From Mycobacterium kiyosense (GTDB lineage Bacteria > Actinomycetota > Actinomycetes > Mycobacteriales > Mycobacteriaceae), in contig AP025179.1 of assembly GCA_021654635.1 (NCBI GenBank), positions 2,294,001-2,358,000 of the forward strand: a stretch of 64,000 bases of DNA, in the 5' to 3' direction. The number at the start of each line of letters is the position of its first letter. Position 1 is the stretch's first letter. Of this stretch, positions 1 through 64,000 are shown one piece after another. A program made the position numbers and the translations under genes. The notes beneath the pieces are model-generated. The model did no database searches and was not told where the DNA came from. It was given only the letters and a program-made list of their open reading frames with translations.

Positions 1-758
1 CGCAACCAATCGGTTTGACCGCCGGGTTCATCCTGGAAGAAGGTCTGGAACTCGACGTACTCGGCGTGGTCGCCGAAACCATGGGCAGGGCAGCGGCGCA
101 GGCCGGGGTGAACATCGTCACCGGCGACACCAAGGTGGTGGCCAAGGGTGGCGCGGACCAGCTTTTCGTCAATACCGCCGGTGTCGGCCTGGTCCCGCCG
201 GGCCTGCAGATCGGGCCCGAGCGGGCACGTCCCGGCGATCACATCATCGTCTCGGGCAATCTCGGCGAGCACGGTGTGGCGATCATGAGTGTGCGCGAGG
301 GCATCGATTTCGGCACCGTGGTCACCACCGACAGCACCCCGCTGCATCGGCTGGTCGCCGCCACCCTGGACGCGGCCGGAAGCGCGGTGCACGTGCTGCG
401 CGACCCCACCCGGGGCGGACTGGTGGCATCGCTGGTCGAGCTCGCCCGCGCGGCATCGGTGGGTGTCGAGCTGGAACTGGCGAAGATCCCTATTCCCGAG
501 ACGGTTTCGTCGGCCTGCTCATTCTTGGGACTGGACCCGCTGCAGGTTGCCAACGAGGGCAAGATGGTGGCGTTCGTCGACCCGGACAGCAGCGAAGCAG
601 CGCTGGCGGCGATGCGGTCACGCCCGGAGGGCGCCGATGCCGCGATCATCGGTCGCGTGGTCACCGAGCACCCGGGCATGGTGGTCGGCAGAACCGCCTT
701 CGGCACCACCCAGGTCATCGAACGCCAACTGGGTGAACAACTTCCACGAATCTGCTGA
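1..758 (+). CDS. hypE: Hydrogenase maturation protein HypE (5' end missing)
   Basis: HypE works with HypF in the cytoplasm to convert a carbamoyl group on its own C-terminal cysteine into a thiocyanate, which supplies the cyanide ligands of the [NiFe]-hydrogenase iron. The frame is already open at base 3, upstream of the first possible start (TTG at 15), and enters in the middle of the AIR-synthase-like fold, so I infer that roughly the first 100 residues lie outside the window. Visible marks are the nucleotide-binding VTGDTKVV segment, RDPTRGGL in the C-terminal domain, and the terminal PRIC, whose last residue is the modified cysteine. Other hyp genes probably lie to the left. It could serve the group 3b hydrogenase about 34 kb to the right, but that is inference. 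Confidence 0.93.
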   Translation, partial: QPIGLTAGFILEEGLELDVLGVVAETMGRAAAQAGVNIVTGDTKVVAKGGADQLFVNTAGVGLVPPGLQIGPERARPGDHIIVSGNLGEHGVAIMSVREGIDFGTVVTTDSTPLHRLVAATLDAAGSAVHVLRDPTRGGLVASLVELARAASVGVELELAKIPIPETVSSACSFLGLDPLQVANEGKMVAFVDPDSSEAALAAMRSRPEGADAAIIGRVVTEHPGMVVGRTAFGTTQVIERQLGEQLPRIC

Positions 759-863
759 CTGCGCCGCGTGACGGGGAGCGCCGGGGGATGCCCCGAAGCC
801 GGCCACCAGATGCGAACCGCCACGCAAGGAGCGCGACGCCATTGCAGCTCATCCAGGCGCCGG

Positions 864-1007
864 TCAGTCCGGGCGCACCGTGACCCAAACCGGTTCGCGC
901 TCGTCGCGATGCTCGGCGGCGTGAGCCGATAACCAGCAGACCGCGCCAGATCCGCCGATCACGGGTGCATCGATCATCGCGACCGCCAGGGCGTCCACTG
1001 CCCGCAC
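864..1007 (-). CDS. Possible small protein of 47 residues
   Basis: The stretch between hypE and htpG has no long gene, but one minus-strand frame reads as plausible coding sequence: a GTG start preceded by a weak AGG-type ribosome site, 47 codons, and a strong preference for G or C in third positions. Recognisable pieces are VDALAVAMIDAPVIGGSG in the middle and EPVWVTVRPD at the end. The same frame stays open a little further upstream (GGFWFDSHQVGD) to a stop, so it may instead be the remnant of a longer gene. I do not recognise the family and assign no function. The rest of this gap shows nothing else that I can support. Confidence 0.33.
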   Translation of the reverse strand: MRAVDALAVAMIDAPVIGGSGAVCWLSAHAAEHRDEREPVWVTVRPD

Positions 1008-1109
1008 ATCGCCGACCTGGTGGCTGTCAAACCAAAACCCGCCCCGTAGTGAACGCGATCGATGTCTCGTCTAAATTCGGACGCGATCGGATTCGTCGGA
1101 AGGAAAATC

Positions 1110-3080
1110 ATGAACGCGCAGGTCGAGCAGCTGGAGTTCCAGGCAGAGGCCCGGCAATTGCTGGACTTGATGGTCCACTCGGTTTATTCGAACAAAGACT
1201 CGTTCCTACGGGAACTGATCTCCAACGCCTCCGATGCGTTGGACAAGCTGCGGCTGGAAGCCTTGCGTAACAAGGACTTAGACGTCGACACCTCGGATCT
1301 GCACATCGAGATCGAGGTTGACAAAGAGGCCAGGACGCTGACCATCCGCGACAACGGCATCGGGATGACCCGCGCCGAAGTGGTGGACCTGATCGGAACG
1401 CTGGCCAAGTCGGGCACCGCCGAACTGCGCCAACAGCTTCGGGAGGCCAAGAACGCCCAGAACGAGCAGGCATCCGAGGAGCTGATCGGCCAGTTCGGCA
1501 TCGGGTTCTACTCGTCGTTCATGGTCGCCGACAAGGTCCAGCTGCTCACCCGCAAGGCCGGCGAGAGCGAAGCCACCAAGTGGGAGTCGAGCGGCGAGGG
1601 CACCTACACCATCGAAGCCGTCGAAGGCGCCCCGCAAGGTACCTCGGTCACCCTGCACCTCAAGCCCGAAGACGCCGAGGACGAGCTGCACGACTACACC
1701 TCCCCCTGGAAGCTCAAAAGCCTGGTCAAGCAGTACTCCGACTTCATCGCCTGGCCCATCCGGATGGAGGTCGAGCGCCGCATCCAGGTGCCCGTCGAGG
1801 GTGCCGAGGGGGAGGGCTCCGAAGAGGAGCCCGTGGAGACCACCGAAAAGGTCGTCACCGAAACCGAGACGCTGAACTCGATGAAGGCGCTGTGGGCGCG
1901 CCCGAAAGAGGAGGTCTCCGAGGAGGAGTACAAGGAGTTCTACAAGCACATCGCGCATGCCTGGGACGACCCGCTCGAGGTCATCGCGATGAAGGCGGAG
2001 GGCACCTTCGAGTACCAGGCGCTGCTGTTCATCCCGTCCCAGGCGCCGTTCGACCTGTTCAACCGGGACGCCAAGACCGGGGTGCAGCTGTACGTCAAAC
2101 GCGTCTTCATCATGGGCGACTGCGACGAACTGATGCCGGAGTACCTGCGCTTCGTCAAGGGTGTCGTCGACGCACAGGACTTGTCGCTCAACGTGTCTCG
2201 GGAAATTCTGCAGAAGGACCGGCAGATCAACGCGATCCGGCGGCGGTTGACCAAGAAGGTGCTGTCCACGATCAAGGAGATTCAGGCGCAGCGGCCCGAG
2301 GACTACCGCACCTTCTGGACGCAATTCGGCAAGGTCCTAAAGGAGGGCCTGCTGTCGGACTTCGACAACCAGGAGACGCTGCTGGCGGTGTCCTCGTTCG
2401 CCTCGACGCACAGCGAGGAGGAACCCACCACGCTGGCCGAGTATGTCGCGCGGATGAAGGAAGGCCAGACCCAGATCTTCTACGCCACCGGGGAGTCGCG
2501 CCAGCAGTTGCTCAAGTCGCCGCACCTGGAGGCGTTCAAGGCCAAGGGCTACGAAGTGCTGCTGCTGACCGACCCGGTCGACGAGGTCTGGGTTGGCGTG
2601 GTCACCGAGTTCGACGGCAAGCCGCTGCAGTCGGTGGCCAAGGGCGAGGTCGATCTGGACGGTGACGAAGAGTCCTCGACCGCCGAGCGGGAGGAGCAGC
2701 AGAAAGAATTCGCCGACCTGCTGAGCTGGCTGAAGGAGACGCTGAGCGAGCACGTCAAGGAAGTGCGGTTGTCCACCCGCCTCACCGAGTCGCCGGCCTG
2801 CCTGATCACCGACGCGTTCGGCATCACCCCGGCGCTCGCCCGGCTCTACAAAGCCTCCGGGCAGGAGGTCCCGGTCGGCAAGCGGATCCTGGAACTCAAT
2901 CCGAACCATCCGCTGGTCACCGGGCTGCGCCAGGCGCACGCCGACCGGCCTGAGGATGCCACGGTCGCCGAAACCGCCGAACTTCTCTACGGCACCGCGC
3001 TCCTTGCCGAGGGCGGCGCCTTGGAGGACCCGGCACGCTTCGCCGAACTGCTGGCAGACCGGTTGGCGCGCACGGTGTAG
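1110..3080 (+). CDS. htpG: Chaperone HtpG (Hsp90)
   Basis: Cytosolic ATP-dependent Hsp90 chaperone of 656 residues, close in length to the M. tuberculosis protein. The N-terminal GHKL ATPase domain shows FLRELISNASDALDKL, the nucleotide-binding DNGIGM and the lid GQFGIGFYSSF. An acidic linker (about residues 220-245) precedes the middle domain, which carries the conserved LNVSREILQ. The C-terminal dimerisation domain lacks the MEEVD tail of cytosolic eukaryotic Hsp90. An in-frame ATG at 1062 would add 16 residues, but the start at 1110 has a good AAGGA-type ribosome site just upstream and matches the usual mycobacterial N-terminus (MNAxVEQLEFQAEARQLLD). It is followed by a small gene and a convergent aldo/keto reductase, the arrangement I recall beside Rv2299c. 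Confidence 0.97.
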   Translation: MNAQVEQLEFQAEARQLLDLMVHSVYSNKDSFLRELISNASDALDKLRLEALRNKDLDVDTSDLHIEIEVDKEARTLTIRDNGIGMTRAEVVDLIGTLAKSGTAELRQQLREAKNAQNEQASEELIGQFGIGFYSSFMVADKVQLLTRKAGESEATKWESSGEGTYTIEAVEGAPQGTSVTLHLKPEDAEDELHDYTSPWKLKSLVKQYSDFIAWPIRMEVERRIQVPVEGAEGEGSEEEPVETTEKVVTETETLNSMKALWARPKEEVSEEEYKEFYKHIAHAWDDPLEVIAMKAEGTFEYQALLFIPSQAPFDLFNRDAKTGVQLYVKRVFIMGDCDELMPEYLRFVKGVVDAQDLSLNVSREILQKDRQINAIRRRLTKKVLSTIKEIQAQRPEDYRTFWTQFGKVLKEGLLSDFDNQETLLAVSSFASTHSEEEPTTLAEYVARMKEGQTQIFYATGESRQQLLKSPHLEAFKAKGYEVLLLTDPVDEVWVGVVTEFDGKPLQSVAKGEVDLDGDEESSTAEREEQQKEFADLLSWLKETLSEHVKEVRLSTRLTESPACLITDAFGITPALARLYKASGQEVPVGKRILELNPNHPLVTGLRQAHADRPEDATVAETAELLYGTALLAEGGALEDPARFAELLADRLARTV

Positions 3081-3129
3081 GCCGTCGACACGGTGGTTGA
3101 AAGCCGTGCCGAGTGGTTATCCGCCAACA

Positions 3130-3345
3130 ATGACTGTGTTTCGGGCCATTGATCCGCGGGGAGCGGTCGTGGCGTGCAGTGACTTCGATACCGCTGAGGC
3201 GGCGCACCGCTGGTTCGCCGATGTGATCGAGGGTCGTTACGCGCCGGGCTGGCGCATGGAAGTCGACGACGACGGGTACTGGGCGGGCTTCGACGACACC
3301 GGCGGCTTCACGGCGCCGCTGAGTCGCGGCGCCATGCGCCGCTAG
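3130..3345 (+). CDS. Small conserved hypothetical protein (71 aa)
   Basis: A 71-residue soluble protein with no signal peptide or membrane segment, beginning MTVFRAIDPRGAVVACSD and rich in acidic residues and aromatics (EGRYAPGWRMEVDDDGYWAGF). It starts about 50 bases after htpG in the same direction and could be read through from it. An in-frame upstream extension overlaps the end of htpG in another frame and is disregarded because its composition is not protein-like. I do not recognise the family. It converges on the aldo/keto reductase to its right with about 30 bases between the stops. Confidence 0.6.
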   Translation: MTVFRAIDPRGAVVACSDFDTAEAAHRWFADVIEGRYAPGWRMEVDDDGYWAGFDDTGGFTAPLSRGAMRR

Positions 3346-3377
3346 TTGCAGCACCGTGCGCCGCTGACGAATTCGCG

Positions 3378-4346
3378 CTAACGCCCGATCTTTTCACGGA
3401 CCAGCTCGGTGAGAAACCGGCCCGCGGAGACCGGCTGGAACGCGCGGGCCGCGGCGGTCAGCGCGTCGCGCGCTTCGTTGCTCAGCTCCACCTCCGCGGC
3501 GGCCACATTGAACTCCAGCTGCTCCACGCTGGAGGCACCCGGGATGGCGACCACACCGGGCAGGCTGATCGGCCACGCCAGAGCGACCTGCGCGGGTTTG
3601 GCGCCGGCTTCGGTGGCCACGTCGCGCAGCGTCTGCAGCAGCGGCTCGATCCGGCGCAGGTTCTCGGTGCCGAACAGCGGGTTGACCGAGCGCACACCGC
3701 CGGGCCGGTTGTCCACGCCGTACTTGCCGCCGAGCAGTCCTTGGGCCAGCGGGCTGTAGGCGATCACGATGCGGTTCTCCCGCTCGGCGAAGGGCACCAT
3801 GTGGTCCAGCGCGCGCGGGCGGGCCAGCGAGAATTCCACCTGGTTGCTGATGACGGGCCGGCCGAGGGCGGCGTCGGCCTGCTGCCAGCGGGACAGCGAA
3901 TAGTTCGAAACGCCGGCCGCGCCGATCTTGCCGTCGTCGAGGAGGTCGCGCATGCCGGGCATGATGACCGTGTCGGGGACCAGCGGGTTGGGTTGGTGGA
4001 TCTGGTACAGCGGGATGCGGTCCAGTTGCAGGCGGCGCGCGCTGGCGCGTTCGCGTTGCTTGATGATCGCGGGGAACGGCGCGACCGGGAAGACCTTGCT
4101 GGCCACCGCGACGTCGGCGCGTTCGTCGCCCAGTGCTTCGCCCAGGATGCGTTCGCTCTTGCCCAGCCCGTATACCTCGGCGGTGTCGAACAGTGTCACG
4201 CCGAGGGCGCGGGCGCGCTTGACGATGTCGCGGGCGGCGCCGGAGGCGTAGTCGTCGCCGTAACCCCATTCGCGGGAGCCGAACTGCCACGTCCCGAGAC
4301 CGATCCGGCTGACCTGTCCGACTCCGTCGACCTGTAGGTATTTCAT
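3378..4346 (-). CDS. Aldo/keto reductase, Rv2298-like
   Basis: NADPH-dependent aldo/keto reductase of 322 residues with a TIM-barrel fold, predicted cytosolic. The family's catalytic tetrad is visible: Asp in LFDTAEVYGLGKSE together with its Tyr, Lys in VASKVFP, and His in YQIHQPNP. The cofactor region PGASSVEQLEFN lies near the C-terminus. I recall the same protein next to htpG in M. tuberculosis (Rv2298), so the position supports orthology. Substrate is unknown; family members reduce aldehydes and ketones, often for detoxification. It is transcribed alone, toward htpG. Confidence 0.93.
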   Translation of the reverse strand: MKYLQVDGVGQVSRIGLGTWQFGSREWGYGDDYASGAARDIVKRARALGVTLFDTAEVYGLGKSERILGEALGDERADVAVASKVFPVAPFPAIIKQRERASARRLQLDRIPLYQIHQPNPLVPDTVIMPGMRDLLDDGKIGAAGVSNYSLSRWQQADAALGRPVISNQVEFSLARPRALDHMVPFAERENRIVIAYSPLAQGLLGGKYGVDNRPGGVRSVNPLFGTENLRRIEPLLQTLRDVATEAGAKPAQVALAWPISLPGVVAIPGASSVEQLEFNVAAAEVELSNEARDALTAAARAFQPVSAGRFLTELVREKIGR

Positions 4347-4379
4347 GGGCCCACCGTATACCCGGACGCTGCAGCCTAC

Positions 4380-4763
4380 TTAGCTGGCTGGTGGGGGAGC
4401 CGGCCGGTCGGAATGTGCCTGGTGCCAACGAAGTTCGGCGGCACGAACCTTGCGGTGGGTGTGTCGCAGCCAGATCAGCCCCGCGGCACCGGCGACCAGG
4501 GCCAGCGCGACTGACGCGGCTCCGGGTGCGACGTGGCCGGTGGCGAAGGCGGCCAAACCGATGACCAATGCGATGACACCGATGGCGACCCCGGCGATTC
4601 CGGGCCCGTTCGCGCCGTTCTTGATGGCTTCGCCGGCGTGCTTACGGGTGGTCCGATAGTGGTCCACCGGGTCCGTCTCGGATTCGTCCAACGTCACTCC
4701 GTGTCGAGAAATGTTGTCAGCCAACGCCGTTCGCGTGGCGATCTTAAGATGGTCGGCCCGCAT
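4380..4763 (-). CDS. UsfY-family membrane protein
   Basis: Small membrane protein with two predicted transmembrane helices (GIAGVAIGVIALVIGLAAF and AASVALALVAGAAGLIWL) after a soluble N-terminus. The segment DPVDHYRTTRKHAGE, the FATGH between the helices, and the basic stretch after helix 2 resemble mycobacterial UsfY, the gene product encoded next to sigF. Function is unknown. An ATG at 4775 would add four residues, but a SigF-like promoter ends at about 4780 and would place the transcript start almost at the ATG at 4763, so I prefer that start and a leaderless or nearly leaderless message. This is a paralogue or orthologue of UsfY away from a visible sigF. Confidence 0.75.
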   Translation of the reverse strand: MRADHLKIATRTALADNISRHGVTLDESETDPVDHYRTTRKHAGEAIKNGANGPGIAGVAIGVIALVIGLAAFATGHVAPGAASVALALVAGAAGLIWLRHTHRKVRAAELRWHQAHSDRPAPPPAS

Positions 4764-4779
4764 GCGTATCAACACGATT

Positions 4780-4805
4780 TACCCCGACGGCGCAGGTGTT
4801 AAACG
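4780..4805 (-). promoter_or_regulatory. SigF-type promoter
   Basis: Read on the minus strand: CGTTT, 16 bases, GGGTA. The mycobacterial SigF consensus is GGTTT-N16/17-GGGTA, so only the first base of the -35 element differs. It sits directly upstream of the UsfY-like gene, whose family is SigF-associated. No transcription data are available here. Confidence 0.6.
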
Positions 4806-4936
4806 CGAGCCGGTGCCCGCGGGGCAGTGCGAGTGCGGCGTCGACCCCGGGTTTAGGGCAACGGCATGCTCCGAAAACGGTAACCCCGTTCTCCGCCGCT
4901 TGGGCCGGTGTGTCACACTTCGCTGCGGAGGTCGAT

Positions 4937-5731
4937 ATGGCGAGAACAGTGGTGATCGGAGCCTCGAGCGGGTTGGGGCGCTGTATTGGTGTCGGCTTGG
5001 CAAAGCGCGGCGATCAGGTCGCGTTGCTCGCCCGGCGGCGTGAACGCATCGAAACCGCCGCGCATGAAGCCGGATCGGCGGCGGTCGCCGTGGAGTGCGA
5101 CGTGACCGACCAGGCATCGGCCCGCGCAGGCATCGACGCTGCCGCCGATGCGCTGGGCGGCATCGACAACGTCGTCTACACACCCGCGATCAGCCCGCTG
5201 GTGCCCTTGGCTGACACCGACGCCGCAACCTGGCGGCGCGTGTTCGACACCAACGTCATCGGTGCGGCGCTGGCCACCGCGGCCGCCGTGCCACATCTCA
5301 CCGCTTCTGCCGAGAAAGCAGCAGGCAAAGTCATATTTCTATCCTCGGACGCGGGCACGTTCGGTCCGCCCTGGCCGGGACTGGGCGCCTACGGTGTCAG
5401 CAAAGCGGCCTTGGAGCGGCTCGTCGAGGCGTGGCGTGCCGAGCATCCCGACATCGGCTTCACCAACTTGATCGTGGGCGAGTGCGCCGGTGGCGAGGGC
5501 GACGCGCAAACCGGCATGAACGCCGGCTGGGACCGCGAGCTGACGATGCAGGCCTACCCGCTGTGGGTGTCACGAGGCTGCATGCCAGGCAAATTGATGC
5601 CCGTGGAAGATCTCGTCGACGTCGTGCACACGATCCTGCGCACCGACGCCTGCACGTCGATGCCGGTGGTCGTCGCCCGGGGTGCGCCGGCCGCCGCGGG
5701 AGCGGTGCTGTCCAACGGCCAGAAGTCGTAG
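4937..5731 (+). CDS. Short-chain dehydrogenase/reductase
   Basis: Classical SDR of 264 residues, predicted NAD(P)-dependent and cytosolic. The Rossmann motif is GASSGLG near the N-terminus, the acidic/basic cofactor-selecting region reads LARRRERI (arginines favour NADPH), the core motif is degenerate (VYTPAIS where NNAG is usual), and the active site is YGVSK with the catalytic Ser in FLSSDAG. The ATG at 4937 begins directly with the nucleotide-binding strand; the frame is open further upstream but that part is unlike any SDR. It stands alone, divergent from the UsfY-like gene across about 170 bases. Substrate unknown. Confidence 0.87.
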   Translation: MARTVVIGASSGLGRCIGVGLAKRGDQVALLARRRERIETAAHEAGSAAVAVECDVTDQASARAGIDAAADALGGIDNVVYTPAISPLVPLADTDAATWRRVFDTNVIGAALATAAAVPHLTASAEKAAGKVIFLSSDAGTFGPPWPGLGAYGVSKAALERLVEAWRAEHPDIGFTNLIVGECAGGEGDAQTGMNAGWDRELTMQAYPLWVSRGCMPGKLMPVEDLVDVVHTILRTDACTSMPVVVARGAPAAAGAVLSNGQKS

Positions 5732-5761
5732 CCGCCCGGCCCGACCATCTTCGTCTGCGGT

Positions 5762-6376
5762 TCAGCTGTCACGCGGGTGGATGAAGATACCTTCGGCGGA
5801 TACCGTGACGCCCTCGGCGTCGCTGATCTGGCCGGCCGCGAAAGTCTTGACACCTTGCCGACTTTCGACCCAGGCCTCGGCGCGCAACGGCTGCCGCAGC
5901 GGAGTGCGTCGGTGATAGCGCAGGGTCAGCGTCCCGGTGTAGGCGGGCCGTCCCGGTTGGTGCGCGGTGGCCCCGAGCACGTGGTCCAGGATCATGGCTG
6001 AAACGCCGCCGTGCACATGTCCCATTGGCCCTTCGAAGGCGGCCCCCAGCGTGAACTCGGTCCACGCCGACCCGTCGCTCTCGTAGTGGACGACCAACGG
6101 GGGAGCAGACGGGTTGCGAACGCCGATAACGACATTGCCCGATGCGACGCCCTGGCCGTCCTGGACTCTGCGTTCACCGAACGTGCCGGGCATCAACTCA
6201 GCGCTGAGTTCGCTTGTGACGCTGTCGATCTTGGCTCGCGCGGCAGCGATGACGTCGTGGCTGACCTCGGTACGGATTGTCGCGTCGATCAACCGCCGCA
6301 CCGACACCGCCAGTGACTCGTACACCGGCAGCGAATCTGTCATCGACGCAAACGAATCCACCATGTCCGTCACCAT
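5762..6376 (-). CDS. Hotdog-fold acyl-CoA thioesterase (PaaI/THEM4-like)
   Basis: About 204 residues. The C-terminal half has the hotdog thioesterase signature GHVHGGVSAMILDHVLG, followed by the strand pattern TGTLTLRYHRRTPLRQPL typical of PaaI/THEM4 enzymes, which hydrolyse acyl-CoA thioesters. The N-terminal third is helical (LIDATIRTEVSHDVIAAARAKI). Several ATGs lie in frame (6376, 6364, 6340); none has a strong ribosome site, so the exact start is uncertain. It lies alone, divergent from the PadR regulator, with about 105 bases between. Substrate chain length cannot be read from the sequence. Confidence 0.85.
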   Translation of the reverse strand: MVTDMVDSFASMTDSLPVYESLAVSVRRLIDATIRTEVSHDVIAAARAKIDSVTSELSAELMPGTFGERRVQDGQGVASGNVVIGVRNPSAPPLVVHYESDGSAWTEFTLGAAFEGPMGHVHGGVSAMILDHVLGATAHQPGRPAYTGTLTLRYHRRTPLRQPLRAEAWVESRQGVKTFAAGQISDAEGVTVSAEGIFIHPRDS

Positions 6377-6482
6377 AGAGCAGCACCGGTGACCAGTCGG
6401 CGCGGCCCTGTGCCGCGACTTGGTGTCCCGGCCAGTGGTCAGGCTAGGGCGCATCTCCGCGCCGAATTGTTAATCTGGCGCG

Positions 6483-7157
6483 ATGGACCAGCCCAGCGAC
6501 AAGGTCAAGGCGGCGCTCGCCGCGACCAGCTGGGCGCTGCTGGGCATGATGTCCTACGAAGAAGAAGTCTCCGGCTACGACCTCAAGAAGTGGATCGACT
6601 GGAGCGTCGACCTCTACTACTGGAGTCCGTCCTACAGCCAGATCTACACCGAGTTGAAGAAGCTGGAGAGTCTCGGCCTGGTCACCTCGCGCGTCGAGCG
6701 CGACGAAGGCACCCGCAGCAGGCGGCTCTACAAGATCACCCCGACGGGGATGGCCGCGATCACCGACTGGACCAACAACGCCCCCTTGGACCCGCCGGTG
6801 CTCAAGCACAGCATGCTGCTGCGGGTGACGTTCGGGCATCTGAGCAACCCGACCCGGCTCAAGGAGCAGCTGCAGGATTACGTGGCCTACGCCGAAGCCA
6901 GGCATCGCAAAGCGGTCGAGGACGCTGAGGGTGCGGAAGTCGAACCCGCTTGGGCGTATTCGGTGATCGCGCTGCGATGGGCGGCCAAGTACTACGCCGC
7001 CGAGCGGGAATTCGCCTTGGAGCTGATGAAAGAGATCGACGAAGCCGACGCGATCATCAGCAAAGCCGGCAAAGGCGGGTTCGGCCAACCGCGTCCCACC
7101 CCTGGTTTCTGGCGCGAGGTGGAGAAGCAGGTCGAGGCCAAGCGCGCTGCCGAGTAG
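6483..7157 (+). CDS. PadR-family transcriptional regulator
   Basis: Regulator of 224 residues. The N-terminal winged helix-turn-helix spans about residues 13-95, with the PadR hallmarks SGYDLKKWID, SQIYTELKKLESLGLV and RRLYKITPTG. A longer helical C-terminal part (about residues 105-220), of the type that usually mediates dimerisation and ligand sensing in the AphA/Vir subclass, completes it. PadR proteins generally repress neighbouring genes in response to small molecules; the divergent thioesterase and the downstream KshA-like gene are possible targets. No clear palindrome was found in the promoter gap, so the target is inference. Confidence 0.88.
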   Translation: MDQPSDKVKAALAATSWALLGMMSYEEEVSGYDLKKWIDWSVDLYYWSPSYSQIYTELKKLESLGLVTSRVERDEGTRSRRLYKITPTGMAAITDWTNNAPLDPPVLKHSMLLRVTFGHLSNPTRLKEQLQDYVAYAEARHRKAVEDAEGAEVEPAWAYSVIALRWAAKYYAAEREFALELMKEIDEADAIISKAGKGGFGQPRPTPGFWREVEKQVEAKRAAE

Positions 7158-7158
7158 G

Positions 7159-7644
7159 TCAAACCGGTTGCTTGACAGCGCATTTGCTGTCCACCCAGGC
7201 CAGTATTTCGGATACGCACGCGCCGATGTTGCCGATCTGACAGTGATTGCCGGCTTGTTCGGCGGCAGTGAACAATCGGGTGGTGACCGGCGAGCGTGCC
7301 GAGGTGAGATTGGCGGCCTGGCGCTGCAGTTGGTGCAACGGGACGTAATGGTCGTCGGCACCCGCGAGTAGCAGGGTGTCGGCAATCGTGCTGCCGTCCT
7401 CGCGCAGCACCCGCCCAGGTCGGACAGCACCATCTTCACCGCGTAGAACGGCGCGCCGACCAGAGCGCGAAGATTGGGATTGGGCGATGCCGGCGTCATA
7501 CCATGCCTGCGGTACTTTCATCCGCGGAAACAGTGCGGCGCCAAAGACATAGCTGTTGCGGTAGTGCTGGTCGAAGATGATCCACATCGACTCGACAGGG
7601 CTGGCGTGGCGCTCGAGGTCGAGCAACCGCTGACCGAGCGACAT
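7159..7644 (-). pseudogene. Decayed alpha/beta hydrolase
   Basis: Remnant of an alpha/beta-fold esterase or peptidase. One minus frame gives an N-terminal piece from the ATG at 7644 (MWIIFDQHYRNSYVFGAALF) and the C-terminal piece with the catalytic Asp and His regions (LLLAGADDHYVPLHQ and GNHCQIGNIG). Between about 7410 and 7480 the protein-like sequence (LRALVGAPFYAVKMVLSDLG) is in a different frame, so two frameshifts are needed to read through. The middle of the fold, with the oxyanion and nucleophile-serine motifs, is absent, which points to an internal deletion as well. The far upstream continuation of this frame over the Rieske oxygenase is only antisense reading. Sequencing error could explain the shifts but not the missing core. 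Confidence 0.72.
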
Positions 7645-7725
7645 AGGCCCGCGCGGTGCCGGATTGGAAGATGCATCCTGGTCACCGGGACATCTCGCTG
7701 CCGTCTGAGCGGCCGGAGGCGTTGA

Positions 7726-8871
7726 ATGGAACCCATGATGTCGCAATCCGATGCCGACGAGATCCGGCTCATCGAAGCGCAGGCCGCCCCGACGCGGTTC
7801 GCCCGCGGCTGGCACTGCCTGGGGCTGGTCCGGGATTACGGGGACGGCAAGCCGCACGCGGTCAAAGCGTTCGGTCAGCAGCTCGTCGTGTTCCGCAGCG
7901 CAGACGGCAAAATCAATGTGCTGGACGGCTTTTGCCGGCACATGGGCGGGAACCTGGCGGAGGGGACCGTCAAGGGCAACGAGATCGCCTGCCCGTTCCA
8001 CGATTGGCGCTGGGGCGGTGACGGCCGCTGCAAGAAGGTCCCCTACGCCAAACGCACGCCGCGACTGGCCCGCACCGCGACCTGGACCACGCTGGAACAG
8101 GACGGCATGCTGTTCGTCTGGAACGACCCGGAGCACCACCCGCCGCCGCCCGAGGTCACCATTCCGCGCATCGACGGAGCAACCAGCGACGAATGGACCG
8201 ATTGGCACTGGTACACCACCGTGGTCGGCAGCAACTGCCGCGAGATCATCGACAACGTTGTCGACATGGCCCACTTCTTCTACATCCACGGCTCGCTGCC
8301 CACCTACTTCAAGAACATCTTCGAAGGCCACGTGGCCACCCAGTACATGAACGGGGAGGGCCGGCCCGACATGGGGTCCGGAGGTGTGGCGCTGCTCGGC
8401 ACCACGTCGGTGGCATCGTATTTCGGGCCGTCGTTCATGATCGACGACCTGACCTACCACTACGACGACGGCGACCAGCGGACCATCCTGATCAACTGCC
8501 ACTATCCGATCGACGCGAGTTCCTTTGTGCTGCAATACGGAATTATCGTCAAGAAGTCGTCGAGGCTGCCCGACGAGCAGGCTATGCAGACCGCGATCAG
8601 CCTCGGCGACTACGTGAAGATGGGCTTCGAGCAAGACGTCGAGATCTGGCGGCACAAGGCGCGCATCGACAACCCGTTGCTGGTCGAGGAGGACGGACCG
8701 GTCTACCAACTGCGGCGCTGGTACGACCAGTTCTACGTCGATGTCGCCGACGTGCAGCCAGACATGGTGGACCGCTTCGAATTTGAGCTGGACACCACGC
8801 GACCGCACGAGGCATGGATGAAGGAGATCGAGGCGAACTTGGCTGCCCGCGCGGGCTCAGCCAGCCGTTAA
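7726..8871 (+). CDS. KshA-type Rieske oxygenase (3-ketosteroid 9-alpha-hydroxylase family)
   Basis: Terminal oxygenase of 381 residues, very like KshA, which together with the reductase KshB 9-alpha-hydroxylates 3-ketosteroids and so starts opening of ring B. The Rieske [2Fe-2S] ligands are Cys70, His72, Cys89 and His92 (FCRHMGGN and ACPFHDW). The mononuclear iron site is visible as NVVDMAHFFYIHG (His183 and His188). A GGAGG ribosome site six bases before the ATG at 7726 fixes the start. No KshB-type reductase or ferredoxin reductase is encoded nearby, so it must share one from elsewhere. Mycobacteria carry several KshA paralogues with different side-chain preferences; which steroid this one takes is not visible. 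Confidence 0.92.
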   Translation: MEPMMSQSDADEIRLIEAQAAPTRFARGWHCLGLVRDYGDGKPHAVKAFGQQLVVFRSADGKINVLDGFCRHMGGNLAEGTVKGNEIACPFHDWRWGGDGRCKKVPYAKRTPRLARTATWTTLEQDGMLFVWNDPEHHPPPPEVTIPRIDGATSDEWTDWHWYTTVVGSNCREIIDNVVDMAHFFYIHGSLPTYFKNIFEGHVATQYMNGEGRPDMGSGGVALLGTTSVASYFGPSFMIDDLTYHYDDGDQRTILINCHYPIDASSFVLQYGIIVKKSSRLPDEQAMQTAISLGDYVKMGFEQDVEIWRHKARIDNPLLVEEDGPVYQLRRWYDQFYVDVADVQPDMVDRFEFELDTTRPHEAWMKEIEANLAARAGSASR

Positions 8872-8882
8872 CCTCTGCAGCG

Positions 8883-9149
8883 ATGCGGACCGACAACCGG
8901 CTCGACGACATGCCGATGGCACCTGTCGGGTGCCGCCGATGCGGTGCGCGGGTGCTGGTCCGCAAGAGCAGCTGGAACCAGACCAGCGTGCAATGGAACG
9001 CGGCGGCGTCAGACGCGTGCCTGGAACGCCGCGAGGCCGACCGGATCGCCGGGCATCATCGGGCCCCGTTCCTGGTCTGCTCGGCGCTGCGTGCATCGAT
9101 CGAGGATGCCGTTGCGGCTGGAGAACTCGTCGTCGTCGACGGCTCGTAG
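8883..9149 (+). CDS. Small cysteine-containing protein following the Rieske oxygenase
   Basis: An 88-residue protein starting eleven bases after the oxygenase stop and probably co-transcribed. It has a CxxC pair (VGCRRCGARVLVRKSSW), two further cysteines (DACLERREAD and FLVCSALR), and no transmembrane segment. I recall homologous short proteins beside Rieske oxygenases in mycobacteria, sometimes annotated as ferredoxins, but the usual ferredoxin cluster spacing is absent. Four scattered cysteines could bind zinc or a cluster. Function unknown; a role with the oxygenase is inferred from position only. Confidence 0.7.
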   Translation: MRTDNRLDDMPMAPVGCRRCGARVLVRKSSWNQTSVQWNAAASDACLERREADRIAGHHRAPFLVCSALRASIEDAVAAGELVVVDGS

Positions 9150-9274
9150 GGGCGGACGCGGCCGAATTCTGCCGACTGAGTACACACCTGCTGCTGAATC
9201 TCGTGCGGATATTGTCCTACGCCGTGCATTAGGGTTCGATTTGGATCGCTGCGATCGTGCGGAGGGGGAGGCGA

Positions 9275-9625
9275 GTGGCGCCATTACTCGAGGTGAACGT
9301 GCAAAACGTGCTGGCCGGGGTGAAAACCATCGCCGCAGCCAAGACAACTGTGGCCGCGATCCACGCACCGGATACGGGAAGTGCTGCTGGTGGTTTGGCC
9401 GGCTTCGAGACCGCAGGCGCTCTGGGTGGTGTGCAGGAAGCGGTGGACGACTCGCTGCGGGTCGTCGCAGGACGATACGAGAAGTTGGCCGATATGATCC
9501 GCACGTCGGTGACCTTGATGGATGTACTTGATCAAGTATTACCCGCGCAGGCGAGGCAGGAGTTGCTGACCAGGACAGTCGGAAAGGCGATGACAGCGCT
9601 GGGTGATATGAACCCGGCTGCCTAG
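9275..9625 (+). CDS. Small helical protein, probable type VII secretion associate
   Basis: A 116-residue alanine-rich protein, largely helical, with no signal peptide. It begins at GTG 9275 after a purine-rich ribosome site (GGAGGGGGA); the GTG at 9257 lies upstream of that site and is disregarded. The pairing of a roughly 100-residue helical protein with the next gene, a large protein having an N-terminal WxG hairpin, is a pattern I know from mycobacterial ESX-associated gene pairs. It lacks an obvious WxG of its own (GLAGFETAG is at the expected bend). It could be the helical partner or chaperone of the 818-residue protein; this is inference. Confidence 0.68.
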   Translation: MAPLLEVNVQNVLAGVKTIAAAKTTVAAIHAPDTGSAAGGLAGFETAGALGGVQEAVDDSLRVVAGRYEKLADMIRTSVTLMDVLDQVLPAQARQELLTRTVGKAMTALGDMNPAA

Positions 9626-9672
9626 TTCCGGATCATTTCCTTCATAGCCGAGGACGTCCGGGGGGTTGATTC

Positions 9673-12129
9673 TTGACGCGTCCGCAGAAATCAGTCGTAT
9701 ATAAGGCAAACGCCAACGCGCTGGGTGATCTCGCCGCTCCGACGCGCGAGGTGGGCCGCAAGATGTTGGAGGCCGCCGAAAGCGTCCGTAACTCCGTGCA
9801 CGGGTTGGACTGGAAGGGCGACACCCAGAACGCGTGTGACGGGCGGGCCGACCGGGAGCTGGCCCAGGATCGCAAAGTCGCCGCGGGCTACGAAGCGCTG
9901 GCCACGGCGTACGAAAACGGCAAGACGACGATGCAGCCGATGATCGACAGTCTGCGCAATCAGGCCAAGGGCCTGGAAAACGACTCTTTCAACGTCTCCG
10001 AGGACTGGGTTGTCACCGACAACTACAACTACGGCATGGGCAAGCTGGCCATGGTTCTGACGGGTAGCACCGAGCAGGACGCCCAGCACGCGATGGACGA
10101 TCTCAAGGCTAAGCGCGGCGAGGAAGCCAAGACCGCGACCACGAACCTGCAGAAGCTCGCGGGCGAACTGGGGGTCGCCGATACCAACACCAAGAACGCG
10201 ATCAACGCGGCGAAGAACGACATCGGTGCCGCCGCCCCGCTGGCGGCGGGCTTGGTGGGCGGACAACAGGCTCGCGACGACGCAAGTGCCGTGCTGGCCG
10301 GAAATGCGACACCCCAGCAGGTAGCTCGGGTGCGTGCCGCGTTGACATCGTGGACGCCAGAGGAATTGGCGGCGTTGGCGAGTGGCAGGCCGGCCAATAT
10401 GCCCCAGGGCCAGTTCGACTACCTGACGTCGTTGATGCAAGCGATGGATGGCCAATCGCCGGCAGCCATCGACGCGGCGATGGGCAAATATGGCTTGCAG
10501 GGGGCAATGGGCGACGGCATGCGGATGATGGGCAACCCCAATATCCACACGGCGCTGGGTGGCAACGGAGGTCTGAATACGCTTCCCGCCAAGGTGCGGG
10601 AATTGCTCACCAAAGACCCGGTGACAGTGCTCGGGACCAACCCGGAGGTGGCGGCCAAGTCGATTCCGATCACGCAGTTCAACGCGATGAATGACATGCT
10701 GGGCAGGGGCAACAGAGCATTGGGCCTGGGGTCGGACGTGGACCGGGCAATGCTGAATCAGGCGTCGCGAATCGCCGCGGGCGAGCATTCGAAGGTTTCT
10801 TTGGTTTCTGATCCCGATGCGCCTAAGCGGAATGCCGGCAATTACCTCACCGAAGGCCAAATCAACAACACGGTCAGCGCGATGATGTCGAACGCTTCCA
10901 TCGATCACCAAGCGGTGACCGACTTCCTGCATGCCGGACCGGCAATGGATCGGGTCAATGGTGGCCACTTCGACAACAACCAAGCATTTACTTCTCTGGC
11001 AACCGCGAAATTCGGCCCGAATGACCATGGCTGGAAAGACATGCTGGATTGGATTGGTCCCAACGCGCACACCCCCGGTTTCGAGGGACACGAGGCGGCC
11101 GTGGCCGCTGATTCGCTGGCTCACCTGACCGCAAACAATCATGAATTATTGGGCGGACGAATCCCGATCTTCGACTACGGAGACCATCCGAGCGGCCGCT
11201 TCGAAAGTCTGGGACAGCGCGATCCGGAGCTGGTTCAGGCGTTGACGCGCAACCTCACTCCCTACTTCGGCAATCTCGGCGGTGTCGAGGTGCCGGGTAT
11301 CGACACGTCCGGTATTCCCGGTTTTAAGAACTCGACTGAGTTTCAGAATCTCTTCGAAGTGCTGTCGTCGGACAAAGCCTCGGCGGTGGCGCTGCAAGCT
11401 GCGGGCGCATCGTGGGATCACTACTATGCCGAGCGTTTCGGCGAGACCGGCAGAGTCGAGTATGCGCGTGCCGCCGGCCAGCTGGAAACGGCACTGCACA
11501 ATGGTTACCAGGCGGAACTCGAAGACATGAAACGCAACGGCGACACCGCCCGGATCTTGGACTACAACCAGAGATCGGCCGACTGGGACAGCAGGAAAGG
11601 TATGCTCAGCGATGTTTTCGGGGCGTTGCCCTTGAGTAAGCTCCCCGGCGGTGACGCTTTGTCATTCCTCGGCAAAATGGTCATCGACGGATACAACCCG
11701 TACTTGAAACTCGACGAGATCCCCCCGGTAACGCCAGGCAATGCGCCGGTGGATCCCGTCGCAGCAGCGCTGGCTGCCAACGACCGCCAGTTCAAGGTTC
11801 TCACCGACCAGATCTATCACGACTACAGCATTGTCGAAGGCTATGAGGTTCGCGACCCGTCGGTGGTCGGCGCTTTTCAGAATGTGCAGACGCGCAACGG
11901 CCCGGTGAATTTCTTCGTGCCGGACGGTAACAATGGCTGGAAACTGGACTGGAACGCTGTCACAAAAAACAGGGACGATTTTATACAGATTTACTCGAAC
12001 CTCGAACAAGGCGGCCAGCTGAAGGTTGGCGGCTGGCGCGAATCCTATGCGTACGGCACGGACAATACCGTGATCGATCCGGTCGGGCTGCCCGATCCTG
12101 GAAACGTGTCCACGCCGCCCGGGCGCTGA
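9673..12129 (+). CDS. Large WxG-containing protein, candidate type VII secretion substrate
   Basis: An 818-residue protein starting at TTG 9673 after a G-rich stretch. Residues 1-105 form a predicted helix-turn-helix hairpin with WKG at residues 47-49 (GLDWKGDTQNA), as in WXG100/LXG-like ESX proteins. About residues 105-330 are helical and Ala/Gly-rich. The remaining 490 residues look globular, with repeated helices (for example SDVDRAMLNQASRIAAG) resembling the TPR-like repeat region I recall in long mycobacterial ESX-linked proteins. No enzymatic motif is apparent and there is no Sec signal. It is followed at once by a lipoprotein and two small genes in what looks like one operon. Third-position GC appears slightly lower than in the neighbouring metabolic genes. 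Confidence 0.75.
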   Translation: MTRPQKSVVYKANANALGDLAAPTREVGRKMLEAAESVRNSVHGLDWKGDTQNACDGRADRELAQDRKVAAGYEALATAYENGKTTMQPMIDSLRNQAKGLENDSFNVSEDWVVTDNYNYGMGKLAMVLTGSTEQDAQHAMDDLKAKRGEEAKTATTNLQKLAGELGVADTNTKNAINAAKNDIGAAAPLAAGLVGGQQARDDASAVLAGNATPQQVARVRAALTSWTPEELAALASGRPANMPQGQFDYLTSLMQAMDGQSPAAIDAAMGKYGLQGAMGDGMRMMGNPNIHTALGGNGGLNTLPAKVRELLTKDPVTVLGTNPEVAAKSIPITQFNAMNDMLGRGNRALGLGSDVDRAMLNQASRIAAGEHSKVSLVSDPDAPKRNAGNYLTEGQINNTVSAMMSNASIDHQAVTDFLHAGPAMDRVNGGHFDNNQAFTSLATAKFGPNDHGWKDMLDWIGPNAHTPGFEGHEAAVAADSLAHLTANNHELLGGRIPIFDYGDHPSGRFESLGQRDPELVQALTRNLTPYFGNLGGVEVPGIDTSGIPGFKNSTEFQNLFEVLSSDKASAVALQAAGASWDHYYAERFGETGRVEYARAAGQLETALHNGYQAELEDMKRNGDTARILDYNQRSADWDSRKGMLSDVFGALPLSKLPGGDALSFLGKMVIDGYNPYLKLDEIPPVTPGNAPVDPVAAALAANDRQFKVLTDQIYHDYSIVEGYEVRDPSVVGAFQNVQTRNGPVNFFVPDGNNGWKLDWNAVTKNRDDFIQIYSNLEQGGQLKVGGWRESYAYGTDNTVIDPVGLPDPGNVSTPPGR

Positions 12130-12130
12130 C

Positions 12131-12829
12131 GTGCTCGTCGATTCAGTAATTGGCCGCGCCTTTGCGAGCATTACCTGCGCGGTGGCGGGTGTGCTGGTGT
12201 TGGTCAGCTGCTCTTGCGCGCACACCCCGGCCACTTCCAAGGTGCCGACTACTTCGATCGCCGCGCCGGCCGGCTACCAGATACCGCGCAATGTGCTGTA
12301 TGCCGAGCATTGGGTGGTAACACCGGCGGTCGATTTGATGAGCTCGGAGGGCACCTACATTCGCGCCTACACCGAAGCCAATCACGTCGCCGACGACAAC
12401 GTCGACCGAGCCGAAGGTTCGTATCCAGGTTTTGCCAAAGCCGCCCGGGATCGGAGCTATGACTGGTTGGGAACGGGCCTCCCGGCTAAAGGCTTCTATA
12501 CCAACTGGGTGCTCAACTTCGCGGTGGCACCCGATGGTTCGGCGACGGCAACCGTCTGCTACGCCGGTGAAGTCTCGCTCAACGGTTCGTTCCCGGACAA
12601 CTACGGAATTTTCAAGCGCACCATTACTTTTCAACGGACTGGGGTCGCTCCGCCCTCGAATCAGAAAGGTCCAGCGCGTGCGCCGGTCGCGTCAGTGTTC
12701 GGCGATTGGTATACGAGTAAGTTCCTCTCGATGTACCCGCCATGGGATCCTGAGTGTGCGGCCGATCCGCCCCCTGTGGACAAGGGTCCGGTTTCCTCGC
12801 CGGGTTGGCCGGATCACCTCGGGACTTAG
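12131..12829 (+). CDS. Putative lipoprotein
   Basis: A 232-residue exported protein beginning at GTG 12131, one base after the previous stop. The N-terminus has a short basic region, a hydrophobic core and a lipobox (VLVLVSC, with the cysteine as acylation site), so it should be anchored to the outer face of the membrane. The mature part has a conserved-looking segment around YDWLGTGLPAKGFYTNWVLN and a proline-rich tail. I do not recognise the family. Its position inside the WxG gene group suggests it serves the export or cell-surface function of that group. Confidence 0.75.
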   Translation: MLVDSVIGRAFASITCAVAGVLVLVSCSCAHTPATSKVPTTSIAAPAGYQIPRNVLYAEHWVVTPAVDLMSSEGTYIRAYTEANHVADDNVDRAEGSYPGFAKAARDRSYDWLGTGLPAKGFYTNWVLNFAVAPDGSATATVCYAGEVSLNGSFPDNYGIFKRTITFQRTGVAPPSNQKGPARAPVASVFGDWYTSKFLSMYPPWDPECAADPPPVDKGPVSSPGWPDHLGT

Positions 12830-12831
12830 CT

Positions 12832-13176
12832 GTGGCTGATACCTCGCATCTGCCTCCGGAGGTGCTCTATGCCCTGCGGACGGGCAAGCTTCCGCCGCAC
12901 CTGCTCGAGGCGCACCCCGATGTCGTCACTGAGGTCGAAGAGTCGCCGGATGACCCCGATGCCGACGACTTCCGACGCAAGTATCAGGCCATGGTCAATG
13001 AAGCGATCGAGGACTGGCTTGACGACAACCCTGGTAACGGCGGTCAAATCCCGACCGACGAACGGTTGCGTATCGAGGAATACTGCGAGCGTCAGATCCA
13101 GCATCAGTGGCGGATGTTCATCCGAAAACGCGATGGACTCGACCGCGAGAACGACGACGAAGGTTATGAATTTTGA
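12832..13176 (+). CDS. Small acidic hypothetical protein
   Basis: A 114-residue, strongly acidic soluble protein beginning at GTG 12832, two bases after the lipoprotein stop. The N-terminal third reads HLPPEVLYALRTGKLPPHLL, followed by an Asp/Glu-rich middle and a helical C-terminus (ERLRIEEYCERQIQHQWRMF). Tight spacing on both sides indicates one transcript with its neighbours. I know of no assigned function; an acidic soluble member in a WxG cluster might be a cytosolic chaperone, which is speculation. Confidence 0.7.
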   Translation: MADTSHLPPEVLYALRTGKLPPHLLEAHPDVVTEVEESPDDPDADDFRRKYQAMVNEAIEDWLDDNPGNGGQIPTDERLRIEEYCERQIQHQWRMFIRKRDGLDRENDDEGYEF

Positions 13177-13691
13177 TGAGCGGCAACCGAATTCACAGCG
13201 GGCGCGCAACCTACGCCCTGTTGCTGGCTGCCGCGATGGCAGGCGTTACGGCGGCCGCTCTGACACTGCTGCCGTGGGTCGTTTTCGACGGTCCGCAAGT
13301 GTCGCTGCGGTGGAACGGTCTGGGCAACTACGTCGGCGAGCACGCACGGTATTACGGCGGAGAAATCGACACCGTCGGTGCGGCCGGGTGGATCGTCCTG
13401 ATCAGTTCCGTCCTAGCGGTCCTTGCCCTCATCGGAGGCACGCACCTGCGACGGCTGTGGTTTCTGGCCTGTGGATGTGCTGTCATCGCTGTTGCTACCC
13501 CGGTGTTATGCCTTACCTTTCCGGCGCTGGCGGTTCGCGAAGTGAGGGACGCGGTCGGCTTCTCTGCTGTCGACGACCGATATCTGCTCAATTCGGGGGT
13601 GCTGGTGGCCGTGGCTGCCGCCACGTCGGTGTTGTTCGTCTGCGCAGCCCTCATCGGGCCCCGCCAACCGCAGGTCGCACAAGATGACTGA
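13176..13691 (+). CDS. Four-helix membrane protein
   Basis: A 171-residue integral membrane protein. Four hydrophobic helices are evident: after the N-terminus (LLLAAAMAGVTAAALTLLPW), then WIVLISSVLAVLALIGG, WFLACGCAVIAVATPVLCL and VLVAVAAATSVLFVCAALIG. A loop of about 45 residues between helices 1 and 2 probably faces outward. The ATG overlaps the previous stop by one base (TGATGA), giving translational coupling. No family could be named. It closes the WxG gene group and overlaps the following SDR by eight bases. Confidence 0.76.
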   Translation: MSGNRIHSGRATYALLLAAAMAGVTAAALTLLPWVVFDGPQVSLRWNGLGNYVGEHARYYGGEIDTVGAAGWIVLISSVLAVLALIGGTHLRRLWFLACGCAVIAVATPVLCLTFPALAVREVRDAVGFSAVDDRYLLNSGVLVAVAAATSVLFVCAALIGPRQPQVAQDD

Positions 13692-14487
13692 CTCGGCCAG
13701 GGTCGCGGTGGTAACCGGGGCCAGTCGCGGTGCGGGCCTTGGTATCGCCACGGCATTGAGTGCGCAAGGGTGGCGGGTGTATGGGACGGGACGCAGCATC
13801 ACTGAGGCGCCCGCTGGGGGCGTTGCCGTTCGCGTCGACCACAGCGACGACGATGCCGTCGCCGCGCTGTTCGGGCAGGTGGCATCCGCTGAGGGGCGGC
13901 TGGATCTGCTGGTCAACAATGCCGCCGTCATCTCCGACGAACTGGTGAGCCCAAAACCGTTCTGGGAGAAGCCCCTTGCTCTCGCCGACGTGCTGAATGT
14001 CGGGCTGCGGTCTTCTTATGTGGCGTCGTGGTACGCCGCGCCGCTGCTCGTCGCGCAGCAGCGGGGCCTGATCGCCTTCACCTCGTCCCCGGGGTCGGTG
14101 TGCTACATGCACGGGCCGGCCTACGGGGCTCAGAAGGCCGGGGTGGACAAAATGGTTGCCGACATGGCCGTCGACTTCCGCGGCACGGGTGTCGCGACGG
14201 CTTCGATCTGGATGGGCATCCTGCTCACCGAGCGACTGCGCGGCGCGTTCGCCGGCAACGCAGCAGCGCTGGCGAAGACCGCCGAACATGCCGAAACCCC
14301 GGAGTTCACCGGTTATTTGATCGATGCGCTGTACGGCGACCCGGCGCTGGATGAGCTCAGCGGGCAGACGTTCATCGGCGCCGAACTGGCCGAACGCTAC
14401 GGCATCACCGACGAGGGTGGCCGGCGGCCGCCGTCGCACCGGCACCTGGCCGAGCCCCGGGTGCCGAGCACGGTAGTGGTGCGGTAG
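13684..14487 (+). CDS. Short-chain dehydrogenase/reductase
   Basis: SDR of 267 residues, NAD(P)-dependent. Visible are VVTGASRGAGLG (Rossmann), the cofactor-selecting GTGRS, LLVNNAA, and an active site YGAQK with serines in FTSSPGS. The residue pattern around PAYGAQKAGVDKMVADMAVD is like the DHRS1-type SDRs. It overlaps the membrane-protein gene by eight bases, yet its function is metabolic, so the overlap may be chance packing rather than shared function. It converges on the long catabolic operon on the other strand. Substrate unknown. Confidence 0.87.
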   Translation: MTDSARVAVVTGASRGAGLGIATALSAQGWRVYGTGRSITEAPAGGVAVRVDHSDDDAVAALFGQVASAEGRLDLLVNNAAVISDELVSPKPFWEKPLALADVLNVGLRSSYVASWYAAPLLVAQQRGLIAFTSSPGSVCYMHGPAYGAQKAGVDKMVADMAVDFRGTGVATASIWMGILLTERLRGAFAGNAAALAKTAEHAETPEFTGYLIDALYGDPALDELSGQTFIGAELAERYGITDEGGRRPPSHRHLAEPRVPSTVVVR

Positions 14488-14549
14488 CGCTTCGTTGACA
14501 CTGCGCTGGCGGCGCGGTGCACTCGAACTTCTGTGCCCTCACCGCAGGA

Positions 14550-15623
14550 TCAAATGGAAAATGCGCTGATCGGTGCGTCCTCGGGATAGACCGTCGGCCC
14601 GCCGATGTCATAGGCGGCGTTCAGCGCGGCGATGAACGCAGGATCATGCAATGGCTCGCTCGGGATGTCGAGCTTGCCGCCGCGGGCGTTGATGTCGTCG
14701 ACCATGATGTCGATGGCCTTCTCGATGGTCAGGTCGTCGCAGCCTTCCATGTTCTTCTTCAGCTCGTCTCGGTCGGTGAACACCTCGGCCGACCAGTGCA
14801 CCAGGAAACGCAGTTCGTCGGTGCGGTGGCGGGCGATCACCTGCTCGTCGTTCTTCAATAGCCAGCAATCTTTTTCGTCCGGATCACCGGTGAACACGGT
14901 GTCGAAGCCGAGGCCCGACGGAATCTGTTGTTCCAGTGGCCCGTTGGCCTCCCCGCGATGCACCATCATCTCGTTCTGCACCAGCACGCCGCGGTTGTAG
15001 ATCGGCGGCAGCACCCGCCGCGGCGCCTTGAGTGGACCATCGGGCCAATAGGTGAAGCCGCTGGTGCCGTCCAAAGAGAACCAGGTGATCACCTGAGCCA
15101 TCTTGATCAGATAGTCGCGAAACAGGCCGGACTTGCCCATCACGCTGGTGAGCCAGGTCGGTGCGTTCTCGTGCCGCACGCCGCGGAAACTCGGCGCATC
15201 CAGATGTCCCGGATCGCGATTGGCGCACGGCCCGTTGATGTTGAACAGCATCATTTCCGGCTTGGCGTACTCGGCGTTCCAGTAATCCTTGGCCAGTTGC
15301 AGGAACCGCTCGTTGTAGAAGCAGTCGTGCAGCTGCGGATAGAGCACCGCGCCGTAGTTGGCTAAATATCCGCGGAACGTCGGGGTGAGGAAAAGATCCA
15401 GCGACGGCGTGTAGCCGTCGGGGAACAGTCCGCTCATCGTCGCGATCAATTCGTCGGCCGAGGCGAAGTGCTGGGCGATAATCAACCGCCACGGCCCTTC
15501 GGTGCGCACCACGTCCAGCAGTCGTTCGCGTTGGTCGTCGGTGTAGACGTCGTCGACCTCGCGCGGCGGGGCGGCCGGGCGTAACACGTCGGAAAGTTCG
15601 CGGCGCCGCTCGTCGGTGAGCAT
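14550..15623 (-). CDS. Conserved protein with an HxD...H signature, possible non-haem iron oxygenase
   Basis: Protein of 357 residues with no signal peptide or membrane helix. An ATG at 15623 with an AAGGAGA ribosome site fixes the start; the open frame beyond it overlaps the esterase and is a shadow. Residues 135-148 contain NRDPGHLDAPSFRG and residues 217-226 contain NEMMVHRGEA, so His140, Asp142 and His222 could form the 2-His-1-carboxylate triad of phytanoyl-CoA-hydroxylase-like Fe(II)/2-oxoglutarate oxygenases. The protein is not a textbook member and the triad is my inference. It is the last gene of a seven-gene catabolic operon, consistent with a hydroxylating role. Confidence 0.72.
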   Translation of the reverse strand: MLTDERRRELSDVLRPAAPPREVDDVYTDDQRERLLDVVRTEGPWRLIIAQHFASADELIATMSGLFPDGYTPSLDLFLTPTFRGYLANYGAVLYPQLHDCFYNERFLQLAKDYWNAEYAKPEMMLFNINGPCANRDPGHLDAPSFRGVRHENAPTWLTSVMGKSGLFRDYLIKMAQVITWFSLDGTSGFTYWPDGPLKAPRRVLPPIYNRGVLVQNEMMVHRGEANGPLEQQIPSGLGFDTVFTGDPDEKDCWLLKNDEQVIARHRTDELRFLVHWSAEVFTDRDELKKNMEGCDDLTIEKAIDIMVDDINARGGKLDIPSEPLHDPAFIAALNAAYDIGGPTVYPEDAPISAFSI

Positions 15624-15634
15624 CTGTCGTCTCC

Positions 15635-16561
15635 TTATGGGGTTGGCAATGACGATGTCTTGTCGCAAAAGGGCAGCGGATGAGCGAATTTGGCGCGCAG
15701 CAGGCCGCCGAGTTCGGCGATCGCCAGCCGGCCGCGTGCCGTCGCCTCGGGCCGCATCAGGAACCCGTGGTACATCCCCGGATAGCGGGTGAGGGTGGTC
15801 TGCACGCCCGCCTCGCGCAGCCGGTCGGCGTAGCGTTCGCCCCAATCCCTGATCGGGTCGCAGCCCGCCGTCACCACGATGGCCGGCGGCAGCCCGCTGA
15901 GATCCTCGGCGTAGGCCGGGACGAGATAGGGGTCGGCATCGCAGTGGGCGAGGCCGTGCAGGTAGTCGATATCGTCGCGGCACAGCATCGGGGCATCGGC
16001 CAGGTAAATGATCGACGGAGCGGTCATGTCGCGATCCAGACCGGGATACAACAACACCTGCAAGCAAATGCCCGGACCGTGGCGATCACGCGCGGCCAGC
16101 GCCACCCCGGCCGCCAAGGCGCCGCCCGCGCTGTCGCCCACGACGACGAGGTCGTCGGTCCAGGGTTGTCGGGCGGCCCACTCGGTGGCGGCGTAAGCGT
16201 CGTCGAACTGTGCCGGTGGCGGCGATTCGGGCGCCAATCGATAGTCGACGGCGACGACGATCGCTCCCGATGCTGCCGCCAGCGCGCGGGCCAGCGGTTC
16301 GAAGGAGTGATTGGACCCCATCACCAGCCCGCCGCCGTGGAAGTACACCAACACCGGACCGACGGAATCGGTTGTCGGACGATAGATCCGGACCGGAACG
16401 GAATCCGCGAGAGTCTCGGTCACGTCGCACATCGCCGGCATGTTTTCGGGCAGGGGAGCGCCTTCGATCGCCGCCCGCACCGCGGCCAGACCGCGCACCC
16501 GCATCGGCGGGAGATCACCAAATGAGGCGACCCGTGCCGCGGCGTCGGGATCCAGCGTCAT
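15635..16561 (-). CDS. Alpha/beta hydrolase of the hormone-sensitive-lipase family
   Basis: Esterase of 308 residues. The oxyanion motif HGGG (YFHGGGLVMG), the nucleophile elbow GDSAGG with Ser144, the acid region (VTAGCDPIRDWG) and the catalytic His (YHGF) are all present, as in the mycobacterial Lip enzymes. Its ATG overlaps the stop of the upstream SDR as ATGA, so translation is coupled. The family hydrolyses short acyl esters; next to Baeyer-Villiger monooxygenases it is a natural candidate to open the ester or lactone they make. That role is inference. Confidence 0.9.
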   Translation of the reverse strand: MTLDPDAAARVASFGDLPPMRVRGLAAVRAAIEGAPLPENMPAMCDVTETLADSVPVRIYRPTTDSVGPVLVYFHGGGLVMGSNHSFEPLARALAAASGAIVVAVDYRLAPESPPPAQFDDAYAATEWAARQPWTDDLVVVGDSAGGALAAGVALAARDRHGPGICLQVLLYPGLDRDMTAPSIIYLADAPMLCRDDIDYLHGLAHCDADPYLVPAYAEDLSGLPPAIVVTAGCDPIRDWGERYADRLREAGVQTTLTRYPGMYHGFLMRPEATARGRLAIAELGGLLRAKFAHPLPFCDKTSSLPTP

Positions 16562-17384
16562 TTCAGAGCCGGAGGACTTTGCGCGGCAAGCACTTCGGCT
16601 CGCTGCTTCATGGCCGAGGTGACCGAATCCTGGGTCACCAGATAGAACCGGCCCTTCGCTGCTTGCTCGAACAACGTCTGCGCGGCCGCCAGCGGATCCA
16701 TGGCCGCGGCCTTAATGTCCAGCATGGCCGCGCGCTGCGCCTCGGCCGAAGCGGTGTCACCGCCCCCATCGACCCCGCCCGCCGACTCGAAGATGTTGGA
16801 AACCACGGCGCCGGGCAGCACCGCCTGCACGTGAATGTGGTTGCCGTGCCCGGCTTTCTCGACGTCGAGGCGCAGGCACTCGGTCATCGCGAGCACCGCG
16901 TGCTTGCTCATGATGTAGGGCGCCTGCAACGGGATCGCCACCACGCCGCCGACCGAGGACAGATTCCACACACCCACGCCGGATCGTCGGTAGCCATCAT
17001 CTTCGGCAGAAACGCCCGGACCCCGTGGAAGACGCCGCTGATATTGACGTCGACCACGCGTTGCCAGTTGTCCAGCGGGGTGTCCCACAAGTACCCGAAC
17101 TGCTCGACTCCGGCGTTGTTGACCAGTAACCGCACCGGACCGATATCGCGGTAGGTACGGTCGGCCAAGTCCTGCACCGCATCCGGGTCACGCACGTCGC
17201 ACACCACATCGACGGCCCCGCCACCGAGTTCGTCGTGCAGCGCCGCGACGGCGTCGGCATCGATGTCGGCCAGGACGACGGTCATGCCCAACCGGTTCGC
17301 GTACCGCGCCAGTCCCGCACCGATCCCCGCGCCGGCGCCGGTGATCACGGCCACACCGCCGCAGAACGCGTCGCGGACGCTCAC
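16558..17384 (-). pseudogene. Short-chain dehydrogenase/reductase interrupted by a frameshift
   Basis: The first part, from GTG 17384, is a good SDR N-terminus: VITGAGAGIGAG, the acidic NAD-selecting LADID, and LLVNNAG. Near 16980 the protein-like sequence jumps to another frame, which continues with NLSSVGG, the active site YIMSK, and a normal C-terminal half down to the stop at 16558. The jump lies in a GT/G-rich run (GTGGGTGTGTGG on the minus strand), a place prone to slippage or to sequencing error. Both ends keep the 4-base overlaps with neighbouring genes, so the gene was recently intact or is intact in the organism. If real, the shift would also weaken translation of the esterase coupled to it. 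Confidence 0.82.
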
Positions 17385-17860
17385 GACCCGGCGGTGCTTG
17401 CTGCGTGCCGCTCGGCCAGCAGCACCGAGTTGGTGGTGTCCAGTACAACCTCCATGTCAGTGATCTGCAGTCCGTCACCGTCGCGGCGTACCCCGACTTC
17501 GCTGATACCGCTGGACACCGCGAACGGCACGAAGTCGGCGATCTGGTTGACCAGGATGTAGAACCGTGCCCGCGTCACCACACCGTCGCTGCTGATGCGG
17601 TGCAGGTTGGTGGCGTGGTGGCGCAGCGGGTAGGGGCTCTGCTCGCGGTGCTCCGCAAGCCATTCCAGCACCGCGGCACGGCCGTGCAATTCCGGTGACA
17701 TCAATTCTTCGAATGGGCTTGCGCCGCTGTCACTTCGGCTGATGTAGCGGACGTCCTGCGCGTAGCGCGCGGCCAGCTCGTCGTAGTGCGCTTCGTCGTA
17801 GTGGTACCAGAATTCGCCAATGAACTCCTGTAGTTCGGGCAGGCTGATGTCGGTGTTCAT
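17381..17860 (-). CDS. SnoaL/NTF2-like protein, ring-hydroxylating dioxygenase beta-like
   Basis: A 159-residue protein of the NTF2 cone fold. ELQEFIGEFWYHYDEAHYDEL, ARYAQDVRYISRSD and the strand RHHATNLHRI are typical of SnoaL-type isomerases/dehydratases and of small beta subunits of ring-hydroxylating dioxygenases. No alpha subunit lies beside it, so an isomerase or dehydratase role in the catabolic operon is more likely. Its stop overlaps the GTG of the next SDR as GTGA. Confidence 0.83.
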   Translation of the reverse strand: MNTDISLPELQEFIGEFWYHYDEAHYDELAARYAQDVRYISRSDSGASPFEELMSPELHGRAAVLEWLAEHREQSPYPLRHHATNLHRISSDGVVTRARFYILVNQIADFVPFAVSSGISEVGVRRDGDGLQITDMEVVLDTTNSVLLAERHAASTAGS

Positions 17861-17924
17861 GATGGGCAGTCAACCCCGGCCCGGTCGTGGCGGCACCGCA
17901 GTTGTCCGGTGAGTGGAACAGTGA

Positions 17925-18911
17925 TCAGGATCCGGTGATCAGCCCCCACAGTCCTCCGGCGCTCGCGTACATCGCCGAGTCGGTGACCTGGTCGTCCCAG
18001 TACCGCACCGAACCGAACTCCGACCGCCACGCCAGAGCGGCCCGGGTGAATTCGTGCAACCGGTGCTCACGGGTGGTGCCGATCGCCCCGTGCACCTGAT
18101 GCGCGTTGCGCACCACCACCGAAGCCGCATGCCCTGCGCACGAACGTGCCACGGCGACAAGGAATTCCAGATTTTCCGCCGCCCAGTCGCTGGTGACCCC
18201 GACGGCCAGCGCGGCCTCGGTGGCAGCCCGGGCGAGTGCGGCCTCGGCGGCGATATCGGAGACCAGGTTCTGCACGGCCTGGAATTTCGACAGCGGACGG
18301 CCGAACTGGATGCGCGAACTCACATGCTCGATGGACAGTTGCAGAATCTGATCGAGTGCGGCACACACCTGAATGGCGCGCACCAGCCCGGACTTCAGCC
18401 GCAGCTGGGTGACCAGCGGTAAACCCACCTGCACGCCCTGCAGCCCGGTCAAAGAGGCGGCCACTTCGTCGCGGGGTTCGCCGATCAGGTTGGCGCCCGG
18501 GGTGATCGTGAGCTCCTCGGCGGCGACATCGGCGACCTGGAATCCGCCGTCACCGCGCCATACGACCACCACACGGTCGGCCGTGTCCGCCCAAGGCACG
18601 TCACGAGCGCGCCCCTGCTTGTCGAGCATGCACACCGTGCGCACCGCGCCGTCGACCGCCAGCCCGCTGGACTCCAGCAGCCAGCATGCCAATAAGTCGT
18701 GTTCCGCCAACGGGATTCGTGCTCCATGACGGGCCGCGGCACTGAGCAGTTCGGCGGCTTCGAACCAGCCGGCTCCGCTGCCGCCGTGTTCTTCGGCGCC
18801 GGTCAACCGCACCAGCCCCAGCTCATCGAGCCGCTGCCACAGCTTCGGGTCGTGGGCGTACTCGGCGAAGACGGCGCCCATCATGTCCACCAGGTCCGGG
18901 TCGACACTCAT
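17925..18911 (-). CDS. Acyl-CoA dehydrogenase, short FadE-type subunit
   Basis: Acyl-CoA dehydrogenase-like protein of 328 residues, shorter than the roughly 380 of a canonical FadE. The C-terminal helical domain is clear (VSSRIQFGRPLSKFQAVQNL and HQVHGAIGTTREHRLHEFTRA), whereas the FAD/substrate region is divergent. Its start overlaps the stop of the longer dehydrogenase (ATGA). In actinobacterial steroid catabolism, such long/short FadE pairs form alpha2beta2 enzymes (for example the ChsE and IpdE pairs), and this is the likely arrangement here. It would oxidise an acyl-CoA derived from a ring compound or side chain; the substrate is unknown. Confidence 0.88.
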   Translation of the reverse strand: MSVDPDLVDMMGAVFAEYAHDPKLWQRLDELGLVRLTGAEEHGGSGAGWFEAAELLSAAARHGARIPLAEHDLLACWLLESSGLAVDGAVRTVCMLDKQGRARDVPWADTADRVVVVWRGDGGFQVADVAAEELTITPGANLIGEPRDEVAASLTGLQGVQVGLPLVTQLRLKSGLVRAIQVCAALDQILQLSIEHVSSRIQFGRPLSKFQAVQNLVSDIAAEAALARAATEAALAVGVTSDWAAENLEFLVAVARSCAGHAASVVVRNAHQVHGAIGTTREHRLHEFTRAALAWRSEFGSVRYWDDQVTDSAMYASAGGLWGLITGS

Positions 18912-20041
18912 CGCATCCCCAATCCGCGCGCGATGACCCCGCGCAGCACCTCGTTGGTGCCGCCGCGCAGGGTGAAGCCGGGCCGCTGATCCACCGCTGC
19001 CCGCGTCAACTCCGTGAAGATCGCGTCGGGGGAGTCCTGCAGGTCGGCGAATTCGGCGATGTCACCCTCGGTGGTGGTGCCCAGCACTTTGACGACCGCC
19101 GCAGGCACGTCGGCCGGCTCGTGGCGCTCCAGCGCCCCGGCCACCGCGGTGGACATCTGGTGCAGGCCCGCGACCCGCGCCACCAGTCTTCCCAGACCGG
19201 CGTCGCGGGGGATGGTGTTGGCGGCCATCCGGTCGGCGCAGGCCGCCAGCAATCCGAACGTGGACAGGAATCGTTCGGGCCCGCTGCGTTCGAAGCTCAG
19301 CTCGGAGGTGACCTGCTTCCAGCCGTCGCCGATCTCGCCGAACACCATGTTGTCGGGCACGAACGCGTTGTCGAAGATGACCTCGTTGAAGTGGTGCGCG
19401 CCGTTCATCGAGATGATCGGACGCACCTCGATCCCGGGGCCGTGCAGGTCGACGAGGAACTGGCTGAGCCCGGCATGGCGGTTCGACGGGTCTACCGGCG
19501 CGGTGCGGGCCAGCGCGATGAAGGCGTGCGCCAGGTGTGCCCCCGAGGTCCACACCTTGGTGCCCGACAGCGTCCAGCCGCCCTCCACCTGCTCGGCCTT
19601 GGTGCGGACGCTGGCCAGGTCGGAGCCGGAGTCCGGTTCGCTCATCCCGATGCCGAAGAAGCACTCGCCGCGCACGATCCGCGGCAAGAAGTGCCGCTTC
19701 TGCGCTTCGGTGCCGTATTTGAGCAGCGACGGCACGATCTGGCGGTCGGCGATCCAGTGCGCGGCCACCGGGGCGCCGGCGGCCAGTAGCTCCTCGGTGA
19801 CCACGAATCGCTCCAGAAACGAGCGACCGTGCCCGCCGTACTCGGCCGGCACGGTCATACCGAGCCAACCGCGCTCGGCCAACGCCGCGGTGAAGTTCTC
19901 GTCCCAGCGGGTCAGCCACGCGTCGACGGACGGGGTGAACGCGCCCGCCGCGATCTGCTCGGCGACGAACATGCGCACCTCGGCGCGTAATTCCCGGGTC
20001 GCTGCGTCGTCGATTCCGGCGGGCGGCACCAGCCTGATCAC
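18908..20041 (-). CDS. Acyl-CoA dehydrogenase, long FadE-type subunit
   Basis: Acyl-CoA dehydrogenase of 377 residues. FAD- and substrate-binding motifs are canonical: FFGIGMSEPDSGSDLASVRT, TLSGTKVWTSGAH, and near the C-terminus the FTLRGGTNEVLRGVIA segment. I take GTG 20041 as start because it overlaps the stop of the preceding enoyl-CoA hydratase (GTGA) and begins at the first protein-like residues; the open frame continuing upstream lies antisense-like over that gene. It most likely forms a heteromer with the short subunit encoded next, giving alpha,beta-desaturation of a CoA thioester in the operon's pathway. Confidence 0.92.
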   Translation of the reverse strand: MIRLVPPAGIDDAATRELRAEVRMFVAEQIAAGAFTPSVDAWLTRWDENFTAALAERGWLGMTVPAEYGGHGRSFLERFVVTEELLAAGAPVAAHWIADRQIVPSLLKYGTEAQKRHFLPRIVRGECFFGIGMSEPDSGSDLASVRTKAEQVEGGWTLSGTKVWTSGAHLAHAFIALARTAPVDPSNRHAGLSQFLVDLHGPGIEVRPIISMNGAHHFNEVIFDNAFVPDNMVFGEIGDGWKQVTSELSFERSGPERFLSTFGLLAACADRMAANTIPRDAGLGRLVARVAGLHQMSTAVAGALERHEPADVPAAVVKVLGTTTEGDIAEFADLQDSPDAIFTELTRAAVDQRPGFTLRGGTNEVLRGVIARGLGMR

Positions 20042-20817
20042 TGCCGTGTCCGCCACTTGGCGATGCGTTGCTCGTGCTCGGGATCGCGGTGGGCCAGTGG
20101 TTGCATGGCGGCGGCCATGGCCAGTGTCGTCTCCAGGGAACCGGTGCGCGACTCCTGCAACAACCGCTTGGCCATCCGCAGCGCGTGCGGGGGGTTCTTG
20201 GCGATCCGCTCGGCGAGTTCCCGCGCCGCCGGCAGCAGGTCGTCGTGCGGCACCACCCGGCTGACCAGACCCCACTCCAGGGCCGTCGCCGCGTCGACGC
20301 GGTCACCGGAGAAGGTCATCTCCGCGGCCCGCTCGTAGCCGGCGGCGCGCTGCAGAAACCAGGTGCCGCCGTCCCCGGGAATGAGGCCGAGCTGAACGAA
20401 GCTCTCCGCGAAAGACGCACGCTCGGAAGCGATTCGGATGTCGCACATCATCGCGACGTCGCAGCCGGCGCCGATCGCGGCGCCGTTGACGGCGGCGATC
20501 AGCGGTACTTCGAGGCGCCCCAGCGCCCGCGGAATGCGCTGAATTCCGTCCACGTAGGCGTAGCGCTGGTCGAGCGCGTCGAGGCCGAAGATGCTCGTCT
20601 TGTCGGCCATCTCCTTGACGTTGCCGCCGGCCGAGAAGATCTTGCCCTCACCGGTCAGGATCACCGCCCGGATCTCGGTGTCGAGGTTGGCGGAGTCCAC
20701 CGCGGCTTCGAACGCGGCGATCACATCCTTGCCGGTGATCGCGTTGCCGACTGAGGGCAGGTTGATCGTCCAGGTCCGGATCGGTCCGGAGTCGGTGATT
20801 TCCAGGGGGTTGCTCAT
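20038..20817 (-). CDS. Enoyl-CoA hydratase/isomerase (crotonase) family protein
   Basis: Crotonase of 259 residues and first gene of the seven-gene minus-strand operon. The oxyanion-hole regions are present (GKIFSAGGNVKEM and AAVNGAAIGAGCD). Where rat mitochondrial hydratase has two catalytic glutamates (GCE and QPE), this protein has Asp in GCD and a phenylalanine at the second position (FAESF), with a compensating Asp in IPGDGG. It is therefore probably not a simple hydratase; isomerase, hydrolase or C-C cleaving chemistry is possible. Predicted hexameric or trimeric cytosolic enzyme. Confidence 0.9.
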   Translation of the reverse strand: MSNPLEITDSGPIRTWTINLPSVGNAITGKDVIAAFEAAVDSANLDTEIRAVILTGEGKIFSAGGNVKEMADKTSIFGLDALDQRYAYVDGIQRIPRALGRLEVPLIAAVNGAAIGAGCDVAMMCDIRIASERASFAESFVQLGLIPGDGGTWFLQRAAGYERAAEMTFSGDRVDAATALEWGLVSRVVPHDDLLPAARELAERIAKNPPHALRMAKRLLQESRTGSLETTLAMAAAMQPLAHRDPEHEQRIAKWRTRQ

Positions 20818-20856
20818 GCTGGCAACTGTAGGGACTGGCTTTTTGGCGGTTGCCGC

Positions 20857-20874
20857 GACACCGAGTTAGGTGTC
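20857..20874. promoter_or_regulatory. Dyad between divergent catabolic operons
   Basis: GACACC, six bases, GGTGTC: a perfect inverted repeat with 6-bp arms lying in the 113-bp gap between the crotonase start (minus) and the Baeyer-Villiger monooxygenase start (plus). Its place suits an operator controlling both operons. The regulator is not identifiable. Confidence 0.4.
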
Positions 20875-20930
20875 CCGCTGAGAGGAAACGACCGCCGCAA
20901 CTGCACCTGGTGCCTCCGATACTGAGCCAC

Positions 20931-22820
20931 ATGACCGTGTGCCTCGACGAACTCCGGGCCAACCTGCGCGCCGCCGATCCGGGCGTCCTGGTCGCGGTGC
21001 TGGCCCAACTCACCGGCGACCCGTCGGTGGTTGACACCTTCGGGCCGCGGATCTCCCACGTGCCCGATCCGCCCGAGCGCGCCGGGGTCACCGATCCGGC
21101 CACTGCCGAAGCTTTGGTCGACGCGGTGGTGGCCGCCCTCGGCGCCGAGCGGTCGGCGGGTGCGCTCGCCGCCGACGATCCGGCGATGTTTCGGCGGCTG
21201 CTGCCGGTGGCGCTGGGCGGCCAGGTAGACGACGAGTTCGTGCCATTGCTGCTCGAGCAGGGCGGCTTTCAGCTGTCCCAGCCGACCCTGCCACGCACCG
21301 TGCCGATTCCGCGGACCACCAACGTGGCGATCATCGGCGCCGGCCTGGCCGGCATCATCGCCGCGCTGGCCGCCGCCGATGCCGGGGTCGACTACCGGAT
21401 CTTCGATCGCAACGACGAGGTCGGCGGGACCTGGCTGACCACCACCTATCCCGGAATCGGCGTGGACACCCCGTCGGCCTACTACTCGCTGTCACGCGAG
21501 GTGAACCCGGATTGGACCAGCTACTACCCGCAGGGCGCCGAATACCAGGCCTACCTGGTGGCGCTGGCCGATAAGCATGGCCTGCGCGACCGCACCCGGT
21601 TCCGCACCGAAGTCGAAGCCCTGTGGTGGGACGAGGAACGCGCGCAGTGGCAGATCCACGCGGTCGACCGCGACGGCAACCGCGACGTCAGCTACGCGCG
21701 CGTCGTGATCACCGCGGCCGGCTACCTCAACCGCCCGCGCTGGCCGGACCTGCCCGGACGAGAAACGTTCGCCGGCAACAGTATTCACTCGGCGCAGTGG
21801 GATCCTGCGCTGGATCTGGGCGGACGCCGGGTCGCGGTGATCGGCGCCGGGTGCACGGCGGTGCAGATCGTCGACGCCTGCGTCGACGAGGTCGCGCACC
21901 TGACCGTATTCCAACGGCAGCCGCACTGGGTCGCACCACGCAAGCGGCTGACCGACGACGTTCCCGAACATCGCCGCTACCTCGGCCGGCACCTGCCGTA
22001 CTACGCGAACTGGAACCGGCTGAAGTCGTACTGGGGTACCGCGGACAACAACTATCCGGTCATCCTGCGGGACCCGCAATGGGCCGAAAACCACCTGTCC
22101 ATCTCGGCGGCCAATGACGTGCTGCTGCAGATGTGCCTGGACTACATCGACCGGACTTTCGGTGCGGGAAGCGAATTGGCGAAGAAGGTCACCCCCGACT
22201 TCGCGCCCTACGGCAAGCGGATCATTCGCGACCCCGGTGGTTACTACGCGGCGCTGACCCGCGATCACGTCGATGTCGAGGCCAGCGAACCGGCCGCGGT
22301 CAACGCGAAAGGCATTGTCACCCAAGACGGTCGGCAGATCGACCTGGACGTCATCATTTACGCCACCGGGTATCATCTGGACTTCCTGTCCACTATCGAC
22401 ATTCGTGGCCGCGACGGCCGCAAGCTCGCCGACGAGTGGGGTGACAGCCCGGCCGCCTACCGCGGCGGCACCGTGCCCGGATTCCCGAACCTGTTCGTCA
22501 ACTCAGCACCCAACTACAGCCCCGGCCACGGCGCGGGCGCCAACTTCTCGATGGAGGTGATGGCGCACTACGTCATCGAATGCCTGCAATTGATGGCGCT
22601 GCGCGGCGCATCGGTGATGGAAGTCACCCGGCAGGCCTACGACGACTACGTCGCAGGCATCGATCAGACGATGGCCGGCACCGTGTGGTGCCACACCCCC
22701 AGCGCGCACACCTACTACCGTTCCGGATCGGGACGGGTGGTGGTCGCCACCCCGTACCGCCTGGTCGACCTGTGGCACCAGCACCGCGCGCCCATCGAAG
22801 AACACTTCGACCTGCGATGA
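20931..22820 (+). CDS. Baeyer-Villiger monooxygenase, HAPMO-like (with N-terminal extension)
   Basis: Flavin monooxygenase of 629 residues. The FAD-binding VAIIGAGLAGI starts only at about residue 130, after a helical N-terminal domain; this length and layout match 4-hydroxyacetophenone monooxygenase (about 640 residues) rather than the shorter cyclohexanone monooxygenases. The Baeyer-Villiger fingerprint FxGxxxHxxxW is present (FAGNSIHSAQW), followed by the NADPH-binding VAVIGAGCTAVQI. The enzyme uses NADPH and O2 to insert oxygen next to a carbonyl, giving an ester or lactone. The start at 20931 is the first ATG giving protein-like sequence. The SDR behind it overlaps by 4 bases. Confidence 0.92.
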   Translation: MTVCLDELRANLRAADPGVLVAVLAQLTGDPSVVDTFGPRISHVPDPPERAGVTDPATAEALVDAVVAALGAERSAGALAADDPAMFRRLLPVALGGQVDDEFVPLLLEQGGFQLSQPTLPRTVPIPRTTNVAIIGAGLAGIIAALAAADAGVDYRIFDRNDEVGGTWLTTTYPGIGVDTPSAYYSLSREVNPDWTSYYPQGAEYQAYLVALADKHGLRDRTRFRTEVEALWWDEERAQWQIHAVDRDGNRDVSYARVVITAAGYLNRPRWPDLPGRETFAGNSIHSAQWDPALDLGGRRVAVIGAGCTAVQIVDACVDEVAHLTVFQRQPHWVAPRKRLTDDVPEHRRYLGRHLPYYANWNRLKSYWGTADNNYPVILRDPQWAENHLSISAANDVLLQMCLDYIDRTFGAGSELAKKVTPDFAPYGKRIIRDPGGYYAALTRDHVDVEASEPAAVNAKGIVTQDGRQIDLDVIIYATGYHLDFLSTIDIRGRDGRKLADEWGDSPAAYRGGTVPGFPNLFVNSAPNYSPGHGAGANFSMEVMAHYVIECLQLMALRGASVMEVTRQAYDDYVAGIDQTMAGTVWCHTPSAHTYYRSGSGRVVVATPYRLVDLWHQHRAPIEEHFDLR

Positions 22821-23689
22821 CCCGATTGCTGCACGGCAGAACGGCTTTGGTGACCGGCAGCAGCCGCGGCATCGGCCGGGCGATCGCACAGCGGCTGGCC
22901 GCCGAAGGCGCCACCGTGGTGGTGACAGCGCGGTCCTGGTCGCCGTCGTCATCGACGCGGTCCGGTGCGGGCACGGTACTGCCCGGCACCATCGGCGAGA
23001 CGATCGCGATGATCGAGGCTGCCGGTGGTCGCGCGATCGGCGTCGCGGCCGACCTCGACGACCCCGCGCAGCGCGACTCGCTGTTCGACCAGGTGATCGA
23101 CCGCGCCGGCCGCATCGACATCCTGGTCAACAACGCCGGTTTCGCCGACTACGCACCGGTCGAGGACATGACACTGCAGACCTTCGACCGGACCGTCGAG
23201 CACTACCTGCGGATCCCGTTCGTCCTCACCAAAGCCGTAGTCCCGACCATGCGCGACCACGGTGGCGGCTGGATCGTCAACATCGGATCGGTCACCGGAC
23301 TCCCACCGAGCCGTCCCTACCGGGACTACAACAAGACCGCCGGCGATGTGATCTATGCATCCTGCAAAGCCGCGCTGCACCGGTTCACCCAGGGTGTGGC
23401 CGCCGAACTACTCGACGACAACATCGCGGTCAACTGCGTCGGTCCATCGACGGCCGTCCGTACTCCCGGTGCGGCGCAACTGATTCCGGACACTTTCCCC
23501 ACCGAGCCGGTGGAGTATCTGGCCGAGACGGTGCTGGCGATGTGTCAGCTGCCCGCCGCGCAACGCACCGGGCAGCTGGCCTTCAGCCTGCACTATCCGT
23601 GGTCGCAGCGCATCGACGTTCATTCGCTGGACGGCACCACGATCTTGGCGCCGTTGCGTCCCCCGCCGGATGCGCGAATAGACGCCTAG
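22817..23689 (+). CDS. Short-chain dehydrogenase/reductase
   Basis: SDR of 290 residues, coupled to the monooxygenase through an ATGA overlap. The Rossmann motif is TGSSRGIGRA; the loop after strand 2 carries an insertion rich in Ser and ending GTVLPGTIGETIAMIE, a hallmark of one multi-member actinobacterial SDR group. LVNNAGF and the active site YASCK with Ser in NIGSVTG follow. It probably interconverts an alcohol and the ketone used by the neighbouring monooxygenase (inference). Confidence 0.9.
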   Translation: MTRLLHGRTALVTGSSRGIGRAIAQRLAAEGATVVVTARSWSPSSSTRSGAGTVLPGTIGETIAMIEAAGGRAIGVAADLDDPAQRDSLFDQVIDRAGRIDILVNNAGFADYAPVEDMTLQTFDRTVEHYLRIPFVLTKAVVPTMRDHGGGWIVNIGSVTGLPPSRPYRDYNKTAGDVIYASCKAALHRFTQGVAAELLDDNIAVNCVGPSTAVRTPGAAQLIPDTFPTEPVEYLAETVLAMCQLPAAQRTGQLAFSLHYPWSQRIDVHSLDGTTILAPLRPPPDARIDA

Positions 23690-23698
23690 CACCCCGGT

Positions 23699-24310
23699 TC
23701 AGCGGGCGGGCAGCGCACAGAAGCTGTGACAAACCCGGTCCCGGACGATGACGTCGGGACATTCCGGGTCGAACCAACGGTCCACCACCGCCCAGTGGAT
23801 CGGGTGCATCAGGTAGGGGCCGGCCAGACCGTCGACGTCGGTGAACTCCTGCTCGAAGACGTGCGTCCAGGGTGTAGCACCTACCGTTGCGGCGGCCCGG
23901 CTCAGCTGCCAGGCGGTGATGGTGTGCACATGGCGCGGTATCGAGCGTAACTCGTCTTCGAACCGCGCCAGCGTGGCGGCGCCGGTTGCCGGCATGACCC
24001 GGAGCAACAGGGTGCGGTACACGCTGCCGCGGGTGCTGCCGGTGTGGGTCAGGTCGCCGGTGTAGTCGACCCCGTTGACCCGGGTGATCGCCGAATCGGT
24101 CAGTGCCGCGTCGAAATCTTCTTGCAGCGAACGCCATTGGCTTTCGGAGGGGAACCGCAAGTGCACCAGTACGTCGCCACCGTTGCGGGACCCGGGCATG
24201 GTCGGTGCCACGATACGACGGGGCGCGTGGGCGGTGCGGGCACGGACCTCGGCAAGGATCCGGTCCCTGTCGCCGGCGTTTACGTCGAGCAGACGGGTGA
24301 CGCTATACAT
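23699..24310 (-). CDS. Dabb-like alpha/beta-barrel protein
   Basis: A 203-residue cytosolic protein. The C-terminal half resembles the stress-responsive alpha/beta-barrel (Dabb) fold: RHVHTITAWQLSRA, a WTHVFEQEF strand, and YLMHPIHWAVVDRWFDP. The N-terminal half (VLVHLRFPSESQWRSLQEDF) may be a second copy. Related ferredoxin-like barrels include plant and bacterial cyclases and oxygenases, but the function here is unknown. Its first eight bases overlap the end of the next upstream gene, so the two are co-transcribed. Confidence 0.72.
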   Translation of the reverse strand: MYSVTRLLDVNAGDRDRILAEVRARTAHAPRRIVAPTMPGSRNGGDVLVHLRFPSESQWRSLQEDFDAALTDSAITRVNGVDYTGDLTHTGSTRGSVYRTLLLRVMPATGAATLARFEDELRSIPRHVHTITAWQLSRAAATVGATPWTHVFEQEFTDVDGLAGPYLMHPIHWAVVDRWFDPECPDVIVRDRVCHSFCALPAR

Positions 24311-24650
24311 CGCACAGGCCGTCCACGGCGTCGGCCGCTGCGGCGAACGACCGGGTTCGCTCCATCACCAATTCGGCGTTGCGAGACCACCATTCACCCA
24401 GCGCCGGATCCGGTCTGCCTTGCCAGGTCATCTCCCACCACGCCGGCACGCTGGGCAGCGTCCAGGTGATGGTGACGGTGTTGACGTCGTCGTCGAACCA
24501 GATCGGTGGGCTGACCAGCACCTCACGCAACGTCATGCCGCGCTGCCGCGCACCTGGTGCGTACTCGGCCAGATAGGTGTCGACGAACCGGCGCGCGCAC
24601 CCCGGTCGGGTCACCACCCGGTCGATTACGTACACCTTGCCCTCAGTCAT
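24303..24650 (-). CDS. Small NIPSNAP/Dabb-like barrel protein
   Basis: A 115-residue protein starting at ATG 24650 (MTEGKVYVIDRVVTRPG). Strand-helix-strand patterning with FVDTYLAEYAPGA and VNTVTITWTLP fits a ferredoxin-like dimeric barrel such as NIPSNAP. It lies between the esterase and the Dabb-like gene of the IclR operon, overlapping the latter. No catalytic residues can be assigned. Two small barrels beside each other may form a heterodimer (inference). Confidence 0.68.
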   Translation of the reverse strand: MTEGKVYVIDRVVTRPGCARRFVDTYLAEYAPGARQRGMTLREVLVSPPIWFDDDVNTVTITWTLPSVPAWWEMTWQGRPDPALGEWWSRNAELVMERTRSFAAAADAVDGLCDV

Positions 24651-24714
24651 CGGCAACCCGCGGTCGCGAATTGGCGCGCCGGCGCGAATCTCCGGCGGGA
24701 CGACAGCGGCGCCG

Positions 24715-25632
24715 TCACGTTCGCGACACCAGCGCGGACAGGGCAGCACATGCCTGGCCGTACGCTTGCAGGGCGATGTCCAGCATCGGCATGCTCATGA
24801 AACCGTGGATGCCGCCGTCGAATTGGAGTAGCACCACCGACACTCCCGCTGACTCGAGCGCCGCGGCGTAGGCCAGACCCTCGTCGCGCAGCGGATCGTG
24901 GCCGGCGATCACCATGACGGCCGGAGGCAATCCGGTCAGGTCGGCGTGTAGCGGCGCGGCGTAGGGATGGGTGCGGTCGCCCGGCACCGGCACGTACTGG
25001 TCCCAATACCACTGCATGGCGGTCTTCGGGTTGTAGTAGCCGCGGCCGTACCTCCGGTAGGACTCGGTGTGGAAATCGGCTGCGATCACCGGGTAGATCA
25101 GCAACTGCGCGACCAGGTCCGGGCCGCCGCGGTCCCGGGCCATCAGTGCGGTGACGGCGGCCAGGTTCCCACCCGCACTGTCACCGCCGACGGCGACCCG
25201 GCCCGCGTCGCCGCCGAACACGCCGTTGACCGCTGCCCGGGCGACGGCATAGACATCCTCGGCCGCCGCGGGCCACCGGTGTTCGGGGGCCAGCCGATAC
25301 TCCACCGAAACCACAATCACACCAACGTGATTGACGATATTCCGGCATAAGGCATCGTGGCTGTCCAAGTCGCAGAACACGAACCCGCCGCCGTGGGCGT
25401 ACACCAGCACCGGTAAATCGTCGCCGGGGGGCCGGTAGATGCGGACCGGGATGTCGCCGCCGGGGCCGGGCACCACGTCGTCGCGGACCTCCCCAACGGG
25501 TTCGGGTTCGGCCGCCGGGACGAACCGCGACCGGATCACCGCCCTGGCCTGTGCGCCGGTCATGGTGTGCACCGGCGGGAAGCCGGCGTCCAATGTGTCG
25601 AGCAGCGCGGCGATCTGCGGGTCGAGGTTCAC
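24715..25632 (-). CDS. Alpha/beta hydrolase of the hormone-sensitive-lipase family
   Basis: Esterase of 305 residues with HGGGF (oxyanion hole), VGGDSAGGN (nucleophile Ser), the acid in IAGHDPLRDE and the catalytic His in GGIHGFMSM. I start it at GTG 25632, which overlaps the IclR stop as GTGA, although the frame is open further upstream in antisense to the regulator. It is the second gene of the IclR-headed operon and likely acts on an ester intermediate controlled by that regulator. Confidence 0.9.
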   Translation of the reverse strand: MNLDPQIAALLDTLDAGFPPVHTMTGAQARAVIRSRFVPAAEPEPVGEVRDDVVPGPGGDIPVRIYRPPGDDLPVLVYAHGGGFVFCDLDSHDALCRNIVNHVGVIVVSVEYRLAPEHRWPAAAEDVYAVARAAVNGVFGGDAGRVAVGGDSAGGNLAAVTALMARDRGGPDLVAQLLIYPVIAADFHTESYRRYGRGYYNPKTAMQWYWDQYVPVPGDRTHPYAAPLHADLTGLPPAVMVIAGHDPLRDEGLAYAAALESAGVSVVLLQFDGGIHGFMSMPMLDIALQAYGQACAALSALVSRT

Positions 25633-26456
25633 GCGTATTGCAGGGCGGCGGCCGGCCGGCGGGGTGCCAAGGGCCGCAACGGTTGCAGCGTGGGAGCCAC
25701 CCGCTGCGGGCCGTCCTCGGCATTGCGCCAGATGTTCATGGCCGTCATGCGTACCGGCGCGGCGAGTCGCTGGTCGAAGGCCATGCGATTCATCGGGCCG
25801 CACACCGACACCGCCGCCACGGCCTCACCCGGACCGCCGATCGGGGCCGCGACGCAACCGAAGCCGAGCAGCGATTCCTCCCGCTCGAAGGCGACGCCGT
25901 GTGCCCGGACCTTGGCCAATTCGACGGCCAGTTGAGCGCTGCCGGCAATCGAGTAGCGGGTCTTGCGGGTGTGCAGGTCCACCTCGGCGTCCGCATCGCG
26001 GTAGGCCAGCATCGCCTTGCCGACCGCGGTGCAGTGCGCAGGCTGACGACCGCCGACCCGGGTGGGCAGGCCGTCGCACACGCGGTCGCCGACCTTGTCC
26101 AGATACACCACGTCCGAACCGTCCAGAACCGCGAGATGCACGACAAGTCCTGTCGCCCGATGCAATTCGGCCAGCTGTGGTTTGGCGGCGCGGACCAGCC
26201 GGTCCTGGTGCACGGCGAGCGACCCCAGTTCGACCAGTCGCATGCCCAGCTCGTAGTCGCGGCCGCTGCGGCGCAGCCAACGTAGCTGCACCAGCCGTTC
26301 GAGCATCCGGTGCGCCGAGGAACGCGGCAGCCCGGTGCGCCGGACGATCTGGGCGAGGGTGAGCCGTCCGGGTCCGTCGAACGCATCGAGGACCAGCGAG
26401 ATGCGGTCGATCACGGCGCTCGGTGTGGTTGCTTCGGCCGTCGCGGTCCCTGCCAT
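25629..26456 (-). CDS. IclR-family transcriptional regulator
   Basis: Regulator of 275 residues. An N-terminal winged helix-turn-helix (about residues 15-75, LTLAQIVRRTGLPRSSAHRM) is followed by the IclR effector domain with CTAVGKAMLA and the ligand-pocket region FGCVAAPIGGPG. IclR proteins bind aromatic or small-acid ligands and commonly control catabolic genes. It heads an operon with an esterase and two small barrel proteins, and the 17-bp palindrome 34 bases upstream of its start is a probable autoregulatory site. The C-terminal tail beyond residue 255 is Pro/Arg-rich and unusual. Confidence 0.92.
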   Translation of the reverse strand: MAGTATAEATTPSAVIDRISLVLDAFDGPGRLTLAQIVRRTGLPRSSAHRMLERLVQLRWLRRSGRDYELGMRLVELGSLAVHQDRLVRAAKPQLAELHRATGLVVHLAVLDGSDVVYLDKVGDRVCDGLPTRVGGRQPAHCTAVGKAMLAYRDADAEVDLHTRKTRYSIAGSAQLAVELAKVRAHGVAFEREESLLGFGCVAAPIGGPGEAVAAVSVCGPMNRMAFDQRLAAPVRMTAMNIWRNAEDGPQRVAPTLQPLRPLAPRRPAAALQYA

Positions 26457-26490
26457 CGGTCCTCCAAAGGGCTGTGTATCTAGCTGGCAT

Positions 26491-26507
26491 ATTCCTATTA
26501 GGAATAG
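26491..26507. promoter_or_regulatory. 17-bp palindrome, probable IclR operator
   Basis: TATTCCTATTAGGAATA is a perfect inverted repeat with 8-bp arms around a single central base. It is strikingly AT-rich in a GC-rich genome and lies just upstream of the IclR-family gene. Length and symmetry fit IclR-type operators. Binding to this regulator is inferred from position. Confidence 0.65.
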
Positions 26508-26679
26508 CTGTTTCTACCACACGCTGTGTGCGTTGTCACACAAATCGGCAATGCGCAGGGGACCGCGGGCTGTGCGAGCCACCCGGGACTCGCGCGGGCC
26601 CCAGGACTCGCGAACGGCACCCGGATGCGATTTCGGCGCCGGATTTCTCGGTGTGGTTACGCTCGAGGGCCCAGCAGGG

Positions 26680-27588
26680 TCAGGGCCGCATGGCCGCCGG
26701 CAGGTCGCTCACCCACTGGTGACCCCAGTAGCTGTCAGCGGTGATTTCCTCTGCGGTGTAATAGGTTTCGTCGACGCGCATACCGTCGGTGCCGAATTCG
26801 ATGTCCCAGTCCCCAGGCGTGCGGACGTAGAACGAGACCATCTTGTCGTTGGTGTGCCGGCCCAGGGTGGACGACAACTGAATGCCCTCGGCATTGATCC
26901 GGTCCAGCGCCTGCCCGACCGCGTCGAGGGTGTCGACCTCCACCATGACGTGCACGACGCCCGGGTCGCGCTGGTGCATGGCCGGGCAGATCGCCAGGCT
27001 GTGATGGCGTGCGTTGATGCCGAGGAAGCGCACCCGGATCGGGCCGAATTCCGGTGGGGCCGGAATCCGGAAAGCGCCGCGGGAACGGAAACCCAGGACG
27101 TCGGCGTAGAAGTCGAACAGCCCGCCGGGGTCGGTGGCCGGCATGACGACATGGCCCAGGCCCTGATCGCCCGTCACAAATCTCGCGCCGAACGGCGTGA
27201 TCACCGGGCTGTGGTCGAGCACTGCGCCGTGGAACACCTCGAGTGTGGTGCCGGCCGGATCCTCGAAGGTGATCACCTCTTCGACGCGACGGGCGTCGGC
27301 GTCCTGCTGGGACAGTTCTTTGAAGGCCACACCGGCGCTGTCCAGGGTCGCCTTGACCCGCTGCAGGGCGCGGCGATCTCTTACCTCCCAGCCAACGGTG
27401 CGCACCCGTTCGCTGTCGCCGGGCACGAAGATGATCCGGGCCGCGCGTTCGTCCATCCGGAGATACAGCGCGTCGGGGTCGGGTCCGGAGCCCTTGGCGA
27501 AGCCCAGCACATCGAACGCGAAATGCCGCCAGCGTTCCATGTTGTTGGTCGAAACAGTGATGTAGCCAAGGCTTTTCAGGTCACTCAC
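26680..27588 (-). CDS. Extradiol ring-cleavage dioxygenase, HsaC-like
   Basis: Type I extradiol dioxygenase of 302 residues made of two vicinal-oxygen-chelate repeats. The C-terminal repeat holds the iron site: His146 (QGLGHVVMP), His213 (GVVHVMVEV) and Glu264 (DIEFGTDG), with the second-sphere HHSLA. Overall it looks like HsaC, which opens ring A of the catechol 3,4-DHSA in cholesterol degradation, but it is clearly a diverged paralogue. It is coupled at ten bases to the HsaA-like gene, so the pair would hydroxylate a phenol and cleave the resulting catechol. The natural substrate is not known. Confidence 0.93.
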   Translation of the reverse strand: MSDLKSLGYITVSTNNMERWRHFAFDVLGFAKGSGPDPDALYLRMDERAARIIFVPGDSERVRTVGWEVRDRRALQRVKATLDSAGVAFKELSQQDADARRVEEVITFEDPAGTTLEVFHGAVLDHSPVITPFGARFVTGDQGLGHVVMPATDPGGLFDFYADVLGFRSRGAFRIPAPPEFGPIRVRFLGINARHHSLAICPAMHQRDPGVVHVMVEVDTLDAVGQALDRINAEGIQLSSTLGRHTNDKMVSFYVRTPGDWDIEFGTDGMRVDETYYTAEEITADSYWGHQWVSDLPAAMRP

Positions 27589-27598
27589 GGCAGGCTCC

Positions 27599-28783
27599 TC
27601 AGATCAGCGCACGCAGCGGTCCCATCGGGGGCTCGACGCCGAGCGAGCTCAGTGCCGATGCGTGGTAGATCGTGCCCGGGACGTGGATGGCGTGCATCTG
27701 GCCGACGTGCACGTCGCGCCAATACCGTTGCAGCGGTTTGTCCATCCGCGAGGCATTGCCGCCGGAACGGGCGAAGATCTCGTCGACGGCCGATACCGCC
27801 CGCCACACCGCGCGGACCTGGGTGCGCCGGCCGGCCGCGCGATCGGCGAACGACACCTCCTTGCCGGCGGCGACCATGTCATAGATGCGATCGGCGTTGG
27901 CCAGCAGTTCCTGGCGGGCGGCGTTGATGTCGGCGGCGGCCTCCCCGATCGCGTACATGACGTACGGGTCGTCCTTGATCGCGGTTCCGGTGGCGCCGAC
28001 CCGCTCACGCTGATAATCCAGATGTGCGGCCAGCGCGCCCTCGGCGATGCCGATGGTGGCCGCCGAGATGCCCAGCGGGAACATTGTCGACCACGGCATC
28101 AGGTAGAGCGGCTCGGTCATTCCGGCCTCCCGCTGGGCGGTGCCGTCCATCACCTTCGTCGCGTCCATGGTGCGGTAGGTCGGCACGAACGCATCCTTGA
28201 CGATGACGTCCTTGGAGCCGGTTCCGCGCAGCCCCACCACATTCCACGAGTCCTCGACGATCTCGTAGTCCTTACGCGGCAGGATCATGTGCAGCATCTG
28301 CGGCGGCATCAGCGGTATGCCCTTCTCGTCACCGAGCATGGCGCCCAGGATGATCCAGTCGCAGTGGTCGGTGCCCGAGCTGAATTGCCAGCGCCCGTTG
28401 AAGAGGTAGCCACCGTCGACCGGTGTCGCCACGCCTTGCGGCGCGTACGGGGACGCCATCCAGGTGTCGACGTCGTCGGCCCAGATCTCCGCGGCGACCT
28501 TCGGGTCCGCGTACGCCAACTGGTATGGGTGCACACCGACCACGCCGACGATCCAGCCGGCCGCCGGATCCAGCGCCGCCGTGGCCATGGTCGTCTCGGC
28601 GAATTCGCGCGGGTGCGCCTCGAATCCCTGGTACTGCTTGGTCTGCAGCAGCCGGATCAACCCGGCCGACTTCATCGCCTTGACCGTCTGGTCGGTGAGC
28701 CGGCCGATGCGCTCGGCTTCGGGAGCCTGCTCGCGCAGTTGGTCGGCCATCTCGACAACTCGGTCCAAAACCCGCTCGCTCAT
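27599..28783 (-). CDS. Flavin-dependent hydroxylase, HsaA-like
   Basis: Protein of 394 residues in the acyl-CoA-dehydrogenase fold group, the same length as HsaA, the oxygenase that ortho-hydroxylates the phenolic steroid 3-HSA using reduced flavin. Characteristic stretches are LIRLLQTKQYQGFEAHP, RWQFSSGTDHCDWIILG and VVGLRGTGSKDVIV. A separate flavin reductase (HsaB) is required for this family and none is encoded nearby. It is the first gene of a two-gene operon with the extradiol dioxygenase and diverges from a Baeyer-Villiger monooxygenase. Confidence 0.92.
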   Translation of the reverse strand: MSERVLDRVVEMADQLREQAPEAERIGRLTDQTVKAMKSAGLIRLLQTKQYQGFEAHPREFAETTMATAALDPAAGWIVGVVGVHPYQLAYADPKVAAEIWADDVDTWMASPYAPQGVATPVDGGYLFNGRWQFSSGTDHCDWIILGAMLGDEKGIPLMPPQMLHMILPRKDYEIVEDSWNVVGLRGTGSKDVIVKDAFVPTYRTMDATKVMDGTAQREAGMTEPLYLMPWSTMFPLGISAATIGIAEGALAAHLDYQRERVGATGTAIKDDPYVMYAIGEAAADINAARQELLANADRIYDMVAAGKEVSFADRAAGRRTQVRAVWRAVSAVDEIFARSGGNASRMDKPLQRYWRDVHVGQMHAIHVPGTIYHASALSSLGVEPPMGPLRALI

Positions 28784-28940
28784 CCTGACGTCCTTTACCT
28801 GTGTGGGCCTGTGTCCGGTTTACCGCACCAGGCGCCCGGACTCACCGGGGATCCCGATGAATGGACTGAAAACCAGGATGTGTCGGCGTCCGCTGATTGG
28901 GAACGGGTCTCGGTTGCGCGCCCGCGAGGTTCTACCGTGG

Positions 28941-30554
28941 ATGCTTGTGAACGCTGAGCAACCCCTGGACGTACTGGTCGTCGGCGCAGGCTTCGCCGGC
29001 CTGTATGCCCTGCACAAGCTGCGCGACCAAGGGCTCGCGGTGCGGGTGGTCGAGGCTGCGCCCGAGCCGGGCGGCACCTGGTACTACAACCGTTATCCCG
29101 GCGCGCGCTGCGACGTCGAGAGCGTCGACTACTGCTACTCGTTCTCCGAGGAGTTGCAGCAGGAGTGGGATTGGACCGAGAAGTACGCCACCCAGGCCGA
29201 GATCCTGCGCTACCTGAACTGGGTCGCCGACCGGCTCGACCTGCGCCGCGACATCGTTTTCAACACCCGGGTCGTCTCGGCGGTCTTCGACGAGGCGGCG
29301 CTGCGCTGGACGGTCAGCACCGACACCGGCGAGGTGTTCACCGCGCGGTTCTGTCTGATGGCGACCGGACCGCTGTCGGATGCGATGATTCCCGACTTCC
29401 CGGGACTGGACACCTTCGCCGGCGAGGTCTACCACACCGCTCACTGGCCGCACGAGCCCGTCGACTTCGCCGGCAAGCGGGTCGCGGTGATCGGCACCGG
29501 ATCCTCGGGCATTCAATCGATTCCGATCATCGGCGAGCAGGCCGCGCAGCTCTACGTCTTCCAGCGCACGCCGAACTTCAGTGTGCCGGCCGGCAACAAG
29601 CCGCTGACCCCGCAGGAGTTGGCCGAGATCAAGGCCGATTACGGCGAACGGCGCCGGCTGTCGTGGCGCAGTGGCGGCGGGTCCCCCCACATCACCGCGG
29701 ACCGGCCCACCATGGAGTTCAGCGCTGACGAGCGCCGCGCCGCATTCGAGAAGCGCTGGCAATTGGGCGGAGTGCTGTACTCCAAGACCTTCCCCGACCA
29801 GATGACCGACTTGGTGGCCAACGAGGAGGCGCGCCGGTTCTACGAGGAGAAGGTGCGGGCGGTGATCGACGACCCGGCCCTCGCGGACAAGTTGATCCCC
29901 AACGACCATCCGATCGGCACCAAGCGAATCTGCACCGACAGCAACTACTTTCAGACCTTCAACAAGCCCAACGTGACGCTGGTGAGTGTGCGCGATACGC
30001 CCATCGAGTCGGTCGACGCGACCGGCATCAACACCACCGAATCGCACTATGACCTCGACATGATCGTTTTTGCAACGGGTTTCGACGCGCTGACCGGCGC
30101 GCTGGCCAAGATCGACATCGTGGGACGCGACGGCCTGTCCCTGCGTGACAGCTGGGCGCACGGACCTCGCACCTACCTCGGCCTGGGTATCGACGGGTTC
30201 CCCAACCTGTTCGTCATCTCGGGTCCCGGTGCTCCGGCGGTGTTGGCGAACATGGTGTTGCACGCCGAGGCGCAGGTGAACTGGATCGCGCAGACCATCG
30301 GCTACCTGGACAGCCACGGCTACGCTGCCATCGAAGCCATCAAGGACGAGGTGGACGCCTGGGGCGCCGAATGCGCCCGACTGGCCGAGGCCACCCTGTT
30401 CACCAAGGCCGACTCCTGGTACATGGGCGCCAATGTCCCTGGAAAGCCAAGGGGTTTCATGTTGTTCGTCGGCGGATTCGCCACCTACAACCAGATCTGC
30501 GCGGAGGTGGCCGAGGCCGGCTACAAGGGATTCGAGTTGGTCAAGCAGCCGTGA
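28941..30554 (+). CDS. Baeyer-Villiger monooxygenase, cyclohexanone-monooxygenase-like
   Basis: Flavin monooxygenase of 537 residues, the length of cyclohexanone and steroid monooxygenases. FAD motif VLVVGAGFAGLYAL is at the very N-terminus, PGGTWYYNRYPGARCD follows, then the fingerprint FAGEVYHTAHWP and the NADPH motif VAVIGTGSSGIQ. It converts a cyclic or linear ketone to a lactone or ester. The ATG at 28941 is the first with protein-like sequence; a GTG at 28947 is possible. Downstream SDR is coupled by GTGA. Divergent from the HsaA/HsaC pair, suggesting one pathway. Confidence 0.92.
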   Translation: MLVNAEQPLDVLVVGAGFAGLYALHKLRDQGLAVRVVEAAPEPGGTWYYNRYPGARCDVESVDYCYSFSEELQQEWDWTEKYATQAEILRYLNWVADRLDLRRDIVFNTRVVSAVFDEAALRWTVSTDTGEVFTARFCLMATGPLSDAMIPDFPGLDTFAGEVYHTAHWPHEPVDFAGKRVAVIGTGSSGIQSIPIIGEQAAQLYVFQRTPNFSVPAGNKPLTPQELAEIKADYGERRRLSWRSGGGSPHITADRPTMEFSADERRAAFEKRWQLGGVLYSKTFPDQMTDLVANEEARRFYEEKVRAVIDDPALADKLIPNDHPIGTKRICTDSNYFQTFNKPNVTLVSVRDTPIESVDATGINTTESHYDLDMIVFATGFDALTGALAKIDIVGRDGLSLRDSWAHGPRTYLGLGIDGFPNLFVISGPGAPAVLANMVLHAEAQVNWIAQTIGYLDSHGYAAIEAIKDEVDAWGAECARLAEATLFTKADSWYMGANVPGKPRGFMLFVGGFATYNQICAEVAEAGYKGFELVKQP

Positions 30555-31357
30555 GTACCGGCCTGCGCGACAAAGTCGTCCTGGTCACCGGCGCGTCCGG
30601 CGGCACCGGACGGGTGCACTGCCAGCGGTTCGCCGACGAGGGCGCCGACGTGATCGCACTGGACTTCCCGGCGGCGGCCGTCGAATTGCGGGACACCGCA
30701 ACCGAAGTCGAAAACCGGGGGCGCCGCTGCGCAACCGGCCTGGCCGACGTCTCCGACCTGGCGGCGGTCACCGCCGCCGTCGACGCCGGTGTCACCGCGC
30801 TGGGACGCCTGGACGTGGTGATCGCCAACGCCGGCATCCACTCCGCGGGCGCGCCGTCCTGGGAGCTGGACCCGCAGGTGTGGCAGCGCACCCTGGACAT
30901 CAATCTCACCGGGGTGTGGCACACGGTGCGCGCCGCGGTGCCGCACCTCGGCCCGGAGGGCGGATCGGTGGTTATCATCAGCTCCACCAACGGGATTCGC
31001 GGCACCGCCAACTCCGCCCACTACACCGCGAGCAAGCACGCTGTGGTGGGCCTGGCCCGCGCGCTGGCCAACGAGCTCGGCCCCCGCAACGTCAGGGTCA
31101 ACACCGTGCACCCCGGGGCGGTCGCCACCCCGATGGTGCTCAACGAGAAGACGTTCCGGCGGCTGCGGCCGGACCTGGACAACCCGACCGAAGCCGACGC
31201 CGCCGAAGTGCTCAAGGCGCGCAACCTGTTGCCGGTGCCCTGGGTGCAGCCGGTCGACATCGCCAACGCGGCGATCTTCCTGGCCTCCGAGCAGGGGCGC
31301 TACATCACCGGCACCAAACTCGTCGTCGACGCCGGCCTCACCCAGAAGACGTCGTGA
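30551..31357 (+). CDS. Short-chain dehydrogenase, mycofactocin-type SDR candidate
   Basis: SDR of 268 residues, started at the GTG that overlaps the monooxygenase stop. It has VLVTGASGGTGRVH, an acidic Asp after strand 2 (ALDFP, implying NAD), VIANAGIHS, and active site YTASK with serines in IISSTNG. The roughly 270-residue length, the HPGAVATPMVLNEKTFRRLRPDLDNP segment and the C-terminal TKLVVDAGLT are typical of the carveol-dehydrogenase-like SDRs thought to use mycofactocin-linked NAD. A terpenoid or steroid alcohol is a plausible substrate. Confidence 0.9.
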   Translation: MSTGLRDKVVLVTGASGGTGRVHCQRFADEGADVIALDFPAAAVELRDTATEVENRGRRCATGLADVSDLAAVTAAVDAGVTALGRLDVVIANAGIHSAGAPSWELDPQVWQRTLDINLTGVWHTVRAAVPHLGPEGGSVVIISSTNGIRGTANSAHYTASKHAVVGLARALANELGPRNVRVNTVHPGAVATPMVLNEKTFRRLRPDLDNPTEADAAEVLKARNLLPVPWVQPVDIANAAIFLASEQGRYITGTKLVVDAGLTQKTS

Positions 31358-31374
31358 CCGCGCTCTAACCCGCG

Positions 31375-31627
31375 CCGCGGTTGCCGAACGTCACGCTGGC
31401 GCAACGCGCGGCGGCGGCAGCTGCGCTGGCGTGACGCTGGGGGCATTGCGGGCGGGGTGTAGGGCAGGCCGCGGTTGCCGAACGTCACGCTGGCGCAACG
31501 CGCGGCGGCGGCAGCTGCGCTGGCGTGACGCTCGGGCATTGCGGGCGGGGTGTAGGGCAGGCCGCGGTTGCCGAACGTCACGCTGGCGCAACGCGCGGTG
31601 GCGGCAGCTGCGCTGGCGTGACGCTGG
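31375..31627. repeat. 93/94-bp tandem repeat, about 2.7 copies
   Basis: Three near-identical units begin at 31375, 31469 and 31562 (CCGCGGTTGCCGAACGTCAC at each start); the third is cut short at about 31627. Inside every unit GTCACGC and GCGTGAC form the arms of an imperfect inverted repeat that also pairs CGCA with TGCG. The array fills the gap between two convergent genes, so it could form bidirectional terminator-like hairpins. Copies differ by single bases, and copy number may vary between strains as in mycobacterial VNTR loci. Confidence 0.88.
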
Positions 31628-31636
31628 GGGCCCCGG

Positions 31637-32506
31637 TCATGTCCGCGAGAGGAATGCCAGCACGGTGCTCTCGAACGCCGCTTTGGCCTCGATCATCGCC
31701 CAGTGCCCGCAGTTGGGGAACACGTGCAGTTCCGCGTTCGGGATGGTGCGCATCGGTATCAGCGCCATGTCGAGCGGGCTCACCCGGTCGTCGCGGCCCC
31801 AGGTCAGCAGCGTCGGTGCGGCCACCTTGTGCATAACCGCCCACGGCATCGGCCGGTCGGTGGCGCTCATCGCCGTCATCATCGCCGAATACGCAGCCTT
31901 GCCGTACATTCGGCGCGCGGCAGCCAGCGTCTGCGGGTCGGTGGCCAGCTGCCAGCGTTCCTCGATGAGTTCGTCGGTGACCAGCGCCTGGTCGTACACC
32001 ATTGACTTGAGCCAGTCGACCAACCGCTGCCGGGTCGGGTCCTCGGTGAACTCCTGCAGCAGTCGGATGCCTTCGCTGGGCCCGGGGCTGAAGGTGTTGG
32101 TGCCGATGCCGCCGATCGTCACCAACCGGTCGATGCGATCGGGATAGCGGATCGCGAAGTTGATGCCGACCCCGCCGCCCATCGAGTTGCCGACGATGTG
32201 TACCCGGTGCACGCCCAGCGCGTCCAGGAACGGCGCCACCACGCCTTGGGCGGTGAGCATCGGGTGGCCACCGAAGTCGTCGGTGACACCGAAGCCGGGG
32301 AATTCCAAGATCAGGCAACGGAAGCGCTCGGCGAAGACGGGCAGCACGCCGCGGAAATTTCGCCAGCCGGTGACGCCGGGACCCGAGCCGTGCAGGAACA
32401 ACAGGGTCGCCGCCCGGTCGGCGGCAGTGTCGTAGTAGCGCAGCGTGCCGGCCGGCGTGCTGATCTCGCGCAGGTCTGATGCAGAGGTGTCGGACACGTC
32501 AGCCAC
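31637..32506 (-). CDS. Meta-cleavage-product hydrolase, HsaD/MhpC-like
   Basis: Alpha/beta hydrolase of 289 residues, close in length to HsaD. It has the HGSGPG oxyanion motif special to meta-cleavage-product hydrolases, the nucleophile elbow GNSMGGG (Ser108), the acid in TWGRDDRVSPL and His268 in FPNCGHWAMIE. Such enzymes hydrolyse the C-C bond of ring-fission products made by extradiol dioxygenases, so it is the natural third step after the HsaA- and HsaC-like enzymes encoded 3-5 kb away. Start taken at GTG 32506; GTG 32497 is an alternative. It converges on the SDR across the tandem repeat. Confidence 0.92.
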   Translation of the reverse strand: MADVSDTSASDLREISTPAGTLRYYDTAADRAATLLFLHGSGPGVTGWRNFRGVLPVFAERFRCLILEFPGFGVTDDFGGHPMLTAQGVVAPFLDALGVHRVHIVGNSMGGGVGINFAIRYPDRIDRLVTIGGIGTNTFSPGPSEGIRLLQEFTEDPTRQRLVDWLKSMVYDQALVTDELIEERWQLATDPQTLAAARRMYGKAAYSAMMTAMSATDRPMPWAVMHKVAAPTLLTWGRDDRVSPLDMALIPMRTIPNAELHVFPNCGHWAMIEAKAAFESTVLAFLSRT

Positions 32507-32625
32507 CCTGTCATGACGGCCCGCATCGATGACAGCGACGTTCCGGTGACTGGGCCGCGCGCTATTACAGTCGACGTGACGTGGAACGGAGAATCGGGAT
32601 GACACCGTGCTGACGGGGCGCTGAC

Positions 32626-33789
32626 GTGCCGGAATTCGGCTTCGACACACTGGCATTGCTGACCGCGGTCGGCTTCGCCGGCCCGTTGCTCGCATCGGTA
32701 CCGCGGCTGCGCATTCCGGCCGTCATCGGGGAGTTGCTCGCCGGGCTGGTGGTCGGCAAAACCGGCTTCGACGTGGTCGACATGACCAATCCGACGCTGA
32801 AGCTGCTGGCCGACATCGGGTTCGCGCTGATCATGTTCGTGGTGGGCACTCACGTCCCGGTCCGCGACAGCGCGGTGCGCACGGCGCTGCCGATGGCGCT
32901 GGCAAGGGCGGTTGCGGCCGGTGTCCTGGCGGCCGGCGTCGGGGTCGCCCTGGCGGCTGCGTTCGGAACCGGCCACGGCGCCGTCTATGCCGTGCTGATC
33001 GCCTCGTCATCGGCCGCGGTCGCGCTGCCGGTGCTCGATTCGCTGCGGTTGCAAGGTCCGCAGGTGCTCTCGGTCACCGCCCAGATCGCCATCGCCGATA
33101 CCGCATGTATCGTGCTGCTGCCCTTGGTGATCGACGTCAAACGCGCACCGGTGGCAGCGCTGGGCGCGCTCGCGATCGCCGGATGCGCACTGGCACTTTT
33201 CCTCGCATTGCGGGCAGCCGACCGCAGGGGCTGGCTCAAGCGGGTTCGGAAGTACTCCGGCAGGCAGCGTTTAGCGCTGGAGCTGCGCACCAATTTGCTG
33301 TTGTTGTTCGCGCTGGCGACGTTGGCACTGCAGACTCAGGTGTCGATCATGCTGGCGGGGTTCGCGCTCGGACTGGCGATCGCCGCCGTCGGGGAGCCGC
33401 GGCGGTTGGCCCGGCAGCTGTTCGGTATCACCGAAGGTTTCTTCGGCCCGCTGTTCTTCGTCTGGCTGGGCGCCTCGCTGCAGGTCCGGGACCTGGCTGC
33501 CTACCCCGAATTCGTCCTGCTCGGCGCGGGGCTCGGACTGGGTGCCGTGCTGGTGCACGCCGTAGGGCGACTGTTCGGGCAACCCTTGACGCTGGCCGTG
33601 TGCTCCTCCGCCCAGTTGGGCGTACCGGTGGCGGCGGCCACCATCGGCACCCAGCAACACCTGCTGCGCGCCGGCGAGCCGTCGGCAATGATGTTCGGCG
33701 CCCTGCTCACCATTGCCGCCACCTCGATCGCGGGTTCGGTGGCCGCCCGACGTCTCGGTCCCGAATCGCCGGGGTTGGCGCCGGAATAG
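32626..33789 (+). CDS. Kef/CPA2-type cation:proton antiporter
   Basis: Integral membrane protein of 387 residues with about eleven to twelve hydrophobic helices and no C-terminal TrkA/RCK regulatory domain. PAVIGELLAGLVVGKTGF near the N-terminus and the later ITEGFFGPLFFVWLGASL are typical of the Na+/H+ or K+/H+ exchanger fold. It would exchange monovalent cations for protons across the plasma membrane. It begins at GTG 32626 and ends about 125 bases before the Acg-type gene; whether it belongs to the dormancy-type region is unclear. Confidence 0.88.
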   Translation: MPEFGFDTLALLTAVGFAGPLLASVPRLRIPAVIGELLAGLVVGKTGFDVVDMTNPTLKLLADIGFALIMFVVGTHVPVRDSAVRTALPMALARAVAAGVLAAGVGVALAAAFGTGHGAVYAVLIASSSAAVALPVLDSLRLQGPQVLSVTAQIAIADTACIVLLPLVIDVKRAPVAALGALAIAGCALALFLALRAADRRGWLKRVRKYSGRQRLALELRTNLLLLFALATLALQTQVSIMLAGFALGLAIAAVGEPRRLARQLFGITEGFFGPLFFVWLGASLQVRDLAAYPEFVLLGAGLGLGAVLVHAVGRLFGQPLTLAVCSSAQLGVPVAAATIGTQQHLLRAGEPSAMMFGALLTIAATSIAGSVAARRLGPESPGLAPE

Positions 33790-33816
33790 CGGGTCGCGCA
33801 CCGAGCAATGGCACAA

Positions 33817-33835
33817 AGTCCTCACTGCAGGGGAC
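33817..33835 (-). promoter_or_regulatory. Weak DosR-box candidate
   Basis: On the minus strand the sequence reads TGAGGACTTTGTGCC. It shares the GAGGACT half with the boxes upstream of the two universal stress genes but has a poor second half. It lies about 80 bases before the Acg-type gene and its hydrogenase genes. Confidence 0.35.
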
Positions 33836-33913
33836 ACCGTGCTCTCGTGCCGCGGCCTGCGCAGCGCCATCTTGGAGGTAAGCAGCACGACGGCACGAAT
33901 GAGGGCACCTCCG

Positions 33914-34915
33914 ATGAACGCACATTTTCCCGACCGCGGCACCGCCGAGACCGTACTGCGGCTGGCGTCGCGGGCGCCGTCGGTCCACAACACCCAACCG
34001 TGGCGCTGGCGGGTAGGGGAGACGAGCCTGCACCTGTACTCCGACGCGACCCTGCAGCTTGCCCACACCGACCCCGAGGGCCGAGACCTGATCCTGAGCT
34101 GTGGCGCGGCGCTCAACCACTGCATCATCGGTTTGGCCGCGACCGGATGGCAGGCCAAGGTGGTCCGGCTGCCCAATCCGCACGACCCCAGCCACCTCGC
34201 CGCCATCGAGGTGGTTCCGCACCCGGCCGGCCAGCTCGACATCATGCTGGCCGCGGCGATACCGCGGCGGCGAACCGACCGCCGCTACTACAGCTTCTGG
34301 CCGGTGGCGGGTGGCGACATCGCCCTGATGGCCGCCCGCGCCGCGCGCGCCGGGGTGGCCCTGCGCCGGGTGGACGCCACCGACAAGCTGAACAGGATTG
34401 TGGCCGAATCGGTCTGGAACCACGCCGCCGATCCGGACTACCTGGCCGAACTCTCCGCGTGGAGCGGTCGGCACGCGTCCGCCGACGGTATACCGGCGCA
34501 CAGCACTCCGGCGCCGGACCTGAGCGCGGCGATGCCCAACCGGCTGTTCGCCCGTCCCGAATTGCGGATGCCTTCCGGCGCCACACCGGACGTGGAGAAC
34601 GCTGCGGTGCTGGCGCTGGGCACCATGACCGACGACAAGTTGGCCTGGCTGCGGACCGGCGAGGCCACCAGCGTCGTGTTGCTCACCGCGACCGCGTTGG
34701 GCCTGTCCAGCTGCCCCATCACCGAGCCACTGGAGATCGCCGAGACCCGGGAAGCGGTGCGCACAGACGTCTTCGGCGCCAACGGCTACCCGCAGATGCT
34801 GCTGCGAGTGGGCTGGGCGCCCATCGACGCCGATCCATTGCCGTCGACGCCGCGTCGTGAACTCGAGGACTTCGTCGAGTGGAGTGCCGAGCAACAACAA
34901 GCTGTCGGCCAATAG
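33914..34915 (+). CDS. acg: Acg-type nitroreductase-family protein
   Basis: Protein of 333 residues in the Acg (Rv2032) group of the nitroreductase superfamily, made of two degenerate flavin-reductase-like halves. Marks are LASRAPSVHNTQPWRWRV, DLILSCGAALNH, RRRTDRRYYSFWPV and the C-terminal NGYPQMLLRVGW. M. tuberculosis Acg is DosR-induced and appears to sequester FMN rather than to reduce nitro compounds. The ATG at 33914 follows a GAGGG ribosome site; an ATG at 33899 is possible. It is 37 bases before the hydrogenase genes, so it probably leads that operon. Confidence 0.9.
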   Translation: MNAHFPDRGTAETVLRLASRAPSVHNTQPWRWRVGETSLHLYSDATLQLAHTDPEGRDLILSCGAALNHCIIGLAATGWQAKVVRLPNPHDPSHLAAIEVVPHPAGQLDIMLAAAIPRRRTDRRYYSFWPVAGGDIALMAARAARAGVALRRVDATDKLNRIVAESVWNHAADPDYLAELSAWSGRHASADGIPAHSTPAPDLSAAMPNRLFARPELRMPSGATPDVENAAVLALGTMTDDKLAWLRTGEATSVVLLTATALGLSSCPITEPLEIAETREAVRTDVFGANGYPQMLLRVGWAPIDADPLPSTPRRELEDFVEWSAEQQQAVGQ

Positions 34916-34952
34916 CCGGCGGTTTACAGCGCAACCCCGCGCGGGCAATGAT

Positions 34953-36092
34953 ATGTCGATGACCGGGCGGGCCGAAGACTGCGCGTTGCTGGATGTGGGC
35001 GGGCTGCACGAACTGGTCGAGTCGCTGATCGAACGCGGTTACCGGGTGGTCGGCCCGACGTTGCGGGACAACGCGATTGTGCTCGCCGAACTCGATTCCG
35101 CGGCCGATCTCCCGCGCGGCTGGGGCGTGGACGTGGGCCCGGGGCACTACCGGGTCCGGCGCCGCGACGACGAGGCGGTATTCGGGCATTCGGCCGGAGC
35201 GCAGTCGTGGAAGCAGTTCCTGCACCCGCCGCGGTTGCGGCTGTGGGCCGGAACCCGGGACGGGACAGTCCAATCCGAGCCAGAACCGCCGCGTTACGCG
35301 CTGCTCGGCGTGCATGGTTGCGACCTGGCCGCTATCGCGACCCTGGACCGCGTGCTCGGCAATGCCGACTATCCCGACGGCTCCTATGTCGGCCGCCGCC
35401 GAAACCTGTTCGTCGTGGCGGTGAACTGCACCGAGCCCGGTGGGCTGTGCTTCTGTGCGTCGATGGGTACCGGCCCTGCCGTCGGACCCGGCTACGATCT
35501 CGCGCTCACCGAGCTCCTCGACGACGGTGCCGCACCCAGCTATCTGGTCGACGTGGGATCCCCCGAAGGCGCCGAGGTGCTGGCCGGCCTACCGCAGCGC
35601 GAACCAACCCGGAGCGAAATCGATTGCGCCCGTGGTGAAGTCGACGCCGCCGCGCAACACATGGGCCGCCGGATGCCCGAGACCGACCTGCGTAACCTGC
35701 TGATCGACGCACGCGAGTCGCCGCAGTGGGAGGACGTGGCCGGGCGCTGCCTGACCTGCGGCAACTGCACCATGGTGTGCCCGACCTGTTTCTGCACCAG
35801 CACCGAGGACGTCAGCGACCTCACCGGCGAGCACGCCGAGCGGTGGCGAAACTGGGCTTCCTGCTTCGAATTCGACTTCACCTACGTCCACGGCGGCGGC
35901 AGCGTCCGGCAGTCCGGGGCGTCGCGCTACCGGCACTGGATCACCCACAAACTGGGCACCTGGCACGACCAGTTCGGCATGTCCGGCTGCGTCGGCTGCG
36001 GCCGCTGCATCGCCTGGTGTCCCACCGGCATCGACATCACCGAGGAGATGAACAAGATGGCCGGAACGCCGGAGCGGACCGGCGATGACTGA
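34953..36092 (+). CDS. hyhB: Group 3b [NiFe] hydrogenase, iron-sulfur (beta) subunit
   Basis: HyhB-type electron-transfer subunit of 379 residues. Two ferredoxin clusters are evident: Cys266, 269, 272 and 276 ([11 protein letters not shown]) and Cys346, 349, 352 and 356 ([12 protein letters not shown]). The middle carries [13 protein letters not shown] and a Cys-rich LCFCASMG typical of the sulfhydrogenase/anaerobic sulfite reductase A family. It passes electrons between the flavin subunit and the small subunit of the soluble bidirectional NAD(P)-linked hydrogenase. Start at ATG 34953. It overlaps the next gene by 8 bases. Confidence 0.93.
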
Positions 36093-36939
36093 AGCGACCC
36101 GCGTGCTGCCTGCGCTGCATTCGATGGCGCCCGTTCCCTACCGGGTACGCAGTCGCGTTGTGGAGAGCCCGGATTCGGCGACCCTGTGCCTCGAGCCGGT
36201 CGGTGAGGCGCTGCGCTCGCCCGAGCCGGGCGAGTTCATGATGCTCTACGCCTTCGGCGTCGGCGAGGTCGCGATCTCGGTCTCCGGTGACCCGACCGTC
36301 ACCGACGGTTCCATCACCCACACCGTGCGATCGGTCGGTGCGGTCAGTCGCGCGCTGCACGACGCCCAGCCGGGCAGTGTCATCGGCGTCCGCGGGCCAT
36401 TCGGGACCACCTGGGGTTTGGCCGAGGCCGTCGGGCGGGATCTGGTGATGGTCGCCGGCGGCGTGGGGCTGTGCCCGTTGCGTCCGGCGATCCTGCAGGC
36501 GGTGGCGTTGCGGGCCCGCTATGGAACGCTGACGCTGGTGGTGGGCGCCCGCTCGAAGTCCGACTTCGTGTTCGCCGACCAACTCAAGAGGTGGGCCAAC
36601 GACCCGCAGATCGATTTGCACCTGATCGTCGACGCCGCCACGCAGGGCTGGACCGGTGAGGTCGGGCTGGTCACCGCGCCGCTGCGGCGCTTGACGCTGG
36701 ACCCGGGCTGCACCACCGCGTTCCTCTGCGGACCGGAAGCCATGCTGCATTTCGGCGCCGAGGAATTGATCGCCAAAGGTGTTGCCGCGCAAGATATCAA
36801 GGTTTCGCTGGAACGGAATATGCAGTGCGGCATCGGTTTATGCGGGCACTGCCAACTGGGTCCGCTGCTGCTGTGCCGCGACGGACCCGTGGTGAGCTAC
36901 GACGTCGCCGGCCCGTTGCTGCGGGTGAAGGAGCTGTAG
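36085..36939 (+). CDS. hyhG: Group 3b [NiFe] hydrogenase, FAD/NAD(P)-binding (gamma) subunit
   Basis: Diaphorase subunit of 284 residues resembling the ferredoxin-NADP reductase and sulfite reductase B group. FAD-binding barrel in the first 110 residues ([25 protein letters not shown]), then the nucleotide-binding [13 protein letters not shown] and [12 protein letters not shown], and a C-terminal [2Fe-2S] motif with cysteines in [15 protein letters not shown] and LLLCRDG. It links the hydrogenase to NAD(P)(H). The ATG overlaps the beta-subunit gene by 8 bases and the following gene begins directly after its stop. Confidence 0.94.
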
Positions 36940-37698
36940 ATGAGCCCACCCAAACTGGCCGTGTGGAAGTTCGCCTCGTGCGACGGTTGTCAGCTGACGC
37001 TGCTGGATTGCGAGGACGAGTTGCTCACCCTGGCCGGTCAGGTCACGATCGCCAACTTCGCGGAGGCATCCAGCGCGACCGTCGACGGCCCGTACGACGT
37101 GTCGCTGGTCGAAGGTTCGGTCACCACGCCGCACGACGAGCAACGGATCCGTGACATCCGCAAGCAGTCTCGGGTATTGGTCACCATCGGTGCGTGTGCG
37201 ACGGCCGGGGGAGTGCAAGCACTGCGCAACTTCGCCGACGTCACCGAATTCACCTCGGTGGTGTACGCCCGACCCGACTACATCCAGACCCTGGCGACCT
37301 CCACGCCCGCCTCCGCGCACGTCGAGGTCGACTACCAGCTGCACGGCTGCCCGATCGACCGCGGACAGCTGCTCGACACCCTGGCCGCGTTGCTGATCGG
37401 CCGCAAACCGCGGCTGCCGGCCAAGACGGTGTGCACCGAATGCAAGATGCGTGGCGTCACCTGCCTGGTCGTCGCCGACGGCACGCCGTGCCTGGGGCCC
37501 GTCACCCACGCCGGCTGCGGTGCGCTGTGCCCCAAGCATCATCGCGGCTGCTTCGGCTGTTTCGGCCCGTCGGCGGCGCCACAGACCGCGACGCTGATTC
37601 CGTTGTTGCGCCGCGACGGCATGTCCGACGGCGACGTCGAACGGGTGTTCTCGACGTTCAACGTGACCAGTTTCGCCGCCGAACGGCAGCCGCGGTGA
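36940..37698 (+). CDS. hyhS: Group 3b [NiFe] hydrogenase, small (delta) subunit
   Basis: Small subunit of 252 residues without a Tat signal, hence cytosolic. The proximal-cluster cysteines are in [23 protein letters not shown] and QLHGCPID; further cysteines ([26 protein letters not shown]) would bind additional [4Fe-4S] clusters. It relays electrons between the Ni-Fe site and the HyhB/G module. Start immediately follows the gamma-subunit stop; its own stop is overlapped by the large-subunit GTG. Confidence 0.95.
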
Positions 37699-38981
37699 GC
37701 ACCCGCACCCTCAGTGTCGGCACCCTGGCGCGAGTGGAAGGCGAAGGGGCGCTGCATGTCACGGTGAGAGACGGCGTGCTGGAAAGGGTGGAGCTCAACA
37801 TCTACGAGCCGCCGCGGTTCTTCGAAGCCTTTCTGCGCGGCCGCGCCTACACCGAACCGCCCGACCTGACCGCACGGATTTGCGGAATCTGTCCGGTCGC
37901 TTACCAATTCAGCGCGTGCAACGCGATCGAAGACGCCTGCGGGGCGACCCTGGACGACGAGCTCGTCGCGCTGCGCCGGTTGTTGTACTGCGGCGAGTGG
38001 ATGCACAGTCACGTGCTGCACATCTACCTGCTGAACGCCCCGGACTTCCTGGGCTGCCCCGACATCATCGCCATGTCGCGAAATCATGGCGCCGCGGTGC
38101 AGCGGGGCCTGTCGCTGAAGAAGGCCGGCAACGCGCTGATGGAGTTCGTCGGCGGACGCGCGATACACCCCATCAACGTGCGCGTCGGCGGCTTCTACTC
38201 GGTGCCGACCAAAGCCGAACTCGCACCGATGGCCGAACGGCTGCGCCGCGCCCTGGACGAAGCGCTGGAAACGGTGGAGTGGGTGTCGGGCTTCGAGTTT
38301 CCCGAATTCGAGATGGACCACGAGTTCCTGGCGTTGAGCACCCCGGGGCGCTACCCGATCGAGAACGGCACCATCGTGCGCAGCGCCGGCCCGTCCTTCC
38401 CGGTGGCCGATTTCACCGAGCGGGTACGCGAGCACCAGGTGCCGCACTCCTCGGCACTGCAGGCGACGCTGGACGGCGGGCGTCACCTCACCGGGCCGCT
38501 GGCCCGCTATTCGCTGAACTCCGCGGCGCTGTCACCGATCGCGGCGCAGGCCGCCGCCCGCGCCGGGCTGGGCGTGCAATGCCGAAACCCGTTCCGCAGC
38601 ATCGTCGTTCGATCCGTCGAGGTGGTCTACGCGATCGAGGAAGCATTGCGCATCATCGACGAATACCAACGCCCATCCCGCCCGTACGTGGACGTCGAAG
38701 CCCGGCCCGGGGTGGGGCACGGCGTCAGTGAGGCGCCCCGCGGTCTGCTCTACCACCGGTACCGAATCGACGCTGAGGGACTGATTTCCGCGGCGACCAT
38801 CGTCCCGCCCACCTCACAGAATCAGGGTGCGATCGAAGCCGACCTGGCCCGCGTCGTCTCGACCAATCTGGATATCGACGACGCGGCACTGACCCTGTTG
38901 TGCGAGAGGGTGATTCGTAACTACGACCCGTGCATCTCGTGTGCCACCCACTTCTTGACCCTCACCGTGGACGGCCGGTGA
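37695..38981 (+). CDS. hyhL: Group 3b [NiFe] hydrogenase, large (alpha) subunit
   Basis: Catalytic subunit of 428 residues. Nickel is held by the N-terminal RICGICP (Cys63 and Cys66) and the C-terminal DPCISC (Cys413 and Cys416), followed by Ala-Thr-His419. The nine residues after His419 (FLTLTVDGR) are the peptide removed by the maturation protease encoded next. The L1 motif and the short C-terminus fit group 3b (HyhL/MSMEG_3931-cluster type) rather than the uptake groups 1 or 2. The GTG at 37695 overlaps the small-subunit stop. In mycobacteria this enzyme is known for hypoxic, DosR-dependent expression, where it can dispose of reductant as H2. Confidence 0.95.
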
Positions 38982-39448
38982 CCGCGGACACCGTCGTCGT
39001 CGGACTGGGCAACCGGTTCCGGCGCGACGACGCCGTCGGCATCCTTGCCGCCGAAGCGATCGGCGAGCTGACACTGCCCGGCGTCCGGGTGATCACCGAC
39101 ATCTGCGATCCGATGAGCCTGTTGGAGGCGTGGTCCGGTGCGCGCCGGGCCGTGCTGATCGACGCCGCCGTCACTGCGGCGACTCGGCCGGGCCGGGTCC
39201 GCTGCTGCGCGGTGACGGATGTGGCCGCGGCCGGTGGGCTGAGTTCGCATGCCGTCGACGTCGCCGGCACATACGCCCTCGGAATGGCGCTGGGCCGGGT
39301 GCCCGATTCGGTGGTGGCGGTGACGGTCGAGGTGGCCGACACCGGGCACGGCACGGAGCTGACCCCAGCGGTCGCGGGCGCGGTGCCGCTAATGGTCAAT
39401 CTGGCTGTGCGCGAGATCAATCGGCGATCGTCGGCTACGCAGCGCTAG
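38978..39448 (+). CDS. Hydrogenase maturation endopeptidase
   Basis: HycI/HyaD-type protease of 156 residues that trims the C-terminus of the large subunit after nickel insertion. VVGLGNRFRRDDAVGI carries the conserved GNxxxxDD, where an acidic residue senses nickel; a second acid is in LIDAAVT and the conserved His in GLSSHAVDVAG. GTG 38978 overlaps the large-subunit stop, making this the fifth coupled gene of the hydrogenase operon. The last 14 bases overlap the convergent membrane-protein gene. Confidence 0.92.
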   Translation: MTADTVVVGLGNRFRRDDAVGILAAEAIGELTLPGVRVITDICDPMSLLEAWSGARRAVLIDAAVTAATRPGRVRCCAVTDVAAAGGLSSHAVDVAGTYALGMALGRVPDSVVAVTVEVADTGHGTELTPAVAGAVPLMVNLAVREINRRSSATQR

Positions 39449-39896
39449 GCAGATCCCGACTGGTTGCGTCGGACCTGACCGGCTGAGCCGGCGCAGGCCG
39501 CCAGCCGACGTAGGTCAGATACGCCCCCGCCGCGGCCACCAAGATGCTCGCGCTCATCCATGCCGAACTCATACCGATCGTGGCGTCGGCGGCTTTCATG
39601 AAAACGCCGGGGAAGGCCACCAGCAGCAGCCCGCGCGCCGTGAGCATCCACCCCAGCGCGGACACGGTGGCGGCCGGCGCGCCCCGCCAATAGGGGTGCA
39701 GGGCCACAATTACGATGCCGATCAGCAGCACGATGGTGCCGCTCATCCAGGCCCAGGCCGGGTTGGACTCGAACCCGTCGAGCAGTGCGCGCATCTCCGA
39801 TCCGCGTGCCACGGTCGCGGTACCCAGGATTGCGAGGAACGGACCCAGGACGCGTGCGAACGCGTACGTTCTGGGCTGGACGTGTGTGGTGTTCAT
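39435..39896 (-). CDS. Four-helix membrane protein, DosR-linked
   Basis: A 153-residue membrane protein with four hydrophobic helices (VLGPFLAILGTATVA, MSGTIVLLIGIVIVALH, WMLTARGLLLVAFPGVF and MSASILVAAAGAYLTYVGW). Start at ATG 39896 after a GGAGGT ribosome site. A good DosR-type box lies about 70 bases upstream, so hypoxic induction is predicted. I recall similar small membrane proteins in mycobacterial DosR regions but cannot assign a function. Confidence 0.8.
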   Translation of the reverse strand: MNTTHVQPRTYAFARVLGPFLAILGTATVARGSEMRALLDGFESNPAWAWMSGTIVLLIGIVIVALHPYWRGAPAATVSALGWMLTARGLLLVAFPGVFMKAADATIGMSSAWMSASILVAAAGAYLTYVGWRPAPAQPVRSDATSRDLPSAA

Positions 39897-39965
39897 GGTG
39901 GTACCTCCGGCGACCGAGACCTTTCGTCCGGTACCTTCATTCGAGCACTGGACCCGGTTGCGCGC

Positions 39966-39979
39966 GAGGGACGGAAGTC
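39966..39979 (-). promoter_or_regulatory. DosR box
   Basis: Minus-strand GGGACTTCCGTCCC agrees with 12 of 14 positions of the DosR core GGGACTWWAGTCCC. It lies about 70 bases upstream of the four-helix membrane protein gene. The same 14-mer recurs at 40968 in the other orientation. Confidence 0.78.
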
Positions 39980-40018
39980 CCAACTTTCAGCGTCGTGCCC
40001 CAACCTTGCCGATCTCGC

Positions 40019-40429
40019 TCACTGCGAGGTGAACCGGAACCGCCGGCCGGTGACCAGTTCGGGAAGCACCCGCACGTAGTGCGTTTTCGTCGCCGCGGTC
40101 CACGACAGCAGCTGCGCCCGCTCGGCCTCCTCGAGATCCTGTTCGTCGCGCACCGAGCGCGCGACGCCCTTGACGATCACGCTCCATCCCTCGGCGAGCG
40201 AGTAGTCGTCGGCCTCGAACACAACATGGTTGTTGATCGCCGTGCTGATCAGCTTGGTGCCCTCGGCGGTGCGGAAGAGCACGGTTCGGCGCTGGACGGC
40301 GAAGTTGACCGGGAAGATCTCGGGCCGGGCGTCGACACTGGTGACCAGCCGCCCGATCGGGACACTGCCCAGCAGGTCCCAGCATTCGTGCTCTGAGAGG
40401 ATCGTGACTCCCTCGCCGGACACCGGCAT
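40019..40429 (-). CDS. Pyridoxamine-phosphate-oxidase-fold flavin protein
   Basis: A 136-residue split-barrel protein of the type that includes M. tuberculosis Rv3129 and other F420/FMN- or haem-binding mycobacterial proteins. Typical are ILSEHECWDLLGSVPIGRLV, IFPVNFAV, TVLFRTAEGTKL and WSVIVKGVAR. Likely binds a flavin and acts as an oxidoreductase or binding protein; no specific reaction is visible. Start at ATG 40429 is preferred because AAGGGGG lies upstream; ATG 40513 is an alternative. A poor DosR-like sequence (AGGACTCTATTGCC, 40529-40542) precedes it. Confidence 0.85.
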   Translation of the reverse strand: MPVSGEGVTILSEHECWDLLGSVPIGRLVTSVDARPEIFPVNFAVQRRTVLFRTAEGTKLISTAINNHVVFEADDYSLAEGWSVIVKGVARSVRDEQDLEEAERAQLLSWTAATKTHYVRVLPELVTGRRFRFTSQ

Positions 40430-40719
40430 CGATCCGCCCCCTTCGAGTCGTGGTGCGTCGTCACCGACGACGGTAGTCCGCGTGGCGGCCACCGGCGCAA
40501 GTGCGTCAGGCATCGGGCACCTGTGACGAAGGACTCTATTGCCGGATGACAGTGTGCTGCAGCCTGGAGTTCGATGGGCGTTGATCGGCATTGGTGGCCG
40601 GCAGCAGAGAGTTGGGTATTTGCCATGTTCCGAGCGGTGCCCACCGGAGGGCCGAGGTGCGGCCGATCGCTCGACTGGTGTCGCGCGGATGCGCAATGCT
40701 GCCAGAACAAAGCGGTTCC

Positions 40720-41043
40720 ATGCAGCTGACTGACGCCGACGTCGATGCGCTGGCCTGCAGATTCCTGAACTCGCCCTATGCCGATCAGGCCGTGTACTCG
40801 AGCTGGTCACTGGACCGGCGTCTCGAGGGGTTCCTGCGTCGTAGGGATTTGACGAGGATCGCCGAGGACGGGGACGCGTTCCGGCTCATCCTGGAACGCG
40901 TCATGTCCTACATCGGTTTGGGATATCAGTCGACGGCGGCCGGGGCCGAGGACGCCGACGAAGGGCAGGGACTTCCGTCCCTTGCAGTGGTCAACCGGGA
41001 CCGGTCGAATAGACATCGGCCCAAAAGTGACTTCGAAATCTAG
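40720..41043 (+). CDS. Small hypothetical protein preceding the Rv2030c-type gene
   Basis: A 107-residue protein beginning MQLTDADVDALACRFLN, with a charged helical body (LRRRDLTRIAEDGDAFRLIL) and a basic tail. An ATG at 40696 would add eight residues; neither start has a clear ribosome site. No membrane segment or known motif. Its 3' part contains the DosR box that serves the next gene, so the last 25 codons are constrained twice or the real protein function ends before. Family not recognised. Confidence 0.6.
   Translation: MQLTDADVDALACRFLNSPYADQAVYSSWSLDRRLEGFLRRRDLTRIAEDGDAFRLILERVMSYIGLGYQSTAAGAEDADEGQGLPSLAVVNRDRSNRHRPKSDFEI
40968..40981 (+). promoter_or_regulatory. DosR box inside the small upstream gene
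   Basis: GGGACTTCCGTCCC, identical to the core at 39966-39979 read on the other strand. It lies 74 bases before the ATG of the phosphoribosyltransferase/esterase gene, whose M. tuberculosis counterpart (Rv2030c) is in the DosR regulon. Confidence 0.8.
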
Positions 41044-41055
41044 AGAGTGCAGATC

Positions 41056-43086
41056 ATGACCAGTGCAGCGTCGGCCTCCCCGAGGCGTGTTTTCCGTGAC
41101 CGGCGTGAGGCCGGCAAGGTGCTGGCCGGGTTGTTGAGCGCCTACCGCGACCGCCCCGACGTACTCGTACTCGGCTTGGCCCGCGGCGGCGTGCCCGTCG
41201 CGTGGGAGGTGGCCGCGGGCTTGCGCGTTCCGCTGGACGCGTTCATCGTCCGAAAGCTGGGCGCACCTGGGCACGAGGAGTTCGCTCTGGGAGCGCTGGC
41301 TAGCGGCGGCCGGGTCGTCATCAACGACGACATCGTGCGCGGCCTGCGGGTCACCCCGCAGCAGCTGCGTGACGTCGCCGAACGTGAGGGCCGCGAGTTG
41401 GCTCGCCGCGAAGCGGCCTACCGGGATGGCCGCCCGCCGGTGGAGGTGGCGGGCAAGACCGTGCTGCTCGTCGACGACGGATTAGCCACCGGTGCAAGCA
41501 TGTTCGCGGCGGTGCAGGCATTGCGGGAGGCCGAGCCGGCCGAGTTGGTGATCGCGGTGCCGGCCGCCCCGGAATCGACCTGCCGGGAGTTCGCCGCCTT
41601 GGTCGACGACGTGGTGTGCGCGTCGATGCCCACCCCGTTCATGGCGGTGGGGGAGTCGTATTGGGACTTCAGCCAGGTCAGCGACGAGGAGGTGCGCCGA
41701 CTGCTGGCTACCCCCACGACCGGCATCCCGGTGATCAGGCCCGCGACGCCGACACCCGCGGAGGTGCTCAACGTCGCGGCGATCAACGCGCCGCAGGGCA
41801 TTCCGCCGCGTGAGGTGCTGGAGGAGATCATCGGGGACGCGCGGGTGGTGCTGATCGGGGAGAGCTCGCACGGCACCCACGAGTTCTACGAGGCGCGCGC
41901 CGAGATCACCAAGTGGCTGATCGAGGAGAAGGGGTTCAGCGGGGTCGCGGCCGAGGCGGACTGGCCGGATGCCTACCGGGTGAATCGCTACGTTCGCGGC
42001 CTGGGTGAGGACGCCAACGCGGAGGAGGCGCTGCGCGGGTTCGAGCGCTTCCCGGCTTGGATGTGGCGCAACACCGTGGTTCGCGACTTCGCCGAGTGGT
42101 TGCGCGGACACAACACGCGGCACGCGGCCGCAGGCGGCCACCAAGCCGGTTTCTACGGGCTGGATCTGTACAGCCTGCATCGGTCGATGGCCGAAGTGGT
42201 CAGCTACCTCGAGAAGGTCGACCCGGTCGCGGCCGCGCGGGCCCGTAACCGCTACGCCTGCTTCGACCACAACTCCGCCGACGACGGCCAGGCCTATGGC
42301 TTCGCGGCGGCCTTCGGTGCCGGCCCCAGGTGTGAGCAGGAAGCGATCGATCAACTGGTTGAGTTGCAGCGCAACGCGTTCGCCTATCTGCGCACCGACG
42401 GACAGCTCGCCGAGGACGAACTGTTCTATGCCCAGCAGAACGCGCAAACTGTGCGCAACGCCGAGGAGTACTACCGGGCGATGTTCAGCGGACGGGTCAC
42501 CTCCTGGAACCTGCGCGATCAGCACATGGCGCAAACCCTCGAGGCGCTGCTGACGCACCTGGACCGGCGCAGTGACTCGCCCGCCCGAATCGTGGTGTGG
42601 GCGCACAACTCTCACGTCGGCGATGCGACGGCCACCGAAGTTTGGGCCGACGGGCAGCTCACGCTCGGGCAGCTGGTGCGTCAGCGCTACGGCGAGCAGG
42701 CGCGGTTGATCGGGTTGAGCACCTACTCGGGTACCGTGACCGCCGCCAGCGAGTGGGGTGGCATCGCCGAGCGGAAGGTGGTCCGGCCGGCACTGGCGGG
42801 CAGCGTCGAAGAGATGTTCCACGAGACCGGGCGGGAGGCGTTCCTGGTGTCCGCGCTCGTCGACCAACGGGCCGGGGCGCCGCTGGCCGACGTGCGGCTG
42901 GGGCGCGCCATCGGAGTGATCTACCAACCGGCCACCGAACGGCAGAGCCACTATTTCCACGTGCGCCCGCTCGGGCAGTTCGACGCGATGATCCATATCG
43001 ACCACACCCGCGCGCTGGAACCCCTCGAGCGCACCAGCCGGTGGATCGCGGGCGAGACACCAGAAACCTATCCGAGCGGTCTGTAG
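41056..43086 (+). CDS. Phosphoribosyltransferase-erythromycin esterase fusion, Rv2030c-like
   Basis: Two-domain protein of 676 residues. The N-terminal part (about 15-215) is a type I phosphoribosyltransferase with the PRPP loop [14 protein letters not shown]. The C-terminal part (about 245-670) is an EreA/ChaN-like erythromycin-esterase domain with [30 protein letters not shown] and [12 protein letters not shown], where His and Glu residues form the presumed active site. Length and sequence match Rv2030c, a DosR-regulon protein of unknown role. A GTG nine bases upstream is possible. It leads the block with PfkB and an Rv2028c-type protein. Confidence 0.94.
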
Positions 43087-43155
43087 CCGCGTTCCCGCCG
43101 GTAGACCAACGCCGAGTAACTTCACCTAAGCCAGTCGAGAAACGGGCAGGGGAAC

Positions 43156-44169
43156 ATGGGAATGCCGGCCGGGCCGCTCGCGGGACTGCCGCAGATCGTC
43201 ACACTGACGATGAATCCGGCGATCGACGTCACCACCGCCGTGGGGGTGGTGCGTCCGACCGAGAAACTTCGCTGCAGCTCTACCCGCTACGACCCCGGAG
43301 GGGGTGGCGTCAACGTCGCCCGGATCGCCAGGGTCCTGGGCGGTTCGGTGTTTGCGGTTTTCCCCGCGGGCGGCTCGACCGGTGGCCTGCTGACGTCGCT
43401 ACTCAGCGAGGAGGAGGTGCCGTTCGCCGAGATTCCGATCACGGCTGCCATCCGGGAAAGCTTCACCGTCAATGAATCCAGTACCGGCCGCCAATACCGG
43501 TTCGTGCTTCCCGGACCCCAGCTGAGCGACCGGGAACAGGCCAGATGTCTGCAGGAGTTGCGGATGGCGGCCCGCTCGGCGCAGTTTGTGGTGGCCAGTG
43601 GCAGCCTGCCTCCCGGGGTGCCCGACGACTTCTACGACAGGGTCGCCGAGCTGTGCCACGGCGTGGGTGCCTCGCTCATTCTGGACACCTCGGGTGCGGC
43701 CCTCGAGTGTGTCTCGTCCGGGGTGTTTCTGCTGAAGGTGAGCGTGCGCGAACTACGGGAATGCGTCGGACGCGAATTGCTCACCGAGACAGATCAATTG
43801 GAGGCGGCGCAAGAGCTGATCGCACTCGGGCGCGCGCAGGCCGTGGTGGTGTCGCTCGGCTCGCACGGCGCATTGCTCGCGACCGCTCGGGAAGGCCTGC
43901 GATTTGCGGCGGTTCCCATGGCGGCCGGCAGCGGGGTGGGCGCCGGCGATGCGATGGTCGCCGGCATCACGGTGGGCTTGAGCCGGGGCTGTGCGCTGCC
44001 CGAGGCGGTGCGGCTCGGGATCGCCGCGGGCGCGGCGATGTTGTTGACCCCCGGCACGGCACCCTGCTCGGCCGCGGACGTGAACCGGTTGCTCGAGCTG
44101 GCCGCGCAGCCTTTCGACATCGCCCGCGTTGGCGTCTCAGGTGGGGCCGAACGGCCCCTGCCCAAATGA
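43156..44169 (+). CDS. pfkB: PfkB-family sugar kinase (Rv2029c-like phosphofructokinase 2)
   Basis: Ribokinase-fold kinase of 337 residues. TLTMNPAIDVTT at the N-terminus, the sugar-binding DPGGGGVNVAR, and the anion-hole/catalytic-base motif GSGVGAGDAMVAG (the Asp is the general base) are present. In M. tuberculosis, PfkB is the second phosphofructokinase and is DosR-induced. It lies 69 bases after the Rv2030c-type gene, same order as in M. tuberculosis. A GC hairpin (GGGGCC-GAAC-GGCCCC, 44143-44158) lies in the last codons. Confidence 0.93.
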   Translation: MGMPAGPLAGLPQIVTLTMNPAIDVTTAVGVVRPTEKLRCSSTRYDPGGGGVNVARIARVLGGSVFAVFPAGGSTGGLLTSLLSEEEVPFAEIPITAAIRESFTVNESSTGRQYRFVLPGPQLSDREQARCLQELRMAARSAQFVVASGSLPPGVPDDFYDRVAELCHGVGASLILDTSGAALECVSSGVFLLKVSVRELRECVGRELLTETDQLEAAQELIALGRAQAVVVSLGSHGALLATAREGLRFAAVPMAAGSGVGAGDAMVAGITVGLSRGCALPEAVRLGIAAGAAMLLTPGTAPCSAADVNRLLELAAQPFDIARVGVSGGAERPLPK

Positions 44170-44218
44170 CCACGCACGCCTTAGCCTGAGAGGCAACGAT
44201 CGCAAGCAGGAGCCGACT

Positions 44219-44989
44219 ATGAACCCACTTGACGCCAAGTCGGTGACCGTGGGCGTGAACGGTTCGCAAGCCGCGGTCAATGCCGCAAAGTGGGCGATCG
44301 ATGAGGCGGTCAGCCGGCAGGTGCCACTTCGGCTGGTGTACGTCATCGCCAACCACGGGCTTTCCGCCGCATCCGATTGGGATCTCGAGCGCGCCGAAAC
44401 GGCGCTGTCTCAAGCGGAATGCGCCGTGCTGAGCACCGCACGCAGTGAAGGGAAGTTCGTCGAGGTCGACACGGTGGTACTGTCCGGGGACCCGGCCCAG
44501 GTCCTGGTCGACGAATCGCTGGACACGGCCTTGGTCTGCGTGGGCACCGCCAGGCGGGGCTGGGCGACCGACGGGTCGCTGGGTCCCACCGCCGCCGCGC
44601 TGGTGGCGCGGGCGCACTGCCCGGTGGCGGTCATCCGCACCAACTACGACGGCTCCCCGACCCGGCTGGGGGTGATCGCGGTGGTGCTCAACGACGAGGC
44701 CGACAACGACGAAGTGGTGCGTGCGGCGATGGAGGAAGGGCGGCGCCGGCACGCGATGGTGCGCCAGATCGACCGTCGGCTGGACAGTTGGGTCCGCCGT
44801 TATCCCGACGTCCCCGTTCAGGTGGTGGCATCGGGAACCGGGCATGAGGTCAGCGGAAAACATGGCGGCGCAATAGATCTCGCTGTCATAGGCCAGAACG
44901 ATGCCGATGCGTTGCCGGGCCTGGCGACGCCGAACTGTCATCCGATCCTGGGCTACCCGGACTGCTCGGTACTACTGGTGCGGCACTGA
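44219..44989 (+). CDS. Universal stress protein-like, Rv2028c type
   Basis: A 256-residue Usp-domain protein. The first domain has VTVGVNGSQAAVNAAKWA and LVCVGTARRGWATDGSLGPTAA, where the ATP-binding GxxG is altered; the second half is shortened and ends DCSVLLVRH. The degenerate loops suggest weak or absent nucleotide binding. An AGGAG site precedes the ATG at 44219. Order after PfkB reproduces M. tuberculosis Rv2030c-Rv2029c-Rv2028c, all DosR-regulated there. Confidence 0.88.
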   Translation: MNPLDAKSVTVGVNGSQAAVNAAKWAIDEAVSRQVPLRLVYVIANHGLSAASDWDLERAETALSQAECAVLSTARSEGKFVEVDTVVLSGDPAQVLVDESLDTALVCVGTARRGWATDGSLGPTAAALVARAHCPVAVIRTNYDGSPTRLGVIAVVLNDEADNDEVVRAAMEEGRRRHAMVRQIDRRLDSWVRRYPDVPVQVVASGTGHEVSGKHGGAIDLAVIGQNDADALPGLATPNCHPILGYPDCSVLLVRH

Positions 44990-44998
44990 TCGTCGGGG

Positions 44999-45430
44999 TC
45001 ACCGCAACAGCGAGACGAGACTGATCACCACCAGTGCGGTCAGGGTCAGCATCTGCGGCCACGGTCGCCACGGCGTGGCCTGAATGGCGTAGGACATCTC
45101 CTTGAGCGGTGATGTCTGCGGGGGGGCGGCGCGATCGGCGGGCACCGGTGTATGGAACTGGTGGAAATACAGCTGAATGAGAGTGGCCCCGATCCACAGG
45201 CCGGCCAGGAAGCTGACCGGTTCGATGCCGCGCCATACGATCAGCGCCGCGATCGCGACGGTCAAGATCATGGCCACGAGGTCGGACACCGAGGTGGCCG
45301 AGGGCTTGGCGCCGTACTGTTTGTCCAGCGCCGCCCGACGCCGGCGGTACGGCAACGCGAAGAAGATGAACTTCACCAGGATGTGCACCCCGAGCACGAC
45401 GGTCACGACGACCGCAACTGTATTGAGCAT
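44999..45430 (-). CDS. Small integral membrane protein
   Basis: A 143-residue protein with four hydrophobic segments (TVAVVVTVVLGVHILVKFIF, LVAMILTVAIAALIVW, FLAGLWIGATLIQLYFHQF and MLTLTALVVISLVSLL) and a basic loop RRRRAALDKQYG after the first. Divergent from the universal stress gene, with a DosR box in the shared 111-base gap 42 bases before its own start, so it may be co-induced. Function unknown. Confidence 0.8.
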   Translation of the reverse strand: MLNTVAVVVTVVLGVHILVKFIFFALPYRRRRAALDKQYGAKPSATSVSDLVAMILTVAIAALIVWRGIEPVSFLAGLWIGATLIQLYFHQFHTPVPADRAAPPQTSPLKEMSYAIQATPWRPWPQMLTLTALVVISLVSLLR

Positions 45431-45471
45431 TCCCCCACCTAATCCGGAACCAAGGCCGCACGTCCACCCGG

Positions 45472-45491
45472 TTGAGGACTAAAGCCCCACG
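45472..45491 (+). promoter_or_regulatory. DosR box upstream of the first universal stress gene
   Basis: TTGAGGACTAAAGCCCCACG agrees with 15 of 20 positions of the DosR consensus TTSGGGACTWWAGTCCCSAA. It lies 50 bases before the stress gene on the right and 41 before the divergent membrane gene. The first 17 bases recur exactly at 51097. Confidence 0.8.
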
Positions 45492-45541
45492 ACCCGCGGC
45501 CGTTCGGCCAATAGCGTCATAGGTGTCGAAGGAGAACGCAG

Positions 45542-46438
45542 ATGTCAACCTCACTGAAGCAACACGGAATCGTCGTCGGGGTTGACGGGTCGGCTGAATC
45601 GTGCGCTGCCGTCGGGTGGGCAGCGCAGGAGGCCGCGATGCGGAACCTCCCACTGACCTTGGTCCACACGTTGAATGCTTTCGTGCCGACCTTCCCGCAG
45701 GTTCCGCTGCCGGCCGGGGTGGCCGTGTGGCAGGAGGAAGACGCCCAACGGGTGCTGGAGGACGCTGCCAAGCTCGCCCAGGACGTCGTGGAGGGGGACC
45801 GGAACATCGCCATCTCAATGGATATGAGGTGCGCCCCGGCCGCGCCGACGCTGATCGACATGTCCGAAGACGCCGCAATGGTGGTGGTCGGCAGCCACGG
45901 GCGCGGCGCTGCCGGACGAGCCGTGCTGGGTTCGGTCAGCTCGGGCGTGCTGCACGGCGCCGCGTGTCCGGTAGCCGTCATCCGTGACTACGACCAACGG
46001 TCGGCCCACGAGTTGCGGCGCGTCGCGGCGCCGGTAGTGGTCGGTATCGACGGCTCACCGGTGTCCGAACTGGCGACAGCGATCGCGTTCGACGAGGCAG
46101 CGTGCCGCGGTGTCGATCTGGTGGCGGTGCACGCATGGACCGATCTCGACGCGGCCGACCTGCCGGGGCTGGACTGGCCGGCGATCAGGTCAGAAGTCGA
46201 GGAGGTGCTTGCCGAGCGGCTGGCAGGTTGGCAGGAACGTTATCCTGACGTCACCGTCCACCGCGTCGTCAGTTGCGGGCGGCCTGCCCAGGCACTCCTG
46301 GAGCACGCGAACTCGGCCCAGCTGGTGGTGCTGGGGAGCCACGGCCGGGGCGGGCTGAAACGGATGCTGTTGGGCTCGGTCAGCCACGCCGTGGTGCATT
46401 CCACCCACACGCCGATCATCGTCGCCCGGCCCACCTAG
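45542..46438 (+). CDS. Universal stress protein, two Usp domains
   Basis: A 298-residue tandem Usp protein of the Rv2005c/Rv1996/Rv2623 kind. Each half has the nucleotide-binding signature: VVGVDGSAESCAA with VVGSHGRGAAGRAVLGSVSS, and VVGIDGSPVSELA with VLGSHGRGGLKRMLLGSVSH. Such proteins bind ATP and tune growth in hypoxic or stressed mycobacteria. Its 14-base gap to the Rv2004c-type gene mirrors Rv2005c-Rv2004c. A DosR box stands upstream. Confidence 0.94.
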   Translation: MSTSLKQHGIVVGVDGSAESCAAVGWAAQEAAMRNLPLTLVHTLNAFVPTFPQVPLPAGVAVWQEEDAQRVLEDAAKLAQDVVEGDRNIAISMDMRCAPAAPTLIDMSEDAAMVVVGSHGRGAAGRAVLGSVSSGVLHGAACPVAVIRDYDQRSAHELRRVAAPVVVGIDGSPVSELATAIAFDEAACRGVDLVAVHAWTDLDAADLPGLDWPAIRSEVEEVLAERLAGWQERYPDVTVHRVVSCGRPAQALLEHANSAQLVVLGSHGRGGLKRMLLGSVSHAVVHSTHTPIIVARPT

Positions 46439-46451
46439 GGCGGCGCATGCC

Positions 46452-47960
46452 ATGACGGTTGCGATCACCGGTGAGGGGCTGGCAGAGTCGGCAAAGATGG
46501 CCGCGCAGCCCTTTGTCGACGTTCATGAAACCCACACGGGTGTGGTGATTCTCGCCGGTGAGCGGGCATACAAGGCCAAGAAGCCGGTGCTGACCGACTT
46601 CCTGGACTTCCGGGCACCCGAGCAGCGTGAGCACGCCTGCCGGCGGGAAGTCGAACTGAACAGCCGGTTGTCCCCGCACAGCTACCTCGGCATCGCGCGG
46701 CTCAGCGACCCGACCGGCGGCCCCGCCGAACCGGTGGTCGTCATGCGCCGCTACAGCGACGACGACCGCCTGGCGACCAGGGTCGCGCGCGGGGAGGACG
46801 TCGAATCCATCCTGGACACGATCGCCGGGGTGCTCGCCCGCTTCCACGACCGCGCCGAGCGCGGCCCGGCGATCAGCGTGCAGGGCGGTGTCCCGGCTAT
46901 CGGCCGCCGCTGGTCCGACAACCTCAACGAACTCGATCGCTTTGCACGCGAACCGCGTTCGCCGATATCGCCCGAGTCGGTGGACCGGGTGCGGCGACTG
47001 GCTGAGCAGTACCTTGCCGGCCGTGCCGCGCTGATCGACCGCCGGGTCGACGAAGGTGCCGTGGTCGACGGTCACGGCGACCTGCTGGCCGGCGACATCT
47101 TCTGGACCGACGGCCAACCGGCGTTGCTGGACTGCCTGGAGTTCGACGACCAACTGCGCTACGTCGACCGCATCGACGACGCCGCCTTTCTGGCCATGGA
47201 CCTGGAATTCTTGGGGCGCAAGGATCTTGGTGAATTCTTCCTGGAGTGTTACCGCTCCTACGCCGCCGACACCGCGCCGGCCTCGTTGCGGGACTTCTAC
47301 ATCGCCTATCGTGCGGGCGTGCGCGCCAAGGTTGATTGTGTGCGTCGGGCGCAGGGTCACGCCGAGTCCGCAGCGGAGGCGGTCCGCCACCTCGCCATCG
47401 CCGTGGAACATCTGCGGGCCGGCGCCGTTCGGTTGGCCCTGGTCGGCGGAAACCCGGGCACCGGGAAGTCGACGGTGGCGCGCAACCTGGCGCAGGCCGT
47501 CGGGGCGCGGGTCATCTCCACCGATGACGTGCGCCGCGAGCTCCGGGAATCCGGTGCGATCGCCGGTGAATCGGGCGTGCTGAACGAGGGCCTGTACAGC
47601 GCGGACAACGTCGCGGCCGTCTACTCGGAGGTGATGCGCCGCGCGCACACCTTGGCCGGCCACGGGCAATCGGTGATCCTGGACGGCACCTGGGGCGATC
47701 CCCGGCATCGGCAGCAAGCCAATGATATTGCCGCACAAACACATTCGACGTTGATCGAAATCATGTGTAGCGCAACTTCGGACGTCGCCGCCGAACGCAT
47801 CCGGACCAGGAAGCCGGGCGCTTCGGAGGTGACCGCTCCGATCGCGGGGGCGATGGCGCAGCGCCGCGACGGCTGGGCCACCGCGCACGTCGTCGACACC
47901 TCGGGCACGGTGGAGCAGGCAAAGCAAGCGGCACAAGAAGTTTGGCGACGCGCCGTCTAG
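46452..47960 (+). CDS. Rv2004c-like protein: phosphotransferase-like domain plus P-loop kinase
   Basis: A 502-residue protein. About residues 20-310 resemble an aminoglycoside phosphotransferase-like kinase fold, with VVDGHGDLLAGDIFW as catalytic loop and DCLEFDDQLRYVDRIDD as the metal-binding region. About residues 325-500 form a P-loop kinase with GGNPGTGKSTVA (Walker A) and VILDGTWGD. It matches Rv2004c, a DosR-regulon protein. The phosphorylated substrate is unknown. Probably one transcript with the preceding stress protein and possibly with the following genes. Confidence 0.92.
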   Translation: MTVAITGEGLAESAKMAAQPFVDVHETHTGVVILAGERAYKAKKPVLTDFLDFRAPEQREHACRREVELNSRLSPHSYLGIARLSDPTGGPAEPVVVMRRYSDDDRLATRVARGEDVESILDTIAGVLARFHDRAERGPAISVQGGVPAIGRRWSDNLNELDRFAREPRSPISPESVDRVRRLAEQYLAGRAALIDRRVDEGAVVDGHGDLLAGDIFWTDGQPALLDCLEFDDQLRYVDRIDDAAFLAMDLEFLGRKDLGEFFLECYRSYAADTAPASLRDFYIAYRAGVRAKVDCVRRAQGHAESAAEAVRHLAIAVEHLRAGAVRLALVGGNPGTGKSTVARNLAQAVGARVISTDDVRRELRESGAIAGESGVLNEGLYSADNVAAVYSEVMRRAHTLAGHGQSVILDGTWGDPRHRQQANDIAAQTHSTLIEIMCSATSDVAAERIRTRKPGASEVTAPIAGAMAQRRDGWATAHVVDTSGTVEQAKQAAQEVWRRAV

Positions 47961-47985
47961 GGACCCGGTTCAGCAGGAGAGGAAG

Positions 47986-48054
47986 ATGTCGACAAGCACC
48001 GATTTGGCGAGCTACTCCGGCGGCATGCCGGCATTGACTCGGGCAGGCGGCTGA
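47986..48054 (+). CDS. Possible 22-residue leader or small protein
   Basis: A short frame (MSTSTDLASYSGGMPALTRA plus two glycines) starting at an ATG with an unusually strong ribosome site (AGGAGAGGAAG). Its stop lies one base before the ATG of the second Acg-type gene, which itself lacks a ribosome site of this strength. Translation of the short frame would deliver ribosomes to the next start, so it may serve as a coupling leader, or be a truncated gene end. No homology is known to me. Confidence 0.42.
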   Translation: MSTSTDLASYSGGMPALTRAGG

Positions 48055-48055
48055 G

Positions 48056-49042
48056 ATGCCGACCGCAGTGCCCGACCGTGGGGTCATCGAATATGCGGTA
48101 GGTCTGGCCGGCCGGGCGCCTTCGCTGCACAACAGCCAGCCCTGGCGTTGGGTAGCCCGGGCCGGGACGCTACAGCTGTGGGCCGACCCGCGGATGTCGA
48201 TGCCGGGCACCGACCACAGCGGCCGGGAACTGACATTGAGCTGCGGGGCGGCGCTGGACCACCTGCGGGTCGCGCTGGCCGCCGTCGGTTGGGATACCAG
48301 CACCGAGCGGCTGCCCGATCCACACGATTCGGAACTACTGGCGACCTTGACGTTTCATCCGTTGTCCGCGGCCTCGGCGGGCGCCCAGCGCCTGGTGGAG
48401 GCGATCGGCCGGCGACGTACCGACCGGTTGCCCTACGCCGCACCCGCCCCCTGGCCGGCGCTGGCCTCCAACCTCCGCGATGTCGTGCAGCCCTACCAGG
48501 TGGGTCTGGACGTGATCGCCGACGACGAGCGCCCCCGCTTGGCCGAAGTCTCCCGCCTCACCGAGACCCTGCGTCGCTACGACACCACCTACCTGACCGA
48601 ACTCCGTTGGTGGACATCGCCGTTCGACTCGGACAGCACCCGGGTTCCGGACAGCTCGCTGGTGTCCACGGCCGAGGCCGCCCGAGTGGACGTCGCCCGC
48701 GCATTCCCGCCGGCCGGCGGTGGCCACCGCCGTGCCGGCATCGACCACGACCACTCCAAGATTCTGGTGCTGTCCACGGCCGGCGACGACACCCTGGACG
48801 TGTTGCGTTGCGGCGAAGCGCTTTCGGCGGTTCTGCTCGAATGCACCGCGGCCGGCATGGCGACCTGCACGCTGACGCACCTGACCGAACTGGAACAGAG
48901 CCGCGACATCATCGCCGAGATGACCGGCCGCCACGGCCGGCCGCAGCTGCTGATCCGGGTCGGTAGATCGCCGGCGCACGAACAACACGTCGAAGCTACC
49001 GCCCGCCGCCCGGTGGCCGACATCCTCGAATTCGCCGACTGA
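48056..49042 (+). CDS. Second Acg-type nitroreductase-family protein
   Basis: A 328-residue Acg/Rv3127/Rv3131-group protein with LAGRAPSLHNSQPWRWVA, ELTLSCGAALDHL, the RRRTDR pair in the middle and HGRPQLLIRVGRSP at the end. It is clearly diverged from the copy at 33.9 kb and so is an independent paralogue. The group is DosR-regulated in M. tuberculosis and has flavin-binding but uncertain catalytic activity. It follows the 22-residue frame and precedes the two ketoacyl-synthase-like genes by 33 bases. Confidence 0.9.
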   Translation: MPTAVPDRGVIEYAVGLAGRAPSLHNSQPWRWVARAGTLQLWADPRMSMPGTDHSGRELTLSCGAALDHLRVALAAVGWDTSTERLPDPHDSELLATLTFHPLSAASAGAQRLVEAIGRRRTDRLPYAAPAPWPALASNLRDVVQPYQVGLDVIADDERPRLAEVSRLTETLRRYDTTYLTELRWWTSPFDSDSTRVPDSSLVSTAEAARVDVARAFPPAGGGHRRAGIDHDHSKILVLSTAGDDTLDVLRCGEALSAVLLECTAAGMATCTLTHLTELEQSRDIIAEMTGRHGRPQLLIRVGRSPAHEQHVEATARRPVADILEFAD

Positions 49043-49075
49043 ACCCTCGTGGGATCGCGGGAAGGAGATGCCCCG

Positions 49076-50179
49076 ATGACCAAGCACTGGCTGGTGATGG
49101 AGCCCGACGGGCAGGGCGCACCCGCACCGTACGTCGCCCGGGTGGCGGGCGCCGGGCGGTATCTGCCCGAAACCCGGCTCACCACCGACGAATTGATGGC
49201 GACCACCCGCCACCACACGCACATCGACCTGGAGCGGCTGACCGGCATCCGCGAACGCCGGGTGGCGGCGGGCGACCAGGATTCCTACACCCTGGCGGTG
49301 TCGGCGGCGCTGAACTGCCTGGCCACCGCGCAGCAGGACCCGGCGTCACTCGACGTGGTGATCAGCTGCAGCATCACCAAGTTCCAGGGCGGCCTCACCC
49401 AATGGCTGGAACCGACCATGAGTGGTGCGATCGCCCGCGGGATCGGCGCGCACGGCGCGATGACCTTCGACGTGTCCAACGCGTGTGCCGGAATGCTCAC
49501 CGGCGTAACGATTCTGAACAACTGGATCCGCCAGGGGGTGGTCGAGCGGGGCCTGGTGGTCAGTGGTGAGTACATCTCCCAACTCAGCGACAACGCCGCC
49601 CGGCACATCCGCAACATCATGAGCAAGGAGTTGGCCTGCCTGACCCTCGGCGACGCCGGCGCCGCGCTGCTGCTGGAACGGGCACCGGCCGGCTCGGCGG
49701 GCATCGCGCTCGCCGGGTTCACCACCGTCGCCGACTACAGCCGGCTGTGCCTGGCGTATCCGCAGGGGCACGACCCCGGCGCGCGGATGTTCACCAACTC
49801 CCGCGGGATACAGCAGGCGGCGATCGCCAACACCCCACTGCTGCTGCACGAAGTCCTTGACGCCGTGGGTATTTCGGTGCACGACATCGACCACGTGATC
49901 ACCCACCAGACGTCGGCCCGGGCGATCCGCAAGGGGATGACGCGGCTGACCGAGGAGTTCGGCGACAGCCCTCGACACGACGCGGTGATCACTGTCGACC
50001 GGTACGGCAACACGGCCTCGACCACCCACACGGTGGCCCTGGTGGAGGAACTCGAGGCCGGGCACATCGCGGCCGGGGAACGGATCGCGTTGCTGGCGCT
50101 GGCCTCCGGGCTGGAGATCGGTGTGGTGTTGGTGACTCTCGACGAGGATCTGGTGAAGCGCTATGGGCACAGTCATTGA
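49076..50179 (+). CDS. KAS III-like (FabH-type) condensing enzyme
   Basis: Thiolase-fold enzyme of 367 residues. The Cys-His-Asn triad of ketoacyl-ACP synthase III is complete: Cys137 (VSNACAGMLTG), His277 (THQTSARAI, where FabH has HQAN) and Asn312 (YGNTAST). The N-terminal YVARVAGAGRYLPETRLT and LTGIRERR are FabH-like. A GAAGGAGA site precedes the ATG at 49076. It overlaps the next, related gene by 17 bases, implying a joint complex. Substrates are unknown; the position within a DosR-type island suggests a hypoxia product. Confidence 0.9.
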   Translation: MTKHWLVMEPDGQGAPAPYVARVAGAGRYLPETRLTTDELMATTRHHTHIDLERLTGIRERRVAAGDQDSYTLAVSAALNCLATAQQDPASLDVVISCSITKFQGGLTQWLEPTMSGAIARGIGAHGAMTFDVSNACAGMLTGVTILNNWIRQGVVERGLVVSGEYISQLSDNAARHIRNIMSKELACLTLGDAGAALLLERAPAGSAGIALAGFTTVADYSRLCLAYPQGHDPGARMFTNSRGIQQAAIANTPLLLHEVLDAVGISVHDIDHVITHQTSARAIRKGMTRLTEEFGDSPRHDAVITVDRYGNTASTTHTVALVEELEAGHIAAGERIALLALASGLEIGVVLVTLDEDLVKRYGHSH

Positions 50180-51074
50180 TCGGGTCGACATCGCGCGGCC
50201 CCGGTTGCGCGGACGGCACAGCTCCCTGCATCTGGCTGTCGCGGCGGCCAACAAGTGCCTGCACCATGCCCGGTGCGACCCATCCGAGTTGGACCTGGTG
50301 GTCAATGCCGGCATCTACCGCGACCGCAACCTGGGCGAACCGGCGCTGGCCGCGCTGATCCAGGACGACATCGGCGCCAACCCGGAGGACCCGCACGCCG
50401 GTGCGCACGGCACCTTCTCCTTCGACATCGCCAACGGCTCCTGCGGCGTGCTCACCGCGCTGCAGATCGTGGACGGGTTCCTGCGCAGCCGCGCCATCCG
50501 GCGCGCCCTGGTGGTGGCCGGCGACGCCGATCCGGGCCACGGCATGAGCGAGCATTTCCCGTTCTCACCGACCGGTGCCGCGCTGTTGTGCGGCTGGCGT
50601 GACGACGGCTACGGGCTGGGACCGGTGTCCTGGGTGAACGCGACCGAGAACCCCGAGCAGGCCGAATCATTGGTCGCCACAGTCGGATTCGCGGACGGCC
50701 GCAACGTGCTGCGGTTCGGCCAGTCGCCGGCGATGGACGAGAACTTCGCCGCCGCGGCCGCGCAGGCAGTGCGGGACTGCCTGGCCGCGGAGTCGCTGCG
50801 GCTCGCCGAACTCGACCGGATCGTCGCCGCTCCGGCCCGCGACGGCTTCCACTCGGCGCTGGCCGAACACCTCGGTGTGCCGAGCGAGATGATCGCCGTG
50901 GCCGGGGACCAGCGCGTGCACACCGCGGCGCTGGCGGCGGCCTACGACGAACTGCTGCCGCACCTGCGGGCCGGGGCCCGGGTGCTGTTCGTCGCCGCCG
51001 GTGCCGGCGTGACCGCGGGTGCCGCCCTGTATCGGCGGCCACCGGAGGCCGTCGGGGATCGCTCGTTCACCTGA
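50163..51074 (+). CDS. KAS III-like partner protein with incomplete triad
   Basis: A 303-residue thiolase-fold protein, shorter than its neighbour and lacking about 50 N-terminal residues of the fold. A Cys is at the nucleophile place (Cys94, DIANGSCGVLTA) and a His at 230 (DGFHSALAEH), but the position of the third residue, Asn in GNT, is taken by GDQRVHTAA. Such a defective second subunit is known in heteromeric condensing enzymes (PqsBC type). I infer a heterodimer with the preceding protein. Translation is coupled through the overlap. Confidence 0.83.
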   Translation: MGTVIDRVDIARPRLRGRHSSLHLAVAAANKCLHHARCDPSELDLVVNAGIYRDRNLGEPALAALIQDDIGANPEDPHAGAHGTFSFDIANGSCGVLTALQIVDGFLRSRAIRRALVVAGDADPGHGMSEHFPFSPTGAALLCGWRDDGYGLGPVSWVNATENPEQAESLVATVGFADGRNVLRFGQSPAMDENFAAAAAQAVRDCLAAESLRLAELDRIVAAPARDGFHSALAEHLGVPSEMIAVAGDQRVHTAALAAAYDELLPHLRAGARVLFVAAGAGVTAGAALYRRPPEAVGDRSFT

Positions 51075-51096
51075 CGTAAGCCCCTTATTCATCGAG

Positions 51097-51116
51097 TTGA
51101 GGACTAAAGCCCCGCG
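51097..51116 (+). promoter_or_regulatory. DosR box upstream of the second universal stress gene
   Basis: TTGAGGACTAAAGCCCCGCG agrees with 16 of 20 positions of the DosR consensus. It stands 80 bases before the stress gene. The shared 17-base core with 45472 suggests that promoter and gene were duplicated together. Confidence 0.82.
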
Positions 51117-51148
51117 ACCGGGGTGGGCCCGGGCAATACCCTTCGGGT

Positions 51149-51181
51149 GTCAAGGGATGTCACAGGGCGTCAAGGGGTGTC
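51149..51181. repeat. Pair of 13-bp direct repeats in the stress promoter
   Basis: GTCAAGGGATGTC and GTCAAGGGGTGTC begin 20 bases apart, with a related GTCACAGGGCGTC between. They lie between the DosR box and the start of the universal stress gene, in the likely 5' leader. A second binding site or a leader element is possible. Confidence 0.5.
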
Positions 51182-51196
51182 CGGGAAAGGAACGAC

Positions 51197-52066
51197 ATGA
51201 ACGCATCCGTGCAACGTCGCGGTGTGGTGGTGGGAGTCGACGGCTCCGCGCCGTCAAACGCTGCCGTGGTCTGGGCGGCGCGGGACGCGGCGCTACGCAA
51301 TGTGCCGCTGCACCTGGTCCACATGTTCAAGAGCTACGTGGCGACCTTCCCGCAGATTCCGATGGCCGGCGGCGCGGCGGTCTGGCAGGATGACGACGGC
51401 CGGCTGATCCTCGAGGAGGCCGTCAAGCTGGCGCGGGAGTCGGCGTCCAGCCCGATCGAGATCACCAGCGAGGTCAAGGTCTCCCCGCCGGTCCCGACCA
51501 TGGTGGAGCTGTCCGAAGAGGCCGAGCTGGTGGTCGTCGGCAGCAACGGACGAGGCCTGGTCGGGCGCGTCCTGCTGGGATCGGTGAGCTCGGGTGTGTT
51601 GCGTGGCACAGTCTCCCTCGTCGTCGTGCGCGACGACGCACCCGCGGTGGGCGAGGACGCGCCGGTGGTGGTCGGCATCGACGGGTCCGAGGCCTCCGAG
51701 CTCGCCACCGCCATCGCGTTCGACGAAGCGTCGCGTCGCGGGGTCGACCTGAAGGCGGTGCACGCCTGGAGCGACGCCGAAGTGCTCGATTTCACCGGCA
51801 TCGACTGGGAGGCACTGCAGACCGAAGCCGAACAGATCCTGGCCGAGCGGCTGGCGGGATGGCAGGAACGCTACCCCGATGTCACCGTGCACCGCATCGT
51901 CGTCCGCGACCGCCCGGCGCAGGAGCTGATCGAGCAGGCGAAATCGGCTCAATTGCTGGTGGTAGGCAGTCACGGCCGCGGGGCGATCGGCAAGCTGCTG
52001 GGCTCGGTCAGCAACGCCGTCGTGCACTCCGTGCACACGCCGGTCATCGTGGCGCGCCCGGCGTAA
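51197..52066 (+). CDS. Universal stress protein, two Usp domains
   Basis: A 289-residue tandem Usp protein, very similar to the one at 45.5 kb. Nucleotide-binding loops are VVGVDGSAPSNAA with VVGSNGRGLVGRVLLGSVSS, and VVGIDGSEASELA with VVGSHGRGAIGKLLGSVSN; Asn replaces His in the first GxHGRG. Start at ATG 51197 after GGAAAGGAACGAC. Predicted ATP-binding, hypoxia-induced, cytosolic. Converges on the racemase gene with ten bases between stops. Confidence 0.94.
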   Translation: MNASVQRRGVVVGVDGSAPSNAAVVWAARDAALRNVPLHLVHMFKSYVATFPQIPMAGGAAVWQDDDGRLILEEAVKLARESASSPIEITSEVKVSPPVPTMVELSEEAELVVVGSNGRGLVGRVLLGSVSSGVLRGTVSLVVVRDDAPAVGEDAPVVVGIDGSEASELATAIAFDEASRRGVDLKAVHAWSDAEVLDFTGIDWEALQTEAEQILAERLAGWQERYPDVTVHRIVVRDRPAQELIEQAKSAQLLVVGSHGRGAIGKLLGSVSNAVVHSVHTPVIVARPA

Positions 52067-52075
52067 TTACGCCGG

Positions 52076-52864
52076 TCAGGAAGCCCGCGCCGGGGGTTGC
52101 AGACGCTCGACGGCGGTGGCGGTCAACACCGTGCCCCAGGCGTGCGCGGCGCTGCGCCGCATCGCCTGCGGATCCCCGGTGGTGACGAAATGGCGGGGCG
52201 CCGGGCCGGGCTGACGCAGCCGCGGATAGCGCGCCGCGACGGCCGCGGCCAGCTGCGCGGCCGGGTCGACCAGTCGGGCGTGCGGTAGTGCCGCCGCGAA
52301 CCAGCGCGCGGCCGCGGGGTAGTGGGTGCAGGCCAGCACCAGCGCGTCGGCTTGTCGCAGAGGCGCGATGATCCTGTCCAGATCGGCCTGAAATCGCGGC
52401 GAGCCGGTGCGGCCGGCCTCGATGTGCGCCGACAGCGGCTGCGCGACCCGGGACACCACCGTCCGGCCGGGCCGGGCCAGGCCGCGCCGGTAGTGACCGG
52501 CGGCGATGGTGCGCCGCCCACCGACCACGGCGACGCAGACCGCGTCGTCGGGAACCGAGGCGACGCCGTGGCCGATGATGCCCTCCACCGGCACTGCGGT
52601 ATTGAGTCGATCGGCCACCGTGCTGGCCGCGTTGCACGCCAGCACCACCTCGGTGGCGCCGCGCCGGGCGAGGGCGGCGACCACCGAAGTCAGGCGACCG
52701 GCCAGTTCGTCGGCGCCCATCCGGCCGTAGGGTGTGACGCCGGCGTCCGACCAGTACAGCACCGGCAACCCCGGGGCGAGGCGGTCCAGGTGGGTGAGCA
52801 GTCCGACGCCGCCGATGCCCCAGTCGACGATGCCCAGGCACGGTTCGGCGGGCATGGCGGTCAC
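52076..52864 (-). CDS. Divergent glutamate/aspartate racemase-family protein
   Basis: A 262-residue protein of the cofactor-independent MurI family. Both catalytic cysteines are present: LACNAAST and LACTHYPAA. The N-terminal acid motif reads GIVDWGIGG where MurI has DSGxGG, so Trp replaces the conserved Ser next to the catalytic Asp; the YWSDAGVTPYG motif is near normal. The GTG at 52864 overlaps the stop of the fusion gene upstream (GTGA), which favours it over ATG 52855. It may make a D-amino acid for a special product, or be a second racemase beside a housekeeping murI. Confidence 0.83.
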   Translation of the reverse strand: MTAMPAEPCLGIVDWGIGGVGLLTHLDRLAPGLPVLYWSDAGVTPYGRMGADELAGRLTSVVAALARRGATEVVLACNAASTVADRLNTAVPVEGIIGHGVASVPDDAVCVAVVGGRRTIAAGHYRRGLARPGRTVVSRVAQPLSAHIEAGRTGSPRFQADLDRIIAPLRQADALVLACTHYPAAARWFAAALPHARLVDPAAQLAAAVAARYPRLRQPGPAPRHFVTTGDPQAMRRSAAHAWGTVLTATAVERLQPPARAS

Positions 52865-54795
52865 GGGTAGGACAGCGGGGCGGTCTGCCCCTTGTCCAAG
52901 GGCCCGGAGTCGAAGGCCAGTACCCGCGCCTGCAGCGTCGTCGTCAGCGTCTCCAGCCGGGTGCCGGGGAAGCGACTGCCGAAATACCAGCGGTACTCGT
53001 GTTCGGCACGGATCGGATTGTGCCGCAACATATTCCGCCAGTCCGGATGTGAGGTCAAGGCGGCCAGGTCGGCGGCGAACTGCGGCCTGCGATAACGGGT
53101 GCGCAGGTGCGCGCGCGCCGAGTGGGCCAGCAGCGGCAACTCGCGCAGTCGCACCGGTTGCTCGACCATGTCGACCACCCATAGCCGTCCGCCCGGCGCC
53201 AGCACCCGGCGGATCTCGGCCATCACCGGATCCCAGTCCAGGTAGCGGAAGGACAAAAACGAGATGACCACGTCGACGTGATTGTCGGGTACGTCCAGCG
53301 TCGGTCCGCTGACCTGGCCGAAGCGCAGCCGCGTCCGGCCGTGGCTGCGCTCGCGCGCCCGGTCCAGCATGCCGGCGGAACTGTCCAGCCCGACGGCGAA
53401 GTCGATGTCGCCGTTGTCGTCCAGGGCGCGCAGCAAAGCGCCGTTGCCGCAACCGATTTCCAGCACCCGCACCCGGCGCCCGAGGTCGGCGTGCACGGCG
53501 GTCAGTCGGTTGGCGACCCACCGCCACTCGGTATCGCGGACGCGGATGTCGGCGTAGGCGCGGTCGTACAGTTCGGCCACGCGATCGTAGGATCGCTCGG
53601 GTTGCGTTGCGGCGGGCTGGCTTTCGGTCATCGGTTCGGCAGCCGCGCCCAGGTACTTGCGTAGGCTGCCGGCCCACCCGTGCGACTTCTTCCCGGGCGC
53701 CGCGATCAGATAAAGCTTGGGGCGAGCCGCCGGTTGGCGGCCCGCCCAGGCAAACCGGTCCTTGCGAGTGGACACGGTCGTGTAGTTGTGGTTGCCGTAG
53801 GTCGCCACGCCGAAGACGTCGGCGAAAAAGGGTGCGAACCAGCGGGCGGTCCGGCAGGCGTGAAAGTAGGCGCGTCCGTTCGGGGCGAAAGGGATCGTCA
53901 TGGCGCGCCACTCGTGCGGCGAAAACTGTTCGGGCCAATCGGTGGAACCGAACATGGGGCCGTACATTCCCGCATGACCGATCAAGTGGAGTTCGCTGAT
54001 GACCCGGCCGGACAGGGCCAGCCAGGCCAGCTCGGTTTCGAAGTCGCCCTTGTGGTGCAGGCCGGAGACGATCACCTCGGCGTCGGGGCGTGCGGCGGCA
54101 AGCTCGCGACCCATGGTGGCCGCGGCCACCGCGAACTCGGACGAGCCGCCCCGGTAGTGGGTGGTGTGTCCGACCCAAATCACCGGCTTTCCTTGGCTTC
54201 TGGGTGCGACGTCGGCGAAGGGGATCCGCGAGTGGCTGCCCGCCGGGATCCATGCGCCGTAGTTGCCGACGAGCTCGAGCACTTCTGCGCGGTCCAGGTC
54301 GAAGACCCGCATCCCGGCCGCCGGCGGGCTGTACAGGTGCAGGGTGAGGCCGTCGGCTTCGGCGGTCATGTCGTGGATGTCGGCCGGCGAGATCGGGATC
54401 GGGACGCCCTCATCCCGGCTGATTTGTTCGGTGACGGCGAGTTGCGTTCCCCGCCAACCGAATCGACGTTCGTGGAATCGTCCCGTCAGGGGCACCACGA
54501 AGCCCCCTGAGCCGCCGTGGTCGTGCGGGGCGCAGCCGTGTCCCGGGCGCCAGCGGGCGAGCATGATCTCCACCCGGTCGTCGACCCGCAGAATCGACCG
54601 CGAATAAGGGTCGTTGTCGTTGGGGTATTTCGCCAGCGCCGCCAGCAGCGGCCGGGCCGCCGTCGTACGGGCGAGCAGGTCGGAACCGGGGACTTCGCCG
54701 CGCACGGCGACCTCGGCCAGCGCGTCCAGCAGTGCTGACACCTCGTCGAGTTGCTCGCGCCCGGTGGCAGTTGGGTGGTGCGCGATGTCGGTCAT
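52861..54795 (-). CDS. Three-domain fusion: cysteine-dioxygenase cupin, caspase-like domain, methyltransferase
   Basis: A 644-residue protein. Residues 1-185 are a cysteine-dioxygenase-type cupin: His91 and His93 (APHDHGG) and His141 (ADIHDM) bind iron, and YSRSIL (Arg66) matches the carboxylate-binding Arg of the Arg-type enzymes. Residues 200-385 show a Rossmann-like alternation with His274 (LHLIGHAG) and Cys314 (YFHACRTA), the dyad layout of caspase/CHAT cysteine peptidases. Residues 400-644 are a class I methyltransferase (VLEIGCGNG at 444-452, then FLSFRYLDWDP) resembling the DosR-regulon protein Rv2003c. I know of no described protein with this combination. It is coupled to the racemase. 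A weak GGGACT half-site lies upstream. Confidence 0.85.
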   Translation of the reverse strand: MTDIAHHPTATGREQLDEVSALLDALAEVAVRGEVPGSDLLARTTAARPLLAALAKYPNDNDPYSRSILRVDDRVEIMLARWRPGHGCAPHDHGGSGGFVVPLTGRFHERRFGWRGTQLAVTEQISRDEGVPIPISPADIHDMTAEADGLTLHLYSPPAAGMRVFDLDRAEVLELVGNYGAWIPAGSHSRIPFADVAPRSQGKPVIWVGHTTHYRGGSSEFAVAAATMGRELAAARPDAEVIVSGLHHKGDFETELAWLALSGRVISELHLIGHAGMYGPMFGSTDWPEQFSPHEWRAMTIPFAPNGRAYFHACRTARWFAPFFADVFGVATYGNHNYTTVSTRKDRFAWAGRQPAARPKLYLIAAPGKKSHGWAGSLRKYLGAAAEPMTESQPAATQPERSYDRVAELYDRAYADIRVRDTEWRWVANRLTAVHADLGRRVRVLEIGCGNGALLRALDDNGDIDFAVGLDSSAGMLDRARERSHGRTRLRFGQVSGPTLDVPDNHVDVVISFLSFRYLDWDPVMAEIRRVLAPGGRLWVVDMVEQPVRLRELPLLAHSARAHLRTRYRRPQFAADLAALTSHPDWRNMLRHNPIRAEHEYRWYFGSRFPGTRLETLTTTLQARVLAFDSGPLDKGQTAPLSYP

Positions 54796-54861
54796 GTCCT
54801 GATCCCCTTGAGATCCGCCAGAGTCCCGGCTTGGCAGCCGGAGCGGCCGCCGTGATGATTT

Positions 54862-54883
54862 CGTTGCCGTTGTGATGGCAACG
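54862..54883. promoter_or_regulatory. Inverted repeat before the fusion gene
   Basis: CGTTGCC, eight bases, GGCAACG: perfect 7-bp arms in the 147-base gap between the exported-protein gene and the fusion gene, both on the minus strand. It could end the first transcript as a hairpin or be an operator of the second. A short tandem of TTGGCGGATTC (from 54909) lies beside it. Confidence 0.45.
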
Positions 54884-54942
54884 CTCTACTCGGGGCCTCT
54901 ACAGATCCTTGGCGGATTCTTGGCGGATTCTTGGAACGCCGG

Positions 54943-55554
54943 TCAGTTGCAGAACGTGTTGCCGATGAACTGCCGGTCCGGCGCATCGCCTGAGTAGTTG
55001 GTCAGGTGCACCGCGGGCATGCCCTGGTATTGGGTGTTCATCTTCTCGGCGGTGGGCGGCGGAACCTGTTCGGGGAAGGCCAGGATCATGTCGGCGAAGA
55101 TCTTCAGCCCGTCCGGACAGGTGGAGTCGGGGCGGGCCGGCTGCGGGTTCCAAGCGTGCACCACGACCCGGTCGGTGACCTGGTAGCCCGCGGCGCAGTT
55201 CGGGTCGCAGATCTTGAAGACCGCCGTGCCGGTGCCGTCGGCTTCCTGCGGTCCCCAGCTGCGCCAGGTCATGTTCTGCAGCGCCACGGCGACACTGGCG
55301 CAGCCGACCACGTTGAGCTTGTCGGGACGCCCGGCGGGCGGGACCGTGTGGTTATAGCAACCGGGAATGGCGAGATAAGGCGGCGGTTGGGGGGCCGTCG
55401 AGGTGGGCGGCGACGGCTTTTCCGCTGTTGACCTGGTCAGTTGCACGACCGTGACGACCAGGCCGGCGATTACCAGCGCAGCCAGTACCGCGAGGATGCG
55501 GGGCGAGAAGGGGAGGCGACGTCGTTCGGCTGGGGATAGGTCTTGGTCGTGCAT
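54943..55554 (-). CDS. Membrane-anchored exported protein
   Basis: A 203-residue protein with a short cytoplasmic N-terminus, one transmembrane helix (ILAVLAALVIAGLVVTVVQL), a Pro/Ser/Thr-rich linker and an extracytoplasmic domain with six or so cysteines (IPGCYNHTV, VVGCASVAV, ICDPNCAAGY, STCPDG, NTFCN) that should form disulfides. Start at ATG 55554, with TTG 55560 possible. The cysteine pattern is like several mycobacterial secreted domains of unknown function. It probably forms its own unit. Confidence 0.8.
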   Translation of the reverse strand: MHDQDLSPAERRRLPFSPRILAVLAALVIAGLVVTVVQLTRSTAEKPSPPTSTAPQPPPYLAIPGCYNHTVPPAGRPDKLNVVGCASVAVALQNMTWRSWGPQEADGTGTAVFKICDPNCAAGYQVTDRVVVHAWNPQPARPDSTCPDGLKIFADMILAFPEQVPPPTAEKMNTQYQGMPAVHLTNYSGDAPDRQFIGNTFCN

Positions 55555-55680
55555 ACCCAACAGGTTTACCCGAATCTTTGGCCCGCCGGTCTGTTGGCCG
55601 CGAACGTAACCTGGCCGTCAATCTCAGGCCGAATGTTCGCAACCCGGTTACATTCGCGCGCTGCAGCGGCGGCCGCGCGG

Positions 55681-56709
<1,029 letters not shown>

Positions 56710-56795
56710 TTACCGCAGCCGCGCGTCCACGAGTATCACCAGGCCGCGAATCTGGCCGGCGGGCTTCCCGGTGGGGATACGTTCGCGGCAGGAGT

Positions 56796-57188
56796 TCAAC
56801 TATTCCGGTAGACCTTCAGCGCGGTGGTGATCATCGGAATCTGCAGCGGCAGCCGGGCAATGGCAACCGCCCGCATGTACCAGGGCTTGTCCCACCACAG
56901 CCGGACCATGTTGAGGTTGCCGGGATAGACCCCGAGAAACAGTGCGACCGCGGCCAGCGCGCCCAGCCGGCGGGTGGCCGGCGCGAGCAGCAACGCGCCG
57001 ACGCCGACCTCGGCGACCCCGGAGGCCAGGGTGTAGAACCGCGCGGTGCCGGGCAGCTCGACGGGGATGATCTCGTCGAACGGTTTGGGCGCCGCAAAGT
57101 GAAGGATGCCCATCCCAACCAGTCCAGCTCCCATCCGGGTCGCGGTCTTTTGGGCAGAGTCACGCTGTGCTATCTCGGTGGAGGTCAT
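56796..57188 (-). CDS. DoxX-like small membrane protein
   Basis: A 130-residue membrane protein with four hydrophobic stretches (MGAGLVGMGILHFAAP, ARFYTLASGVAEVGVGALLL, LGALAAVALFLGVYPGNL and the C-terminal AVAIARLPLQIPMITTAL). The GxxHFAAPKPF and ELPGTARFYTLASGVAEVGVG motifs place it in the DoxX/DUF4267-like group, often linked to thiol or oxidative stress. Start at ATG 57188; the frame beyond is non-coding. Stands alone between an IpdC-like gene and an SDR on the same strand. Confidence 0.82.
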   Translation of the reverse strand: MTSTEIAQRDSAQKTATRMGAGLVGMGILHFAAPKPFDEIIPVELPGTARFYTLASGVAEVGVGALLLAPATRRLGALAAVALFLGVYPGNLNMVRLWWDKPWYMRAVAIARLPLQIPMITTALKVYRNS

Positions 57189-57326
57189 CGTCCCATTGTT
57201 ACCTGCTCGACGATGGTCACCGGTATGCCGACCGTCGACGAGGGTGCTCGTCGCGGCGTGTTCGGACGGCCCGAGCCGCTCGGGAAGGTCAAGTGGTTTG
57301 CTGATTCTGTTGCGGTGCAACGTTTT

Positions 57327-58100
57327 TCATTGCCGGTTGGCGCGACGGTTGATCGCCCGTAACACCCAGGTGGGTGCGATGTCGGCGATCGTCATCAGCG
57401 CCTTGCCCTGCCGGCCCACGGCGTAGTGCGGGCCGTGCGGTAGTCGGGGCCGGGTCTGGGCGATGTCGAAGATGGACTCGGCGACGTCCTCGGGCGTGAG
57501 ATGGACGCCCATGGTGCGCGTGCTTCCGGTTTCGACGCCGTCCACCATCCCGGTGTCGACGAAGAGCGGCCACACGGCACACACCCGGATACCGGCGTCG
57601 GCCCACTCCAGTTCGAGTGCTTCGGTGAGCCCGCGGATGGCGAACTTCGACGCCGAGTATGTCGCCAGCTCGGCCTGGCCGTACATGGCCGACGCCGACG
57701 ACACGTTGATCACCTGGGCGTCGGGCGTCGCCCGCAGGTACGGGTAGGCCGAATGACAGCCGTTGAGCGTGCCGCCCACGTTGACGTCGATGATGCTGCG
57801 CTGCTGCTGCAGCGGAATCTCGGCGAAGCGGCCCGAGCTGAGGATGCCGGCGTTGTTGATCAGCACGTCGAGCCGCCCGCCGGTGTGCCCGGCCAGCTCG
57901 CTCAGCCGGGTGGTCCACGCGTCGGCGTCTTGGACTTCGAGGGAGTCGACGACGGCTTCGGGTCGCAGCGCTCGACGCAGCTCGTCGAGTGCCTGCGGGT
58001 TGCGGCCGTAGGCGGCCACCCGGTAACCCGCGCGGTCGAAACGAAGGGCCGTGGCCCGGCCGATTCCCGCTGTCGCACCGGTGATGGCGACGGTTTTCAT
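57327..58100 (-). CDS. Short-chain dehydrogenase/reductase
   Basis: SDR of 257 residues with VAITGATAGIGRAT, AAYGRNPQ (Arg, favouring NADPH), VLINNAGIL and the active site YSASK with Ser in NVSSASA. The ATG at 58100 directly precedes the first strand; an ATG at 58118 would add a short tail. About 140 bases separate it from the DoxX-like gene. The divergent gap to the SRPBCC gene (about 220 bases) has no clear palindrome. Substrate unknown. Confidence 0.88.
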   Translation of the reverse strand: MKTVAITGATAGIGRATALRFDRAGYRVAAYGRNPQALDELRRALRPEAVVDSLEVQDADAWTTRLSELAGHTGGRLDVLINNAGILSSGRFAEIPLQQQRSIIDVNVGGTLNGCHSAYPYLRATPDAQVINVSSASAMYGQAELATYSASKFAIRGLTEALELEWADAGIRVCAVWPLFVDTGMVDGVETGSTRTMGVHLTPEDVAESIFDIAQTRPRLPHGPHYAVGRQGKALMTIADIAPTWVLRAINRRANRQ

Positions 58101-58321
58101 GGTCACGGTTGCCCGCATAGAACGTCGCAGAAACGTCGCGCGGTCGTCAATGTTTCGCACTGCCCACAGGCCTTCGTGCCATCGGCGGCCGGATGAATGT
58201 TCGGCTTCTCCGCTCGGGCGCGAAATACACTGATCGGCAATTGTTTTAGATCTCGCTGACAGCACGGAAACGCTGCCGTTTAGCATGAGCGGGTACGCGC
58301 CTCCGCCAGGCAGGAGATCTC

Positions 58322-58756
58322 ATGGTCGAGATTCACTTGGAACGAACCATCGCCGCGCCCGTGGAGCAAGTCTTCGACTGGCTGGCCGATCCCGCGAATC
58401 TGGCGGCGGCGCCGTTGGCCTTCAAAGCCGGGTGGGCCAAAGACTCTCCGGGCACCGGGGCGGGCGCGCTGCGACAGGTGGTGGGCGCCGGCACCTGGTT
58501 TCGCGAGGAGATCACCGCCTACGACCGGCCGCACAGCTACTCCTACCTGATCCTGCGGTCGTTTCCCGCGCTCGCTCACGACGGCGGCACCCTGACGTTC
58601 ACCCCGTCGGGCAACGGCACCCATGTCGACTGGCTGACCAACTACACGCATCCGCTGTACGCCGGCGGCAAGGTGATGGAAAAGATCAGCCGCCCGCTGC
58701 TGCGGTCCAGCTTCCTGGCGATCCTGGACGCCTGCGCGAAAGCCCTGGAGAACTGA
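58322..58756 (+). CDS. SRPBCC (START-like) ligand-binding protein
   Basis: A 144-residue polyketide-cyclase/START-fold protein: [20 protein letters not shown] at the N-terminus, [20 protein letters not shown] in the centre and a long C-terminal helix ([20 protein letters not shown]). Such proteins bind hydrophobic molecules or catalyse cyclisation and dehydration. An AGGAGA site precedes the ATG. Two bases separate it from the next SDR, and an HsaA-like flavoprotein follows, so the three likely form one catabolic unit. Confidence 0.87.
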
Positions 58757-58758
58757 GC

Positions 58759-59544
58759 ATGCATTCCGACCGGGCCCGCTCGCGCACCTTCGTGGTGACC
58801 GGCGCCGCCTCGGGCATCGGGCTGGCCACCGCCCAGCGCCTGCTCGACGAAGGCGGGACCGTAATCGGCGCCGACCTGGCCTCGCCGCCCGACCTGGGCC
58901 CCGCGTTCCACTTCGTGACGGCCGATATCAGCGACGACGAGGGCGTCGAGGCGGTGTTCGCCGCGGTGCCCGACCGGCTGGACGGCGTCGTGCATTCCGC
59001 CGGGGTGGCCGGCGGCGGCCCGGTGCATCTGCTGCCCCGATCCGAGTGGGACCGGGTGATCGGGGTCAACCTCACCGGCACGTTCCTGGTTGCCAAAGCG
59101 GCGCTGGCGCGAATGATCGAGCAACCCCGTGTCGACGGTGAACGGGGCTCGATCGTGACGCTGGCCAGTGTCGAGGGGCTCGAAGGTACGGCCGGCGGCA
59201 GCTCGTACAACGCCGCCAAGGCCGGGGTGGTGCTGCTGACGAAGAACATCGCGCTCGACTACGGGCCCAGCGGGATCCGGGCCAACGCGATCTGCCCGGG
59301 CTTCATCGAAACACCGTTGGCGGAAAGCGTATTCGGCATGCCGGGAATGGAGGGGCCGCGTGCGTCGATAACCCAGGAGCATGCCCTGCAGCGGTTGGGC
59401 CGGCCCGAGGAGGTCGCGGCGATGGCGGCGTTCCTGGTGTCGCCGGACGCGTCGTTCGTGACGGGTCAGGCGATCGCGGTCGACGGCGGATACACCGCCG
59501 GCCGCGATCATGGCGTGGTGCAGATGTTCGGCTTCCCACAGTGA
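58759..59544 (+). CDS. Short-chain dehydrogenase/reductase
   Basis: SDR of 261 residues. [14 protein letters not shown], an Asp-containing GADLASP that selects [14 protein letters not shown] and the active site YNAAK with Ser in TLASVEG are present, and the C-terminus [15 protein letters not shown] is that of FabG-like enzymes. Starts two bases after the SRPBCC stop and ends ten bases before the flavoprotein gene. Probably an alcohol or hydroxyacyl dehydrogenase of the same pathway. Confidence 0.9.
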
Positions 59545-59554
59545 GGAAACAACG

Positions 59555-60727
59555 ATGACCGGGACCATCAGCATGCTGGGGCAGGCGTCTGGAATGCGCG
59601 AGCTGGTGCGCGCCGAAGCGGCTGGGTGTGAGGCGGCCCGCACCTTGACCGCCGCGGTCGTCGAGCAAATGTGGACCAGCGGGCTGATGACCGCGTTGGG
59701 CCCGATGCAGGCCGGCGGCATCGAGCCGTCGCTGGCCGAGATGATCGACACCTGGATCGAGATGGCTTGGCAGGACGGCTCTTTCGGCTGGATTGGGATC
59801 GCGAACATGCCGTCACGGTTCGCCGCGGCCAGCTATCTGCCCGACGACGGTTTCGCCGAGGTGTTCACCGCCCATGACAACCACGTCACCATGGGCGGAC
59901 AGTTCTTTCCCAACGGGCAGGGGACCGTCGTCGACGGCGGCTACCGGCTCAGCGGGTCGTGGAGTTTCGGATCGGGCACCGGGCACTCGCAATACATCGC
60001 GGCCGGGTTCTTCCCGATGGACAACGGGGAGATGCGCTGGATCAGCGAAGGCATTCCCGACATGCAGGTGGCGGTGGTGCCGCGGCAGGAGATCCAGTTC
60101 AACGACGGCTGGCATGTGCAGGGCCTGAAAGGTACCGGGTCCTACGACTACAGCGCCGCGGATGTGTTCGTCCCGCAGTGTCGCACGTTCGGTCTGTTCG
60201 ACCGCGTGCCGTTCCGCGGGACCTCGCCGGCCGCGCGGATGGGATTGATGCCGGTGACCGCGGCCGGGCACGCGTCCTGGGCGCTCGGAGTCGCCAAGAG
60301 CATGCTCGACGACGTCTCCGAACTGGCGGCGACGAAGTTCCGGATGAGCGACATGGCCTCGCTGGCCAGCCGGCCAACCTTCCAAAAGGGTCTGGCGCAC
60401 CACGTTTCGGCGTGGCGGGCGGCGCGGTTGCTGGTGCTGGACGCGTTCGGGGCCGCCGAAGCCGCGGTCGCCGACGGCTCGGATCTGACCCCCACGCTGC
60501 GAGCGGACATGCGGGCGGCGGCGGTCTTCGCCACGGATGTCTCTCGCGAGTGCGCGGAGTGGGCGCATCTGGTGGCCGGCACCAGTTCGATCCGGGAGGG
60601 CAGTCGGCTTGAGCGGGCGTTCCGCGATATCTACACCGGTACGCAGCACGCGTTCATCAGCGAGAAGGTGGCCATGGACTGCGCGCAGATCTGGCTGGGC
60701 ATCATCGACGACCAGTTCGGGCTCTGA
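59555..60727 (+). CDS. Flavin-dependent monooxygenase of the HsaA/acyl-CoA-dehydrogenase fold
   Basis: A 390-residue protein related to the HsaA/HpaB-like group of the acyl-CoA-dehydrogenase superfamily. Typical are DTWIEMAWQDGSFGWIG, YRLSGSWSFGSGTGHSQYI, VQGLKGTGSYDYSAADVFVP and the C-terminal GTSSIREGSRLERAFRDIYTG. Unlike FadE enzymes, these use reduced flavin and O2 to hydroxylate. No flavin reductase is nearby. It is a second, diverged HsaA-type protein in the window and the third gene of a unit with SRPBCC and SDR proteins. Confidence 0.88.
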   Translation: MTGTISMLGQASGMRELVRAEAAGCEAARTLTAAVVEQMWTSGLMTALGPMQAGGIEPSLAEMIDTWIEMAWQDGSFGWIGIANMPSRFAAASYLPDDGFAEVFTAHDNHVTMGGQFFPNGQGTVVDGGYRLSGSWSFGSGTGHSQYIAAGFFPMDNGEMRWISEGIPDMQVAVVPRQEIQFNDGWHVQGLKGTGSYDYSAADVFVPQCRTFGLFDRVPFRGTSPAARMGLMPVTAAGHASWALGVAKSMLDDVSELAATKFRMSDMASLASRPTFQKGLAHHVSAWRAARLLVLDAFGAAEAAVADGSDLTPTLRADMRAAAVFATDVSRECAEWAHLVAGTSSIREGSRLERAFRDIYTGTQHAFISEKVAMDCAQIWLGIIDDQFGL

Positions 60728-60899
60728 ATTTCGTTGCGGCGCTTGGCATTGTCGTGGCCGGGCGTGAAATGGTGGCGGTTTTCCGGTCGATTTTCCGCCC
60801 TGGTTTCACGCGCGGCGAAAAAGGACAAGGGCATCGACTACCATAGCCGGGTAAAGTCGGCTAACTTACCTAGATTACCCATGTATTGGGGGACGTGTC

Positions 60900-61634
60900 A
60901 TGGATGACCACGCACTGGCCGCGCAGTTGGCCACCGACGCGGGCCGATTGCTGCTGCAGGTCCGCGAGGAGTTCGCCGACGCCGCGGCAGCTGAACGAAA
61001 AGCGGCGGGGGACAAGCGATCGCACGACTTCCTGATGGAGGCGTTCGGCCGCGAGCGGCCGCAGGACGCCGTGCTGTCCGAAGAGGGCGCCGACGACCCG
61101 GTACGGCTGCGCTGCGAGCGGGTGTGGATCGTCGATCCGCTGGACGGCACCCGGGAGTTCTCCGAATTCGGGCGCACCGACTGGGCGGTGCACGTCGCAC
61201 TCTGGCAGTCGGGCGAACTCGTCGCCGGTGCGGTAGCGCTGCCGGCGCAGGGAATCACCCTGGCCACCCCGAATGTCGAGCCCCCGCCCGCCGCCGCCGG
61301 CAAACCGCGCATCGTGGTCTCGCGCACCCGCCCGCCGGCGATCGCGCTGGCCGTCCGCGACGCGCTGGATGGCACCCTGGTCGAAATGGGTTCCGCCGGA
61401 GCCAAAGTCGCCTCGATCGTGCAGGGGTTGTCCGACGTCTACGTGCATGCCGGCGGCCAGTTCGAATGGGACTCGGCCGCGCCCGTCGCGGTGGCCCGCG
61501 CCGCAGGTCTGTACACCTCCCGCATCGACGGATCCGCCCTGGCTTACAACCAGCCCGATCCCAAGCTGCCCGACCTGGTGGTGTGCCGACCCGAGTTGGC
61601 CGAGGCGGTGCTGGCCGTCACCCGCCAGTCGTGA
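60900..61634 (+). CDS. cysQ: 3'-phosphoadenosine-5'-phosphate phosphatase (CysQ-like)
   Basis: Inositol-monophosphatase-fold enzyme of 244 residues. Metal-binding motifs are LSEEGADD, WIVDPLDGTREF and WDSAAPVAVA; the region SAGAKVASIVQGLSDVYVHAGG is as in mycobacterial CysQ (Rv2131c). It hydrolyses the PAP left by sulfotransferases or related bisphosphates, with Mg2+. The protein is about 20 residues shorter at the N-terminus than my memory of Rv2131c, so it may be a paralogue. A convergent sulfotransferase gene overlaps it by 17 bases, a suggestive pairing. Confidence 0.87.
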   Translation: MDDHALAAQLATDAGRLLLQVREEFADAAAAERKAAGDKRSHDFLMEAFGRERPQDAVLSEEGADDPVRLRCERVWIVDPLDGTREFSEFGRTDWAVHVALWQSGELVAGAVALPAQGITLATPNVEPPPAAAGKPRIVVSRTRPPAIALAVRDALDGTLVEMGSAGAKVASIVQGLSDVYVHAGGQFEWDSAAPVAVARAAGLYTSRIDGSALAYNQPDPKLPDLVVCRPELAEAVLAVTRQS

Positions 61635-62862
61635 CGAACCGTTCGACGTAGGGCGCGAAGCGCTTTCGCAGCTGCTCCTTGTCGAGCCCGAGATCTTCGG
61701 GGTGGTACTCGACGCGTCCGAGCCGTCCGCGCCGGTGACCGGCCAGATACGCCGCCACCGCCTGTCGCGATTCGGCCGACGGCGCGTAGCCGGCGACGTC
61801 CCAAACCCGTTGCACCATCGCCAGATCGTCGGCCATGAACTCGTCGAACCGGACGTCGATGGTGCGTTCGGGCGGCAACCGGTCGTGGTCGCGCAGACAC
61901 GCGCTGAGCAACTCGTCGATGCGGGTGATCCAATACTCGGCGACGGTGGGCACGTCGACCCGATCGACCGACATCCGCATGGTGTAGGTCATCATGGTGG
62001 CCATCGACACCGACACGTCGACCGGGTCGCGGTGGGTGATGATGAACGTCGCATCGGGAAAGACGTTGAGAATAGGGATGAATTGTTCGAGATGCTGCGG
62101 CGACTTGAGCACCCAGCGCCGGTCGTACCCATCCTGATGTTGCAGCACCTGCAGCATCATCCGCAGGAACTGGTAGCCGGGCGTCTGGTCGTGATCGCGC
62201 AGGTAGTCCGACCACCGCGGCAGGTGCGTCAGTGTGGTGAAGAACCCGCTGGAGAAGTCCTGGACCATCAGCCCGATGTCTTCGTGGATGTGGTCGATCG
62301 TCATCTCGTGCATCAGCTGGAAGTGCGGCATCAAGGTGTTGGAGATGTTCAGCGCATCGCCGGTGCGCTGGCGGCGCGGCTCGATGCTGCCGTCCTCGCC
62401 GGGCGCCGGCAGCGGCTCCTGGGCTTCCCAGTACGGCAGCGACCGCAGCGCCGGGTCGGCGGCGAGCAGGCTGTGCAGGTGCGTGGTGCCGGTGCGCGGC
62501 AGGCCGGCGATGACCAGCGGCGCCGCGATGTCGACGTCGAAGACCTCCGGATGCTTCTTGAGGTGGTCGATCACCCGCAACCGGCCCTTGAGGAAGGTCA
62601 GCATCAGCGAGAACGCGTAGGTACGGCCGAATGCGGTGAAATGCGGTAGCTCTTCGAAAGCTTCCAGCAGCACCGCCATTCGCTCGCGGTAGCCCTGGTC
62701 GCCGAAGTCGGTCAGGCCGGTCTGCGCGGACGCCTGCTCGTGCAGAGCATCCGGGGTCAGCGGGCAGTACTCGGCCATGGCTGCCATGCCGTCGATGATC
62801 GCCTGGGCTTCGGGGGTGAAGGTCGGCCGGGCCAGGTCGGTGATGTGCACGGCGTCGGTCAC
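61618..62862 (-). CDS. Sulfotransferase-family protein
   Basis: A 414-residue mycobacterial sulfotransferase-3-type protein. The 5'-phosphosulfate loop is IAGLPRTGTTHLHSLLA, and the 3'-phosphate site includes VFPDATFIITHRDP. Such proteins use PAPS, but many mycobacterial members have unknown acceptors. Start at GTG 62862; an ATG at 62892 would add ten residues. Divergent from the DUF1214-type gene, whose start is about 60 bases away. CysQ on the other side would remove its by-product PAP. Confidence 0.88.
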   Translation of the reverse strand: MTDAVHITDLARPTFTPEAQAIIDGMAAMAEYCPLTPDALHEQASAQTGLTDFGDQGYRERMAVLLEAFEELPHFTAFGRTYAFSLMLTFLKGRLRVIDHLKKHPEVFDVDIAAPLVIAGLPRTGTTHLHSLLAADPALRSLPYWEAQEPLPAPGEDGSIEPRRQRTGDALNISNTLMPHFQLMHEMTIDHIHEDIGLMVQDFSSGFFTTLTHLPRWSDYLRDHDQTPGYQFLRMMLQVLQHQDGYDRRWVLKSPQHLEQFIPILNVFPDATFIITHRDPVDVSVSMATMMTYTMRMSVDRVDVPTVAEYWITRIDELLSACLRDHDRLPPERTIDVRFDEFMADDLAMVQRVWDVAGYAPSAESRQAVAAYLAGHRRGRLGRVEYHPEDLGLDKEQLRKRFAPYVERFVTTGG

Positions 62863-62925
62863 CCGACGGACCCTACCCGGTGGATTACACATTTTACAAT
62901 AGATGTATTGATGTATGGTATCCGG

Positions 62926-64000
62926 ATGGGTGCACCCGAAAGCTCGGCGGCGTGGCGTGAACTCCTCAGTGCCTTCGCCGATTTCGACGCACTGTTCCTG
63001 GAGGGTGCCAAGGCGGTGCGCGGTGAACCGGCCGTCGCCGAGGGCTACCAATTCCTGGCCACCATGCTCGGGATGGCGTTCGACGTGAACTTCTTCGCAG
63101 ACCCGGTGGCGCCCCGGTTCGCCGATCTGCTGACCCCGTTTCGGCACGACCGCCGCTGGGGCGGCGACAACACCGACGCCTACTACAGCTACGCCGTCGT
63201 CGACCCGCGCCGCACCTACCGGGTCAGCGGCGCACCCAACGGCAGCGCCATGTACTCGGTCGCCGTCTACAACGAACCCGAACCCGGTGCCTGGCCCAAC
63301 CGCACCATCGGCGTGCTCTACGACGAGCAGATGCCGTTGGACGCCGACGGACGGTTCAGCTGCGTGCTGGGTCCGGTGCGACCGGCCGGGTACGACGGCC
63401 CGTTCATCGCGCTGGACGGCGACGCACGCGGGGTGCTGACCCGCGACTATCACGTCGATCCCCGGCTGACGCGCCGCGTCGACTGGGCGATCGAGGTGAT
63501 CGAGCACGGCGGCTTAGACGTGCAGCCGCTGAAAAGTGATGCGGCAGTTGCTCAGTCGCTACGAGCGGTGTTGCGCTGTGCCCAGGACATGTTCGCGATC
63601 GTGCCGCTGGTACTGCAGGAACGCAAGCCCGCCGAACTGGCCGACGGGCAGAATCTGTTCCAGAACACCTTCGCCCCGCCGTACCGCGCCGGTGCGGCCA
63701 CGCATGGCTACTCGATGCAGAACGCGTGCTACGCGTTGGGTGCCTATGCGCTGGAACCCGACGAGGCGCTGGTGATCACCTCGACGCATCCGGCGTGCCG
63801 GTTCTGGAATCTGACGCTGTGGAATCAGTACATGGCCGCTCCGGATCTCGAATACGGCCGCGGTGGAATCAATTCCGGAACCGCGGTGCCCAACAGCGAC
63901 GGCACCGTCACGATCGTGGTCAGCCGTTCGCTCCTCGAGCACCCCAACGCTCTGTCGACCAAGGACCACCCCGAGGGACTGCTGTCGTTTCGCTGGTTCC
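62926..64000 (+). CDS. DUF1214-type protein (3' end outside window)
   Basis: Open to the last base of the window, at least 358 residues. The C-terminal part seen here (GYSMQNACYALGAYAL, HPACRFWNLTLWNQYM, NSDGTVTIVVSR) is typical of DUF1214/DUF1254 proteins, a group often found beside sulfotransferases and hydrolases in mycobacteria. No signal peptide. Start ATG 62926 is chosen over ATG 62911. Function unknown. The gap to the sulfotransferase has only a poor dyad (CAATA-GATG-TATTG, 62897-62910). Confidence 0.82.
   Translation, partial: MGAPESSAAWRELLSAFADFDALFLEGAKAVRGEPAVAEGYQFLATMLGMAFDVNFFADPVAPRFADLLTPFRHDRRWGGDNTDAYYSYAVVDPRRTYRVSGAPNGSAMYSVAVYNEPEPGAWPNRTIGVLYDEQMPLDADGRFSCVLGPVRPAGYDGPFIALDGDARGVLTRDYHVDPRLTRRVDWAIEVIEHGGLDVQPLKSDAAVAQSLRAVLRCAQDMFAIVPLVLQERKPAELADGQNLFQNTFAPPYRAGAATHGYSMQNACYALGAYALEPDEALVITSTHPACRFWNLTLWNQYMAAPDLEYGRGGINSGTAVPNSDGTVTIVVSRSLLEHPNALSTKDHPEGLLSFRWF

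Follow-up and report, generated by a model that had tools for sequence, protein, structure and literature searches.

A predicted caspase-fold/methyltransferase chain with a dedicated racemase, fused in Actinomycetota to a cysteine-dioxygenase-type cupin

Caspases, MALT1, legumain, PIGK and CHAT, as in SAVED-CHAT, are clan CD peptidases that share the caspase-hemoglobinase fold and the order of a histidine-cysteine dyad, and prokaryotic caspase folds, CHAT among them, are found in defence. Arg-type cysteine dioxygenases (Pfam CDO_I) have a three-histidine site, and the glutamate racemase MurI and the cysteate racemase CuyB have two catalytic cysteines; MurI-type racemases act on free amino acids. 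We analysed a 64-kb stretch of Mycobacterium kiyosense DNA (the window), and our computations show that one of its genes (52861..54795, minus strand, like its parts and the racemase-like gene given below) belongs to a conserved operon, in the actinobacterial form with a fused dioxygenase; the core of this operon is a chain joining a predicted caspase-fold domain to a methyltransferase, together with a dedicated racemase. We are highly confident of the statements on the operon and the caspase fold, and we propose, at graded lower strength, what the enzymes might make.

The open reading frame has 644 codons and encodes a dioxygenase cupin, a predicted caspase-fold domain and a class I methyltransferase in one 644-residue protein. 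Among 7996 candidates scored, 1445 proteins matched it at E ≤ 1e-3, and because the best 120 of these (query included) are 68-100% identical across 92% or more of the query's length, the fusion frame is not a product of chance. The sequence-only reading had proposed this three-part fusion, and Pfam (CDO_I and Methyltransf_11) together with the homologue search bears it out, with the caspase-type fold as a prediction. The residues it had picked are also where it placed them: Arg66, His91, His93, His141, His274 (in LIGHAG), Cys314 (in HACRTA) and the methyltransferase motif VLEIGCGNG. All of the best 120 homologues have Arg66, His91, His141, His274 and Cys314, and 119 have His93; conservation among them is highest in the middle segment, where 85 of 205 positions are at least 99% identical versus 56 of 190 and 92 of 249 in the two others. 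The predicted full-length model has a pLDDT of 86.5 and a pTM of 0.58, and at this pTM the mutual orientation of its domains is not confident.

The middle domain (about residues 205-393; 53617..54183) is predicted to adopt a caspase-type fold, as the sequence-only reading had suggested; the alternative that it had named, a fold unlike caspases, was not what the model gave. The best structural matches include legumain and GPI-transamidase entries, which those for caspase, MALT1 and CHAT equal or surpass; with Foldseek alone the lowest E value was 0.011, none reaching 0.001, and unrelated folds such as lumazine synthase enter its list from rank 24 onward. The predicted core strands end just before the two dyad residues, the putative catalytic His274 (53974..53976) lying two residues past the third strand and the putative nucleophile Cys314 (53854..53856) two residues past the fourth, in line with caspase topology. 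Neither residue varies in the 60 diverse domains, the most distant at 44% identity, or in 293 sequences, so that order, topology and conservation all support the dyad. Arg215 (54151..54153), between the first strand and the first helix, is likewise invariant (290 of 290 sequences with a letter, 3 of the 293 having gaps); its conservation and position suggest an acid-binding residue, presumably of an S1 pocket if the caspase residues that we take as its counterparts are the right ones.

No sequence search against the PDB, with either the close or the diverse profile, tied the middle domain to a solved peptidase. Pfam gave no match over residues 190-395 of the fusion protein, and Peptidase_C14 and CHAT were absent from the matches of this protein and of 11 close and 60 diverse middle domains. 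Against PDB sequences, the close-homologue profile had no match up to E 10, and the four found with the diverse profile, at E 0.25-1.2, were to two designed proteins and two colicins and were taken as chance. Weak matches to DUF4347 (PF14252) came from 6 of the 11 close homologues (best E 0.04) and 6 of the 60 diverse domains (best E 0.0091), and weak Amidase matches from 3 of the 60 (best E 0.17), with otherwise scattered single families. Alignment to the Peptidase_C14 profile paired the dyad residues in local mode, though with a probability of only 0.66%; in global mode it failed. Stand-alone caspase-fold proteins were also sought, with 169 matches, and none of the eight proteins read among the best 120 was accepted as proof of a free-standing domain: in P0241, P0246, P0253, P0258 and P0268 the domain continues into a methyltransferase, and P0281 breaks off within it. 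In P0317 the reading frame leads straight from the caspase-fold domain to the latter half of a racemase, with no methyltransferase between, and is probably a deletion or assembly product.

The class I SAM-dependent methyltransferase core spans residues 442-545 (53161..53472), with a Methyltransf_11 match at residues 445-539 (67.8 bits, cut-off 21.2; E 1.4e-18), and the residues of its SAM-binding core, Gly448, Gly450, Gly452 and Asp471, are each present in 293 of 293 sequences. The chain ends in a conserved tail (codons 640-644, 52864-52878; here P-L-S-Y-P) that closes on an aromatic residue and proline in 238 of 240 database proteins and 76 of 76 complete loci, mostly in the stricter form [ST]-[YFW]-P (235 of 240 and 65 of 76). 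Overlapping coding does not explain this tail, because it is kept in all eight loci in which the racemase lies at least 90 bases away. Residues 641-644 fall below pLDDT 50 in the full-length model and are predicted to be disordered; a C-terminus that is conserved yet flexible suggests docking or carrying.

Contigs were scanned with the close-homologue profile and two peptide patterns of the middle domain, which yielded 95 relatives, and the best 80 were used. By title, 30 of these are mycobacterial and four are from other Actinomycetota; the remainder are labelled Myxococcota, Acidobacteriota, Bacteroidota, Verrucomicrobia, Desulfuromonas or unnamed bacteria, most of the non-actinobacterial loci being metagenome bins whose taxon labels may err. 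Matches to the middle domain and the methyltransferase were found in all 80 loci and in one frame in 79, the exception being L093, a frameshifted locus in which they occupy overlapping frames. Outside Actinomycetota the chain typically has about 435 residues and no cupin. With the chain of locus L111 as query, 1934 homologues were found among 7998 scored; the names given among the 120 listed were methyltransferase or UbiE, and across the listed homologues of both searches the source names, where given, were mostly methyltransferase or hypothetical protein.

A tie to the racemase, also part of the sequence-only reading, proved general: profiles built from the loci placed a racemase downstream on the same strand in 74 of the 75 loci with enough downstream DNA. 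The distance to the start of the matched racemase domain has a median of 18 bases and is at most 150 in 73 of the 74, with 705 at L133. Five loci (L093, L106, L109, L113 and L118) were left out of this count, and two of them, L093 and L109, have a racemase elsewhere in their genomes (76% and 40% identical, respectively). L117 (8001-9275) is the sole testable locus with no adjoining racemase, and no racemase match occurs anywhere in its bin. The dioxygenase is fused in 34 of the 80 loci, all labelled Actinomycetota, occupies a separate upstream frame in 12, and was not seen in 34, several of which have less than 2 kb of upstream DNA and one (L130) almost none. The earlier picture of a three-part fusion thus stands for the gene itself, while the fused dioxygenase is not part of the core; what is constant is the caspase-fold/methyltransferase chain with its racemase. 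After the other neighbours had been clustered, 20 proteins beside or near the unit were scanned with Pfam, two of them being upstream dioxygenases, and among the neighbours examined (open reading frames of at least 90 codons) none except the racemase and the dioxygenase recurs across lineages. In the acidobacterial loci L127-L145, genes for DUF58, SpoIIM and META recur in 7 to 9 loci each; they were not seen among the neighbours examined in other lineages and probably reflect local gene order.

The racemase-like gene of the window (52076..52864, 262 residues) begins with a GTG that overlaps the stop codon of the fusion gene by 4 bases (GTGA); a later ATG three codons on is also a possible start. 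Its product matches Asp_Glu_race (44.6 bits, cut-off 31) and falls below the cut-offs both of the MurI equivalog TIGR00067 (80.8 bits, cut-off 146.65) and of the cysteate racemase CuyB (46.5 bits, cut-off 190), and the canonical MurI encoded elsewhere in this genome scores 217 bits. We aligned 74 operon racemases (that of the window and those of 73 loci, the partial L125 being dropped) with 16 canonical MurI proteins from relatives. All 74 operon forms retain the two catalytic cysteines, and the motifs around them are altered. DWG occurs in all 73 operon racemases with letters there versus DSG in 16 of 16 MurI proteins, and CNA in 74 of 74 versus CN[TS]A in 16 of 16, threonine or serine giving way to alanine, so that neither the DSG nor the CN[TS]AS motif of MurI is present. 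Further departures from MurI are Gly118 for Thr (74 sequences), Arg120 for Ala (72), Gln144 for Cys (74) and Ser147 for Val (74). Judged by these alignments, the operon racemases form a subfamily of their own within the glutamate racemase family and are probably active on a substrate other than that of MurI; because tryptophan replaces the MurI serine in the first motif, glutamate itself is an unlikely substrate.

The cupin (residues 61-166; 54298..54615) matches CDO_I with 40.5 bits against a cut-off of 23, and alignment to solved cysteine dioxygenases identifies the ligands His91, His93 and His141 together with Arg66 and Tyr155, the three histidines and the arginine being those of an Arg-type enzyme. 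We compared 26 operon dioxygenases, fused and upstream, with 10 unlinked cysteine dioxygenases and the second one of this genome. The end motif GAW[ILVS]P is present in 26 of 26 operon forms versus 0 of 11 unlinked ones, and the operon forms, whether fused or upstream, group apart from the unlinked ones with a support of 88/91, which is below the tool's 95/80 mark. The second cysteine-dioxygenase-like gene of this genome (G000:C1:5160145-5160480, L005) falls outside the operon-type group. A CDO_I protein is encoded elsewhere in 16 of the 22 genomes whose unit has no neighbouring dioxygenase, and all ten of these 16 that were compared lie outside that group. In the tree of the caspase-methyltransferase chain, Actinomycetota form one group (100/100), the row nearest to it (100/99) is a bin labelled Sorangium, in which a separate upstream gene encodes the dioxygenase, and the Myxococcota rows are scattered; the simplest reading of this tree is that the fusion derives from an arrangement of adjacent genes like that in myxobacteria. 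A Kofleriaceae-labelled Myxococcota bin holds a partial protein, P0304, that joins an operon-type dioxygenase to the caspase-fold domain, which would mean either that such a fusion arose twice or that the bin is wrong.

The distribution of the unit is patchy. In searches that score only some candidates per genome, full-length matches were found in 5 of 298 genomes of the order, all of the same genus (35 genomes of which were counted), the middle-domain profile matched in 3 of 394 genomes of the class, and a phylum sample of 396 genomes gave no match beyond this genome. An acidobacterial sample had the unit in 4 of 149 genomes, three of them known beforehand; with so few, a test of co-occurrence between dioxygenase and unit in that phylum was dropped.

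We propose that these proteins form a small pathway whose enzymes work on a single acidic unit resembling an amino acid, either free or as part of a peptide, and give this mechanism as a whole a probability of about 0.3. Where present, the cupin would oxidize a cysteine-type thiol to the sulfinate, which resembles aspartate. In the caspase-fold domain, Arg215 and perhaps Lys249 would hold an acidic residue for acyl-enzyme formation by the His274/Cys314 dyad, and the domain would then release or transfer it. The methyltransferase would cap the product, the racemase would invert its alpha carbon by a two-cysteine mechanism, and the flexible C-terminus would probably dock a partner or the substrate. 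The acidic amino-acid unit is a guess that we hold weakly, and a cysteine-containing substrate is possible. Cysteine sulfinate, an aspartate analogue, would fit all partners, at best as one branch, since 34 of the 80 loci show no dioxygenase beside the unit and the sulfinate cannot then be the general substrate.

The same predicted fold and dyad could instead belong to a protease that specifically cuts some cellular protein or peptide, whose new end the fused methyltransferase would methylate, by analogy with CAAX processing, while the racemase would supply or edit a D residue. That protease and methyltransferase matches share one frame in 79 of 80 loci (all except the frameshifted L093) would suit such cleavage and capping, but MurI-type racemases work on free amino acids and only the racemase and the dioxygenase recur as neighbours across lineages, in a survey of frames of at least 90 codons that a precursor peptide could undercut; we regard this explanation as unlikely. 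As legumain-type ligases and GPI transamidase do, the domain might also resolve its acyl-enzyme with an amine, which would make it a transferase that builds an amide in a small molecule. Legumain and GPI-transamidase entries do stand among the best structural matches, the operon is compact, and conservation of at least 98% at 84 positions, over 293 sequences, would suit one defined substrate; against this, caspase, MALT1 and CHAT entries match at least as well and the neighbours examined include no ATP-dependent activation partner, which leaves a transferase conceivable but doubtful. If the caspase-fold domain were instead an altered scaffold that binds a ligand and cleaves nothing, leaving methylation and racemization as the chemistry, it would be understandable that no record of activity was found for any member and that no Pfam peptidase model matches the scanned domains; a histidine and a cysteine invariant in 60 of 60 domains and 293 of 293 sequences are unusual for a dead enzyme, however, and make a scaffold distinctly improbable.

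Two further readings concern context. The patchy distribution and the known place of CHAT and other caspase folds in prokaryotic defence would be consistent with a defence or toxin-like effector carrying a caspase-type protease, but the one PADLOC match is to the generic methyltransferase region (mad2, 53.6 bits), the racemase having none, and a racemase and a dioxygenase are the partners, so we consider such an effector very improbable. The sequence-only reading had linked the gene to hypoxia, and a DosR-linked unit with the dioxygenase as oxygen sensor in mycobacteria would agree with a universal-stress-type gene (labelled by eye) that lies beyond the racemase in the window and with such a gene near the unit at L066, L071, L072 and L078. 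It was not found in the other 26 of the 30 mycobacterial loci, some of which have short flanks, the unit also occurs under labels of other phyla, and a scan of the whole window, with what we take to be the DosR consensus, showed no such palindrome near the fusion gene; the hypoxia link was not borne out and is scarcely credible. The scan gave a single match in 64 kb, at 39965-39984 with 3 mismatches, where chance predicts 0.67. Two consecutive, overlapping ketoacyl-synthase-III-like genes (labelled by eye) lie at 49049-51074 of the window, and among the mycobacterial loci this pair is near the unit only in L071, L072 and L078.

The unit is apparently undescribed as far as the open-access literature and family scans reach, subscription papers lying outside the search, and the same literature yielded no link between DUF4347 and caspases and no bacterial fusion of a caspase-like protein or orthocaspase with a methyltransferase. 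The predicted caspase-fold domain appears under labels of Mycobacteriaceae, other Actinomycetota, Myxococcota, Acidobacteriota, Bacteroidota and others, and a two- to three-gene unit that recurs in several phyla with its own racemase points to a so far undescribed enzyme pathway. Returning to the acidic-unit pathway, we suggest tentatively, and against the odds, that a caspase-fold enzyme was recruited as a biosynthetic catalyst that builds or releases a new modified acidic amino acid with the methyltransferase, the racemase and, in some lineages, the thiol dioxygenase, the aromatic-proline tail serving as dock or carrier. If the unit is biosynthetic, the known range of caspase-fold functions would be widened; if proteolytic, it would be a protease-plus-capping enzyme in one chain. 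As the racemase is tied to the unit in 74 of 75 testable loci, the substrate could be tested by a few in-vitro assays.

Set against the systems it most resembles, the unit shares parts with each. Like clan CD peptidases, the middle domain combines the predicted caspase fold with the dyad order; unlike them, it is fused to a methyltransferase, stands in an operon with a racemase and has no Pfam or PDB-sequence peptidase match. Among Pfam families, DUF4347 alone has matches from several middle domains; those matches are weak, and the window's own domain has none. The cupin agrees with Arg-type cysteine dioxygenases in its three-histidine site, its arginine and tyrosine equivalents and a score above the CDO_I cut-off, and differs from unlinked CDO_I proteins in being fused or operon-linked and in carrying the GAW[ILVS]P end motif. 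The racemase, finally, resembles MurI and CuyB in both catalytic cysteines and several motif residues, and departs from them in scoring below both cut-offs and in changes at MurI-conserved positions, such as tryptophan for serine.
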